A stretch of DNA of 36,445 bases from a bacterium (GTDB lineage Bacteria; Actinomycetota; Acidimicrobiia; Spongiisociales; Spongiisociaceae): positions 1-36,445 of the forward strand of contig JAPPGU010000008.1 of the NCBI GenBank assembly GCA_028821265.1, given 5' to 3'. The notes under the pieces were generated by a model, which did no database searches, was not told the origin of the DNA, and was given only the letters and a program-made list of their open reading frames with translations. Positions within the stretch are counted from its first letter, which is position 1, and every line of letters begins with the position of its first letter. Both the position numbers and the translations under genes were made by a program. Below, piece by piece: positions 1-36,445 of the stretch.

Positions 1-220
1 CGAACGGATCCGCATCACCACCCGAGATATAACCCAACTTGATCGGCTCATCAGCCATCACCGCAGTGGTTTCCGGCGCCGCCGCCGCGGTAGTGGCGGG
101 GGCTTGGGTAGCCGCCGGCTCGGCTGTCTCCTCGTCGCCACCGCAGGCCGCAGCGAGGAGGAAGAAGACCGAGGCGATCACCAACCCGGGTCTGAACCGA
201 TACCTAGTCCCTCGGAGCAT
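1..220 (-). CDS. Substrate-binding lipoprotein of an ABC transporter, N-terminal part
   Basis: Partial gene running off the left edge; only about the first 73 residues are present. ATG at 220 follows a good ribosome site (GGGAGG, 6 nt upstream). The product begins with a basic stretch and a hydrophobic segment ending in LLAAAC (Cys26), a lipobox, so it should be a lipid-anchored exported protein. A Thr/Ala/Pro-rich linker follows (about residues 30-52), then IKLGYISGGDADPF, which resembles the first beta strand of periplasmic sugar- or BMP-type binding proteins. The ligand cannot be told from this fragment. The permease and ATPase genes are not in the window. Lipoprotein export is clear; the binding-protein assignment is an inference from the first strand only. 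Confidence 0.72.
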   Translation of the reverse strand, partial: MLRGTRYRFRPGLVIASVFFLLAAACGGDEETAEPAATQAPATTAAAAPETTAVMADEPIKLGYISGGDADPF

Positions 221-350
221 CTTCTACCTCCCATTAGCGCTGGCGCATGGCACCACCAAGCCGCCGAATACGACTAAATGACCGTAGCAGCGGCCTTCGA
301 AACGGGGCGGTCCAGAAGCGTTCTAATCTTCCGGCCGCCGTCCACCGGAT

Positions 351-794
351 TCAGCGCCGGCGCCCCCGGTGGTAGAGGTCTACGAAGTCGTGGACGGGAT
401 AACGGGCGACGGCCTCCCCGATGACCTCGAGAGGCAGGTCGTCGAGGCGGCGGAAGCGGACACAACTCTTGCCCATGTCCATACGCCTGCCGGTAGCCCG
501 GTACGCCTGCTCGAAGTCCTCACGGGCGACCGGATCGGCGTAGACACCCGACAGGTAGACGGCCATGTGCCGCTTCTGCGACCCAAGCGCCGCGTACATG
601 AGCGGCTTCCCGTTGTAGGTGTCGGGCTGGATCGCGAGCGGCACCTCGTAGGAGATCATCCCCCAGCGCATCTCCTCCTCGTACCCGTCCGGGAGGTGGT
701 CGAGGATGACCGCCCGCACCGTCGAAATCGCCTCCCGCCGGTCCAGGGGAAGGCTCGCCAGGTATTCGTCCACGGTCACGGCGTCCGATCTCAT
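351..794 (-). CDS. DUF1801 (YdhG-like) domain protein
   Basis: Small cytoplasmic protein of 147 residues. The pattern VDEYLASLPLDRREAISTVR, then EEMRWGMISYEVP, then KPLMYAALGSQKRHMAVYL, is characteristic of the DUF1801/YdhG fold; C-terminal VRFRRLDDLPLEVIGEAV matches the usual family end. Length is normal. Biochemical role is not established for the family, and the sequence gives no further clue. ATG at 794 lies 8 nt after a TATGCT hexamer, so the mRNA may have almost no leader; no Shine-Dalgarno site is obvious. The neighbours on either side are unrelated secreted proteins, so there is no operon context. Confidence 0.85.
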   Translation of the reverse strand: MRSDAVTVDEYLASLPLDRREAISTVRAVILDHLPDGYEEEMRWGMISYEVPLAIQPDTYNGKPLMYAALGSQKRHMAVYLSGVYADPVAREDFEQAYRATGRRMDMGKSCVRFRRLDDLPLEVIGEAVARYPVHDFVDLYHRGRRR

Positions 795-910
795 CGAGCA
801 AGAGCATAGAACCGCTGTCTCCTTTAGACCGGATGGCGGTATCCGGCGAGGAGCCGAGGAATGGTATCGGCCCTAATGGGAACGACCTGTTGTTGCTGGT
901 TCCACACAGA

Positions 911-2179
911 CTACAGTTTGCAGATACGCTGCCCCGCTAACGGCGCCGGTTCCCCTCCGTTCAACTGTCGCAACCGGACGGGGTCGCCGTAGTCGAGTCT
1001 CTCGGACACGAACTTCCAGGACCAACCCCCGAACGCCGAAACGCAGGTGACGGCGTCAAGAGGCCTGACGGCAACCTCCCCGACCGTCAACGCGGCGTTG
1101 ATGTGGCGGGCAATGGCTTCGACAAGTTCAATCCTTGATGCCTCGTTGGGATTCAGATCGGTTAACACAGTCAAGGCGTACGCCCCGCCGGTGGGCGTGT
1201 ACACCACTCCCGTAGTTCCTGCACGCCACGACCCGCCACCACGTACCGGATAGAAGCCGTTCTTCAGTGCTGCCCTGTGGTTAGCAGGCAAGCCGGCGGT
1301 AACACCCCAGCTTTGGATCATGCCGACCGAGGACATCCACTCCCACGCTGTCTCCCTGGAAGACCGGTTCAGCGGCCCACCGTCTACCAATGTTCGGCCG
1401 ACAAGTCGGGTGCGATCGGCTGCGGTGGTGACCGTGGCGCCGTATCGATCAGAGTGAACGGTGTCGGTCAAGCCGAACCGGGTATCCAACTGCTCCATGC
1501 CGTTGGCGCCGCCAACAGCGATGTAGAGCTCGGACGCCGGCGGGAAATTATGGCTGTGATGCATCATCAACCTGACGTTGTTCCGTTCCCTGATGGTCAA
1601 CTCCCGTCCGGTCTCCTGCGTCAACAACAGGAGACCCGCCAGGATCTGGGCTTTCATGACACTTGCGGCAGTCAGTCGCAGTTCAGGGTTCAAGCTATAC
1701 ACGCATCCGGTGCGGTAGTCATGCACGGAAGCCGTGAAACGGCTGGTCGGATACGAAGCAGTCAGTTCGCTTACGAAACCGCTCTCGAACATGCTGCTGC
1801 AACGATTGAACAGCACATCACAGCTGACCGGTACCCAACGGCCAGGTCCTGCCGGGCTACCTGCATCGACAGGACCACTCGACACCAAAACGTCTCTACG
1901 ACCCCGGAAGAAGTGACCCGGAATCTCTTCGCGCGATCTCGGAACGAGAAAACCGGTGTCAACTGCTCTGACCGGTTCGTTGCTGCCGACATCCCAACCA
2001 TGCCCGATGGGTTCGCTTGGCTCAAACGAAGACTTGGCCATGACAGACAGAAAACAAAATGCTTCGGGGTGAGCCTGGGGTCCTGTTCCGGTTGCGCCAA
2101 GCGGAACGGCAACAAGCAGCATCAACAAGGTTCCCGCAACCACGCACCACACCACAGGCTTGGTCACGACGCCCCTCAC
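911..2179 (-). CDS. Secreted serine hydrolase, class A beta-lactamase fold, variant motifs
   Basis: 422 residues with an N-terminal hydrophobic segment (about 9-30), so exported or membrane-anchored. The beta-lactamase-like domain spans about 140-370: SVMK at 173-176 fits the catalytic SxxK, SHN at 209-211 takes the place of SDN, and KNG at 306-308 the place of KTG. No clear Glu166-type omega-loop motif is seen, so penicillin hydrolysis is doubtful; a peptidoglycan- or ester-directed hydrolase, or a sensor-like protein, is equally possible. A Cys-containing insert (about 41-135) precedes the domain. The start used is GTG 2179, without a clear ribosome site; GTG at 2167 is an alternative. Sampled 60-base segments are 55-57% GC, visibly below neighbouring genes, which hints at transfer or relaxed selection. 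Confidence 0.72.
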   Translation of the reverse strand: MRGVVTKPVVWCVVAGTLLMLLVAVPLGATGTGPQAHPEAFCFLSVMAKSSFEPSEPIGHGWDVGSNEPVRAVDTGFLVPRSREEIPGHFFRGRRDVLVSSGPVDAGSPAGPGRWVPVSCDVLFNRCSSMFESGFVSELTASYPTSRFTASVHDYRTGCVYSLNPELRLTAASVMKAQILAGLLLLTQETGRELTIRERNNVRLMMHHSHNFPPASELYIAVGGANGMEQLDTRFGLTDTVHSDRYGATVTTAADRTRLVGRTLVDGGPLNRSSRETAWEWMSSVGMIQSWGVTAGLPANHRAALKNGFYPVRGGGSWRAGTTGVVYTPTGGAYALTVLTDLNPNEASRIELVEAIARHINAALTVGEVAVRPLDAVTCVSAFGGWSWKFVSERLDYGDPVRLRQLNGGEPAPLAGQRICKL

Positions 2180-2255
2180 CCACTTGCCGGCAACCGTTGG
2201 CGTTCACAGTACCGCCCGCACCTGAGCGACGCCGGCGGTCCCGGCGCCGACTTCC

Positions 2256-3254
2256 TTACAGGTTGAGACCGAGGAGCTGCTCGGGGTTGGTCCTGACCAT
2301 CTTGCGGATGTCCCCGGCCGGCAGGCCCAGGTCCAGAAGGCACGCGATGAACTCGCGCAGGCCTTCGACCGGCGCCGGCAACGTGTACCCGCCGAAGTCT
2401 GTCGCCAGGATGCAGTGATCCGTCCCCACCTGCCGGATCTGTTCGGCGGCCTTCCGGATGCCGCCGCTCGCCTCACCCGTCATCTCCTCGTCCGCCGCGT
2501 ACTCCAGCTCGACGTAGTAATGAGTCTTGGGGATCGACGTGGTGTGCGTGTAGGCGCCGAGGGTGTACTCGATGAAGGCGCCCCTCCGGGCCATGTACCG
2601 GAGCTGGTCAGTCGAAGCGACCTGGGTGACGGCGGTGGCCACCAGCACGTTGCCGATGCCGTACTCGCCGGCCAGTTCGACCAGGCGGATGGCCTCCTCG
2701 GGCGAGACGTGGCCCGTGTTCAGGAAGACACGGGGATGGTCCGAGATGACGCTCAGGATCTCGTCCAGTTCGGGCCCCGCCGGCCCTTCAACGGGGATGC
2801 GGATGGACCGATCCACCTCCTCCCTCCTGAACTCCGGGTACAGGTCCTTCAGTGGTGTGAACTTCCCGTCCACGATCCGGCCCTCCCTGGAGGCCTGGTA
2901 GTAGGTGGAGTGGGCGCCGAAGCTGATGAACCTGGCGCCATCGCCGTACCCGATCGCCGTCTTGACAGCCCGAGGGTTCAGGCCGCCGTACGCGGTATTG
3001 AGGATCAGACCGCCGTAGACCGTGAAGTCGGGCACGGCCCGGTTCACGATCCAGGCGATCCCGTTGCTCATCTGGAAGACGTCCATCAGCACGATGGCCC
3101 TCATGCCTGCGTCCCGGGCCTCGATGGCCGCCTCGATGGGGTCCAGCCGTCGCGGGCTGCTGGGCAGGTGCGGGGTGGCGTGGACGTGGATGTCTATGGC
3201 ACCTTCGAGAAGCTGCCGGGACAATTCGAAGGAACGGTTCTCGGGCAACATCAT
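2256..3254 (-). CDS. DUF6282-like metal-dependent hydrolase (amidohydrolase fold)
   Basis: 332 residues. The DIHVHATP motif at 21-28 gives the HxH metal site at the end of the first strand of a TIM-barrel hydrolase. Further expected ligands appear in order: NTGHVSPEEA in the middle and GTDHCILATDFG near the C-terminus. The C-terminal KMVRTNPEQLLGL is the usual closing helix of amidohydrolase-like proteins. Overall layout matches DUF6282 proteins, whose substrate is unknown. ATG is at 3254, with a second ATG at 3251. The gene lies 19 bp downstream of the truncated haemoglobin gene on the same strand and may be co-transcribed. No signal peptide, so cytoplasmic. Confidence 0.78.
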   Translation of the reverse strand: MMLPENRSFELSRQLLEGAIDIHVHATPHLPSSPRRLDPIEAAIEARDAGMRAIVLMDVFQMSNGIAWIVNRAVPDFTVYGGLILNTAYGGLNPRAVKTAIGYGDGARFISFGAHSTYYQASREGRIVDGKFTPLKDLYPEFRREEVDRSIRIPVEGPAGPELDEILSVISDHPRVFLNTGHVSPEEAIRLVELAGEYGIGNVLVATAVTQVASTDQLRYMARRGAFIEYTLGAYTHTTSIPKTHYYVELEYAADEEMTGEASGGIRKAAEQIRQVGTDHCILATDFGGYTLPAPVEGLREFIACLLDLGLPAGDIRKMVRTNPEQLLGLNL

Positions 3255-3273
3255 GCGACGGTCCCAGTCCCGG

Positions 3274-3759
3274 TCAAGCGCCGGGCTGGTTGATCAGGTG
3301 GGTGGCGGCGTTGTCGAAGTGGTCGAACATGGCGGCCCGGACCTCGGCAGGGAGGGGGCGGCCGGTGCCGTCGGCCAGGGTTGCGACATCGAGAGAGGCT
3401 GCCATGTGCGCCATCCAGGCGTCACGCTCGGCAGGGCCGATGGCAAAGGGCATGTGGCGCATCCGCAGGCGGGGATGGCCCCGCTCCTCGCTGTAGCGCG
3501 GCGGCCCACCCCAGTACTGGGCCAGGAAGCCGGCCAGGCGCTCGCGGGATCTCCGCAGGTCCCGCGGATACATGGGCCGCAGCAACGGGTCTCCCTCCAC
3601 GGCATCGTAGAAACGGTCGACGAGATCGTCAAAGAATCGCTGGCCTCCGACCGTCTTGTAGACGGTGGGAGGAGCCTTCGTCGCCTCTCGTAGTGATCCG
3701 CGGAGGATCACCTTCGTCGGCTGACCAAAGTCGCCTGCCACGTTGCCCGGCTCGCTCAC
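3274..3759 (-). CDS. glbO: Group II truncated haemoglobin (TrHbO)
   Basis: 161 residues. The core is very close to actinobacterial TrHbO: YKTVGGQRFFDDLVDRFY (Tyr at the B10-like position), LRPMYP, AQYWGGP, YSEERGHPRLRMRHMPF with the proximal His F8 in RMRHMPF, and AWMAHM with the Trp G8 typical of group II. It should bind haem and O2; proposed roles in the family are oxygen handling and redox or nitrosative-stress protection. There is an extra N-terminal stretch of about 35 residues before the globin core. GTG at 3759 is preceded by GGGAAG and, further up, a TATCTA hexamer. The downstream DUF6282-like gene is 19 bp away. Confidence 0.92.
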   Translation of the reverse strand: MSEPGNVAGDFGQPTKVILRGSLREATKAPPTVYKTVGGQRFFDDLVDRFYDAVEGDPLLRPMYPRDLRRSRERLAGFLAQYWGGPPRYSEERGHPRLRMRHMPFAIGPAERDAWMAHMAASLDVATLADGTGRPLPAEVRAAMFDHFDNAATHLINQPGA

Positions 3760-3864
3760 CTTCCCAGCCTAGATAATCGGGTTCTCATCGGCCCTATGCA
3801 GCTGCCGAAGGATGGGACACCGGTGTCGAACGCGCGACTTACCGTCAGGGTGCCGCGCGGCGGC

Positions 3865-6192
3865 TCAGATGGGGAAGAAGACCGGTACCAGGGCGACGAC
3901 TATGCCCAGGACGACCACGGTCAGCGGAGTACCGACGCGGGCGTAGTCGATGGCCCGGTAACCACCCGCTCCCATGACGAGGAGGTTGGCCTTGTGGCTG
4001 AACGGAGTCATGAAGGCGGCCGACGCGGCCAGGCTCACCCCCATCATGGCCGCGTAGGGGTTCATGCCCAGCTGAGCAGCCGTTTCCAGGGCGACCGGCG
4101 CCAGGAGGACCACCGCCGGGGCCCCGTCAAGAGCCTGGCTGAGAAGGCTGGCAAGTACCACCAGGGCGATGAGGATGGCGAGGTGGCCCATCGGTCCCAG
4201 CCACTCCCTCACCCTGCTGACCAGGAGCAACGCCGCGCCGGTGCTCTCCATGGCGATCCCCACCGGCAGGACCGCCGCCACCAGGAAGATGGTGCGCCAC
4301 TCGATGGCCCGGTATGCCTCCTCCATGGTGACGGTGCCGAACAGCAACACGAGGCTGGCGGCGATGAAGGCGGCCACGTGGATGGGCTGGATGCCCAGCA
4401 CCACCATCGCGACCATCAGCAACAACGCCCCCAGCGCTATCGGGGCCTTCTTGGGACGGCGAGGCCGCATCCCCGCCGGTGAGAGCACTACGAAGTTGGG
4501 GTCAGAACCGAGCAGACGGATCCGGTCCCAGGGACCCTGCACCAGTAGCCCATCACCGAAACGGAAGGCCAGATCGGCCAGGTCCTCGTAGATGGCGCGG
4601 CCGTCCCTCCAGACCGCCAGCAACTGGAGGCCGTAACGATCCCGGAACTGCAGCTCGCGCGAGGTCTTGCCCTCGATCGCCGAGCGGGGCGCCAGCGACA
4701 CCTCTACGATGCCGAAGTTCTCCGAATCGAGTTCTCCCTCACCCACCCGGGAATCCACCTCTACGTCACCGAGCCGGACCAACCGCTCGAACCGGGCCGG
4801 TTCGCACGCCACCAGCAGACCATCGCCCGCCTCGAGCACATCGTCGGGACGCACGTCGAGACGGGTGACGTCATCGCGAATGATCCCTCCGACCGTCACG
4901 CCCACCAGTTCGCTCAGCCGGCTCGACCCGACCGTCGATCCCGCCAGCGAAGAGCCCTCCGGGACCCGGAGCACCGAGAGATGGCCCTCAAAGGACCGCA
5001 TCGCCGACAACCCCAGGTCCTTCACCAGGAAGTTCGGGTCGGGTTGCATCTCCAGCAACTGCGAACGGCGCCCGATGGCGATTACATGATCCCCGGCCTG
5101 GATCGTCCTGGTTGCCAGGTTCTCCCGCAAGACCTCCCCGTCCCGCTCCAGCCCCACGATCACCGTCTCGTAACGTGCCCTGAAATGCGCCTCGCGCGGG
5201 CTCTTTCCGGCCAGGTCAGACGAGGCGGGAACCTCGAACCTGATGGCCGTGAAGCCTCGCATCGGCCTCGGGAGTTGGCGGGTCGAGGTCGGCCGGAGCT
5301 CCACTTCCCCGACCCGCAACAGGTCTTCGAGGTCCGACAGCCTGCCTTCCACGAGAAGAACGTCACCGCCCCTCAGAAGGGTGTCGGCCGCCGGGGACAG
5401 ATGCTTGGCCCCCCGGTGTATGGCTACGACCTTGATGCCCAGGGCGCCCGACAGGTTGGCGTCGGACAGGGTGACGCCGTCCATCGCGGACGGCTGGGGA
5501 ATCCGGATCGTGAACAGCCGCTCCTCGAGGTGGTAGATGTTGCTCAGCTCCGCCGCTTCCGACTCGGCGTGACCCACTTGATGGCTGGGCAGAAGCCGCC
5601 GACCGACCGTGATCATGAACAGTATCCCGGCGGCGAGGAGCACCAACCCGATCGGAGTGAAGTCGAACAGACCGAACGGGGTCATGCCCCGCTCGGCGAT
5701 GATGCTGGCGGCAACGATGTTGGGCGGGGTGCCCACCATGGTTGTGGTACCACCGAGGATCGACCCGAACGCGAGGGGCATCATCAGGCGGGAGGCCGGT
5801 AGCCCCGCCCTCCGGGCGATTCCCGCCACTGCCGGCATCAGGACCGCGGTGGCGGCGATGTTGTTCATGAACGCCGAGAGGATGCCCGACACCAGCATGA
5901 GGGTGATGATCAGCGGGATCTCCCTGCTGCCTACCAGGGTGTAGACCTTGGACGCCACGATGTCGGCTATGCCCGTGTAGAGGAGGGCGGCACTGATGAT
6001 GAAGATGGCCAGCATGGTGATCACCGCCGGCGAGGCGAAACCGCTGAAGGCTTCCGTAGGCCCGACGTAGCCTCCGACGATCAGCACCGCCAGCCCCAGG
6101 AAGGCGGTCAGATCCACCGGTAGCTTGGCGGTCAGGAACAGGTAGGCCATCACCACCAGCAGCAGGATCAGGAGTCCGATCTCCCAGGTCAC
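3865..6192 (-). CDS. SLC13-family permease with four internal RCK_C (TrkA-C) domains
   Basis: 775 residues. Two hydrophobic blocks (about 1-200 and 580-775) form the DASS/SLC13 transporter, with the conserved FMNNIAATAVLMP and GTPPNIVAASI segments in the first half. Between them lie four consecutive RCK_C-like modules of about 75-80 residues (about 222-300, 312-390, 405-480, 495-575), each ending in a GDxLLV or GDHVIA strand. Family members move sulfate, di- and tricarboxylates or similar anions across the cytoplasmic membrane; the RCK_C domains usually bind small regulatory ligands. Two such domains are common; four is unusual. GTG 6192 has GGGAG 7 nt upstream. The next gene upstream on this strand encodes a two-RCK paralogue 97 bp away. 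Confidence 0.9.
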   Translation of the reverse strand: MTWEIGLLILLLVVMAYLFLTAKLPVDLTAFLGLAVLIVGGYVGPTEAFSGFASPAVITMLAIFIISAALLYTGIADIVASKVYTLVGSREIPLIITLMLVSGILSAFMNNIAATAVLMPAVAGIARRAGLPASRLMMPLAFGSILGGTTTMVGTPPNIVAASIIAERGMTPFGLFDFTPIGLVLLAAGILFMITVGRRLLPSHQVGHAESEAAELSNIYHLEERLFTIRIPQPSAMDGVTLSDANLSGALGIKVVAIHRGAKHLSPAADTLLRGGDVLLVEGRLSDLEDLLRVGEVELRPTSTRQLPRPMRGFTAIRFEVPASSDLAGKSPREAHFRARYETVIVGLERDGEVLRENLATRTIQAGDHVIAIGRRSQLLEMQPDPNFLVKDLGLSAMRSFEGHLSVLRVPEGSSLAGSTVGSSRLSELVGVTVGGIIRDDVTRLDVRPDDVLEAGDGLLVACEPARFERLVRLGDVEVDSRVGEGELDSENFGIVEVSLAPRSAIEGKTSRELQFRDRYGLQLLAVWRDGRAIYEDLADLAFRFGDGLLVQGPWDRIRLLGSDPNFVVLSPAGMRPRRPKKAPIALGALLLMVAMVVLGIQPIHVAAFIAASLVLLFGTVTMEEAYRAIEWRTIFLVAAVLPVGIAMESTGAALLLVSRVREWLGPMGHLAILIALVVLASLLSQALDGAPAVVLLAPVALETAAQLGMNPYAAMMGVSLAASAAFMTPFSHKANLLVMGAGGYRAIDYARVGTPLTVVVLGIVVALVPVFFPI

Positions 6193-6289
6193 GAGCCGAC
6201 TCCCGCGGGACTAGCCGGGTCATCAGGCGCTGCGAAGTACTCCATCGTCCTGCCTCCGGTGTTTCCGGCGCTCCGGCTAACCCGTCCGA

Positions 6290-8056
6290 TCAGAACGACC
6301 AGAGGCGGGGGATGAAGATCACCGACAGGATCCAGAAGGTGATGCTCAAGGGCACGCCGGTACGCAGGAAGTCCGTGTACTTGTAGCCACCCGCGTTATA
6401 GATCATCGTGTTGGTCTGGTAACCCACCGGTGTGGAGAACCCGGTCGAGGCGGCGAAGGTGATCGCCATCAGGAAGGGCCGCGGGTCGACTCCCATCTGC
6501 TCCGCAGTGGAGATCGCGATGGGCGCCAGGAGCACCGCCGCCGCCGCGTTGGTCATCGTGTCGGTCATCACCGAGGTCATCAGGTAGATGACCGCGAGCA
6601 CGGCCACCGGCCCCATACCGCCCACCACTCCGACCGCCCGCTCCGCCAGGAACCCGGCCGCGCCGCTGGTCTGCATGGCTATCCCGAGCGGGAGGATCCC
6701 GGCGAGGAGGAAGATGACCTGCCAGTTGATGGCCTGGTACGCCTCGTCCAGTCTCAGCACGCGGGTCAGCAACAACGCGAGGCAACCGAGCAGCGCCGTC
6801 ACGAGGATCGGGAAGACGTTGAAGGCGGCCAACCCGACGACAGCAACGAGGATCCCTATCACCAAGGGAGCGCGGTGTCGTAGGGCCGTACCCGGGACCT
6901 CGTCGAGCACGATGAAGCCTCTGTTGCGTCGCAGCGCCCTGATCTCGGCCTCGTGTGCCTGGACCAGGATCACGTCGCCGAGGCTGAGGGTGACGGTGCT
7001 GAGCCGGTCGTGGATCGTCTCGCCCCGGCGCTGCATGGCCAGCACCAGCGCCTTGTAGCGGTTACGGAAGTCCAGTTCCTTGAGGGTGTGGCCGATGAGC
7101 TCGGACCCCGGCGCGACCAGGGCCTGCACCAGGCGCAGGTCCTCGGTCTGCAGCGTCTCGTCCCTCAGTTCGAAGTCGACATTGAGCTCCAGGCCCATGG
7201 AGTCGCGCAGGCGGATCAACTCGTTGATCTCGCCGCGCACGAGGAGCACCTGATCCGGTTCGAGGACCTGCCGGAGCGGCGCCCATCCGGCATCCCCGAT
7301 GTGCAGAACGCGTAGCACCGTGACGTCGTGCTCCTCACCGAGGCGGCTCTCGAGCACGGTCTGGCCGACCAGCGGCGAGTTACTCCGCACCCGCATCTCG
7401 GTGACGTACTCGCCGAGGTTGTACGTGCTGGCGAGCTCGCTCACCTGGCGGTCTGGTAGCAGCCAACGCCCGAACACAAGGAAGAAGGTGACTCCTGCGG
7501 CGAAGAGGATCAGGCCCATCCGGCTGAACTCGAACATGCTGAACGACCCGTACCCGGCCTGCTCGGATATGGAGCTGACCAGCAGGTTGGTGGAAGTACC
7601 GATCAGCGTGCAGACGCCCCCGAACTGCGAGGCGTAGGAGAGCGGGATGAGCAGCTTGGAGGCGGAGATCCGGCGCCGGTTGGCGAGGATCGTGACCAGC
7701 GGGATGAACACGGCAACCGCGGCCGTGTTGTTGACGAAAGCCGACATCACGGTGATCGTGCTCATCACCACCACCAGCGCGGTGTAGTGGTCCTTGCCGA
7801 AACGCACCATGAGCCGGCCTACCGCAGCCGTGGCGCCGGTCTTCTGGAGACCCGCGCTGAGGATGAACATGGCAGCCACCGTGAGGGTCGCCGGATTGCT
7901 GAATCCGGAGAACCCCTCCTGCGGCGTGACCAAGCCCAGACCTAGGAGGGCCCCCAGGCCGAGCAAAGCCACCATGTCCAGCGGGTACTTCTCGGCAACG
8001 AAGAGGGCGACGGTCCCGACAAGGATGGCGAGCACCAGGATCGCGTCCAGCGACAT
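6290..8056 (-). CDS. SLC13-family permease with two internal RCK_C domains
   Basis: 588 residues, a usual length for this group. The first membrane half (about 1-200) carries FVNNTAAVAVFIPLV and LIGTSTNLLVSS, the second (about 385-588) TDTMTNAAAAVLLAPIAIS and FSTPVGYQTN, matching the inverted repeats of DASS transporters. Two RCK_C domains (about 215-300 and 310-385) sit in the central loop. A sodium-coupled anion (sulfate or dicarboxylate) transporter is the best guess; the substrate is not readable. It lies upstream of, and in tandem with, the four-RCK paralogue, so the pair may arise from duplication and may share a transcript. ATG 8056 has a weak CAGGG site. The gene is divergent from the isomerase-like gene at 8259, with a gap of about 200 bp. 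Confidence 0.9.
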   Translation of the reverse strand: MSLDAILVLAILVGTVALFVAEKYPLDMVALLGLGALLGLGLVTPQEGFSGFSNPATLTVAAMFILSAGLQKTGATAAVGRLMVRFGKDHYTALVVVMSTITVMSAFVNNTAAVAVFIPLVTILANRRRISASKLLIPLSYASQFGGVCTLIGTSTNLLVSSISEQAGYGSFSMFEFSRMGLILFAAGVTFFLVFGRWLLPDRQVSELASTYNLGEYVTEMRVRSNSPLVGQTVLESRLGEEHDVTVLRVLHIGDAGWAPLRQVLEPDQVLLVRGEINELIRLRDSMGLELNVDFELRDETLQTEDLRLVQALVAPGSELIGHTLKELDFRNRYKALVLAMQRRGETIHDRLSTVTLSLGDVILVQAHEAEIRALRRNRGFIVLDEVPGTALRHRAPLVIGILVAVVGLAAFNVFPILVTALLGCLALLLTRVLRLDEAYQAINWQVIFLLAGILPLGIAMQTSGAAGFLAERAVGVVGGMGPVAVLAVIYLMTSVMTDTMTNAAAAVLLAPIAISTAEQMGVDPRPFLMAITFAASTGFSTPVGYQTNTMIYNAGGYKYTDFLRTGVPLSITFWILSVIFIPRLWSF

Positions 8057-8258
8057 AAACCCTGCTATCTACCGCGCGATCGAACGGATGGGAGTGGGGT
8101 CATCACTTCTCCCTCGCAGGTTCCACCATCGCGGCGCCGGGGCCGGCGGCTCGCTTCGGCACCTGGAATCCGACTCTCGATACCTTATCACGGGCTGCTC
8201 GCCGCCGAACGCGCCCGCCGGTGTGTCAGAATCGGACCGAGCCATGACGAGGACAGGT

Positions 8259-9674
8259 ATGCCCGGTGATAACGCTCCCCCACTCAGAATCGGATTGCTG
8301 GCCGTCTACTTCGGGCTTTTCGACGCGGCCATGCCGCCCGAGTTCCGGCAGGAGCGCACGGCATTCGCCGACGCCTTGCGGACCCGGCTCGAGCAGTTCG
8401 GATCGGTCGTCTACCCGGGGGTGGTGGACAATGACGAGGCGGGACGGGAGGCCGGCCTGCTGTTCACGCGCTCTGACGTCGACGTGATCGTCTTCGCACC
8501 CACCATGGCAGCCCCGCCCAGCTACGGATGGGAAGCGATCCGGAATCTCCCCCGGGTGCCGGTGGTGGCGGTCGGGGCGCAGGAACTCATCGAGGTGCCG
8601 GACGACTACGCCACCGAAGAGGCCACCCGCAGGAGCCTGACAGTCGGCCTGGTCATGTTCACGAACGTGCTGGTCCGGATGGGCCGGCAGTTCACCACGT
8701 TGGTCTCCTCGGTGATCGGGGATGATCTCGACACCGTCCTCGGCGAGACGCTGCAGGCGGCGGATGCTGCCGCCACGGTCACCAAGTCCCGCCTGCTTAC
8801 GATCGGCAAGCCCATCCCCGGCTACATGGACGTCGAGGTCACCGGCGAGCAACTGGTCGGTCTTGGGGTCGAGGTCATCGACGTCGACCCGCCGGGGATC
8901 GCCGCGGCGTTCGGGGCGGTGGGCGACGGCGAGGTGTCCGCTCTGGTCAGCGAGCTTCGGGACCGGTTCGATGCCGGCCGGGTTGACGATCAGGTCCTTG
9001 CCCGCTCCGCCCGGCTCGCTCTGGCTATGAAGGAGCTGTGCCACCGGAACGATGCCAACGCCGGGGCGGTCAACTGCCACGGCGACGCTCTCCGCTGGAA
9101 CCCGGAGGTGGGCGTGACCGCCTGCCTGGGAGTGGCCCTTTGCGCCGAGGCCGGGCTGCCCTTCGCCTGTACGGGGGACATACCCACCGCGATCGCCCTG
9201 GCCATCGGGAAGCGCCTGGCCGGTTCGGCCCTCTACTGCGAGCTGTACCAGGTCGACTTCCCGGGGAACTGGATACTGGTGGCCAACGGCGGAGAGGGCG
9301 ACATCACCATCCGGGCGGCGTCGTCCGGCGTGACCCTGCTTCCCGAGGATCATTACATGGGCGATCACGGACCGGGGACCGCGGTGGCGTTCGAGCTCCC
9401 GGAAGGTCCGGCCACGCTGATCAGCCTCAGCCCGCTCGATCACAGCGACGGATGGGTCCTGGTGGGCGCCGAGGGCCGGATCCTCGACTCCAAGCACCAT
9501 GCCATGGAGGGCCCCAACGGGATGTTCCGGTTCGACTCGGGACAGGTGGCCGAGGCCTACGCCCGATGGTGCGAGGCGGGCGCCACCCACCACGCCGCCG
9601 TGCTGCCGGGCCACCAGGGCGATGTGCTGCGCCGGACCGCCGGGATGCTGCGGATGACCTATATTGCCGTGTAG
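8259..9674 (+). CDS. L-fucose/L-arabinose isomerase-like protein (copy 1)
   Basis: 471 residues from ATG 8259, chosen because GAGGA lies 5 nt upstream; ATG 8244 is in frame but has no ribosome site. The long N-terminal part has the Rossmann-like pattern of sugar isomerases (LRIGLLAVYFGLFDAA, VDVIVFAPTMAAPPSYGW). The C-terminal part carries NCHGD at 272-276, CTGD ending at Asp307, and the His pair at 444-445 in GATHHAAVLPG, all matching the metal and substrate region of the L-fucose/L-arabinose isomerase C-terminal superfamily. Aldose-ketose isomerisation is likely, but family members outside AraA and FucI vary and the sugar is unknown. A second protein of exactly 471 residues is encoded at 13563-14978. 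The stop codon TAG is shared with the boundary of the small repeat element at 9674. Confidence 0.78.
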   Translation: MPGDNAPPLRIGLLAVYFGLFDAAMPPEFRQERTAFADALRTRLEQFGSVVYPGVVDNDEAGREAGLLFTRSDVDVIVFAPTMAAPPSYGWEAIRNLPRVPVVAVGAQELIEVPDDYATEEATRRSLTVGLVMFTNVLVRMGRQFTTLVSSVIGDDLDTVLGETLQAADAAATVTKSRLLTIGKPIPGYMDVEVTGEQLVGLGVEVIDVDPPGIAAAFGAVGDGEVSALVSELRDRFDAGRVDDQVLARSARLALAMKELCHRNDANAGAVNCHGDALRWNPEVGVTACLGVALCAEAGLPFACTGDIPTAIALAIGKRLAGSALYCELYQVDFPGNWILVANGGEGDITIRAASSGVTLLPEDHYMGDHGPGTAVAFELPEGPATLISLSPLDHSDGWVLVGAEGRILDSKHHAMEGPNGMFRFDSGQVAEAYARWCEAGATHHAAVLPGHQGDVLRRTAGMLRMTYIAV

Positions 9675-9774
9675 GAGGGTGCTCCAAAAGACGGGGATGG
9701 GTTGGCCCGCGACGCTTCTACCTGGGGTTTCGTTCTCGGCTAACGGGTCAACGGGACATTTTTCAGTACCCTCC
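9674..9774. mobile_element. 101-bp element with terminal inverted repeats flanked by TA (MITE-like or IS remnant)
   Basis: The left end GGAGGGTGCT (9674-9683) and the right end, whose complement reads GGAGGGTACT (9765-9774), are inverted copies. Similarity continues inward through A-rich runs and GTTGRCCCG. TA dinucleotides flank both ends (9672-9673, 9775-9776), as expected for a target duplication by IS630/Tc1-type transposition. No transposase fits in 101 bp, so it would be a non-autonomous element or two abutting IS ends. Its insertion supplies the G of the TAG stop codon of the isomerase gene. A matching solo end lies at 32179-32202. Confidence 0.5.
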
Positions 9775-9890
9775 TAGCGGCACGGCGACAACCGTGGACG
9801 ACTGACACCTCCAGGAACGGGCCATCCGCCGGCTTGCTCCCGGCGCTCCTATACAATGTCGGGGCCAACCAGATGGTTGAGGAGGCAGAC

Positions 9891-10655
9891 GTGTGTTTCG
9901 ACCAGGACTCCGCTCCTCCCATTCCCAGGGGCGACCGGGAGGCACACGGTCGCGATCTGGTGCTGACCGCTCGGGACGGCAACCGCTTGTCCGCATTCGG
10001 GGCCACCGGAGCCACGCCGTCGACGGCCGCGGTGGTGGTCCTGCCAGACGTGCGGGGCCTGTTCCGTTTCTACAAGCAGTTGGCCCTCCTGACGGCCCAC
10101 GCCGGCCACGACGCCGTCGCCATCGACTACTTCGGACGCACCGCCGGGCTCGGCGAGCGACCCCACGAGTGGGACTTCTGGCCCCATGTCCATGACACCA
10201 CCTTCGCCGGCATCCGGGACGACGTGGCCGCAGCCGTCTCCCATCTCCGGGCATCCGACCCGGACCGCGCCGTCTTCACCATGGGGTTCTGCTTCGGCGG
10301 ATCCGCTTCCTGGCACCAGGCCGCCAACGGCCTCGCCCTATCCGGTGCCATCGGCTTCTACGGCAGACCCCGCCGCCCGGAGGAGACGGCCGGGGCCATC
10401 GACCGGGTGGCGGGCATGGCCTGCCCGATACTCGCCCTGATGGGCGGAGATGATCCCAGCATCCCGCTCCAAGAAGTGAAGGGGTTCGAAGCCGCGCTGG
10501 CGGGAGCCGGCGTCCCCCACGAGGTCGTGGTATACCCCGGCGCCCCACACTCGTTCTTCGACCGCCGCTACGCCGAGTTCACGGAAGACTCGATCGACGC
10601 CTGGGCGCGGGTACTGGCCTTCATCGCCGCCAATTCATCCCGAGATGGGAGGTAG
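9891..10655 (+). CDS. Dienelactone hydrolase family protein
   Basis: 254 residues from GTG 9891, which is preceded by a near-perfect GAGGAGG site at 5 nt; ATG 9873 is in frame but worse placed. It is an alpha/beta hydrolase: VVVLPDVRGLFRFYKQLA after the first strands, nucleophile elbow GFCFGG with Cys as nucleophile, LMGGDDPSIP with the acid, and YPGAPHSFFDRR with the His. Cys-Asp-His is the triad of dienelactone hydrolases, which open enol-lactones in chlorocatechol pathways, but many family members act on other esters or lactones. The ABC exporter ATPase gene begins 3 bp after the stop, so these three genes probably form one transcript. Cytoplasmic; no signal peptide. Confidence 0.9.
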   Translation: MCFDQDSAPPIPRGDREAHGRDLVLTARDGNRLSAFGATGATPSTAAVVVLPDVRGLFRFYKQLALLTAHAGHDAVAIDYFGRTAGLGERPHEWDFWPHVHDTTFAGIRDDVAAAVSHLRASDPDRAVFTMGFCFGGSASWHQAANGLALSGAIGFYGRPRRPEETAGAIDRVAGMACPILALMGGDDPSIPLQEVKGFEAALAGAGVPHEVVVYPGAPHSFFDRRYAEFTEDSIDAWARVLAFIAANSSRDGR

Positions 10656-10658
10656 GAC

Positions 10659-11585
10659 ATGCCGGACGCGATCGAAACCCGAGGTCTCACCAAGTATTAC
10701 GGTGAGACCGCCGGCATCGTGGACCTGGACCTCTCTGTCGAGGTGGGCGAGGTGTTCGGGTTCATCGGCCCCAACGGCGCGGGCAAGACCACCACCATCC
10801 GCCTGCTCCTCAACTTCCTGCAGCCGACCAGGGGTTCGGGGACCGTGTTCGGCTTGGACATGACGGCCGACTCGGTGGCCATCCGCAGCCGCGTCGGATA
10901 CCTGCCCGGTGATCTGGCCCTCTACCCGTCGATGACCGGACGGGAGTTCCTCCTCTACTTCAGCCGGCTCCGGGGTGTCGACACCGCCGCATCCACGACC
11001 CTGCTGGCCGACCGGTTCGAACTGGACCTGGACCGGCGTATCAAGGAGTACTCGAAGGGCAACCGCCAGAAGGTGGGACTGGTCAACGCATTCATGCACG
11101 AGCCCGAGCTGTTGATACTTGACGAGCCGACCGGCGGCCTCGATCCCCTCATGCAGCAGGAGTTCGCCACACTTCTCGGCGAGGTGCGGGCCGAGGGCCG
11201 CACCGTGTTCCTGTCCTCGCACTACCTGCCCGAGGTGGAACGGATGGCCGACCGGGTGGGGATCATCCGCCAAGGTCATCTGATCGCCGTGGACACCCTC
11301 GACGGGTTCCGCAGCAAGGTCCAGTCCAACCTGTCGATCGAGTTCGCCGCGCCGGCCGACCCGTCCGGCTTCGCCGGTCTCCGGGGAGTCATGTCGGTCG
11401 AGGTCCATGACGGCGGCAGGCTGTTGAGCCTGAGCGTTTCGGGGCCTCAGGACGCGGTGATCCGGGCCGCGGCAGACGCCGGGGCGATCGCCATCCACAC
11501 CGAAGAAGCCGACCTCGATGACGTCTTCCTCTCCTACTACGGGCAAGGGGATCCCGAATCCGGACCGGGAGGAGGCGCGCCTTGA
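10659..11585 (+). CDS. ABC transporter ATP-binding protein (ABC-2 exporter type)
   Basis: 308 residues. Walker A GPNGAGKTT (about 39-47), Walker B LLILDEPTGG (about 150-159) and H-loop SSHYL are intact. The signature is the variant YSKGNRQK rather than LSGGQ, which is common in drug- and antibiotic-exporter ATPases of the CcmA/DrrA type. A C-terminal extension of about 90 residues is also usual for them. ATG 10659 has GGGAGGT 5 nt upstream. The stop codon overlaps the TTG start of the permease gene by 4 bp, so the two are translationally coupled and form an efflux system whose substrate cannot be read. Confidence 0.93.
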   Translation: MPDAIETRGLTKYYGETAGIVDLDLSVEVGEVFGFIGPNGAGKTTTIRLLLNFLQPTRGSGTVFGLDMTADSVAIRSRVGYLPGDLALYPSMTGREFLLYFSRLRGVDTAASTTLLADRFELDLDRRIKEYSKGNRQKVGLVNAFMHEPELLILDEPTGGLDPLMQQEFATLLGEVRAEGRTVFLSSHYLPEVERMADRVGIIRQGHLIAVDTLDGFRSKVQSNLSIEFAAPADPSGFAGLRGVMSVEVHDGGRLLSLSVSGPQDAVIRAAADAGAIAIHTEEADLDDVFLSYYGQGDPESGPGGGAP

Positions 11586-13258
11586 CCACCGCCATCCTGG
11601 TCAAGAGCCTCAGGGACCGGCGCCGGGCCCTGATCGGCAACAGCCTCGGCCTGGTGGCGCTGGTCGTCTGGCTGGGAGCGTTGTTCCCGATCCTGCGGGA
11701 CAACCAGGGCTTCAACGACATCATGGAGCAGGTCCCGCAGGAAATGTTCGCCGCCGTCGGTGTCGACCTGGCCACGTTCCTCACCGCGGCAGGGTTCCTG
11801 TCCGCCGAGTTCTTCGCGCTGTTCGCACCGCTTCTGATCCTCATCTTCGTGATCAGCGCGATGGTTGCCGAGACGTCCACCGAAGAACGGGACGGGCTCA
11901 TGGACATGGTGCTGTCCAATCCGGTATCACGGCGCCGGGTCTTCCTCGAGAAGGCAGGCGGCGTGGCGGCGGCGACTCTGCTGATGGTGGCCGTTATCAC
12001 CGCGGCGCTCCTGCTCGCGAACCCCGTCTTCGGACTGGACCTGCCCGTGGCGGGTGTGGTGGCGGCCGGTCTGTCGCTCTGGCTCCTGGGGACGACCTTC
12101 GGCGCAGCGGCCCTGCTGGTAGGGGCCTTTACGGGTCGATCGATCACGGCCGGCGGGATGGCCGGGTCCCTGGCCCTTCTGGCCTGGTTCGTCACCAGCT
12201 TCTCGGGCCTACTCCCCTGGCTGGAGGGGGCAGGAGGGCTAAGCCCGTTCACCTGGTACCGGGAGCCCAACCCGCTGATCGCAGGTTTCGGCGCCGGTCA
12301 CCTATGGCTGCTGATGACCACCGTGGTGCTGCTGGTGGTCGCGGTGCTGCTGTTCGAACGGAGGGATATCGCCACCGAGAGGGCGGCGGTTCCCGAGATC
12401 AAGGTGCGACGGCGAGCACGGTCCCGGGTTCGAAAACCCCGAGCGGCGTGGCTCCTCACCGATCCGTTCCGCAAGGTCATCTGGGATAGGCGCCGGTCGG
12501 TTTGGGCGTGGGGCGGTGGCCTCGGCCTGCTGTCGCTCGCCATGTTCTCGGCGTGGCCGGCGCTTGCGCAGGATGCCGACGCTCTGGCGGCGCTGGTCAC
12601 CTCCATGCCCCGGGAAGTGTTCGTCATGTTCGGCATGACCAACCCGGAGGCGATCGTCACCCCGGCCGGGTTCGTCTCATCCCGGAGCTACCAGTCGATC
12701 GGCCCGATCGTGGTGATCTTCTTCTGCGTGCGGGGCGTGTCGATGGCTCTGGCCCGCCAGGAGGACTCCGGTGTGCTCGACCTGGTGCTGGCCCAGCCTG
12801 CCTCCAGAAGTCGGATCGTCGCCTCCAAGCTGGCGGCCGTCGCCCTCTCGGCCGGGCTGGTGGTACTGATCCCCACCGTCGTGGCCCTGCTGGCCGACGG
12901 CCGGTGGGAGACCGGCCTCGGAATCGGACCGATCCTCGCGGCGGGCGCCGGGCTCTACCTACTCGGCCTGTTCTTCGCCGGATTGGCGCTCCTGCTGTGG
13001 GGGATCAAGGGCACGTCCCTACCGGCCGTCCGGATCGCCGGCATCGCAGCCCTGGCCACCTTCCTGATGAACGGCCTGGGCGCTCTGGCGGATGGCCTCC
13101 GACCTATCCGGTTGGTCTCGCCCTTCTACTGGTACTTCGGAGACGATCCACCCCTCGCCAAGGGGTTCGAGCCGGCCTATTTCCTGTTGCTGGCCGGGAC
13201 GGTCGCCATGGCGTGGCTGGCCATAGCCCGCTTCCGGCAGCGGGACACCAGCGTCTGA
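11582..13258 (+). CDS. ABC-2 type exporter permease, two fused membrane halves
   Basis: 558 residues with about twelve hydrophobic segments in two similar halves. Each half starts with a basic SLRDRRR- or IWDRRRS-like motif and a PREMFAAVGV or PREVFVMFGM loop (near residues 50 and 345), and each has an S-x-E/Q-E-R/D-G motif (TSTEERDGLMDMVLSNPVSR; LARQEDSGVLDLVLAQPASR). This is the layout of actinobacterial exporters annotated as polyketide-antibiotic or tetronasin transporters. A TTG start overlaps the ATPase stop (TTGA), with GGGAGGAGG upstream. It is the membrane partner of the ATPase encoded just before it. Confidence 0.9.
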   Translation: MTTAILVKSLRDRRRALIGNSLGLVALVVWLGALFPILRDNQGFNDIMEQVPQEMFAAVGVDLATFLTAAGFLSAEFFALFAPLLILIFVISAMVAETSTEERDGLMDMVLSNPVSRRRVFLEKAGGVAAATLLMVAVITAALLLANPVFGLDLPVAGVVAAGLSLWLLGTTFGAAALLVGAFTGRSITAGGMAGSLALLAWFVTSFSGLLPWLEGAGGLSPFTWYREPNPLIAGFGAGHLWLLMTTVVLLVVAVLLFERRDIATERAAVPEIKVRRRARSRVRKPRAAWLLTDPFRKVIWDRRRSVWAWGGGLGLLSLAMFSAWPALAQDADALAALVTSMPREVFVMFGMTNPEAIVTPAGFVSSRSYQSIGPIVVIFFCVRGVSMALARQEDSGVLDLVLAQPASRSRIVASKLAAVALSAGLVVLIPTVVALLADGRWETGLGIGPILAAGAGLYLLGLFFAGLALLLWGIKGTSLPAVRIAGIAALATFLMNGLGALADGLRPIRLVSPFYWYFGDDPPLAKGFEPAYFLLLAGTVAMAWLAIARFRQRDTSV

Positions 13259-13265
13259 TAGCCGT

Positions 13266-13436
13266 TTAGAGGCCTCTTTGGAGCAGGGCCTCGAGCCTGG
13301 CAAGCCTCTCGCCGTGATCTTTGAGGGTCGCGACTACCTCGGACCGGAGCGTCTTGATGTCGGACCGCAACCAGAGGAACATGAGTCCCAACAGGACCCC
13401 GACAACACTTATGACCGACGAGAGCAGCGCTTCCAT
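13266..13436 (-). CDS. 56-residue membrane protein with C-terminal coiled coil
   Basis: Below many length cut-offs, but well supported. ATG 13436 opens a protein with one transmembrane segment (VISVVGVLLGLMFLWL, about 8-23) followed by a charged amphipathic helix (RSDIKTLRSEVVATLKDHGE, then RLARLEALL) with heptad spacing. A promoter with GTTCAA/AATATA (minus-strand TTGAAC and TATATT, 18-bp spacing) sits immediately upstream, so the mRNA is nearly leaderless. It lies in the convergent gap between the exporter permease gene and the second isomerase gene. Small TM-plus-coiled-coil proteins often serve as accessory subunits or scaffolds; no function is recognised here. Confidence 0.7.
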   Translation of the reverse strand: MEALLSSVISVVGVLLGLMFLWLRSDIKTLRSEVVATLKDHGERLARLEALLQRGL

Positions 13437-13443
13437 ATAGGAT

Positions 13444-13473
13444 AATATATCACAACATCATTCCAAGGTTCAA
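13444..13473 (-). promoter_or_regulatory. Promoter of the 56-residue membrane protein gene
   Basis: On the minus strand, TTGAAC (13468-13473) and TATATT (13444-13449) are separated by 18 bp, close to the housekeeping sigma consensus. The predicted start of transcription falls at or a few bases before the ATG at 13436, so the transcript would be leaderless or nearly so. This AT-rich patch stands out in high-GC surroundings. Confidence 0.6.
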
Positions 13474-13562
13474 TACCCGGTTTTCGCGTTCCCTTCGCTC
13501 CTCTCGATCCGGGGCCTGATCTGTCGCCCTCGGCCCGTGAGATGAGTATCCGGACCAGTCGT

Positions 13563-14978
13563 CTAGGAGACCTGGGCGAAGCCGATCCCGAGGAAGCGGG
13601 CTACCACGCCCACCTCAGCAGCCAGGAACCCCGGAGCGGCCGCGCTGTGATGGTTGGCGCCGGCCAGCGCCCAGCGACCCCACGCCTCCGCTACCAGCCC
13701 ACCGCCTGCGAACCGGAAGGCGCCCCCCACCGTGGGACTGTCCGGAAACGACCTGCCGGTGATCTCCCCCTCGGCGGCGATGAGCCGGAACCCGCTCGGC
13801 TCATCGTAGTGGGGGGTGAATCCCACCAGGGTGGCCGGGCCGGGCGGCAACTCGAACCAGGCGCTGAGGCCGGTGAAACGGTCCGACCGGTACCAGGGGT
13901 TCGGCTGCAGCCGGGGACGGGTGCCGTCACCGCACCAACCGAGATCGTGCTCCCCGGAGTTTGCGATCGCGACCTCGCCGGTCTCGAAATCGATCGCCTC
14001 GATCTCGTGGTAGAGCGCCGCTCCGCCCAGCCGCTTGGCGACCAGCATGGCCACCGCGGTGAGCACGTCGCCGGCGCAGGCCCACGGCACGCCCCGCGTC
14101 GTCTCCCGGCCGATGCCGAAGCAGGGAGTGACTCCCGGCTCGTCGGCGAACCTGATCTCCGCCACGTGGCAGTTCATGGCCCCGGCGTCGATGTTGCCGG
14201 CCCGATCCAGCTCTTCTACCGCCGCGGCCAGGCGCAAGGAGCGCGTCCTGCCCTCCCGATCTTCGGTCGCGTCCTCGTACCGGCCCGCCAACTCGGCCTC
14301 CAGTTCCGCCACATCGGACACGCCCTGGTAAATGGTCCGAATCTCGGCCGGATCGACGGGGACCAACTCGATCCCGGTGGCGGCCCTCAGAACATCGTCA
14401 TCGATATCAACGCAGGCGTATCCGTCGATGGGCCTACCCACCCGGGCGATCCGCGCCGATGCCAGCGAGCGGGCCACCCCAGCCGCGCCGACCGTTCTCA
14501 CCAGCTTCTCGACGACCGCCGCCTCGCTCATGCCGCCCACCACCAGTTCGAAGGGCCTTCCCGACCGGGCCAGCAGGTTGGTCAGCATGGGCGTGCCCAC
14601 CGTTGCGCCCATCGTGGTGATGTCCGACTGGTCGAACCCCGCCCCGAGCCTCCGGGACCGCTGGACCGCCCACACCACCGCCGACAGGTCCCCCAACCGA
14701 TCGAGCGCGGCCATGGCATAGGTGGGAGGAACAGCCATCGACTGCACCACCACCAGTACCTGCGCCTCGGCGGCGCCGATCTCATCCGCTGCGGCCGCCC
14801 CGGCCTCCGGTGAATCGACCATGCCCGACCACACCACATCGACGCCCGCCCCCTGCAACCGCTCGACCACCTCGTCAAGCAGGTCCCGCCGTTCGGAGCG
14901 GAAGGATGCGCCCCCGGCACTGGACTCCCAGAACTCCCAGTACGGAAGCATCACGGCAACCGAGACCCTGGCCCTCAT
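13563..14978 (-). CDS. L-fucose/L-arabinose isomerase-like protein (copy 2)
   Basis: 471 residues from ATG 14978, which has a GGAGG site 5 nt upstream; ATG 15014 extends the frame by 12 unconserved residues. N-terminal VSVAVMLPYWEFWESS and VLVVVQSMAVPPTYAMAALD match the first domain of sugar isomerases. NCHVAE begins at 269, CAGDVLTA follows (Asp304), and GANHHSAAAPG lies near the C-terminus, as in copy 1. Pairwise similarity with copy 1 is moderate and spread along the whole length (shared GRPIDGY/GKPIPGY and PPGPATLVGF/PEGPATLISL). Probably an aldose-ketose isomerase of unknown sugar. The two copies lie 4 kb apart on opposite strands. Confidence 0.78.
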   Translation of the reverse strand: MRARVSVAVMLPYWEFWESSAGGASFRSERRDLLDEVVERLQGAGVDVVWSGMVDSPEAGAAAADEIGAAEAQVLVVVQSMAVPPTYAMAALDRLGDLSAVVWAVQRSRRLGAGFDQSDITTMGATVGTPMLTNLLARSGRPFELVVGGMSEAAVVEKLVRTVGAAGVARSLASARIARVGRPIDGYACVDIDDDVLRAATGIELVPVDPAEIRTIYQGVSDVAELEAELAGRYEDATEDREGRTRSLRLAAAVEELDRAGNIDAGAMNCHVAEIRFADEPGVTPCFGIGRETTRGVPWACAGDVLTAVAMLVAKRLGGAALYHEIEAIDFETGEVAIANSGEHDLGWCGDGTRPRLQPNPWYRSDRFTGLSAWFELPPGPATLVGFTPHYDEPSGFRLIAAEGEITGRSFPDSPTVGGAFRFAGGGLVAEAWGRWALAGANHHSAAAPGFLAAEVGVVARFLGIGFAQVS

Positions 14979-15058
14979 GGTGTCCTCCGTGGCATGGCGG
15001 ACAGGGTAGGGCACGGAAGGCCTCCGGCGTGACCGATCCCTACTTCGACGGTCGTAAC

Positions 15059-15076
15059 CGGCTACGTCCGTAGCCG
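15059..15076. promoter_or_regulatory. Perfect inverted repeat upstream of the toxin-antitoxin pair
   Basis: CGGCTACG-TC-CGTAGCCG, an 8-bp perfect inverted repeat with a 2-bp spacer, ends 38 bp before the antitoxin ATG. Ribbon-helix-helix antitoxins commonly bind such palindromes to repress their own operon, so an operator is the likely role. A terminator for another gene is unlikely, because no T-run follows and the neighbouring gene points away. Confidence 0.4.
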
Positions 15077-15102
15077 TCGGACTCGTTATCCTACTTTCGT
15101 GC

Positions 15103-15108
15103 TATCTT
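15103..15108 (+). promoter_or_regulatory. -10 element (TATCTT) giving a leaderless antitoxin mRNA
   Basis: TATCTT fits the actinobacterial TANNNT -10 and ends exactly 6 nt before ATG 15115. No Shine-Dalgarno sequence is present, so transcription should start on or next to the start codon. No convincing -35 box is seen. Confidence 0.45.
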
Positions 15109-15114
15109 TATGCC

Positions 15115-15351
15115 ATGCCACGGATTCGAGTAAGCACGACCGTAAGCGACCGACTGCTGGAACAGGCCAGAGCCGCCTTGCCGGATCTGAACAACGCCTC
15201 CCTGCTCGACCGGGCGTTGGCCGCGCTCTGCGCGGAGCTGCAAGCCGCCGAGATCGACCGGTCGTACGGGATCTACGACGCCCTGCCACTGGAGACCGAG
15301 GATGAGTGGGGCAACCCGGCCGCCTTCCTTGACGCGGTCGGCTCCACATGA
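15115..15351 (+). CDS. MazE-type ribbon-helix-helix antitoxin
   Basis: 78 residues. The N-terminal half (RIRVSTTVSDRLLEQARAAL and NNASLLDRALAAL) reads as a ribbon-helix-helix DNA-binding domain. The C-terminal tail with PLETEDEWGNPAAF is the acidic, toxin-neutralising segment seen in MazE-like antitoxins paired with MazF. Its stop overlaps the toxin ATG by 4 bp (ATGA), so the two are co-translated. It should bind and inhibit the toxin and repress the operon, probably through the inverted repeat at 15059-15076. Confidence 0.82.
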   Translation: MPRIRVSTTVSDRLLEQARAALPDLNNASLLDRALAALCAELQAAEIDRSYGIYDALPLETEDEWGNPAAFLDAVGST

Positions 15352-15674
15352 AAGGCCTACCGCAGCGAGGCGAGGTGTGGTGGTGCGAGATTCCGGACAA
15401 GCACCGGCGGCCGGTGGTCGTACTGTCGCGAGACGCGGCCATAACCGCATTGCACCGCGTGATCGGAGCGCCGTGCAGTACCGTGACCCGCAACCTCGTC
15501 ACCGAGGTGGCGCTCGAGCCGGGCGATGACCCAGTGCCGCTCCCGAGCGTGGTGCAGCTGGATTCGACCTTCAACGTCTCGGTAGCCCATCTCACCTCGC
15601 GCCTCGGACGGCTCAGCGGCGAGCGGATGCGCCAGGTCTGTGCCGCTTTGGCCACGGCCGTAGACTGCCGGTAG
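15348..15674 (+). CDS. mazF: MazF/PemK-type endoribonuclease toxin
   Basis: 108 residues, the normal MazF length. The fold signature is clear: QRGEVWWCEIPDKHRRPVVVLSRD at the start (basic region and the conserved RPVVVLS strand), the VALEPGDDPVPLPSVVQLD core with the conserved SVVQLD strand, and LTSRLGRLSGERMRQV as the C-terminal helix. MazF toxins cut mRNA at short sequence motifs; the specificity cannot be predicted here. The start overlaps the antitoxin stop. The pair lies alone between two metabolic blocks, as is typical for mobile stress modules. Confidence 0.9.
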   Translation: MKGLPQRGEVWWCEIPDKHRRPVVVLSRDAAITALHRVIGAPCSTVTRNLVTEVALEPGDDPVPLPSVVQLDSTFNVSVAHLTSRLGRLSGERMRQVCAALATAVDCR

Positions 15675-15734
15675 CGTGATTCCAAGGCCGCGGAAAACGA
15701 CGGATCCCCAACGCGATATCGCAAGGAGGCAAGT

Positions 15735-16856
15735 ATGACGACCGAGACCCGTATCGAGTTCTCGGAGGCGGTCGGCAGAAGGATCCGCCTCGGCAGCTGG
15801 GAAGACCAGAAGATCTCCACCTACCGGAAGATCCGCGAGGCTGTGGCCGAGGAACGTTGGGACCATGCCGCTGATCTGGCGGACTACTTCATCGACGAGG
15901 CCAGCGTCTGCTTCATCCTCTACCGCCAGTGGATCAACGACCTGAGCAACTTCCTGCAGAACAACGGCGTGTCTCCTGAAGAAGTGGCCGGCATCAACGC
16001 CGACATCGTCACCAAGATCACCCTCCCCGACGGCTCGCCCTGGAACGCGCACCGCCACTGGGACCGTTTCAAGCGGGCACAGAGAACGCTGCTCTCTCAC
16101 CTCTTCCGGGCCGAGCCCGACCACGCGCTGGCCGCCCTCGACACCATGAAGGAAACATGGCGGCAGACCCACGACCGGGATGTCGACCACACCTACGGCC
16201 TCATGTCGGAGATACAGGAGCGCTTCGGCGGCCAAGGCATCGTGGACATGTACAAGGTCGTGTTGGAGCCCTTGTTCGCGTGGCGCTACGAGAAGTTCGA
16301 CATCGACAAGCATCCCTGGGACGAAGCCCTCGAGACGCTGATGAACGTGGCGTGCGAGTCCATGCGAGGCCACCTGGTGGGACCGGAACGCACCGGTGAC
16401 TTCGAGCTGATCGAGACCGACGATCGCTTCATCCTGCGGTTCGACCCCTGCTCATCGGGCCAGCGCACCATCCGGGGAGACTGGATCGAGGGGACCCCGG
16501 CCCGCATGGAACCCCCCTACAACTGGGGTGTCAGCCAGGAGGAGGCCTCCTGGAACCATTACCAGAAGGGGGTCTGCCTCTACTGCGCGCACTGCATCAT
16601 CCTGATGGAGGAGATGCCGATGGACCGGTTCGGCTACCCGGTCCGGACCGTGGATCCACCTATCTACCCGGACACCGATCCGGACCCCGACGTGCGGCAG
16701 AAGTGCCAGTGGGAGATGTTCAAGGATCCCACCCAGGTCCCCGAGGAGTACTACACCAGGGTGGGACGCAAGAAGCCGGACGTGTTCGGCTCGTCGAACT
16801 TCGATGCTCCGCCCATGCCGGACGCCGGTTCGCTGGGACTGCCCGGCACGGGGTAG
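15735..16856 (+). CDS. Uncharacterised cytoplasmic protein with two Cys motifs
   Basis: 373 residues; no family recognised with certainty. The N-terminal two thirds look helical and charged with many Trp, His and Asp. The C-terminal third has FRFDPCSSG-like FDPCSSGQR (about 236-244) and CLYCAHC (three Cys and a His, about 278-284), an arrangement suited to binding zinc, iron or a cofactor. Proteins with FDPC and YCxHC patterns occur beside catabolic genes, and a distant link to the ATC hydrolase family is conceivable but unproven. ATG 15735 has AAGGAGG 7 nt upstream. The alcohol dehydrogenase gene starts 3 bp after the stop, so this is the first gene of a four-gene operon. No signal peptide. 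Confidence 0.75.
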   Translation: MTTETRIEFSEAVGRRIRLGSWEDQKISTYRKIREAVAEERWDHAADLADYFIDEASVCFILYRQWINDLSNFLQNNGVSPEEVAGINADIVTKITLPDGSPWNAHRHWDRFKRAQRTLLSHLFRAEPDHALAALDTMKETWRQTHDRDVDHTYGLMSEIQERFGGQGIVDMYKVVLEPLFAWRYEKFDIDKHPWDEALETLMNVACESMRGHLVGPERTGDFELIETDDRFILRFDPCSSGQRTIRGDWIEGTPARMEPPYNWGVSQEEASWNHYQKGVCLYCAHCIILMEEMPMDRFGYPVRTVDPPIYPDTDPDPDVRQKCQWEMFKDPTQVPEEYYTRVGRKKPDVFGSSNFDAPPMPDAGSLGLPGTG

Positions 16857-16859
16857 GCG

Positions 16860-17885
16860 GTGCGGGCCGCGGTCCTCAGGGAATACGGTGGGCCGCTCGA
16901 ACTGACCGAGATACCCGATCCGGTCCCGGGTCCCGGACAGGTCGTGGTCGACATCCGGGCGTGCGGCGTCTGCGGGAGCGATCTGTTCCTCCAAAAGGGC
17001 GGCTTCGACTCGACCATTCCGATCATCCCCGGGCATGAGGCGGCCGGCGTGGTGTCGTCCCTGGGTCCGGGGATCGACTCGGTCGGCATCGGCCAGCCGG
17101 TGGCCCTCTACTACATCGACTACTGCGGGACGTGCCGGATATGTCGGTCCGGGCGGGTCAACATGTGCCTGGGGGTGCGCCGCATGGGCGTGGAGTTCAA
17201 CGGCGCCTTTGCCGAGCGCGTGGTGATCCCCGCCCGCTCGGTCATTCCGGTGACCGAACATGACGATCCGGCTGCGGTGGCGGTGCTCACCGATGCGGTG
17301 GCTACGCCCTACCACGCTCTCGTACAGCGGGCGGGCGCCCTACCCGGTGAGACGGTCGTGGTGTTCGGGATCGGAGGGATCGGGGCCAACGCCGTGCAGC
17401 TGGCCGCCTACCTGGGCTGCCGCGTGATCGCGGTGAGCCGCTCCGATGCAAGCCTCGAACTGGCCGTGAGGATGGGGGCCGAGGTCGCTATCAGGACGGG
17501 CCCCGGCATCAGCGAGCGGGTCAAGGAGGCAGCCGGACCGGGAGGGCCGGACATCATCATCCAGACGGTCGGGTCGGCGGAGGTCTTCTCTCAGGCGGTC
17601 GAGTCCGCCGGCATCGGCTGCCGGGTGATCGCGGTCGGCGCCACGCTGGACCCCTTCCCGGTGAATGCCATGGACCTGATCTGGAGGGAAGCCGCCCTCT
17701 CGGGCTCCCGCGGCTTCACCCCTCGAGACATCCGGGAGGTGCTGGACCTCCACCGCGACGGCGCCATCACCACCGACCACCTGGTCGGGAACCGGCGGCC
17801 GCTCGATCAGGTGAACGACGCTCTCGATGATCTCCGGGCCGGGCGGGTGGTCCGCTCGGTGATCGACTTCGGATCGGGCTGGTGA
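16860..17885 (+). CDS. Zinc-dependent medium-chain alcohol dehydrogenase
   Basis: 341 residues. The GroES-like N-domain carries ACGVCGSD (catalytic zinc Cys), PGHEAAGVV (catalytic His and Glu), and the structural-zinc lobe CGTCRICRSGRVNMC. The Rossmann domain carries VVVFGIGGIGANAVQLA. This is a NAD(P)-linked MDR dehydrogenase of the Tdh, sorbitol or threonine dehydrogenase type; the alcohol is unknown. The start is GTG 16860. The stop overlaps the GTG of the phosphotriesterase-like gene (GTGA), so the two are coupled. In context it probably oxidises an alcohol or sugar-like intermediate made or consumed by the PTE-like hydrolase. Confidence 0.92.
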   Translation: MRAAVLREYGGPLELTEIPDPVPGPGQVVVDIRACGVCGSDLFLQKGGFDSTIPIIPGHEAAGVVSSLGPGIDSVGIGQPVALYYIDYCGTCRICRSGRVNMCLGVRRMGVEFNGAFAERVVIPARSVIPVTEHDDPAAVAVLTDAVATPYHALVQRAGALPGETVVVFGIGGIGANAVQLAAYLGCRVIAVSRSDASLELAVRMGAEVAIRTGPGISERVKEAAGPGGPDIIIQTVGSAEVFSQAVESAGIGCRVIAVGATLDPFPVNAMDLIWREAALSGSRGFTPRDIREVLDLHRDGAITTDHLVGNRRPLDQVNDALDDLRAGRVVRSVIDFGSGW

Positions 17886-18967
17886 CCACCGTTCCGGAGC
17901 CGGAGGGGCGCGCTCGGGCGATGACGGTACGGGGACCCGTTCCGGTCTCCGAGCTGGGTCCTACCCATATCCACGAACACCTCCACATGGATTGCCGGCC
18001 GATCCTCCGCATCCACGGTTACCCGGTGGTCTCGGAGGCGCCGCTGACCCTCGAGACCGCCGCCGAGGCCCGATGGAACCCCGGCGGCTTCCCGGACAAC
18101 TACCACCAGACGGATCCCGATCAGGTCGTGGCCGAGTTGGAGCCGTTCCGCGCGGCCGGAGGCCGCACCATCGTGGACGTGACCCCCAGCCACCTGTCAA
18201 GGGATCCCGGCATCCTGCGGCGCATCGCCGAGCACAGCGGGGTGCAGGTGATCATGGGCGGTGGCTACTACCTGGCCGGAAGCCATCCGCCCGACACTGC
18301 CCGGCGAACCACGGAAGCCATCGCCGGCGAGCTGATCGACGAATGGCGCCACGGGGTGGGCGACACCGGTATCCGTCCCGGAATCATCGGGGAAATCGGA
18401 ACCGACGACCCGGTCCAGCCCGAGGAGGAACGTGTCGTCCGGGCCGCGGCATGGGCCCATCTCGAGACCCGCCTACCGATCAGCATCCACGTACACCCGT
18501 GGGGCTTCGAGGGCGGGTATGTGCTCGACATCCTCGAATCGGAGGGGGTTGATCCCCGCCGGGTGATCCTGGGCCACATGAACACGGCGGTCGGCCATCC
18601 GCCCTACTTGGAGGACCTGCTGGGCAGGGGGACCAACCTCGGCTTCGACCTGATGGGCTTCGACCACTCGTTGATCGGCCTGGGCAAGTACCCGCCGAGC
18701 GACTTCGACGTGGTGGCGCAGATTGCCGACCTGGCCGAGCAAGGCTTCGCCGACCAGCTGTTCGTCTCCCAGGACATGGGCGGCGTGAAGACCCGCCTGC
18801 TGGCCTACGGGGGCTGGGGATACGCCCATGTCCTCGATCACATCGTCCCGCTACTCCGGAGCGCGGGCTGGGGCGATGCGGAGGTGGAGACCCTCATGGT
18901 GGCGAACCCGGCCCGCCTGCTGGAGATTCCCGGCCTGGCCTCGGGCACCATCCACGACCGGCCGTGA
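17882..18967 (+). CDS. Phosphotriesterase-family metal hydrolase (lactonase-like)
   Basis: 361 residues. Binuclear metal ligands appear in order: HIHEHL (His31 and His33), GEIGTD with Glu in the place of the carboxylated Lys (as in some PTE-homology proteins), SIHVHPWG, ILGHMN, and VSQDMGG with the catalytic Asp. The PTE family includes phosphotriesterases and many lactonases; native substrates are more often lactones. GTG 17882 overlaps the ADH stop, and the stop TGA overlaps the GTG of the following SDR. An ADH-lactonase-SDR set is a common arrangement for sugar or cyclic-alcohol oxidation followed by ring opening; the actual compound is unknown. Confidence 0.88.
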   Translation: MTTVPEPEGRARAMTVRGPVPVSELGPTHIHEHLHMDCRPILRIHGYPVVSEAPLTLETAAEARWNPGGFPDNYHQTDPDQVVAELEPFRAAGGRTIVDVTPSHLSRDPGILRRIAEHSGVQVIMGGGYYLAGSHPPDTARRTTEAIAGELIDEWRHGVGDTGIRPGIIGEIGTDDPVQPEEERVVRAAAWAHLETRLPISIHVHPWGFEGGYVLDILESEGVDPRRVILGHMNTAVGHPPYLEDLLGRGTNLGFDLMGFDHSLIGLGKYPPSDFDVVAQIADLAEQGFADQLFVSQDMGGVKTRLLAYGGWGYAHVLDHIVPLLRSAGWGDAEVETLMVANPARLLEIPGLASGTIHDRP

Positions 18968-19499
18968 CCGCCAACCCGTCGACCGCGGACGGCCCGGACC
19001 TCTCGGGCGGGTCCTGGCACCTGGGCGCCGGGCTGGAGGGCCGGGGCGTGATCGTCACCGGCGCCGCCAGCGGGATCGGGCGCGCCATCGCCATCTCCAT
19101 GGCCGGGGCCGGGGCCCGGGTGGCGGCCACCGACCCGGACGAGCCGGGTCTGCGGTCCACCCTGTCGGAACTCCCTGGGGGCGGTCACCTGCCGGTGGTT
19201 TTCGACCTCTCCGACACATCGGCCATACCGCAGCTGGTCACCTCTCTGGTGGAGCAGCTAGGCGACCTGTGGGCGCCGGCCAACGTGGCCGCGGTGCTCC
19301 GCCGGCGCAGTCTCGACGAGGTCGACGACGAGGATGGAACCTGCAGATGGACGTGAACGTCAAGGCATCCTTTCTGCTGAGCCGCGAGGCGGGAAACGCG
19401 ATGGTGGCGGCCGGCGGCGGCGTCTTCCTGGCCTCCCGGCACGCCAGCTTCGTCAACGGCGCCACCATCAACGTCAGCGGCGGCCTGGTGATGTACTAG
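18964..19499 (+). pseudogene. Decayed short-chain dehydrogenase (SDR): frameshift and missing catalytic region
   Basis: The first part (from GTG 18964, overlapping the PTE stop) reads GVIVTGAASGIGRAIAISMA, the NAD(P)-binding TGxxxGIG motif, and continues to about 19340. There the frame breaks, and the SDR pattern resumes in another frame with MDVNVKASFLLSREAG, then jumps from GGGVFLASRHA directly to FVNGATINVSGGLVMY, the usual C-terminus. The YxxxK active site and about 70-100 residues around it are absent. The combined length is about 178 codons against a usual 250. Position as the last gene of the ADH-PTE operon suggests a once useful third enzyme. A sequencing error could explain the frameshift but not the deletion. 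Confidence 0.82.
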
Positions 19500-19571
19500 G
19501 AAGGCGCCGAAGACATCCCACCGGCCTGATAGGCGGCAGCTACGGCCGGGAACGCCTCCGGGAAACGTCGC

Positions 19572-20159
19572 TCAACCGACCGACACGCCCGCCCGGCGTA
19601 GCTGCTCGACCGCCGCCTCCCCGTCGCCGGGGTCCAGGTTGACCGCCGCGGTGGCAGCGAGGAGCACGGTGGTGTCGAACCCTTCCCTGGCTGCATCGAG
19701 GGCCGTGTCCTTCACGCAATAGTCGAGGGCCAGCCCCACCACCACGACATGCCGGCAACCCGCCTCCCTGATCATGGAAGCCAGCTCGGTGGGAATCTCC
19801 TCGCCCGACCTCGGATCACGCATCGTGAATCCCGAGTAGCCGTCCTCCCCCCCGGCGCCCTTGTGGACACTGGGGCCTTCGATCCGGAGGTCGGGGTGGA
19901 AGTCGGCGCCGGCGGTCCCGGCCACGCAATGGACCGGCCAGATACCCCCGTCGATGGCAAAGTGCGGGGTCCGCTCCGGGTGCCAGTCCTGGGTGTAGAA
20001 GACGGAGGCACCCGCCTCCAACGCCAAGGAGATCTGGTGGTTCACCGCCGGGACCACCTGAGTGTCCCCGCCCGGAACGTACAGGCTTCCATCCGGATCG
20101 GCGAAGTCGTTCTGGACGTCCACCACGACCAGCGCGGTGTCCGGCGCATAGGCAGTCAC
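19572..20159 (-). CDS. pncA: Nicotinamidase (isochorismatase-like hydrolase)
   Basis: 195 residues from GTG 20159. The start gives ALVVVDVQNDFADPDGSL with the catalytic Asp (VDVQNDF), YTQDWHPERTPHF with metal-binding residues, PVHCVAGT, FTMRD and VVGLALDYCVKDTALDA with the nucleophile Cys, all classic for PncA. It converts nicotinamide to nicotinate. A longer frame starting at 20219 would overlap the divergent pncB start, so the shorter form is preferred; TACTCT ends 6 nt upstream of this GTG. The divergent partner at 20194 encodes the next enzyme of the Preiss-Handler route. Confidence 0.92.
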   Translation of the reverse strand: MTAYAPDTALVVVDVQNDFADPDGSLYVPGGDTQVVPAVNHQISLALEAGASVFYTQDWHPERTPHFAIDGGIWPVHCVAGTAGADFHPDLRIEGPSVHKGAGGEDGYSGFTMRDPRSGEEIPTELASMIREAGCRHVVVVGLALDYCVKDTALDAAREGFDTTVLLAATAAVNLDPGDGEAAVEQLRRAGVSVG

Positions 20160-20165
20160 GTCTTG

Positions 20166-20187
20166 AGAGTACCTGCTCGGGTAACGT
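20166..20187. promoter_or_regulatory. Compact bidirectional promoter region of pncA and pncB
   Basis: Only 34 bp separate the two start codons. On the minus strand TACTCT (20166-20171) ends exactly 6 nt before the pncA GTG; on the plus strand TAACGT (20182-20187) ends exactly 6 nt before the pncB GTG. Both fit TANNNT -10 boxes giving leaderless mRNAs. The two -35 regions would lie inside the opposite coding starts, so transcription in the two directions probably competes. Confidence 0.4.
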
Positions 20188-20193
20188 GGCGGC

Positions 20194-21723
20194 GTGCTCA
20201 CCGAGGGCATCCTGGCCACCGATCATTACCAGCTGACCATGGCTCAGCTCTACCACAGCTATGGCCTGGCCGACCGGACCGCCCAGTTCGACTACCACTT
20301 CCGGCATTATCCCGACTACGGCGACCACCAGGCCGGATACTGCATCACCGCCGGCCTGGGACCGCTGATCGACTGGATGGAGCACACCTGGTTCGGGCCC
20401 GCGGAGGCGGACGCCCTGCGCACAGTGCAGACCAGCTCCGGCAAGCGCCTCTTCGGCGACCCCTTCATCGAATGGCTGACCCGATCGGACGGGTTCGCGT
20501 CCCTCTCGATGTGGGCGATTCCGGAAGGCCGGGTGGTGCATCCCAAGACGCCGGTCGTGACCGTCGAGGCGCCGTTGGCCGTGGCCCAGCTGCTGGAGAC
20601 CCCCCTGCTGAACCGGCTCAATTACGCCACGCTGGTGGCCACCAAGACCTCCCGGGCGGTGGAGGCGGCCGGAGGGACCGCGGTGCTGGAGTTCGGGATG
20701 CGACGGGCGCCCGGCCCTGCAGCCGATTCGGCCACCCGGGCGGCTCTCATCGGCGGCGCGGCAGGATCCTCCAACTTCGCCACCTCCCACCGACTGGGCT
20801 TCGAGTCGCGCGGCACCCATGCCCATTCGCTGGTCCAGGTGTTCATCGCCGAATCGGGGAGCGAGCTCGAGGCCTTCAGGGCCTATGCCGACCTGTATCC
20901 CGATGACTGCCTGCTCCTCGTCGACACGATCAACACCCTCGAGTCGGGCCTGCCCAACGCCATCAAGGTATTCGAGGAGTTGAGCCGAAAAGGCCACCGA
21001 CCAGTGGGGATCCGGCTCGATTCGGGCGACCTGGCCTACCTGGCGGTCAGGGCCGCAGCCATGCTCGACCGGGCCGGCTTCGAAGACGTGGCGATCGTGC
21101 TCTCATCCGATCTGGACGAGCTCACCATCTGGCAGGTGCGAAACCAGATCCTGGAGGAGGCCGGGGACTACGGGGTGGATGCGGGAAGCCTGCTGGACCG
21201 GCTCGTCTACGGAGTGGGTACCCGCCTGGTCACCTCGGACGGTTGCCCGAGCCCCAACGGTGTCTTCAAGCTGGTCGCGGTCAAGGACTCGAGCAGCGAG
21301 TGGACCGCGGCGATCAAGATCTCGGAAACGCCCTCCAAGGTGCTGGATCCGGGCCGCAAGCGGCTGTGGAGGATCTATAACCACCGAGGAACGGCCACGG
21401 CCGACCTGATCACCCTCGACGGCTTCGATCCGGGCGTCCGACCCATCCAGTTGGTCCATCCCGGCCATCCCGAGGTGGGCCGGATCCTGACCGCCCGCCA
21501 GGTGTCGCGGGTGGAGCCGCTCCGGGTGAAGGTGCTGGAATCCGGCCGGCGGGTTGGCGGCGACTTCGGCGATCTCGAAGCGGCGAGAGCACGGCGGTCA
21601 GCGGATCTCGCCCGGCTGGATCCAGGAGTACGGCGCCTGGTCAACCCCCACACGTACCACGTGTCGCTGAGCCCGGAACTGTCCAATCTCAAGCAAGAGC
21701 TCATCGCCGGCCTCCAGATGTGA
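20194..21723 (+). CDS. pncB: Nicotinate phosphoribosyltransferase
   Basis: 509 residues, within the range for the family. Conserved stretches include [15 protein letters not shown] at the N-terminus, [41 protein letters not shown] followed by GTHAHS with the conserved His, LLLVDTINT and [10 protein letters not shown]. It makes nicotinate mononucleotide from nicotinate and PRPP, with ATP hydrolysis, and feeds NAD synthesis. GTG 20194 has no Shine-Dalgarno site but has a TAACGT -10 hexamer 6 nt upstream. Divergent with pncA, so nicotinamide can be salvaged in two steps. Confidence 0.95.
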
Positions 21724-21779
21724 TCCAAACCGCCCCGGTCGGCAGTCCGGTCGAGGTGACGCTTCGAGAACATCGCAAA

Positions 21780-21806
21780 CTGTCAGCGCGCCTAAGGACC
21801 TGACAG
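21780..21806 (+). terminator. Hairpin downstream of pncB
   Basis: CTGTCAG (21780-21786) and CTGACAG (21800-21806) form a perfect 7-bp stem with a 13-nt loop, 57 bp after the pncB stop. No T-run follows, so an intrinsic terminator is uncertain. It also marks the left edge of repeat copy A, and could belong to that element instead, though copy B has no equivalent. Confidence 0.3.
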
Positions 21807-22125
21807 AACGGCAGCGGCGGCGAACCTGAGGATCAGAACGTCATATATGACGCCCTCTGCCTCAAGAACCGCTAGAGGGCGCAAGTCGCGAAAACCGAGC
21901 CTCCGGCCAAGGGCCCGCCCCCACCACCACCTATCCGGTTTGGAGCGTGGTCGGCCACGCCCGGCTGGCTGCCGGGAGATCGGCCCTCGCTCCATGAAGC
22001 TCTGTTCCCTTCCGCTGACCGTTCCGATCGGTTCCGTGCTGTAGGTCAGTGTCGGTGCTTGGCGCTGACCAACATATATCGGAGGTGTGCCAAGTCGACC
22101 CGTATCGGAGAGAACGCGAAATATT
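21795..22125 (-). repeat. Dispersed structured repeat, copy A (full length)
   Basis: About 330 bp in the gap between pncB and the convergent MurF-like gene. Read on the minus strand it aligns over nearly its whole length with copy B (29380-29705) and in part with copy C (34675-34840). Shared blocks include TTTCGCGTTCTCT, GCCAAGCACC, GGGAACA, GGAGCG, GGCCGACCACGCTCC, GGTGGTGGTGGGGG, TTTTCGCGACTTGCG, TTCTTGAGGC and CTCAGGTTCGCCGC. It contains hairpin 1 (22015-22020 with 22044-22049), hairpin 2 (21942-21947 with 21988-21993, enclosing 21960-21965 with 21971-21976) and the perfect palindrome CGTCATATATGACG (21839-21852). Indels relative to B are not multiples of three, so it is not coding. Confidence 0.75.
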
Positions 22126-22269
22126 TGCCGGGCCGGAACAGCCAGGTGGTGGTACGGCCCTCGTATGGAGAACAGCACCGGGGCTGAAACGGATACGCAC
22201 CGGCACCTCGGGATGTTCAGCAGACACTTCCATCCCACCCGCTCGCAACGATCCGGTTCGGGTCAACCC

Positions 22270-23811
22270 TCACGGGTAGTGATCGGGCAGGTCGTTCTCG
22301 TAAAGGACGGCGTCGCCCGGACCCAGGTGCTCCCGGACCCAGGCCACCGCCTGCTCCCTGTTGTCGACCAGGATCACCTCGACCGTGCCTCCTCGCGCGC
22401 CACGGAGCAGTGCCCTACGGTTGGCCCTGCCCACGATCACCAGATGATCCGCCACCTCCGCGGCTGCCGCGGCGAACCGCAGGTTGGCGTCGTGCTGCCG
22501 GGGGCCGAGTTCCACCATCCCGGGAGTCACCACCACCCGGCGGCCGGACGGCTTTCCGGCACCCACCAGGACTTCGAGGGCCCGGGCGGCGCCGGCGGGA
22601 TTGGAGTTGAACGTGTCGTCGATGATCTCGAACCCGGCCTCCGACCGACCGGATGTCTGGCGATGGTCCGTGGGGGCGAGACGGCGGGCCCGATCGGACA
22701 CCACTGCGGGAGGAACCCCCATCTCCAGAGCCACCGCGACCGCACAGGCCAGGTTGGCGGGAAACGGGCCGGTCGGGACCGGCTCGCCGAGCGCGCGGCT
22801 GTGCACCACGATGGTCAGGAGGTCGCCGTCCTGGCGGACCCGCACGTCCGTGGCCCCCTCGGAGGTTCCGCATCGCCACACCTTCCGGTCACCCAGGCGC
22901 CCGGCCAACTCCGCCAGCGCCGGATGGTCCACGTTGACAATCGCCACCTCGGCATGCTCGAAGATCTCGGACTTGGCCTCGACGATGCGCTCCTCCGACT
23001 TGAACCGTTGCAGGTGAACCGGCCCGATGGCGGTCAGGACGGCGATGCTCGGAGGTATCCAGGAGCAGGTGTCGGCGATCTCCCCGGGCTGGTAGGCGCC
23101 CATCTCCGCCACGAACACCTCGGCGTCATCGGTCAGGGTCTCGTTGATCGCCCGGGCCAGGCCGAGCCGATTGTTGAAGCTGGCCGGGCTGGCCACCACC
23201 CGCCTGGTCCCGGACACGAGGTCCCGGACATACCACTTGGTGCTGGTCTTGCCGTAGCTCCCGGTGATACCCACCACTACCGGAGCCACCCGGTCGAGCG
23301 TACCGGCCGCTCGGACCACGAACTTCTCCGACAGGCGCCTCTCGACAGGGGCGGCTATCCACAGCACGAGATCCGGGATGGCGTACCACGAGACGACGGC
23401 GGCCATGGCGAGAGCACCGGGCCATCCCCCGTCGAGCACGATGGTGATCATCCAGCCGAGCAGGGCGGTAGCTAGGGCGAGGAGGATCGCCCCGACCGAG
23501 GCGGTGCGCCTGAGCCGGACGGTCCAGTTGAGCGGGGACGTCCGGCCGCGGTAGCCGAGGCCGATCGGGAAGATCACCATCCCCAAGCAACCCAACAAGG
23601 GCCAGAACGAATCGGGCGCCAGGGCATAGCCGGCCAGGGCGCCGGCCAGCATCACCTCCTCTAGGATGTTCACGGGCCGGCCGGCGATCCACACCCGGCG
23701 CATGAAGACGATCGAGCCGGCCAGGTAGTGCTCCCGCTGGGCCACCCGGAGCCATTTGATGGCGGCGAGGGCGATGGCCGCCAGGCTCAGCACCGGTAAC
23801 AGCCAGGTCAT
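22270..23811 (-). CDS. MurF-like Mur ligase with N-terminal membrane domain
   Basis: 513 residues from ATG 23811, which overlaps the hydrolase stop by 4 bp. About 1-165 is hydrophobic with four or five membrane segments (first one WLLPVLSLAAIALAAI). From about 180 follows a Mur ligase: P-loop GITGSYGKTST, ASFNNRLGLARAINETL, FVAEMGAYQPGEIAD, AIGPVHLQRF, and the C-domain with IIDDTFNSNPAGAARALEVL and VVVTPGMVELG. The closest match is MurF, which adds D-Ala-D-Ala to UDP-MurNAc-tripeptide, but the normal N-terminal UDP-binding domain is replaced by membrane helices. It may modify a lipid-linked or other envelope substrate. The genuine cell-wall murF would be expected elsewhere in the genome. Confidence 0.82.
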   Translation of the reverse strand: MTWLLPVLSLAAIALAAIKWLRVAQREHYLAGSIVFMRRVWIAGRPVNILEEVMLAGALAGYALAPDSFWPLLGCLGMVIFPIGLGYRGRTSPLNWTVRLRRTASVGAILLALATALLGWMITIVLDGGWPGALAMAAVVSWYAIPDLVLWIAAPVERRLSEKFVVRAAGTLDRVAPVVVGITGSYGKTSTKWYVRDLVSGTRRVVASPASFNNRLGLARAINETLTDDAEVFVAEMGAYQPGEIADTCSWIPPSIAVLTAIGPVHLQRFKSEERIVEAKSEIFEHAEVAIVNVDHPALAELAGRLGDRKVWRCGTSEGATDVRVRQDGDLLTIVVHSRALGEPVPTGPFPANLACAVAVALEMGVPPAVVSDRARRLAPTDHRQTSGRSEAGFEIIDDTFNSNPAGAARALEVLVGAGKPSGRRVVVTPGMVELGPRQHDANLRFAAAAAEVADHLVIVGRANRRALLRGARGGTVEVILVDNREQAVAWVREHLGPGDAVLYENDLPDHYP

Positions 23812-24542
23812 ATCAGGGTCTCGATGGCCGCCCGGATCCGCTCCGGGGCCTCTCCGGGAAGGTCGTGGCCACAACCATCCACCACTTCCATGTCAGCGTG
23901 CTGGAGGAGCGCTCCGGCGCGGTGCGCCACCTCGGGCGGGACCTCCGAATCGGCCGATCCCCACACCAGCCTCACCGGACAGGTCACCTCGGGCAGGCGG
24001 TCCTCGTAGCTCTCGTTCACCACCCTCACCAGGGTGTCGCGCATCACCCCGGTCGCCGCCCGGTAGTCGGCCGATCCGCGGCGGCGCTTCTCCCGTTCGA
24101 GACGTTCATCGCTGACCAGACCGGCCCTGTTGGCCATACGCACCAGACGGTATGCGACCGAAGGCCGGCGAGCGGCTCTGTCCAGCCGGTGGAGGAGGGG
24201 CACCCCCACCAGGACCAGGCCGGCCACCAGCTCGGGCCGGGTCGCGGCCAGCACCACGGCCACCCGGCCCCCGAACGAATGCCCCACGAGGACCTGGGGG
24301 CCGGAGAGCTGCTCCAGCCAGGCAGCCACCATCCGGGCGTATCCGGCCGCGCCGGCGGCCGCGGCAGGCGGAGGCGTGGCGCCGAACCCGGGCAGGTCGA
24401 CCGCCACCGCATCGAGGCCCTCCAAAACGCGCCGGAAGTCGCGCCGGTCTCGACCCCAGCCATGGAGGGCCACCACCCGGACCGGTCCCGATCCGTAGCG
24501 CTCTCCGAACAACAAGCCATCAGCAAGGCTGGTCAAAGCCAT
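23808..24542 (-). CDS. Alpha/beta hydrolase fold protein
   Basis: 244 residues from ATG 24542 (GGAGAG 9 nt upstream); a GTG at 24596 gives a longer form. Motifs: VVALHGWGRDRRDF (oxyanion region), AVDLPGFGATP, nucleophile elbow VGHSFGGR with catalytic Ser, LVWGSADSEVPPE with the acid, and VDGCGHDLPGEAPERI with the His. An esterase, lipase or C-C hydrolase of unknown substrate. It shares a 4-bp stop-start overlap with the MurF-like gene downstream, so the two are translationally coupled and probably act on the same envelope-related pathway. Confidence 0.88.
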   Translation of the reverse strand: MALTSLADGLLFGERYGSGPVRVVALHGWGRDRRDFRRVLEGLDAVAVDLPGFGATPPPAAAAGAAGYARMVAAWLEQLSGPQVLVGHSFGGRVAVVLAATRPELVAGLVLVGVPLLHRLDRAARRPSVAYRLVRMANRAGLVSDERLEREKRRRGSADYRAATGVMRDTLVRVVNESYEDRLPEVTCPVRLVWGSADSEVPPEVAHRAGALLQHADMEVVDGCGHDLPGEAPERIRAAIETLI

Positions 24543-24596
24543 CGGGTCTAGCTCTCCGTGGTCGAGTCCCGGATCGTTCTGGACAGAACGCGCCAC

Positions 24597-24780
24597 CGGT
24601 TCTCACGGCAGGTTACCGAGGGAGCCATCCGGCCCGGTTCCTTACGTTCGCAGCGAGCCCCCGGCTTTGTCTCACGTCAGACTTGATATACTTACGCTTA
24701 GATTTTCTGGGCATAATCCACGCGCAAGCGGCGTTGAAACAAGTGGAAGGTAGTCCGGCCCCGGGAGAGGCGGAACAACG
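24597..24780 (+). promoter_or_regulatory. Promoter and leader region of clpB
   Basis: A 184-bp gap between divergent genes with an AT-rich patch at about 24680-24720. TATACT (near 24688) and CATAAT (near 24712) are candidate -10 boxes; spacing to -35-like sequences is imperfect. No CIRCE element and no HspR HAIR inverted repeat could be found, so heat-shock control is not shown by sequence. GGGAGAGG serves as ribosome site before ATG 24781. Confidence 0.35.
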
Positions 24781-27390
24781 ATGGACGCAGGACGGTTCAC
24801 CCAGAAGGCACAGGCGGCCCTGGTGGCTGCCCGCGACGACGCCACCGCTCGCCATCATCAAGCGGTCGAGCCCACCCACCTGCTCGTGGCGCTCCTCGGG
24901 CAGCCGGACACCGTCACGCTTCCCCTGCTGGCCCGCCTCGATGCGGCGCCGGCCCTCCTCCGGCGGGGCGCCGAGGCTCTCGTGGAGTCCCTCCCGCAGG
25001 TGTATGGCGGCAGCGAGACCAGATTCGCCAGGGCCACCATCCGCATCCTGGAGGAGGCCCAGACGGCGATGGCGGAGGCCGGCGACAGCTACACATCGGT
25101 CGAGCATCTGCTGGCGGCCCTGGCCGGGTCCGACACCCGGGCCGGAAGCCTCCTGCGGGACTCCGGTGTCACCCGCCAGGCCATCGCCGACGTGCTGGCG
25201 GAGGTGCGCGGCACCAGGCGGATCACCACCGACAACCCCGAGGACACCATGGCCGCCCTGGAACGGTACGGGCGCGATCTGGTCGCCGACGCCGGAGCGG
25301 GCAAGCTCGATCCGGTGATCGGCCGCGACGACGAGATCCGCCGGATCATCCAAGTGCTGAGCCGCCGCACCAAGAACAACCCCGTTCTGATCGGCGAGCC
25401 CGGCGTGGGCAAGACCGCCATCGCCGAAGGCCTGGCCCTGCGCATCCTCGACGGCGACGTCCCCGAGGGTCTGAAGAACAAGCGGATCGTGGCGCTCGAT
25501 CTGGGCGCCATGGTGGCGGGCGCGAAGTACCGAGGGGAGTTCGAGGAGCGCCTCAAGGCCACCCTCGACGAGATCAAGGCCGCCGAGGGCCGGATCATCA
25601 CCTTCATCGACGAGATGCACACCCTTGTGGGCGCCGGCGCCGCCGAGGGGGCGATGGACGCCTCCAACATGCTCAAGCCGCTGCTCGCCCGGGGCGAGCT
25701 CCGCATGATCGGCGCCACCACACTGGACGAGTACCGCAAGCACGTGGAGAAGGACGCCGCCCTGGAACGGCGCTTCCAGCCGGTGATGGTGGCGCCTCCC
25801 AGCACCGACGAGACGGTCGGGATCCTGCGGGGTCTGAAGGAACGCTACGAAGTGCACCACGGGGTCCGGATCACCGATGCGGCCCTGATCGCCGCGGCCG
25901 TGCTGTCCGACCGCTACATCACCTCCCGGCACCTGCCCGACAAGGCCATCGACCTGATGGACGAAGCCGCCTCCCGGCTCCGCATCGAGATCGACTCCAT
26001 GCCCGAGGAGATCGACACCCTGACCCGCCGGCTGCGCCAGCTAGAGATCGAGGCAAGCGCGCTGGGCAAGGAGTCCGACCCGGGTTCGAAGGCCCGGATG
26101 GAGGCTGTCCGCCAGGAGATGGCCGAGATCGCCGAGGAATTGGACCGGCTGACCACCCATTGGCAGCACGAGAAGGACGAGATCGAGGCGATCAGGTCGG
26201 TCAAGCAACAGATCGAGGATGCCCGCATGGAGTCGGACCAGGCCACCCGGGCCGGTGACCTGCAGCGAGCCGCGGAGCTGCAGTACGGGGAGCTCCCCCG
26301 CCTGGCGCGGGAACTGGCAACCCGCGAGGAGGCCCTCGCCGATCTGCAGGCCGACATGTCCATGCTCAGCGAGGAGGTCACCGAGGAGGATGTGGCGGCG
26401 GTCGTGAGCCGTTGGACCGGGATCCCCGTATCGCGCCTCATGGAGAGCGAGATGGCCAGGCTGGTCCACCTCGAGGATCATCTCCACGAGCGAGTGATCG
26501 GCCAGGATGCCGGTGTGTCGGCGGTGGCCGGCGCGATCCGACGGAGCCGCTCGGGTCTGGCCGACCCCAACCGCCCGATCGGATCTTTCCTCTTCCTCGG
26601 TCCCTCCGGGGTGGGCAAGACCGAGCTGGCCAAGACCCTCGCCGCCTTCATGTTCGACGACGAGCGGGCCATGGTGCGCATCGACATGTCCGAGTACATG
26701 GAGAAGCACTCGGTCAGCCGGCTGGTCGGCGCGCCTCCCGGCTACGTGGGTTACGAGGAGGGCGGTCAGCTGACCGAGGCGGTCCGGCGCCGCCCCTACT
26801 CGGTGGTCCTGCTCGACGAGGTGGAGAAGGCGCATCCCGAAGTGTTCGGGGCGCTCCTCCAGGTGCTCGACGACGGGCGGCTCACCGACGGCCAGGGCCG
26901 GACCGTGGACTTCACCAACGCGGTGCTGATCATGACCTCCAACCTGGGCTCGGAGCTGATCACCCCGGATCTTCCCTGGGAGGCGGTCCACAGCCGGGTC
27001 ATGGAACGGGTGCGGGGCCACTTCCGTCCCGAGTTCCTCAACCGGATCGACGACATCGTGGTGTTCTCCCGGCTGTCGGCGGAGGATCTCCGCCGGATCG
27101 TGGATCTCCAGTTCGCCCGGCTCGCCGAGCGCATCGAGGCCCGGGACATCACCGTGAGCCTGTCCGACGAGGCGGCCGGATGGCTGGCCGCTGAGGGCTA
27201 CTACCCCGCCTACGGCGCCCGGCCGCTCAAGCGCCTGCTCCAGACCGCCCTGGTCGACCCGCTAGCCCTGGGCCTGCTAGAAGGCCGGTTCCGCCCCGGC
27301 GACACCGTGACGGTCACTGCCGACGCGGAAGGGTTGGTCCTAGCGGTCGAAGACAGGCCGCCGAGCGACGGTTCTGGCGCGCAGACATAG
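24781..27390 (+). CDS. clpB: ClpB disaggregase (AAA+ chaperone)
   Basis: 869 residues, normal ClpB length. The N-domain (about 1-145, [16 protein letters not shown] and [10 protein letters not shown]) is followed by AAA1 with Walker A GEPGVGKT from residue 205 and [15 protein letters not shown] long coiled-coil M-domain (about 400-535, [16 protein letters not shown] onward) separates it from AAA2, with Walker A GPSGVGKT from residue 607 and [15 protein letters not shown]. The M-domain distinguishes it from ClpA and ClpC, and no ClpP-binding loop is evident. It forms a hexamer that, with DnaK, threads and rescues aggregated proteins in the cytoplasm. It stands alone as a transcription unit. 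Confidence 0.97.
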
Positions 27391-27414
27391 GTCGGCTCGT
27401 ACCGGCGCCGAACC
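27390..27414 (+). terminator. Possible hairpin after clpB
   Basis: GGTCGGC (27390-27396) and GCCGAACC (27407-27414) can pair with one bulge just after the clpB stop. It is followed by CAAAAC rather than a T-run, so it is at best a weak terminator or 3' stabilising hairpin. Confidence 0.25.
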
Positions 27415-27448
27415 CAAAACGGGGTCAACCGGAAGCGTCACCACTAGC

Positions 27449-27748
27449 GTGAGCCGGATTGCGATGCGATGGAATCAAGTCCCCGACCGCACGAAGACCG
27501 GCATACGGCGCTGGTCGCTGTTCCTGGTAGCGGCGGTGCTCGTCGGCGCCTCCTGCGGGACGGATCAACCTCCGGACGACCTCGACTACCTGGCCTGGGA
27601 AGTTTGCCGGCAGGTGAGGGTCGAGGGCATGACGGCCGATGAGGTGAGCGGGATCCTGGTTGACGCGACTCGCCACGGCGCCGTCATGGACCGGATCGAG
27701 GCGGAGTGCGGCGAGGACATCGCCGCCGTGTACCGGGACAGCGGGTAG
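27449..27748 (+). CDS. Small putative lipoprotein, function unknown
   Basis: 99 residues from GTG 27449. A basic N-terminus (RTKTGIRR) precedes a hydrophobic stretch LFLVAAVLVGASC ending in Cys36, which could be a lipobox, though Gly-Ala-Ser before Cys is not ideal. The mature part is small, acidic, has two further Cys (in EVCRQVRVEG and EAECGEDIAAVY) that could form a disulfide, and a helix TADEVSGILVDATRHG. No family recognised. No ribosome site is seen at the chosen start; ATG 27464 is an in-frame alternative. It lies between clpB and the convergent endonuclease IV gene. Confidence 0.6.
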   Translation: MSRIAMRWNQVPDRTKTGIRRWSLFLVAAVLVGASCGTDQPPDDLDYLAWEVCRQVRVEGMTADEVSGILVDATRHGAVMDRIEAECGEDIAAVYRDSG

Positions 27749-27760
27749 GCGCGATACCGG

Positions 27761-28543
27761 CTATACCGGGCTCGGAGCGGGCGCCAGCCGGTTCCTGATC
27801 CAGTCCAGGTCGGCGTTGTGCTCAGCGATACCGCCCGGGGTTTCGATGATGGTGGGCGCCCCGGCCTGGCGCACGATCTCGGTAAGCAGGTCTCCGGGGA
27901 TGTGCCCCTTGCCCAGGTTGGCGTGGCGGTCCCGCCGGGAGTCGAACCCGTCCCGCGAGTCGTTCAGGTGGACCAGGTCGATCCGGCCGGTCGCATCGAG
28001 GACCCGCTCCACCACGCCTTCCAGGGGCTCTCCCCCGGCCCATACATGGCAGGTATCCAGGCAGAACCGGGGTTCGAGATCACCGATGACCTCCCACAGC
28101 CGGGCCAGATCATCGATACGGCGGGCCTGGGCGTTGTCGCCCGAGGCGGTGTTCTCGATGATGATGGGAAGGTCGGTCTCCAAGCTCTGCAGAGCCTTGC
28201 GCCAGCGTGGAAACCCGTCCTCGACCGGCTCACCACCGGTCACGTGGCCACCGTGCACCACGACGCCGGCCGCGCCGATCTGCTCGGCGGCATCGACGAT
28301 GTTGGCCAGAGTCTTGCGGCTCGGGATGCGGATCCGGTTGTTAGGGCTGGCCAGGTTGAGCCGGTAGGGGGCGTGGACGTAGATGTCCACCGGTGAGTCC
28401 TTCAACTCCCGAGCGTCGAGCCGCGGTGCGGGCTTCTTCCACGATTGAGGCGGGCCGAGGAAGATCTGCACCAGATCCACGCCACGTGATATGGCTTCGG
28501 CTACCGGATCCTCACCGGACACGTGGGCACCGACATCGATCAT
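27761..28543 (-). CDS. nfo: Deoxyribonuclease IV (AP endonuclease, Nfo family)
   Basis: 260 residues. The zinc-binding TIM barrel is recognisable: IDVGAHVSG at the start, IYVHAPYRLNLASPNNRIR, VVVHGGHVTGG, IIIENTASGDNAQ, FCLDTCHVWAGG, LVHLNDSRDGFDSRRDRHANLGKGH and TIIETPG. These are the conserved metal-ligand segments of endonuclease IV, which cuts DNA 5' to abasic sites in base-excision repair. The ATG overlaps the stop of the upstream membrane-protein gene by 4 bp (ATGA), so the two are co-translated, an unexplained pairing. Confidence 0.94.
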   Translation of the reverse strand: MIDVGAHVSGEDPVAEAISRGVDLVQIFLGPPQSWKKPAPRLDARELKDSPVDIYVHAPYRLNLASPNNRIRIPSRKTLANIVDAAEQIGAAGVVVHGGHVTGGEPVEDGFPRWRKALQSLETDLPIIIENTASGDNAQARRIDDLARLWEVIGDLEPRFCLDTCHVWAGGEPLEGVVERVLDATGRIDLVHLNDSRDGFDSRRDRHANLGKGHIPGDLLTEIVRQAGAPTIIETPGGIAEHNADLDWIRNRLAPAPSPV

Positions 28544-29232
28544 GCCGACCCGTCCTCAGAGGGACCGTCGACAACCGGATCAGCAGTCGCCAACGGAGGC
28601 GTCGGGTCGGGGCCGGTCTCGTCCGGCGGCGGGCGGGTGCCCGTAGCTGCGAACCCCAGCAGCCGGTCGGCAACGCTCTGGGGATGCCGTCTCCAGTCCG
28701 GGGCGCTCACGGAGAGTGTGGAGGGCTCGATCCACCTAGCGCCCCAGGGGTTGGGTCCGATCCGGCCCGGGTCCGCCAGGCGGATCAGCAAGGCCGGGAC
28801 GTCTCCGTAATCGTCCGATACCGTCGTAGCCGACACGCTGTCCACCTCACTCCACGGGATGGTGACCGCCCGCCGGAAGGGTCCTCTTACCGCCAGCGCC
28901 AAGCCGTCCCGGTCTGCCCGGAGAGCCGGTCTCCGGCTGACGAGCCGGACGAACGTCCATACGACCAGGATTACACCCACGATCAGGAACATCGCCGCCC
29001 ATCCCATGTCCCGCGTCTCGATCCCGGGAAGGTCGTCCTCGTTCGGGTAGATCAGACCGAGGATCGTGCGCGTGGGCGCCCATCCGAACAGCAGACCGCC
29101 GCCATGAAGGATCAGGAGCGCTCCGACCAGCGCTAGGGACCACCTCCCGCCCAGCCTTCTCCTAACCGTCAGGACGGCGTGCCAGCCCGGTTCGGTCTCA
29201 AAGGGGGCCGCGGGAGCTTCGGACATGGACAC
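28540..29232 (-). CDS. Membrane protein with PH-like domain
   Basis: 230 residues. Two transmembrane segments (about 31-55, WSLALVGALLILHGGGLLFGW, and about 76-97, WAAMFLIVGVILVVWTFV) are followed by a soluble part with LRADRDGLALAVRGPFRRAVTIPWSEVDSV, the pattern of bacterial PH-like (bPH) domains, and a Pro/Asp-rich tail. Function unknown. The start is GTG 29232 (GTGTCCATG; ATG 29226 possible). TAACCT ends exactly 6 nt before this GTG, so the mRNA is probably leaderless. It is coupled to endonuclease IV by a 4-bp overlap. Confidence 0.75.
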   Translation of the reverse strand: MSMSEAPAAPFETEPGWHAVLTVRRRLGGRWSLALVGALLILHGGGLLFGWAPTRTILGLIYPNEDDLPGIETRDMGWAAMFLIVGVILVVWTFVRLVSRRPALRADRDGLALAVRGPFRRAVTIPWSEVDSVSATTVSDDYGDVPALLIRLADPGRIGPNPWGARWIEPSTLSVSAPDWRRHPQSVADRLLGFAATGTRPPPDETGPDPTPPLATADPVVDGPSEDGSA

Positions 29233-29238
29233 CTGGTC

Positions 29239-29244
29239 AGGTTA
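29239..29244 (-). promoter_or_regulatory. -10 element (TAACCT) of the PH-like protein and nfo operon
   Basis: On the minus strand TAACCT ends 6 nt before GTG 29232, the same spacing as at the antitoxin, pncA and pncB genes. It implies a leaderless transcript. No Shine-Dalgarno sequence is present. Confidence 0.4.
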
Positions 29245-29379
29245 CCGGTTCCGGATGTGCAGATGGATGCGGCACCATCGCAACGACAGCCCGGCGGCTG
29301 CGTTCCGTATCACGCCCGCAGGAAGCGCGCCGGACGGCCTATCGCATGACGACTTTGGACTGGTCTATCGGGCAGTTCC

Positions 29380-29705
29380 AATCGCTTTTTCGCGTTCTCT
29401 TGGAAGGGTCAAACTATGTCACACCCTCGAGATACGTTGTCCATTGCCAAGCACCTACCGGCCGATGATGCAAGACCGATTCGGCTAGGCCGGACAGAGG
29501 GAACACAGGGTTTCGTGGAGCGGGGCCGCATCCCGGCAGCAGGCCGGGCATGGCCGACCACGCTCCCACCCAGGACAGGTGGTGGTGGGGGAGGGCCCGG
29601 TGCACCGATTTTCGCGACTTGCGGCATCCTCGGGATTCTTGAGGCTGACAGCGCCATATGTGACGCCCTGGACCTGAGGTTCGCCGCATACGGACGGCTT
29701 CGAGG
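29380..29705 (+). repeat. Dispersed structured repeat, copy B (full length)
   Basis: Fills most of the 474-bp gap between the PH-like protein gene and the SLH protein gene; the 147 bp before it (29233-29379) show nothing recognisable. It lies in the opposite orientation to copies A and C. It has hairpin 1 (CCGGCC 29458-29463 with GGCCGG 29488-29493), hairpin 2 (GGAGCG 29517-29522 with CGCTCC 29561-29566, enclosing CCCGGC 29532-29537 with GCCGGG 29543-29548), the G-rich tract near 29578-29598 and CGATTTTCGCGACTTGCGG. The element ends at the stop codon of the SLH protein gene. Confidence 0.75.
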
Positions 29706-29706
29706 T

Positions 29707-31836
29707 CTAACTTGTGCCGGAGGTGCTGTTGGTGAGATCGAAGGTGCTCACGCGCTCGGGATCGGGGGAGTAGTGGGTGTAGGTGATCCGTCCGTAGAGG
29801 CCGGCATCTAGAGCCTCCTCGAATACCGCCGCCGTCACCACCCGGCCCTCGAGCAGGAACCTGTCCCTACCCGTATAGCTGATGGCCCTGGGCGTCGGAT
29901 CACCCACCACTATCTGATTGCGGAGGGTGTCGGCGACGCGGATGACAACGCCCAGGCCGGACGCATCGTTGCGCTCCGGCCTCGCCCAGAAGTGCCGGGC
30001 GGAGACGGGTGCCAGATCCGAGCCGGCCAGCCGGGCCGTTACGGTTTCGGCGGCCGCGTCCGCGCTGGTCCAGAGGTAGCGCAGAGTCGCGATACCCCTC
30101 TGATCGGTCGGTCTGGACACCGCCGTACTCCCTATTCCGTCCGGATCGTCGGATGTGAAGTCGATCCGGGCGTCTGGTACCGGAGTGCCGTACTGATCGG
30201 TTAGCGAAGCCCTGATCAGGTTGGTGGGACCGGGCGCCGACTTCGGCAGCGTGTGGTACCGCACCGTCTGTGCCAGCCGGAGGGTGGCGATCCGCGCCGC
30301 CGCGTCGGACCATGTAAACCAGGCGTCCCTGGACTCGACGGCATCGTGGTTGACCACGCCTGGTGTGGTCCGGTCCAAGACATCGAGAAAGCCGGCATCC
30401 ACGTCCAGATCCATCCTGACGGTGTCACCGACCCGTGCCGAGCTGGGATCGCTACCCGTGAACGACAGCTCCACCCTCCCCTTGTCATCCGTTAGATAAG
30501 TCCTGACTACCTTCCGTTGCCGGATCCCGTTGATCTCGAAGGTGGTACTCACCTGAACACGCACCCCCTGGTCCTCCACTGCCTGGCCATCCTCATCCAC
30601 CAACCGGACCGTGACCTCTATGGTCTCGCCCATCGGAGCCACGATGGCGGTGGGAGGTAGATCGTCCAGGACACCCACGGCGACAGCACGCTTCCACACG
30701 GACACTCGAACCATGTCGCTCGGAACACCGCCGAAGACGAATGTGTCACCGGCGGAGCCGGTCCATGCCCAGAACGCCAAATGATCGGTGGGCTGGAGAA
30801 CGGCCAGCAGATTGCCACGATCGTCGAGCCGCTGGTCGAGCGGGTCGATCCTGCACACCAACTCACCGAACACCGCCTCCACGTTGTCGACGCAGAGGCC
30901 GTCGCTGTCGAAGGAGGTCAAGGGTCTGGACAGTGGCGTAGTGAACATGTCCACGTGTCCGTGTGCGACCGGCCGGCGATTGCTGTCCCGCACCGACACG
31001 TGCACGATCAGGGTGTCGCCCGAGGACACCCGATCGGCCGCGGCGTACATGGTCACGCCGGCAGGCCGGGCATTGGTGTGCGCCAGCATCCGGGCGATGA
31101 AGACAGCCATCTGCGCTCGCGTCACGATCGAGGAAGGCGAGAAGGTGGTCGCCGAAGTACCGGACGTCACCCCCATCTCGAACAGGACCCGGACAGCGTG
31201 GCTCGCGTTCTCGGTGAGGTGGCCGATGTCCGAGAAGATGGTGTCGTCCGGTGTGACGCCACGGGCGCTGACCCCACCCGGCCCGACGGCCGAATGGCGG
31301 AGGAACCGATGCAGTAACAACGCCATCAGGCTGCGGTTGACGAGGGAGTTGGGCGAGAAGGTGGTGGCCGAGGTACCGCGTGTTATACCCAGGCTCGCCA
31401 GCTGGTTGATCGCGTCCTGAGCCGATGGCCGGAGGCCCCCGATGTCCTGGAAGCCTTGATCGACCGGTGGGCTCAGGTCGACCCCGGCAAGGGGCGCGGC
31501 ATTTACCAGGAACAACGCCATCTGCCAACGGGTGACGGGCGAATTCGGCGTGAAGATGTTCGGCGCCGTCCCCTGTGTGATGCCGTAGTAGGCCAGGCAG
31601 TCTATGGCGGATTCGGCGAACAGGCCGAGCGTGTCCAGGAACCCGGCCGACTTGGTTGCGGCTCCGGTACAGGCTGTCCCGGCGGGCAGGTGGTCGGCGA
31701 CGCCGTCTGTTGCCCGGGCAGGAACGGGACCGAAGGCGGTCGCGGAGGCGATCAGCGCTCCCGCAAGTAGCGCCGCAACGGTGCGCCGGCCGGGCCCGGT
31801 CGCCCTTCCTCCCGCTACCTCGACCCGCAATTCCAA
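29707..31836 (-). CDS. Secreted surface protein with three SLH domains and Ig-like repeats
   Basis: 709 residues. A signal peptide with Arg-rich start and hydrophobic core (AALLAGALIASATAFG, about 20-36) ends in an ARA-type cleavage site. Three S-layer-homology domains follow (about 70-115, 120-170, 190-243), each with a GITxGT...FxPNSxVTRxxMA pattern that normally anchors proteins to cell-wall polysaccharide. The rest is beta-rich, with at least two invasin/Big_1-like segments (IEVTVRLVDEDGQAVEDQGV; RASLTDQYGTPVPDARIDF). It is probably a cell-surface or S-layer-associated protein. The start is TTG 31836, with GAGGA 7 nt upstream; no ATG or GTG is better placed. Confidence 0.88.
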   Translation of the reverse strand: MELRVEVAGGRATGPGRRTVAALLAGALIASATAFGPVPARATDGVADHLPAGTACTGAATKSAGFLDTLGLFAESAIDCLAYYGITQGTAPNIFTPNSPVTRWQMALFLVNAAPLAGVDLSPPVDQGFQDIGGLRPSAQDAINQLASLGITRGTSATTFSPNSLVNRSLMALLLHRFLRHSAVGPGGVSARGVTPDDTIFSDIGHLTENASHAVRVLFEMGVTSGTSATTFSPSSIVTRAQMAVFIARMLAHTNARPAGVTMYAAADRVSSGDTLIVHVSVRDSNRRPVAHGHVDMFTTPLSRPLTSFDSDGLCVDNVEAVFGELVCRIDPLDQRLDDRGNLLAVLQPTDHLAFWAWTGSAGDTFVFGGVPSDMVRVSVWKRAVAVGVLDDLPPTAIVAPMGETIEVTVRLVDEDGQAVEDQGVRVQVSTTFEINGIRQRKVVRTYLTDDKGRVELSFTGSDPSSARVGDTVRMDLDVDAGFLDVLDRTTPGVVNHDAVESRDAWFTWSDAAARIATLRLAQTVRYHTLPKSAPGPTNLIRASLTDQYGTPVPDARIDFTSDDPDGIGSTAVSRPTDQRGIATLRYLWTSADAAAETVTARLAGSDLAPVSARHFWARPERNDASGLGVVIRVADTLRNQIVVGDPTPRAISYTGRDRFLLEGRVVTAAVFEEALDAGLYGRITYTHYSPDPERVSTFDLTNSTSGTS

Positions 31837-32178
31837 CCTTCCATCCTCAAGAATCCGTACGTGAGCATGCTCTCCTCGACCAGGTGCGCGGCCGGCGAGA
31901 TTGCTCGGTCGGGTAAGGCTAGCCTGCTCCGGGCGCTCTCAACGAGACAGTCTTGGGAACACCGGATTCCCCGGCCATAGCAGCGACTCGGCCCAGGCGC
32001 GACACCCGCCCAGCCGGTACGTAGGCGCTCGCGATGCTGCGGTTGAGGTGGCATGGTGTGCCTCCGTCTGGGAGGGGACTACGAAGAGTCAGGGCAAGGA
32101 GCATCCCCGAGAGGGAGGAGGCATGGGTGGCCGGCCACGCCCTTGGCCTTGGGTTCCAGCGCCTGTCATGGGCCGACC
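31837..32178. other. Intergenic region between divergent SLH-protein and phosphoribosyltransferase genes
   Basis: Most of a 391-bp divergent gap. It holds a perfect palindrome GAGCATGCTC (31863-31872), 26 bp upstream of the SLH start, that could be an operator, and TTGAGA/TAGCCT on the minus strand with short 15-bp spacing as a weak promoter candidate. A strong GGGAGGAG before ATG 32123 is too close (2 nt) to be used normally. No riboswitch or RNA fold is recognised. Confidence 0.35.
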
Positions 32179-32202
32179 GGATGTTTTTCGGTACCCTCCT
32201 AG
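32179..32202. mobile_element. Solo terminal repeat matching the 9.7-kb element
   Basis: GGATGTTTTTCGGTACCCTC and the following CTAG match the right end of the element at 9674-9774 at 21 of 24 positions, including the CTCC-TA boundary. No partner end was found nearby, so it is probably a relic. It also supplies TACCCT (32192-32197), a possible -10 box for the phosphoribosyltransferase gene. Confidence 0.4.
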
Positions 32203-32227
32203 GCACCCCACCGGGAGGAGAGCCGCC

Positions 32228-32818
32228 TTGCCCTCGCCGCTACGAGCCGGGCTTCAACAGATCCTGAGGACGAAGGCGCTGAGCCACCGCGACGAGGAGA
32301 TACAACTGGCGTGCGGGGCCATGTCGAGAGACTTCATCGACGGCAAGGAGGCCTTTGCCGCGTGGCAGGACCTCAAGGTCGCATGCGAAGCCATCGTCGA
32401 GGCCGTCGGCGCCGCCGGCATAGAGTTCGACGCCGCGGGTGGTCCCACATTGGGCGCCGACGCGCTGGCGGTGGGCATCGCTGCCGTGAGCAACAAGCGC
32501 TGGTTCATCGTTCGTAAACGGCAGAAGGGACGAGGAACCGCGCGCCGCATCGAGGGGTTGCAGATCGGCCGCGGCGACCGGGTGCTACTGGTCGAAGACG
32601 TTGTGACAACCGGCGGATCCGTCCTGGACGCTCTCGACGCGGTCCGGCAGACCGGCGCCGAGGTGGCGGCCGCGGTAACGCTGGCGGACCGCGGCGACAC
32701 GGCCACAGACGCCTTCGCCGATCTCGGCATCCCGTACTTCCCCATGGCCACATATGCCGACCTGGGTATCGACCCGGTCGTCCCGCCTCCGATGGCCGAG
32801 GCGCCATCAGCTGAATGA
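32228..32818 (+). CDS. Phosphoribosyltransferase, orotate-PRTase-like
   Basis: 196 residues from TTG 32228, selected because GGGAGGAG lies 7 nt upstream and because the product then begins as OPRT-like proteins do. The PRPP-binding motif VLLVEDVVTTGGSVLDAL is clear, and the hood includes GGPTLGADALAVGIAAVS and RWFIVRKRQKGRG, a good match to the PRTase loop of PyrE-like enzymes. It may be PyrE (orotate to OMP) or a paralogue; no pyrimidine genes are nearby. The M20 peptidase gene starts 27 bp after the stop. The upstream solo inverted-repeat end may carry the promoter. Confidence 0.85.
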   Translation: MPSPLRAGLQQILRTKALSHRDEEIQLACGAMSRDFIDGKEAFAAWQDLKVACEAIVEAVGAAGIEFDAAGGPTLGADALAVGIAAVSNKRWFIVRKRQKGRGTARRIEGLQIGRGDRVLLVEDVVTTGGSVLDALDAVRQTGAEVAAAVTLADRGDTATDAFADLGIPYFPMATYADLGIDPVVPPPMAEAPSAE

Positions 32819-32845
32819 CCAGGCGCGCGGCCCGGCCTCTCCACC

Positions 32846-34183
32846 ATGCATGATGATCTGACTTCGGCCGTCGACGAGCTGTTCCCCACGCTGAGGAGCG
32901 ACCTGGAGGAGCTCGTCCGGGTCGACTCGATAAGCGCTCCCGGATTCGATCCCGGCCGGGTACGCCACGGTGCCGAGGTATCCGCCGCCCAGCTGGAGCG
33001 GGCAGGCCTGGAGGGGGTAAGGATCCTCGAACTGGACGGCTCCCACCCGGCCGTCTTCGCCGAGATCGGCCCTCCCGGCCCCGACGCACCCACCGTCCTG
33101 CTCTACGCCCACTACGACGTTCAACCCCCCGGGCCCGCCGAGCTGTGGAGCACTCCGCCCTTCGAGCCGACCGAGTCCGGCGGTCGCCTGTACGGACGGG
33201 GCACGGCCGATGACAAGGTCGGCATCGTGCTCCACACCGGAGCAATACGGGCACATGAGGGCCGCCCGCCCGTCGGCGTGAAGGTATTCCTCGAAGGCGA
33301 GGAGGAGATCGGTTCCGCCCACCTGGACGGGTTCCTGGAGCGATACCGGGACCTGCTGGCCGCCGATGTCATCGTGGTGGCCGACGCCGCCAACTGGTCG
33401 GTCGGGGTGCCCGCGCTGACCACCTCGCTGCGGGGGTTGATCGACTGCACCATCGCGGTCCGCACCCTGGAGGCGGGGGTCCATTCCGGAATGTGGGGAG
33501 GAGTGTTCCCAGACGCTCTCTCCGTACTGGTGCGGGCGCTGGCTTCCCTCCATGACGAGCGTGGGAACGTGGCGGTGCCCGGCCTGGTGCGCGGGCAGCG
33601 CCCGCTCATCGATGCCGATGAGGACGGGGCCCGCCGGGATGCCGGGGTGCTGGCAGGCGTGGACACCATCGGGGTGGGATCGATCACGGAACGCCTGTGG
33701 GCCGGTCCGGCCCTGTCGGTACTCTCGATCGACGCTCCTCCGGTGGCGGGCTCCATCAACCAGCTGGTGCCGGAGGCCCGGGCCAAGGTATCGGTCCGGC
33801 TGGCGCCCGGGGACGACCCCGACCGGGCGATGGACTCCCTGGTACGCCATCTGGAGGGGGCGGTTCCGTGGGGCGCCGCCGTCGAGGTGGAACGGGGCGC
33901 GTCCGCCCATCCCTTCTCGCTCGATACGTCCGGCCCCGCCTACGACGCCTTCCAGGCCGGCTTCCGCCACGCGTACGGACGCGAAGCCGTCTACACGGGC
34001 ATCGGCGGCTCCATCCCCTTCGTGCAGGCCTTTTCCGACGCGTTCCCGTGGGCCGATCTGGTGCTGACCGGAGCGGGCGACCCCACCAGTTACATCCACG
34101 GCCCCAACGAGAGCCTCGACCTGGGCGAGTTGCGCAGGAGCGCCGTGGCCGAAGCGGTGGCCTTGCGGGCCTTGGCAGGCTGA
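32846..34183 (+). CDS. M20-family metallopeptidase (dipeptidase-like)
   Basis: 445 residues. Metal-binding and catalytic motifs: LLYAHYDVQPP (His and Asp), GRGTADDK (bridging Asp), LEGEEEIGS (general-base Glu and metal Glu) and SYIHGPNESL near the C-terminus. A dimerisation/lid domain is inserted at about 195-330 with LEAGVHSGMWGG. The closest type is the M20 dipeptidase group (CNDP/DapE-like), which hydrolyses dipeptides in the cytoplasm. ATG 32846 has no evident ribosome site. It follows the phosphoribosyltransferase gene and is probably in the same transcript. Confidence 0.92.
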   Translation: MHDDLTSAVDELFPTLRSDLEELVRVDSISAPGFDPGRVRHGAEVSAAQLERAGLEGVRILELDGSHPAVFAEIGPPGPDAPTVLLYAHYDVQPPGPAELWSTPPFEPTESGGRLYGRGTADDKVGIVLHTGAIRAHEGRPPVGVKVFLEGEEEIGSAHLDGFLERYRDLLAADVIVVADAANWSVGVPALTTSLRGLIDCTIAVRTLEAGVHSGMWGGVFPDALSVLVRALASLHDERGNVAVPGLVRGQRPLIDADEDGARRDAGVLAGVDTIGVGSITERLWAGPALSVLSIDAPPVAGSINQLVPEARAKVSVRLAPGDDPDRAMDSLVRHLEGAVPWGAAVEVERGASAHPFSLDTSGPAYDAFQAGFRHAYGREAVYTGIGGSIPFVQAFSDAFPWADLVLTGAGDPTSYIHGPNESLDLGELRRSAVAEAVALRALAG

Positions 34184-34203
34184 GCCGCCGCACGGCGCGC
34201 CGG

Positions 34204-34668
34204 TCAGACCCCGCCGCCGAACGCCAACTGGCGCCAGGCCTCGAACAGGACGATCGCGACCGCATTGGAGAGGTTGAGGCTCCTGCGATCCGGCAGCATC
34301 GGGATCCGGAGGGTCTCGGTCACTCCGTCGTGGCCCAGGATGCGCCCGCCCAGCCCGACGCTCTCCGGACCGAACAGCAAGCCGTCCCCCTGCCGATAGG
34401 CCACGTCGGAGTACCGCTTCCGGCCGCCTCCCGACATGGCGAACAGTCGTGCCGGCCCGGCCGCCTCCAGGTATGCCTCGAAGTCGGCGTGTTCCATGAC
34501 GTTCGCAAACTCGTGGTAATCGAGCCCGGCCCGCCTCAGTCGGGTGTCATCCATGGAGAACCCCAGCGGGTGGACCAGATGCAGGTCGGCGCCGGTGTTG
34601 GCGCACAGACGGATGATGTTGCCGGTGTTGGGCGGTATCTCGGGCCGGTAGAGCACTACCCGGAACAT
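34204..34668 (-). CDS. trmL: tRNA (cytidine/uridine-34 2'-O)-methyltransferase
   Basis: 154 residues, the normal length for this SPOUT-class enzyme. VVLYRPEIPPNTGNIIRLC at the start, HLVHPLGF, LLFGPESVGLGG and the C-terminal LNLSNAVAIVLFEAWRQL build the trefoil knot that binds S-adenosylmethionine. It methylates the wobble ribose of certain leucine tRNAs. ATG 34668 is chosen from family length; a longer open frame upstream to 34875 would be translated from repeat copy C and is not conserved. Ribosome site weak (AGGA, 9 nt). Confidence 0.93.
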   Translation of the reverse strand: MFRVVLYRPEIPPNTGNIIRLCANTGADLHLVHPLGFSMDDTRLRRAGLDYHEFANVMEHADFEAYLEAAGPARLFAMSGGGRKRYSDVAYRQGDGLLFGPESVGLGGRILGHDGVTETLRIPMLPDRRSLNLSNAVAIVLFEAWRQLAFGGGV

Positions 34669-34674
34669 GCCCGG

Positions 34675-34840
34675 GGTCCTGGTCTCAAGAGAACGCGAAA
34701 ATCGCGCCGAGCGGGCTTCAATCGGCTGTTCGCTCCATGAGCCGTGTGTTCCCTCTAGCCGGCCGATCCGATCGGTAATGGCATCATCGGCCGGTGTAGG
34801 TGCTTGGTGACAGGCAACGTATGGCGGGGGTGTGACACAT
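34675..34840 (-). repeat. Dispersed structured repeat, copy C (shortened), upstream of trmL
   Basis: Same orientation as copy A. It keeps the 5' half (GTGTCACACCC, ATACGTTG, CCAAGCACCTAC, GGCCGATGATGC, GAGGGAACACA) and the distal CGATTTTCGCG plus TTCTTGAG, but has lost most of the centre. Hairpin 1 is a 9-bp stem (CCGGCCGA 34759-34766 with TCGGCCGG 34787-34794, extended by one pair). Hairpin 2 survives as GAGCG/CGCTC (34709-34713 with 34731-34735) without the inner stem. It ends about 7 bp before the trmL ATG, so it forms the trmL leader if transcription starts upstream. Confidence 0.7.
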
Positions 34841-34897
34841 CCGGCCCTTCCCCTCCGATCCCGGTCGGCGTTCATCGCTCGCCACTACCAGTCAGGG

Positions 34898-35557
34898 CTA
34901 GAAAAGGCGCAGATGATTGGACGGCGCGCCTCTGAGCTGCTCGTAGTCCACTTCCACGCAGGTGATGCCTCGTGCCGCCGCCAGCACCTTGGCCTGCGGA
35001 GCGATGATCGTGGCCGCGAGCACTCCGCGGAGGGGATGCAGGCGCGAGTCGTTGCCGAGGCGATCCAGGTACCGGGTCAGTTGCTCCACACCGTCCATCT
35101 CGCCCTTCCGCTTGATCTCGACCGCCACCGTGTCGCCGTCCTCAGACCGGCAGAGCAGATCGACCGGGCCGATGTCGGTGGGGTACTCCCGGCGGACCAC
35201 CACCAGCCCCTCCTCGAGCACCTCCGGCTTGGCGGCCAGCAACTCCTGGAGATGAGCCTCCACACCGTCCTTCTCCAGCCCGGGATCCGGCCCCAGATCG
35301 AAATGGCGGTCGGAGACGACCTCCTCGATCCGGATGGTCAACTCCTCCCCCTTCGGGTTGGTGACCACCCAGCGAGCCTCCTCCTCAACCAGCGTGTTGG
35401 GGGCGTTCATCCAGTTCAGAGGCTTGTAGGCGCCGCCATCGGCGTGAATGGCCACGCATCCGTCCGCCTTGACCATGATCAGGCGGGTAGCGGTGGGAAG
35501 GTGGGCGGTGAGGCGGCCGCGGTAGTCGACCGAGCAGCGCGCGATGACCAAGCGCAT
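34898..35557 (-). CDS. nucS: NucS mismatch-specific endonuclease
   Basis: 219 residues from ATG 35557, where the conserved sequence begins ([21 protein letters not shown]). The N-terminal DNA-binding domain includes [22 protein letters not shown]. The C-terminal RecB-like nuclease has [30 protein letters not shown] (catalytic Asp, Glu and Lys) and [11 protein letters not shown]. NucS replaces MutS/MutL in mismatch correction in most actinobacteria and works with the sliding clamp; its presence is a strong lineage marker. A TATCCT hexamer lies 9 nt upstream, implying a very short leader. Confidence 0.95.
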
Positions 35558-35867
35558 CGTGACGGGAGGATAACCGCCGACCGCCGGGCGGCGTAACGGA
35601 CCAGTGGCCGGCCCTCGCCACCGTGCCCGACACGGAGAGGGTCGGGATAGGGCCAGTTCTCCCTTTCCGTGTAACAACCCGAGGTTGGTAGGGTCGAAAT
35701 CAGGCCATTCCCCGCATGCCGGACGCGGCCTCTAGCACATTCGAGGGTGATCCCCCATGGACATGACGTGCGCCGGAGTCGTGAGTGGGGAATAATCACC
35801 GGGACGACGAATGTCCGGGTTTCCGGCATCCCGGCCTGCATAAGCCCCTTCCGAAAGGAACTTCCGA
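35558..35867. promoter_or_regulatory. Divergent gap between nucS and an ABC transporter gene
   Basis: 310 bp. Direct repeats TTCCGAA at 35849-35855 and 35862-35868 (13-bp period) surround the ribosome site of the ABC ATPase gene and could bind a regulator. CCGGG and CCCGG near 35817-35835 can form a short stem. TAGGGT near 35690 and AATAAT near 35790 are possible -10 boxes, neither with a clear -35. Nothing else is seen. Confidence 0.3.
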
Positions 35868-36445
35868 ATGAACAGTACGGCGGCTCGCGCCGAAGACGTC
35901 ACGAAGGTGTACGGGTGGGGTGACACCCGCGTGACGGCGCTCGACGACATATCCGTGGCGTTCACCAAAGGCGAGTTCACCGCGGTGATGGGACCGTCCG
36001 GTTCGGGCAAGTCGACGCTCATGCACTGCATGGCCGGACTCGACTCGGTGACGGAGGGCTCGGTGTTCATCGGAGACCAGGACCTGTCGACGCTGAGCGA
36101 CCGCCAGCTCACCAAGCTCCGCCGGGAGCGGGTCGGCTTCATCTTCCAGGCCTACAACCTGGTCCCCACCCTCTCCGCCAGCGAGAACATCACCCTCCCC
36201 CTCGACCTGGCCGGCGCCAAGGTCGACCAATCCTGGTTCGACTCGGTCGTGGAGACCCTAGGTGTGGCGGACCGGCTCAAGCACCGCCCGACCGAGCTGT
36301 CGGGCGGCCAGCAGCAGCGGGTTGCGGCGGCCCGAGCCATGGTGTCCCGGCCGGATCTGATCTTCGCCGACGAACCGAGCGGCAACCTCGACTCCAAGGC
36401 CAGCGCCGACCTGCTCGCCTTTCTCCGATCCGCGGTCAAGGACCA
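35868..36445 (+). CDS. ABC transporter ATP-binding protein (MacB/LolD type), N-terminal part
   Basis: Partial gene; the first 192 residues are present and it runs off the right edge. Walker [10 protein letters not shown] (42-50), Q-loop [17 protein letters not shown] (Gln94), signature LSGGQQQR (144-151) and Walker [14 protein letters not shown] (164-176) are all intact. The [12 protein letters not shown] and DEPSGNLDS wording is that of LolD/MacB/FtsE-like ATPases that pair with FtsX-type permeases, acting in lipoprotein or peptide export. ATG 35868 has GAAAGGAA about 7 nt upstream. The permease gene would be expected just past the window. Confidence 0.93.

Follow-up and report, generated by a model that had tools for sequence, protein, structure and literature searches.

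A dispersed intergenic repeat of uncultured Acidimicrobiia is probably a multigene family for a structured, non-coding RNA

The repeat described here is probably a family of genes, for the most part passed on vertically, that specify a structured non-coding RNA of ~185 nt; this RNA is itself probably self-dimerising, as judged from sequence comparison and modelling. It was followed up from a window of 36,445 nucleotides (the whole stretch of DNA that was analyzed), in which an earlier note had pointed to an undescribed dispersed repeat and had seen two possibilities for it, a small-RNA family and a mobile repeat of the non-autonomous kind. The small-RNA reading was strengthened by covariation, a promoter-like block, a terminator-like hairpin and sequence constraint; the mobile repeat fitted poorly as the sole explanation. 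By all comparisons made here, the RNA is undescribed so far, comes from an uncultured Acidimicrobiia lineage, and matches nothing in the RNA library searched.

Copies in the window were compared by blastn against the own genome (G000), using copy B (29370-29710) as the query, which returned 56 places at E <= 10. Copies A and B were aligned over about 300 bp with 73% identity (E 3.1e-37) in opposite orientation, and copy C was matched to B in part (121 bases, 78% identity, E 1.2e-17), which establishes the repeat as real. Copies A and C lie on the minus strand and B on the plus strand, so that the alignment confirmed the orientations first noted. A and B are near-complete, and C is truncated. 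The earlier note had the conserved blocks keeping their order and spacing in all three copies; blocks, order and orientation agreed with this description in A and B but not in C, in which the GGCCGACCACGCTCC block, the GGTGGTGG block and the terminator hairpin are absent. Read from its conserved 5' part, C continues across P2 as far as GGAGCG, where the sequence passes abruptly into GATTTTCGCGTTCTC; C also holds a 16-base piece with TTTTCGCGTTCTC, a motif found upstream of the RNA in B and downstream of it in C. The count of three copies was right for the window, with C truncated, but the genome holds about 55, as 59 matches at E <= 1 and 55 at E <= 0.1 were obtained with a covariance model of the RNA (R1).

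The unit, originally given as about 330 bp, proved to be a repeat of composite make-up, with a promoter-like block, an RNA core and a terminator-like end, and with a palindromic module in A and B. Its order is a promoter-like block (TTGAA, TGTCACA, TAxxxT), the ~185-nt core, and a terminator-like hairpin with a T-tract; many type I copies carry an upstream motif, TTTTTCGCGTTCTC, before the promoter-like block. For copy A (minus strand), the promoter-like block was placed at 22068..22122 from its sequence and the alignment with other copies (TTTCGCGTTCTC at 22110-22121; TGGCACA, a variant of TGTCACA; TATGTT at 22071-22076), and the type I RNA core, with P1, P2, P3/P4, G-tract and terminator-like hairpin, at 21887..22067 (R1 E 1.0e-36, all 183 model positions). 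For copy B (plus strand), the upstream motif TTTTTCGCGTTCTC is at 29386..29399, the promoter-like block at 29408..29438 (a poor -35 around 29410-29415, TGTCACA at 29417-29423, TACGTT at 29433-29438, read against the consensus of 45 own copies), and the type I core at 29442..29616 (R1 E 5.8e-36). For copy C (minus strand), a promoter-like block was recognized by sequence at 34814..34850 (TGTCACA 34831-34837, TACGTT 34816-34821), followed by a truncated type I RNA at 34687..34812, in which the 5' part and P2 are kept, the 3' half, G-tract and terminator hairpin are lost, and the end is formed by GATTTTCGCGTTCTC; its R1 match spans 34650-34812 (E 2.5e-11).

The promoter-like consensus of 45 own copies was aagGGgttGaA..TGTCACAccCcCg.taTA.gtTGcc, and it was similar in three species. 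Among 47 copies that were measured, out of 52, CACC follows TGTCACA at a distance of 35 nt in 26 copies and of 37-38 nt in another 10. A generic sigma-70 score was moderately above that of shuffled sequence (7.4 vs. 5.9). Motif TTTTCGCGTTCTC, the evidence for the upstream motif of B, had 33 exact sites in G000 vs. 0 for a reversed control. Examples in the window are 29386-29399 and 34689-34701. At many sites the motif closes a type II/III copy at its 3' end or immediately precedes the promoter block of a type I copy, and at least one site (L201) shows no RNA copy. In A and B the RNA is followed by a separate palindromic module (TTCTTGAGGC...), at 21822..21870 on the minus strand and 29634..29682 on the plus strand, the two matching each other; by eye, such a module follows about half of the type I copies. 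As a side observation, the module (TTCTTGAGGCAGAGGGCGTCATATATGACGCCCTGAGCCTCAGGTTC and relatives) stands in tandem after many type I copies and also alone elsewhere, and makes up a second repeat family (window 29634-29682 and 21822-21870; L005, L008, L034, L042). By eye, the copies of G000 fall into three sub-types: the 30 strongest R1 matches (E <= 1.3e-24) are type I, type II carries ACCGTAAGCACC and the loop GACGTC, and type III carries AGTCACAAACACC together with GGTGGTGGCTGG.

The predicted core fold consists of a long-range helix P1 (CACC with a near-invariant G-tract), a hairpin P2, and P3/P4. In copy B, the 5' strand of P1 (29445..29455; TGCC 29445-29448, CACC 29452-29455) would pair with the G-tract strand, its 3' partner, GGTGGTGGTGGGGGAGGG at 29578..29595. 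P2 occupies 29458..29493, P3 (TGGAGCG / CGCTCCC) encloses P4 (CCCGGC/GCCGGG) at 29516..29567 with the outermost P3 pair not formed in B, and the terminator-like hairpin with its T-tract (CGGTGCACCG ATTTTCGCG) lies at 29598..29616 and is shorter than in most copies. The pattern GGnGGnGGn(1-3)GGGGn(1-4)GG of the G-tract was found in 135/136 aligned copies vs. a mean of 1.02/136 after letter shuffling.

This structure, which is supported as a structured RNA with covariation beyond chance, goes back to an RNAalifold proposal from 29 type I copies aligned by MAFFT without structure, comprising 5' CGCC/CACC with a G-rich strand, P2, and P3 with an inner helix. The version that was tested was written by hand; it includes the terminator hairpin as well and has another P4. 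Across the 29 copies, 92.7% of cells were paired and double changes were present in 11/35 pairs; covariation was 0.107 vs. 0.089 ± 0.005 shuffled (0/500), and 0.021-0.049 when slid. The covariance model R1, built from the hand-written structure, gave 116 matches (114 distinct) from 99 loci in six genomes. Covariation in this 116-row alignment, which is fitted to the model, was 0.276; shuffles gave 0.119 ± 0.004, and slid versions no more than 0.053. Double changes were seen in 26/35 pairs; because the alignment is fitted to the structure these counts lean in its favour, and the shuffles ignore relatedness. The two parts of P1 were paired in 95.6% and 98.5% of cells (116 rows), and the terminator-like hairpin (helix 6) covaried across copies with 82.0% of cells paired. 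Columns 5/291 pair in the fitted alignment as GC 49, AU 30, GU 25 and CG 1, with 8 unpaired. Read from the sequences, the P1 strands vary by sub-type in ways by which pairing can be kept (CGCC with GGCG, AGTC with GGCT). An anchor-based table of P1 (128/136 rows) was not counted, as its type III rows appear to be out of register, with CACC set against GGAG in 22 of them.

Individual copies folded better than shuffled sequence by only some two standard deviations (z -1.88, -2.12). The minimum-energy fold of one copy (L008) contained P2, with P1 and P3 absent, and that of another (L037) contained P2, a P3 and part of P1. The RNAalifold covariation term was near zero, giving little bonus on alignment A1 (-0.47) and being slightly unfavourable on A2 (+0.24). 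On the distant copies of A2, RNAalifold kept four P2 pairs only and paired the P1 strand elsewhere, and so gives little support alone.

The loop of P2 is self-complementary in most copies. From the 136 aligned copies, 127 distinct P2 loops were taken (loops below 6 bases were dropped), and 111 of them (87.4%) held a perfect palindrome of at least 6 bases, vs. 23.4 ± 3.7% in shuffles, which ignore relatedness. Seven other unpaired regions showed no such excess: each scored lower than its shuffled letters or exceeded them by about one standard deviation at most. The central six letters were CGATCG in 47 loops and GACGTC in 43; ten further cores occurred in 1-4 loops apiece, and the palindromes were not all at one place in the loop. 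With one sequence per cluster at 75% and at 65% identity, palindromes were retained in 64/78 and 45/57 loops, respectively, with 10 cores each and GACGTC the commonest. The 16/127 loops without a perfect palindrome of that length include B, whose loop holds CCGATTCGG (29476-29484), an interrupted form of the palindrome that reads CCGATCGG elsewhere in the family; several of the other non-palindromic loops become palindromes when G-U pairs are allowed. A palindrome in a loop is unable to pair along its whole length within one molecule, and since the loop is self-complementary in most copies, the RNA probably self-dimerises through kissing P2 loops. Loops that change and yet stay self-complementary are, in a passage on the OLE and GOLLD RNAs (PMC12286853), an argument for intermolecular bridges.

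The own genome (2.62 Mb, 87 contigs, 84.6% complete) gave 55 matches at E <= 0.001 with model R2. With R1 at E <= 0.01, 61, 63 and 59 matches were obtained from three sister species (G005, G008 and G006). In a wider R1 survey, 16/59 genomes, own included, were positive at E <= 0.01. Each of the 10 genomes belonging to the genus had 37-44 matches (with at most 44 candidates scored). Outside the genus, two g2 genomes had 21 and 9, one g3 genome had 11, three others had one marginal match each, and two g4 genomes had no R1 match at E <= 0.01. Deeper R1 runs gave 30, 25 and 15 matches (G010, G011 and G013, E <= 0.1). In G011, 19/25 spanned less than 80 bases, and five of these, read individually, were a short form. 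This form (L086, L101, L269, L272, L275) is about 70-76 nt long and has many copies in g3, with the same G-tract and terminator-like hairpin, and a CACC-like strand in some. When 395 genomes of the class were surveyed with R2 (seven candidates scored per genome, strict filters), 19 were positive at E <= 1e-4, in 4/184 genera (g1, g2, g3 and g34). Six positive genomes belong to g34, which is of another family; two of them (G158, G282) had 18 and 31 R2 matches at E <= 0.001, with the same motif order in 18 that were read. A pattern scan of named genomes returned 79 stretches, all titled as Acidimicrobiia or Acidimicrobiaceae MAGs; one from a soil MAG (L120) was set aside as a chance match in a different sequence. 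We take these MAGs to be mostly sponge-derived, an assumption on which their titles are silent and which a passage search did not confirm. No match of B was found by distant blastn among phages or plasmids in either collection, and no exact match of one 24-base core among viral contigs.

Many copies have been inherited in place. At least 30/52 own copies had both flanks matched at same-orientation copies of G005/G006, and 3 more had one flank matched; the 52 are the 55 own matches minus three doubtful ones, and the count is a lower bound because a subset of G005/G006 copies was compared. The remaining 19/52 had no syntenic partner among the G005/G006 loci compared. Across 26 syntenic pairs picked by hand, identity was 88.3% in the RNA body, 84.6% in the last 25 bases, 79.8% in the promoter-like block and 70.8-73.4% in the flanks. 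Changes in pair cells between syntenic copies numbered 69, from the 17/23 listed pairs that were mappable to the alignment. Both sides changed with the pair kept in 11 (from 7 own copies only), one side changed with the pair kept in 26, and 32 leave one or both copies unpaired (29 one-sided and 3 two-sided changes). The syntenic copy was the nearest of all copies in 20/33 cases and not the most similar in 13/33.

Individual loci have been lost or reduced. Copy A has a syntenic copy in G006 (C9:221957-222135), and at the syntenic junction of G005 the whole intergenic stretch is missing, leaving, by our own reading, 18 bases between two stop codons, which may reflect a deletion or an ancestral empty site. 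These 18 bases (L319), CCAAGCATCGGCCGGACC, resemble the RNA start (CCAAGCA, CGGCCGG) on the strand opposite to A, which may be a chance likeness or a remnant. Copy B has a syntenic copy in G005 (C10:105248-105439), and its site in G006 holds terminator and module remnants only. This reduced site (L238, about 9860-10040) also carries an extra stretch bounded by the inverted repeat CTAGTGGTCTGTCTG/CAGACAGACCACTAG, possibly another mobile element. Copy C is full length at its syntenic sites (G005 C10:100054-100243; G006 C9:234544-234727). The missing B in G006 and the missing half of C in the window both have the appearance of deletions. Two own loci (L003 1505-1689 and L012 221-405) have identical 185-nt cores in different flanks that match different places, which suggests gene conversion or recent copying.

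These data bear directly on the reading of the repeat as a non-autonomous mobile element, MITE-like or RNA-mediated, with its machinery elsewhere, a structure serving mobility only, and old copies that drift. We consider this unlikely. Dozens of dispersed copies, copy sets that differ between genera, the presence or absence of A at one convergent junction and the two loci with identical cores and different flanks are all in its favour. As the sole explanation it fits poorly, because at least 30/52 copies are syntenic in sister species and the losses of B and C look like deletions, the G006 site of B keeping a terminator and module remnant. An RNA body more conserved than its flanks and some compensatory changes between syntenic copies also stand against it, and so does the result for ten proteins, nine of which the window encodes: none was found to have a transposase domain. 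Inspection by eye of a few sites for constant ends and target duplications showed no duplication, and TTTTCGCGTTCTC borders some copies on one side. Past mobility may have been the cause of the amplification.

Gene neighbourhoods were examined with a crude ORF caller for the 55 own matches. Copy A lies between convergent genes for nicotinate phosphoribosyltransferase and a Mur ligase, B beside a gene for an SLH/Ig-like protein, and C between NucS and SpoU-methylase genes. The protein beside B (window 29707-31836) is large, with three SLH domains and bacterial Ig-like/invasin-type domains. The next gene was convergent to the RNA in 37/52 matches with a downstream call, which, along with the hairpin and T-tract at the 3' end, would suit a DNA or RNA element of gene ends, acting as a terminator or insulator between convergent genes. 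Such a role is improbable, as it leaves unexplained a promoter-like block at a nearly fixed distance, the long-range P1, the G-tract in 135/136 copies, and the copies between tandem genes (25/48 with both neighbours called by the same caller).

A cis-regulatory leader (riboswitch or attenuator) of a downstream gene would agree with the terminator-like hairpin at the end and with the same-direction genes found after the shortened RNAs of C and of the C3 locus of G000, but it was rejected by orientation and is very improbable: only 15/52 copies were co-directional with the next called gene (the caller went wrong at least once, with the SpoU-methylase gene that follows C in the same direction), and no common downstream gene was noticed. 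At the C3 locus (L199, 2464-2800), the promoter block and shortened RNA precede a gene whose 60-aa product is hydrophobic in its C-terminal part. This protein has no Pfam family, 8 matches in G000 and 49 matches in 11/21 genomes, and in each of G006, G005 and G003 an RNA copy is followed, about 150-275 bases further on, by a member. Because few loci with the protein next to an RNA copy were noticed, it was not taken as a partner. A family of short protein-coding genes, to which the GGGA(A/T)CA linker, resembling a ribosome-binding site, and the ATG/GTG after it in many type I copies would point, has next to no likelihood and was rejected, because the spacing of conserved blocks is spread over all three phases (GGAGCG to GGTGGTGG 13/11/4; CGCTCC to GGTGGTGG 10/10/8; 28/29 type I copies measured), so that the frame shifts first noted between blocks, and the non-coding nature read from them, were borne out across type I copies.

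Known RNAs and repeats were compared next to this family. The comparison with Rfam that had been suggested was run, and gave 0 matches at gathering scores over the whole window (4227 families); at relaxed scores over three loci (type I, II and III) the best E was 1.5 and did not lie over the RNA copy. No description of the repeat was found in literature on multicopy sRNAs, repeats, Acidimicrobiia, kissing-loop RNAs and sponge MAGs. CsrB/RsmZ are protein-sponge RNAs, with short GGA motifs in unpaired parts and the idea of high dosage. The family shares short unpaired GGA motifs with them, but CsrA (PF02599) had no match in the 6 genomes searched, while the control search found it in 3/14 known genomes, which makes a CsrA sponge unlikely. 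ERIC, REP and STAR are interspersed repeats with many dispersed intergenic copies, some of foldable structure, in inconsistent orientation to their neighbours. Mobile/repeat candidates such as MRSC-65-2 (PMC11109978) are alike in these respects. Unlike these repeats, many copies here are syntenic in sister species, the RNA is constrained, a promoter-like block and a terminator-like end are present, and no transposase turned up in the few genes examined.

Sibling or multicopy sRNAs (LhrC of Listeria, the streptococcal csRNAs, SmelA075/A099) resemble the present family in having several separate, partly redundant genes per genome, and Qrr is another family of this kind. The csRNAs are counted as 'as many as six' in a passage of PMC4211561, and the SmelA075/A099 family is given 'several copies per genome' in one of PMC3927594. 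Unlike the sibling sRNAs in those passages, about 55-63 copies are present per genome here, with a core closed by a long-range helix. Where a multicopy sRNA is defined by at least two related sRNA genes at separate loci, the copies fall within the definition as putatively expressed sRNAs. The homo-oligomers OLE, GOLLD and ROOL are likewise structured bacterial RNAs, and in OLE and GOLLD, by the passage cited above (PMC12286853), loops keep their self-complementarity as the sequence changes. Those RNAs are described there as large, unlike the about 185 nt and dozens of gene copies found here, and the oligomer is putative in the present case.

The preferred reading is a mostly vertically inherited family of RNA genes. 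Computation supports the copies, the covarying structure, the lack of a conserved frame, the synteny, the constraint and the loop palindrome, and transcription, termination, dimerisation and action in trans are what we infer. The family would work as follows. RNA polymerase would read a putative own promoter, and an intrinsic terminator would end the transcript. About 55 genes would be spread over intergenic regions, the majority pointing at the 3' end of the gene that follows. Inheritance in place between species would be the rule, with occasional homogenisation, as at the two loci with identical cores. The genes would be individually dispensable, with C truncated here, B in remnants in one sister species and A absent in another. 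The core would be closed by the long-range helix between the 5' end (CACC) and the G-rich strand and would bear two arms; through the P2 arm, whose loop is self-complementary in most copies, two RNAs would probably dimerise by kissing. Most likely this would be an abundant RNA acting in trans, with its dose supplied by many genes, via the near-invariant G-tract and the GGGA(A/T)CA linker, in a protein-bound or RNA-RNA complex. As a bolder and rather doubtful extension, 55-60 separately transcribed genes per genome might supply a self-dimerising RNA whose copies pair through their palindromic loops, possibly with a G-quadruplex core, with the loop sub-types (CGATCG, GACGTC, GGCGCC and others) forming separate pairing groups of an RNA network or scaffold and the dose set by gene number.

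The covariance models make the RNA searchable in other genomes and in transcriptomes, and a loop that changes its letters and yet stays self-complementary makes RNA-RNA dimerisation directly testable. A multicopy intergenic motif alone is insufficient ground for filing a sequence as a selfish repeat. The multicopy bacterial sRNAs compared have a handful of genes each, and here there are dozens, many kept in place through speciation, which raises the question of why one bacterium would need so many genes of one RNA.
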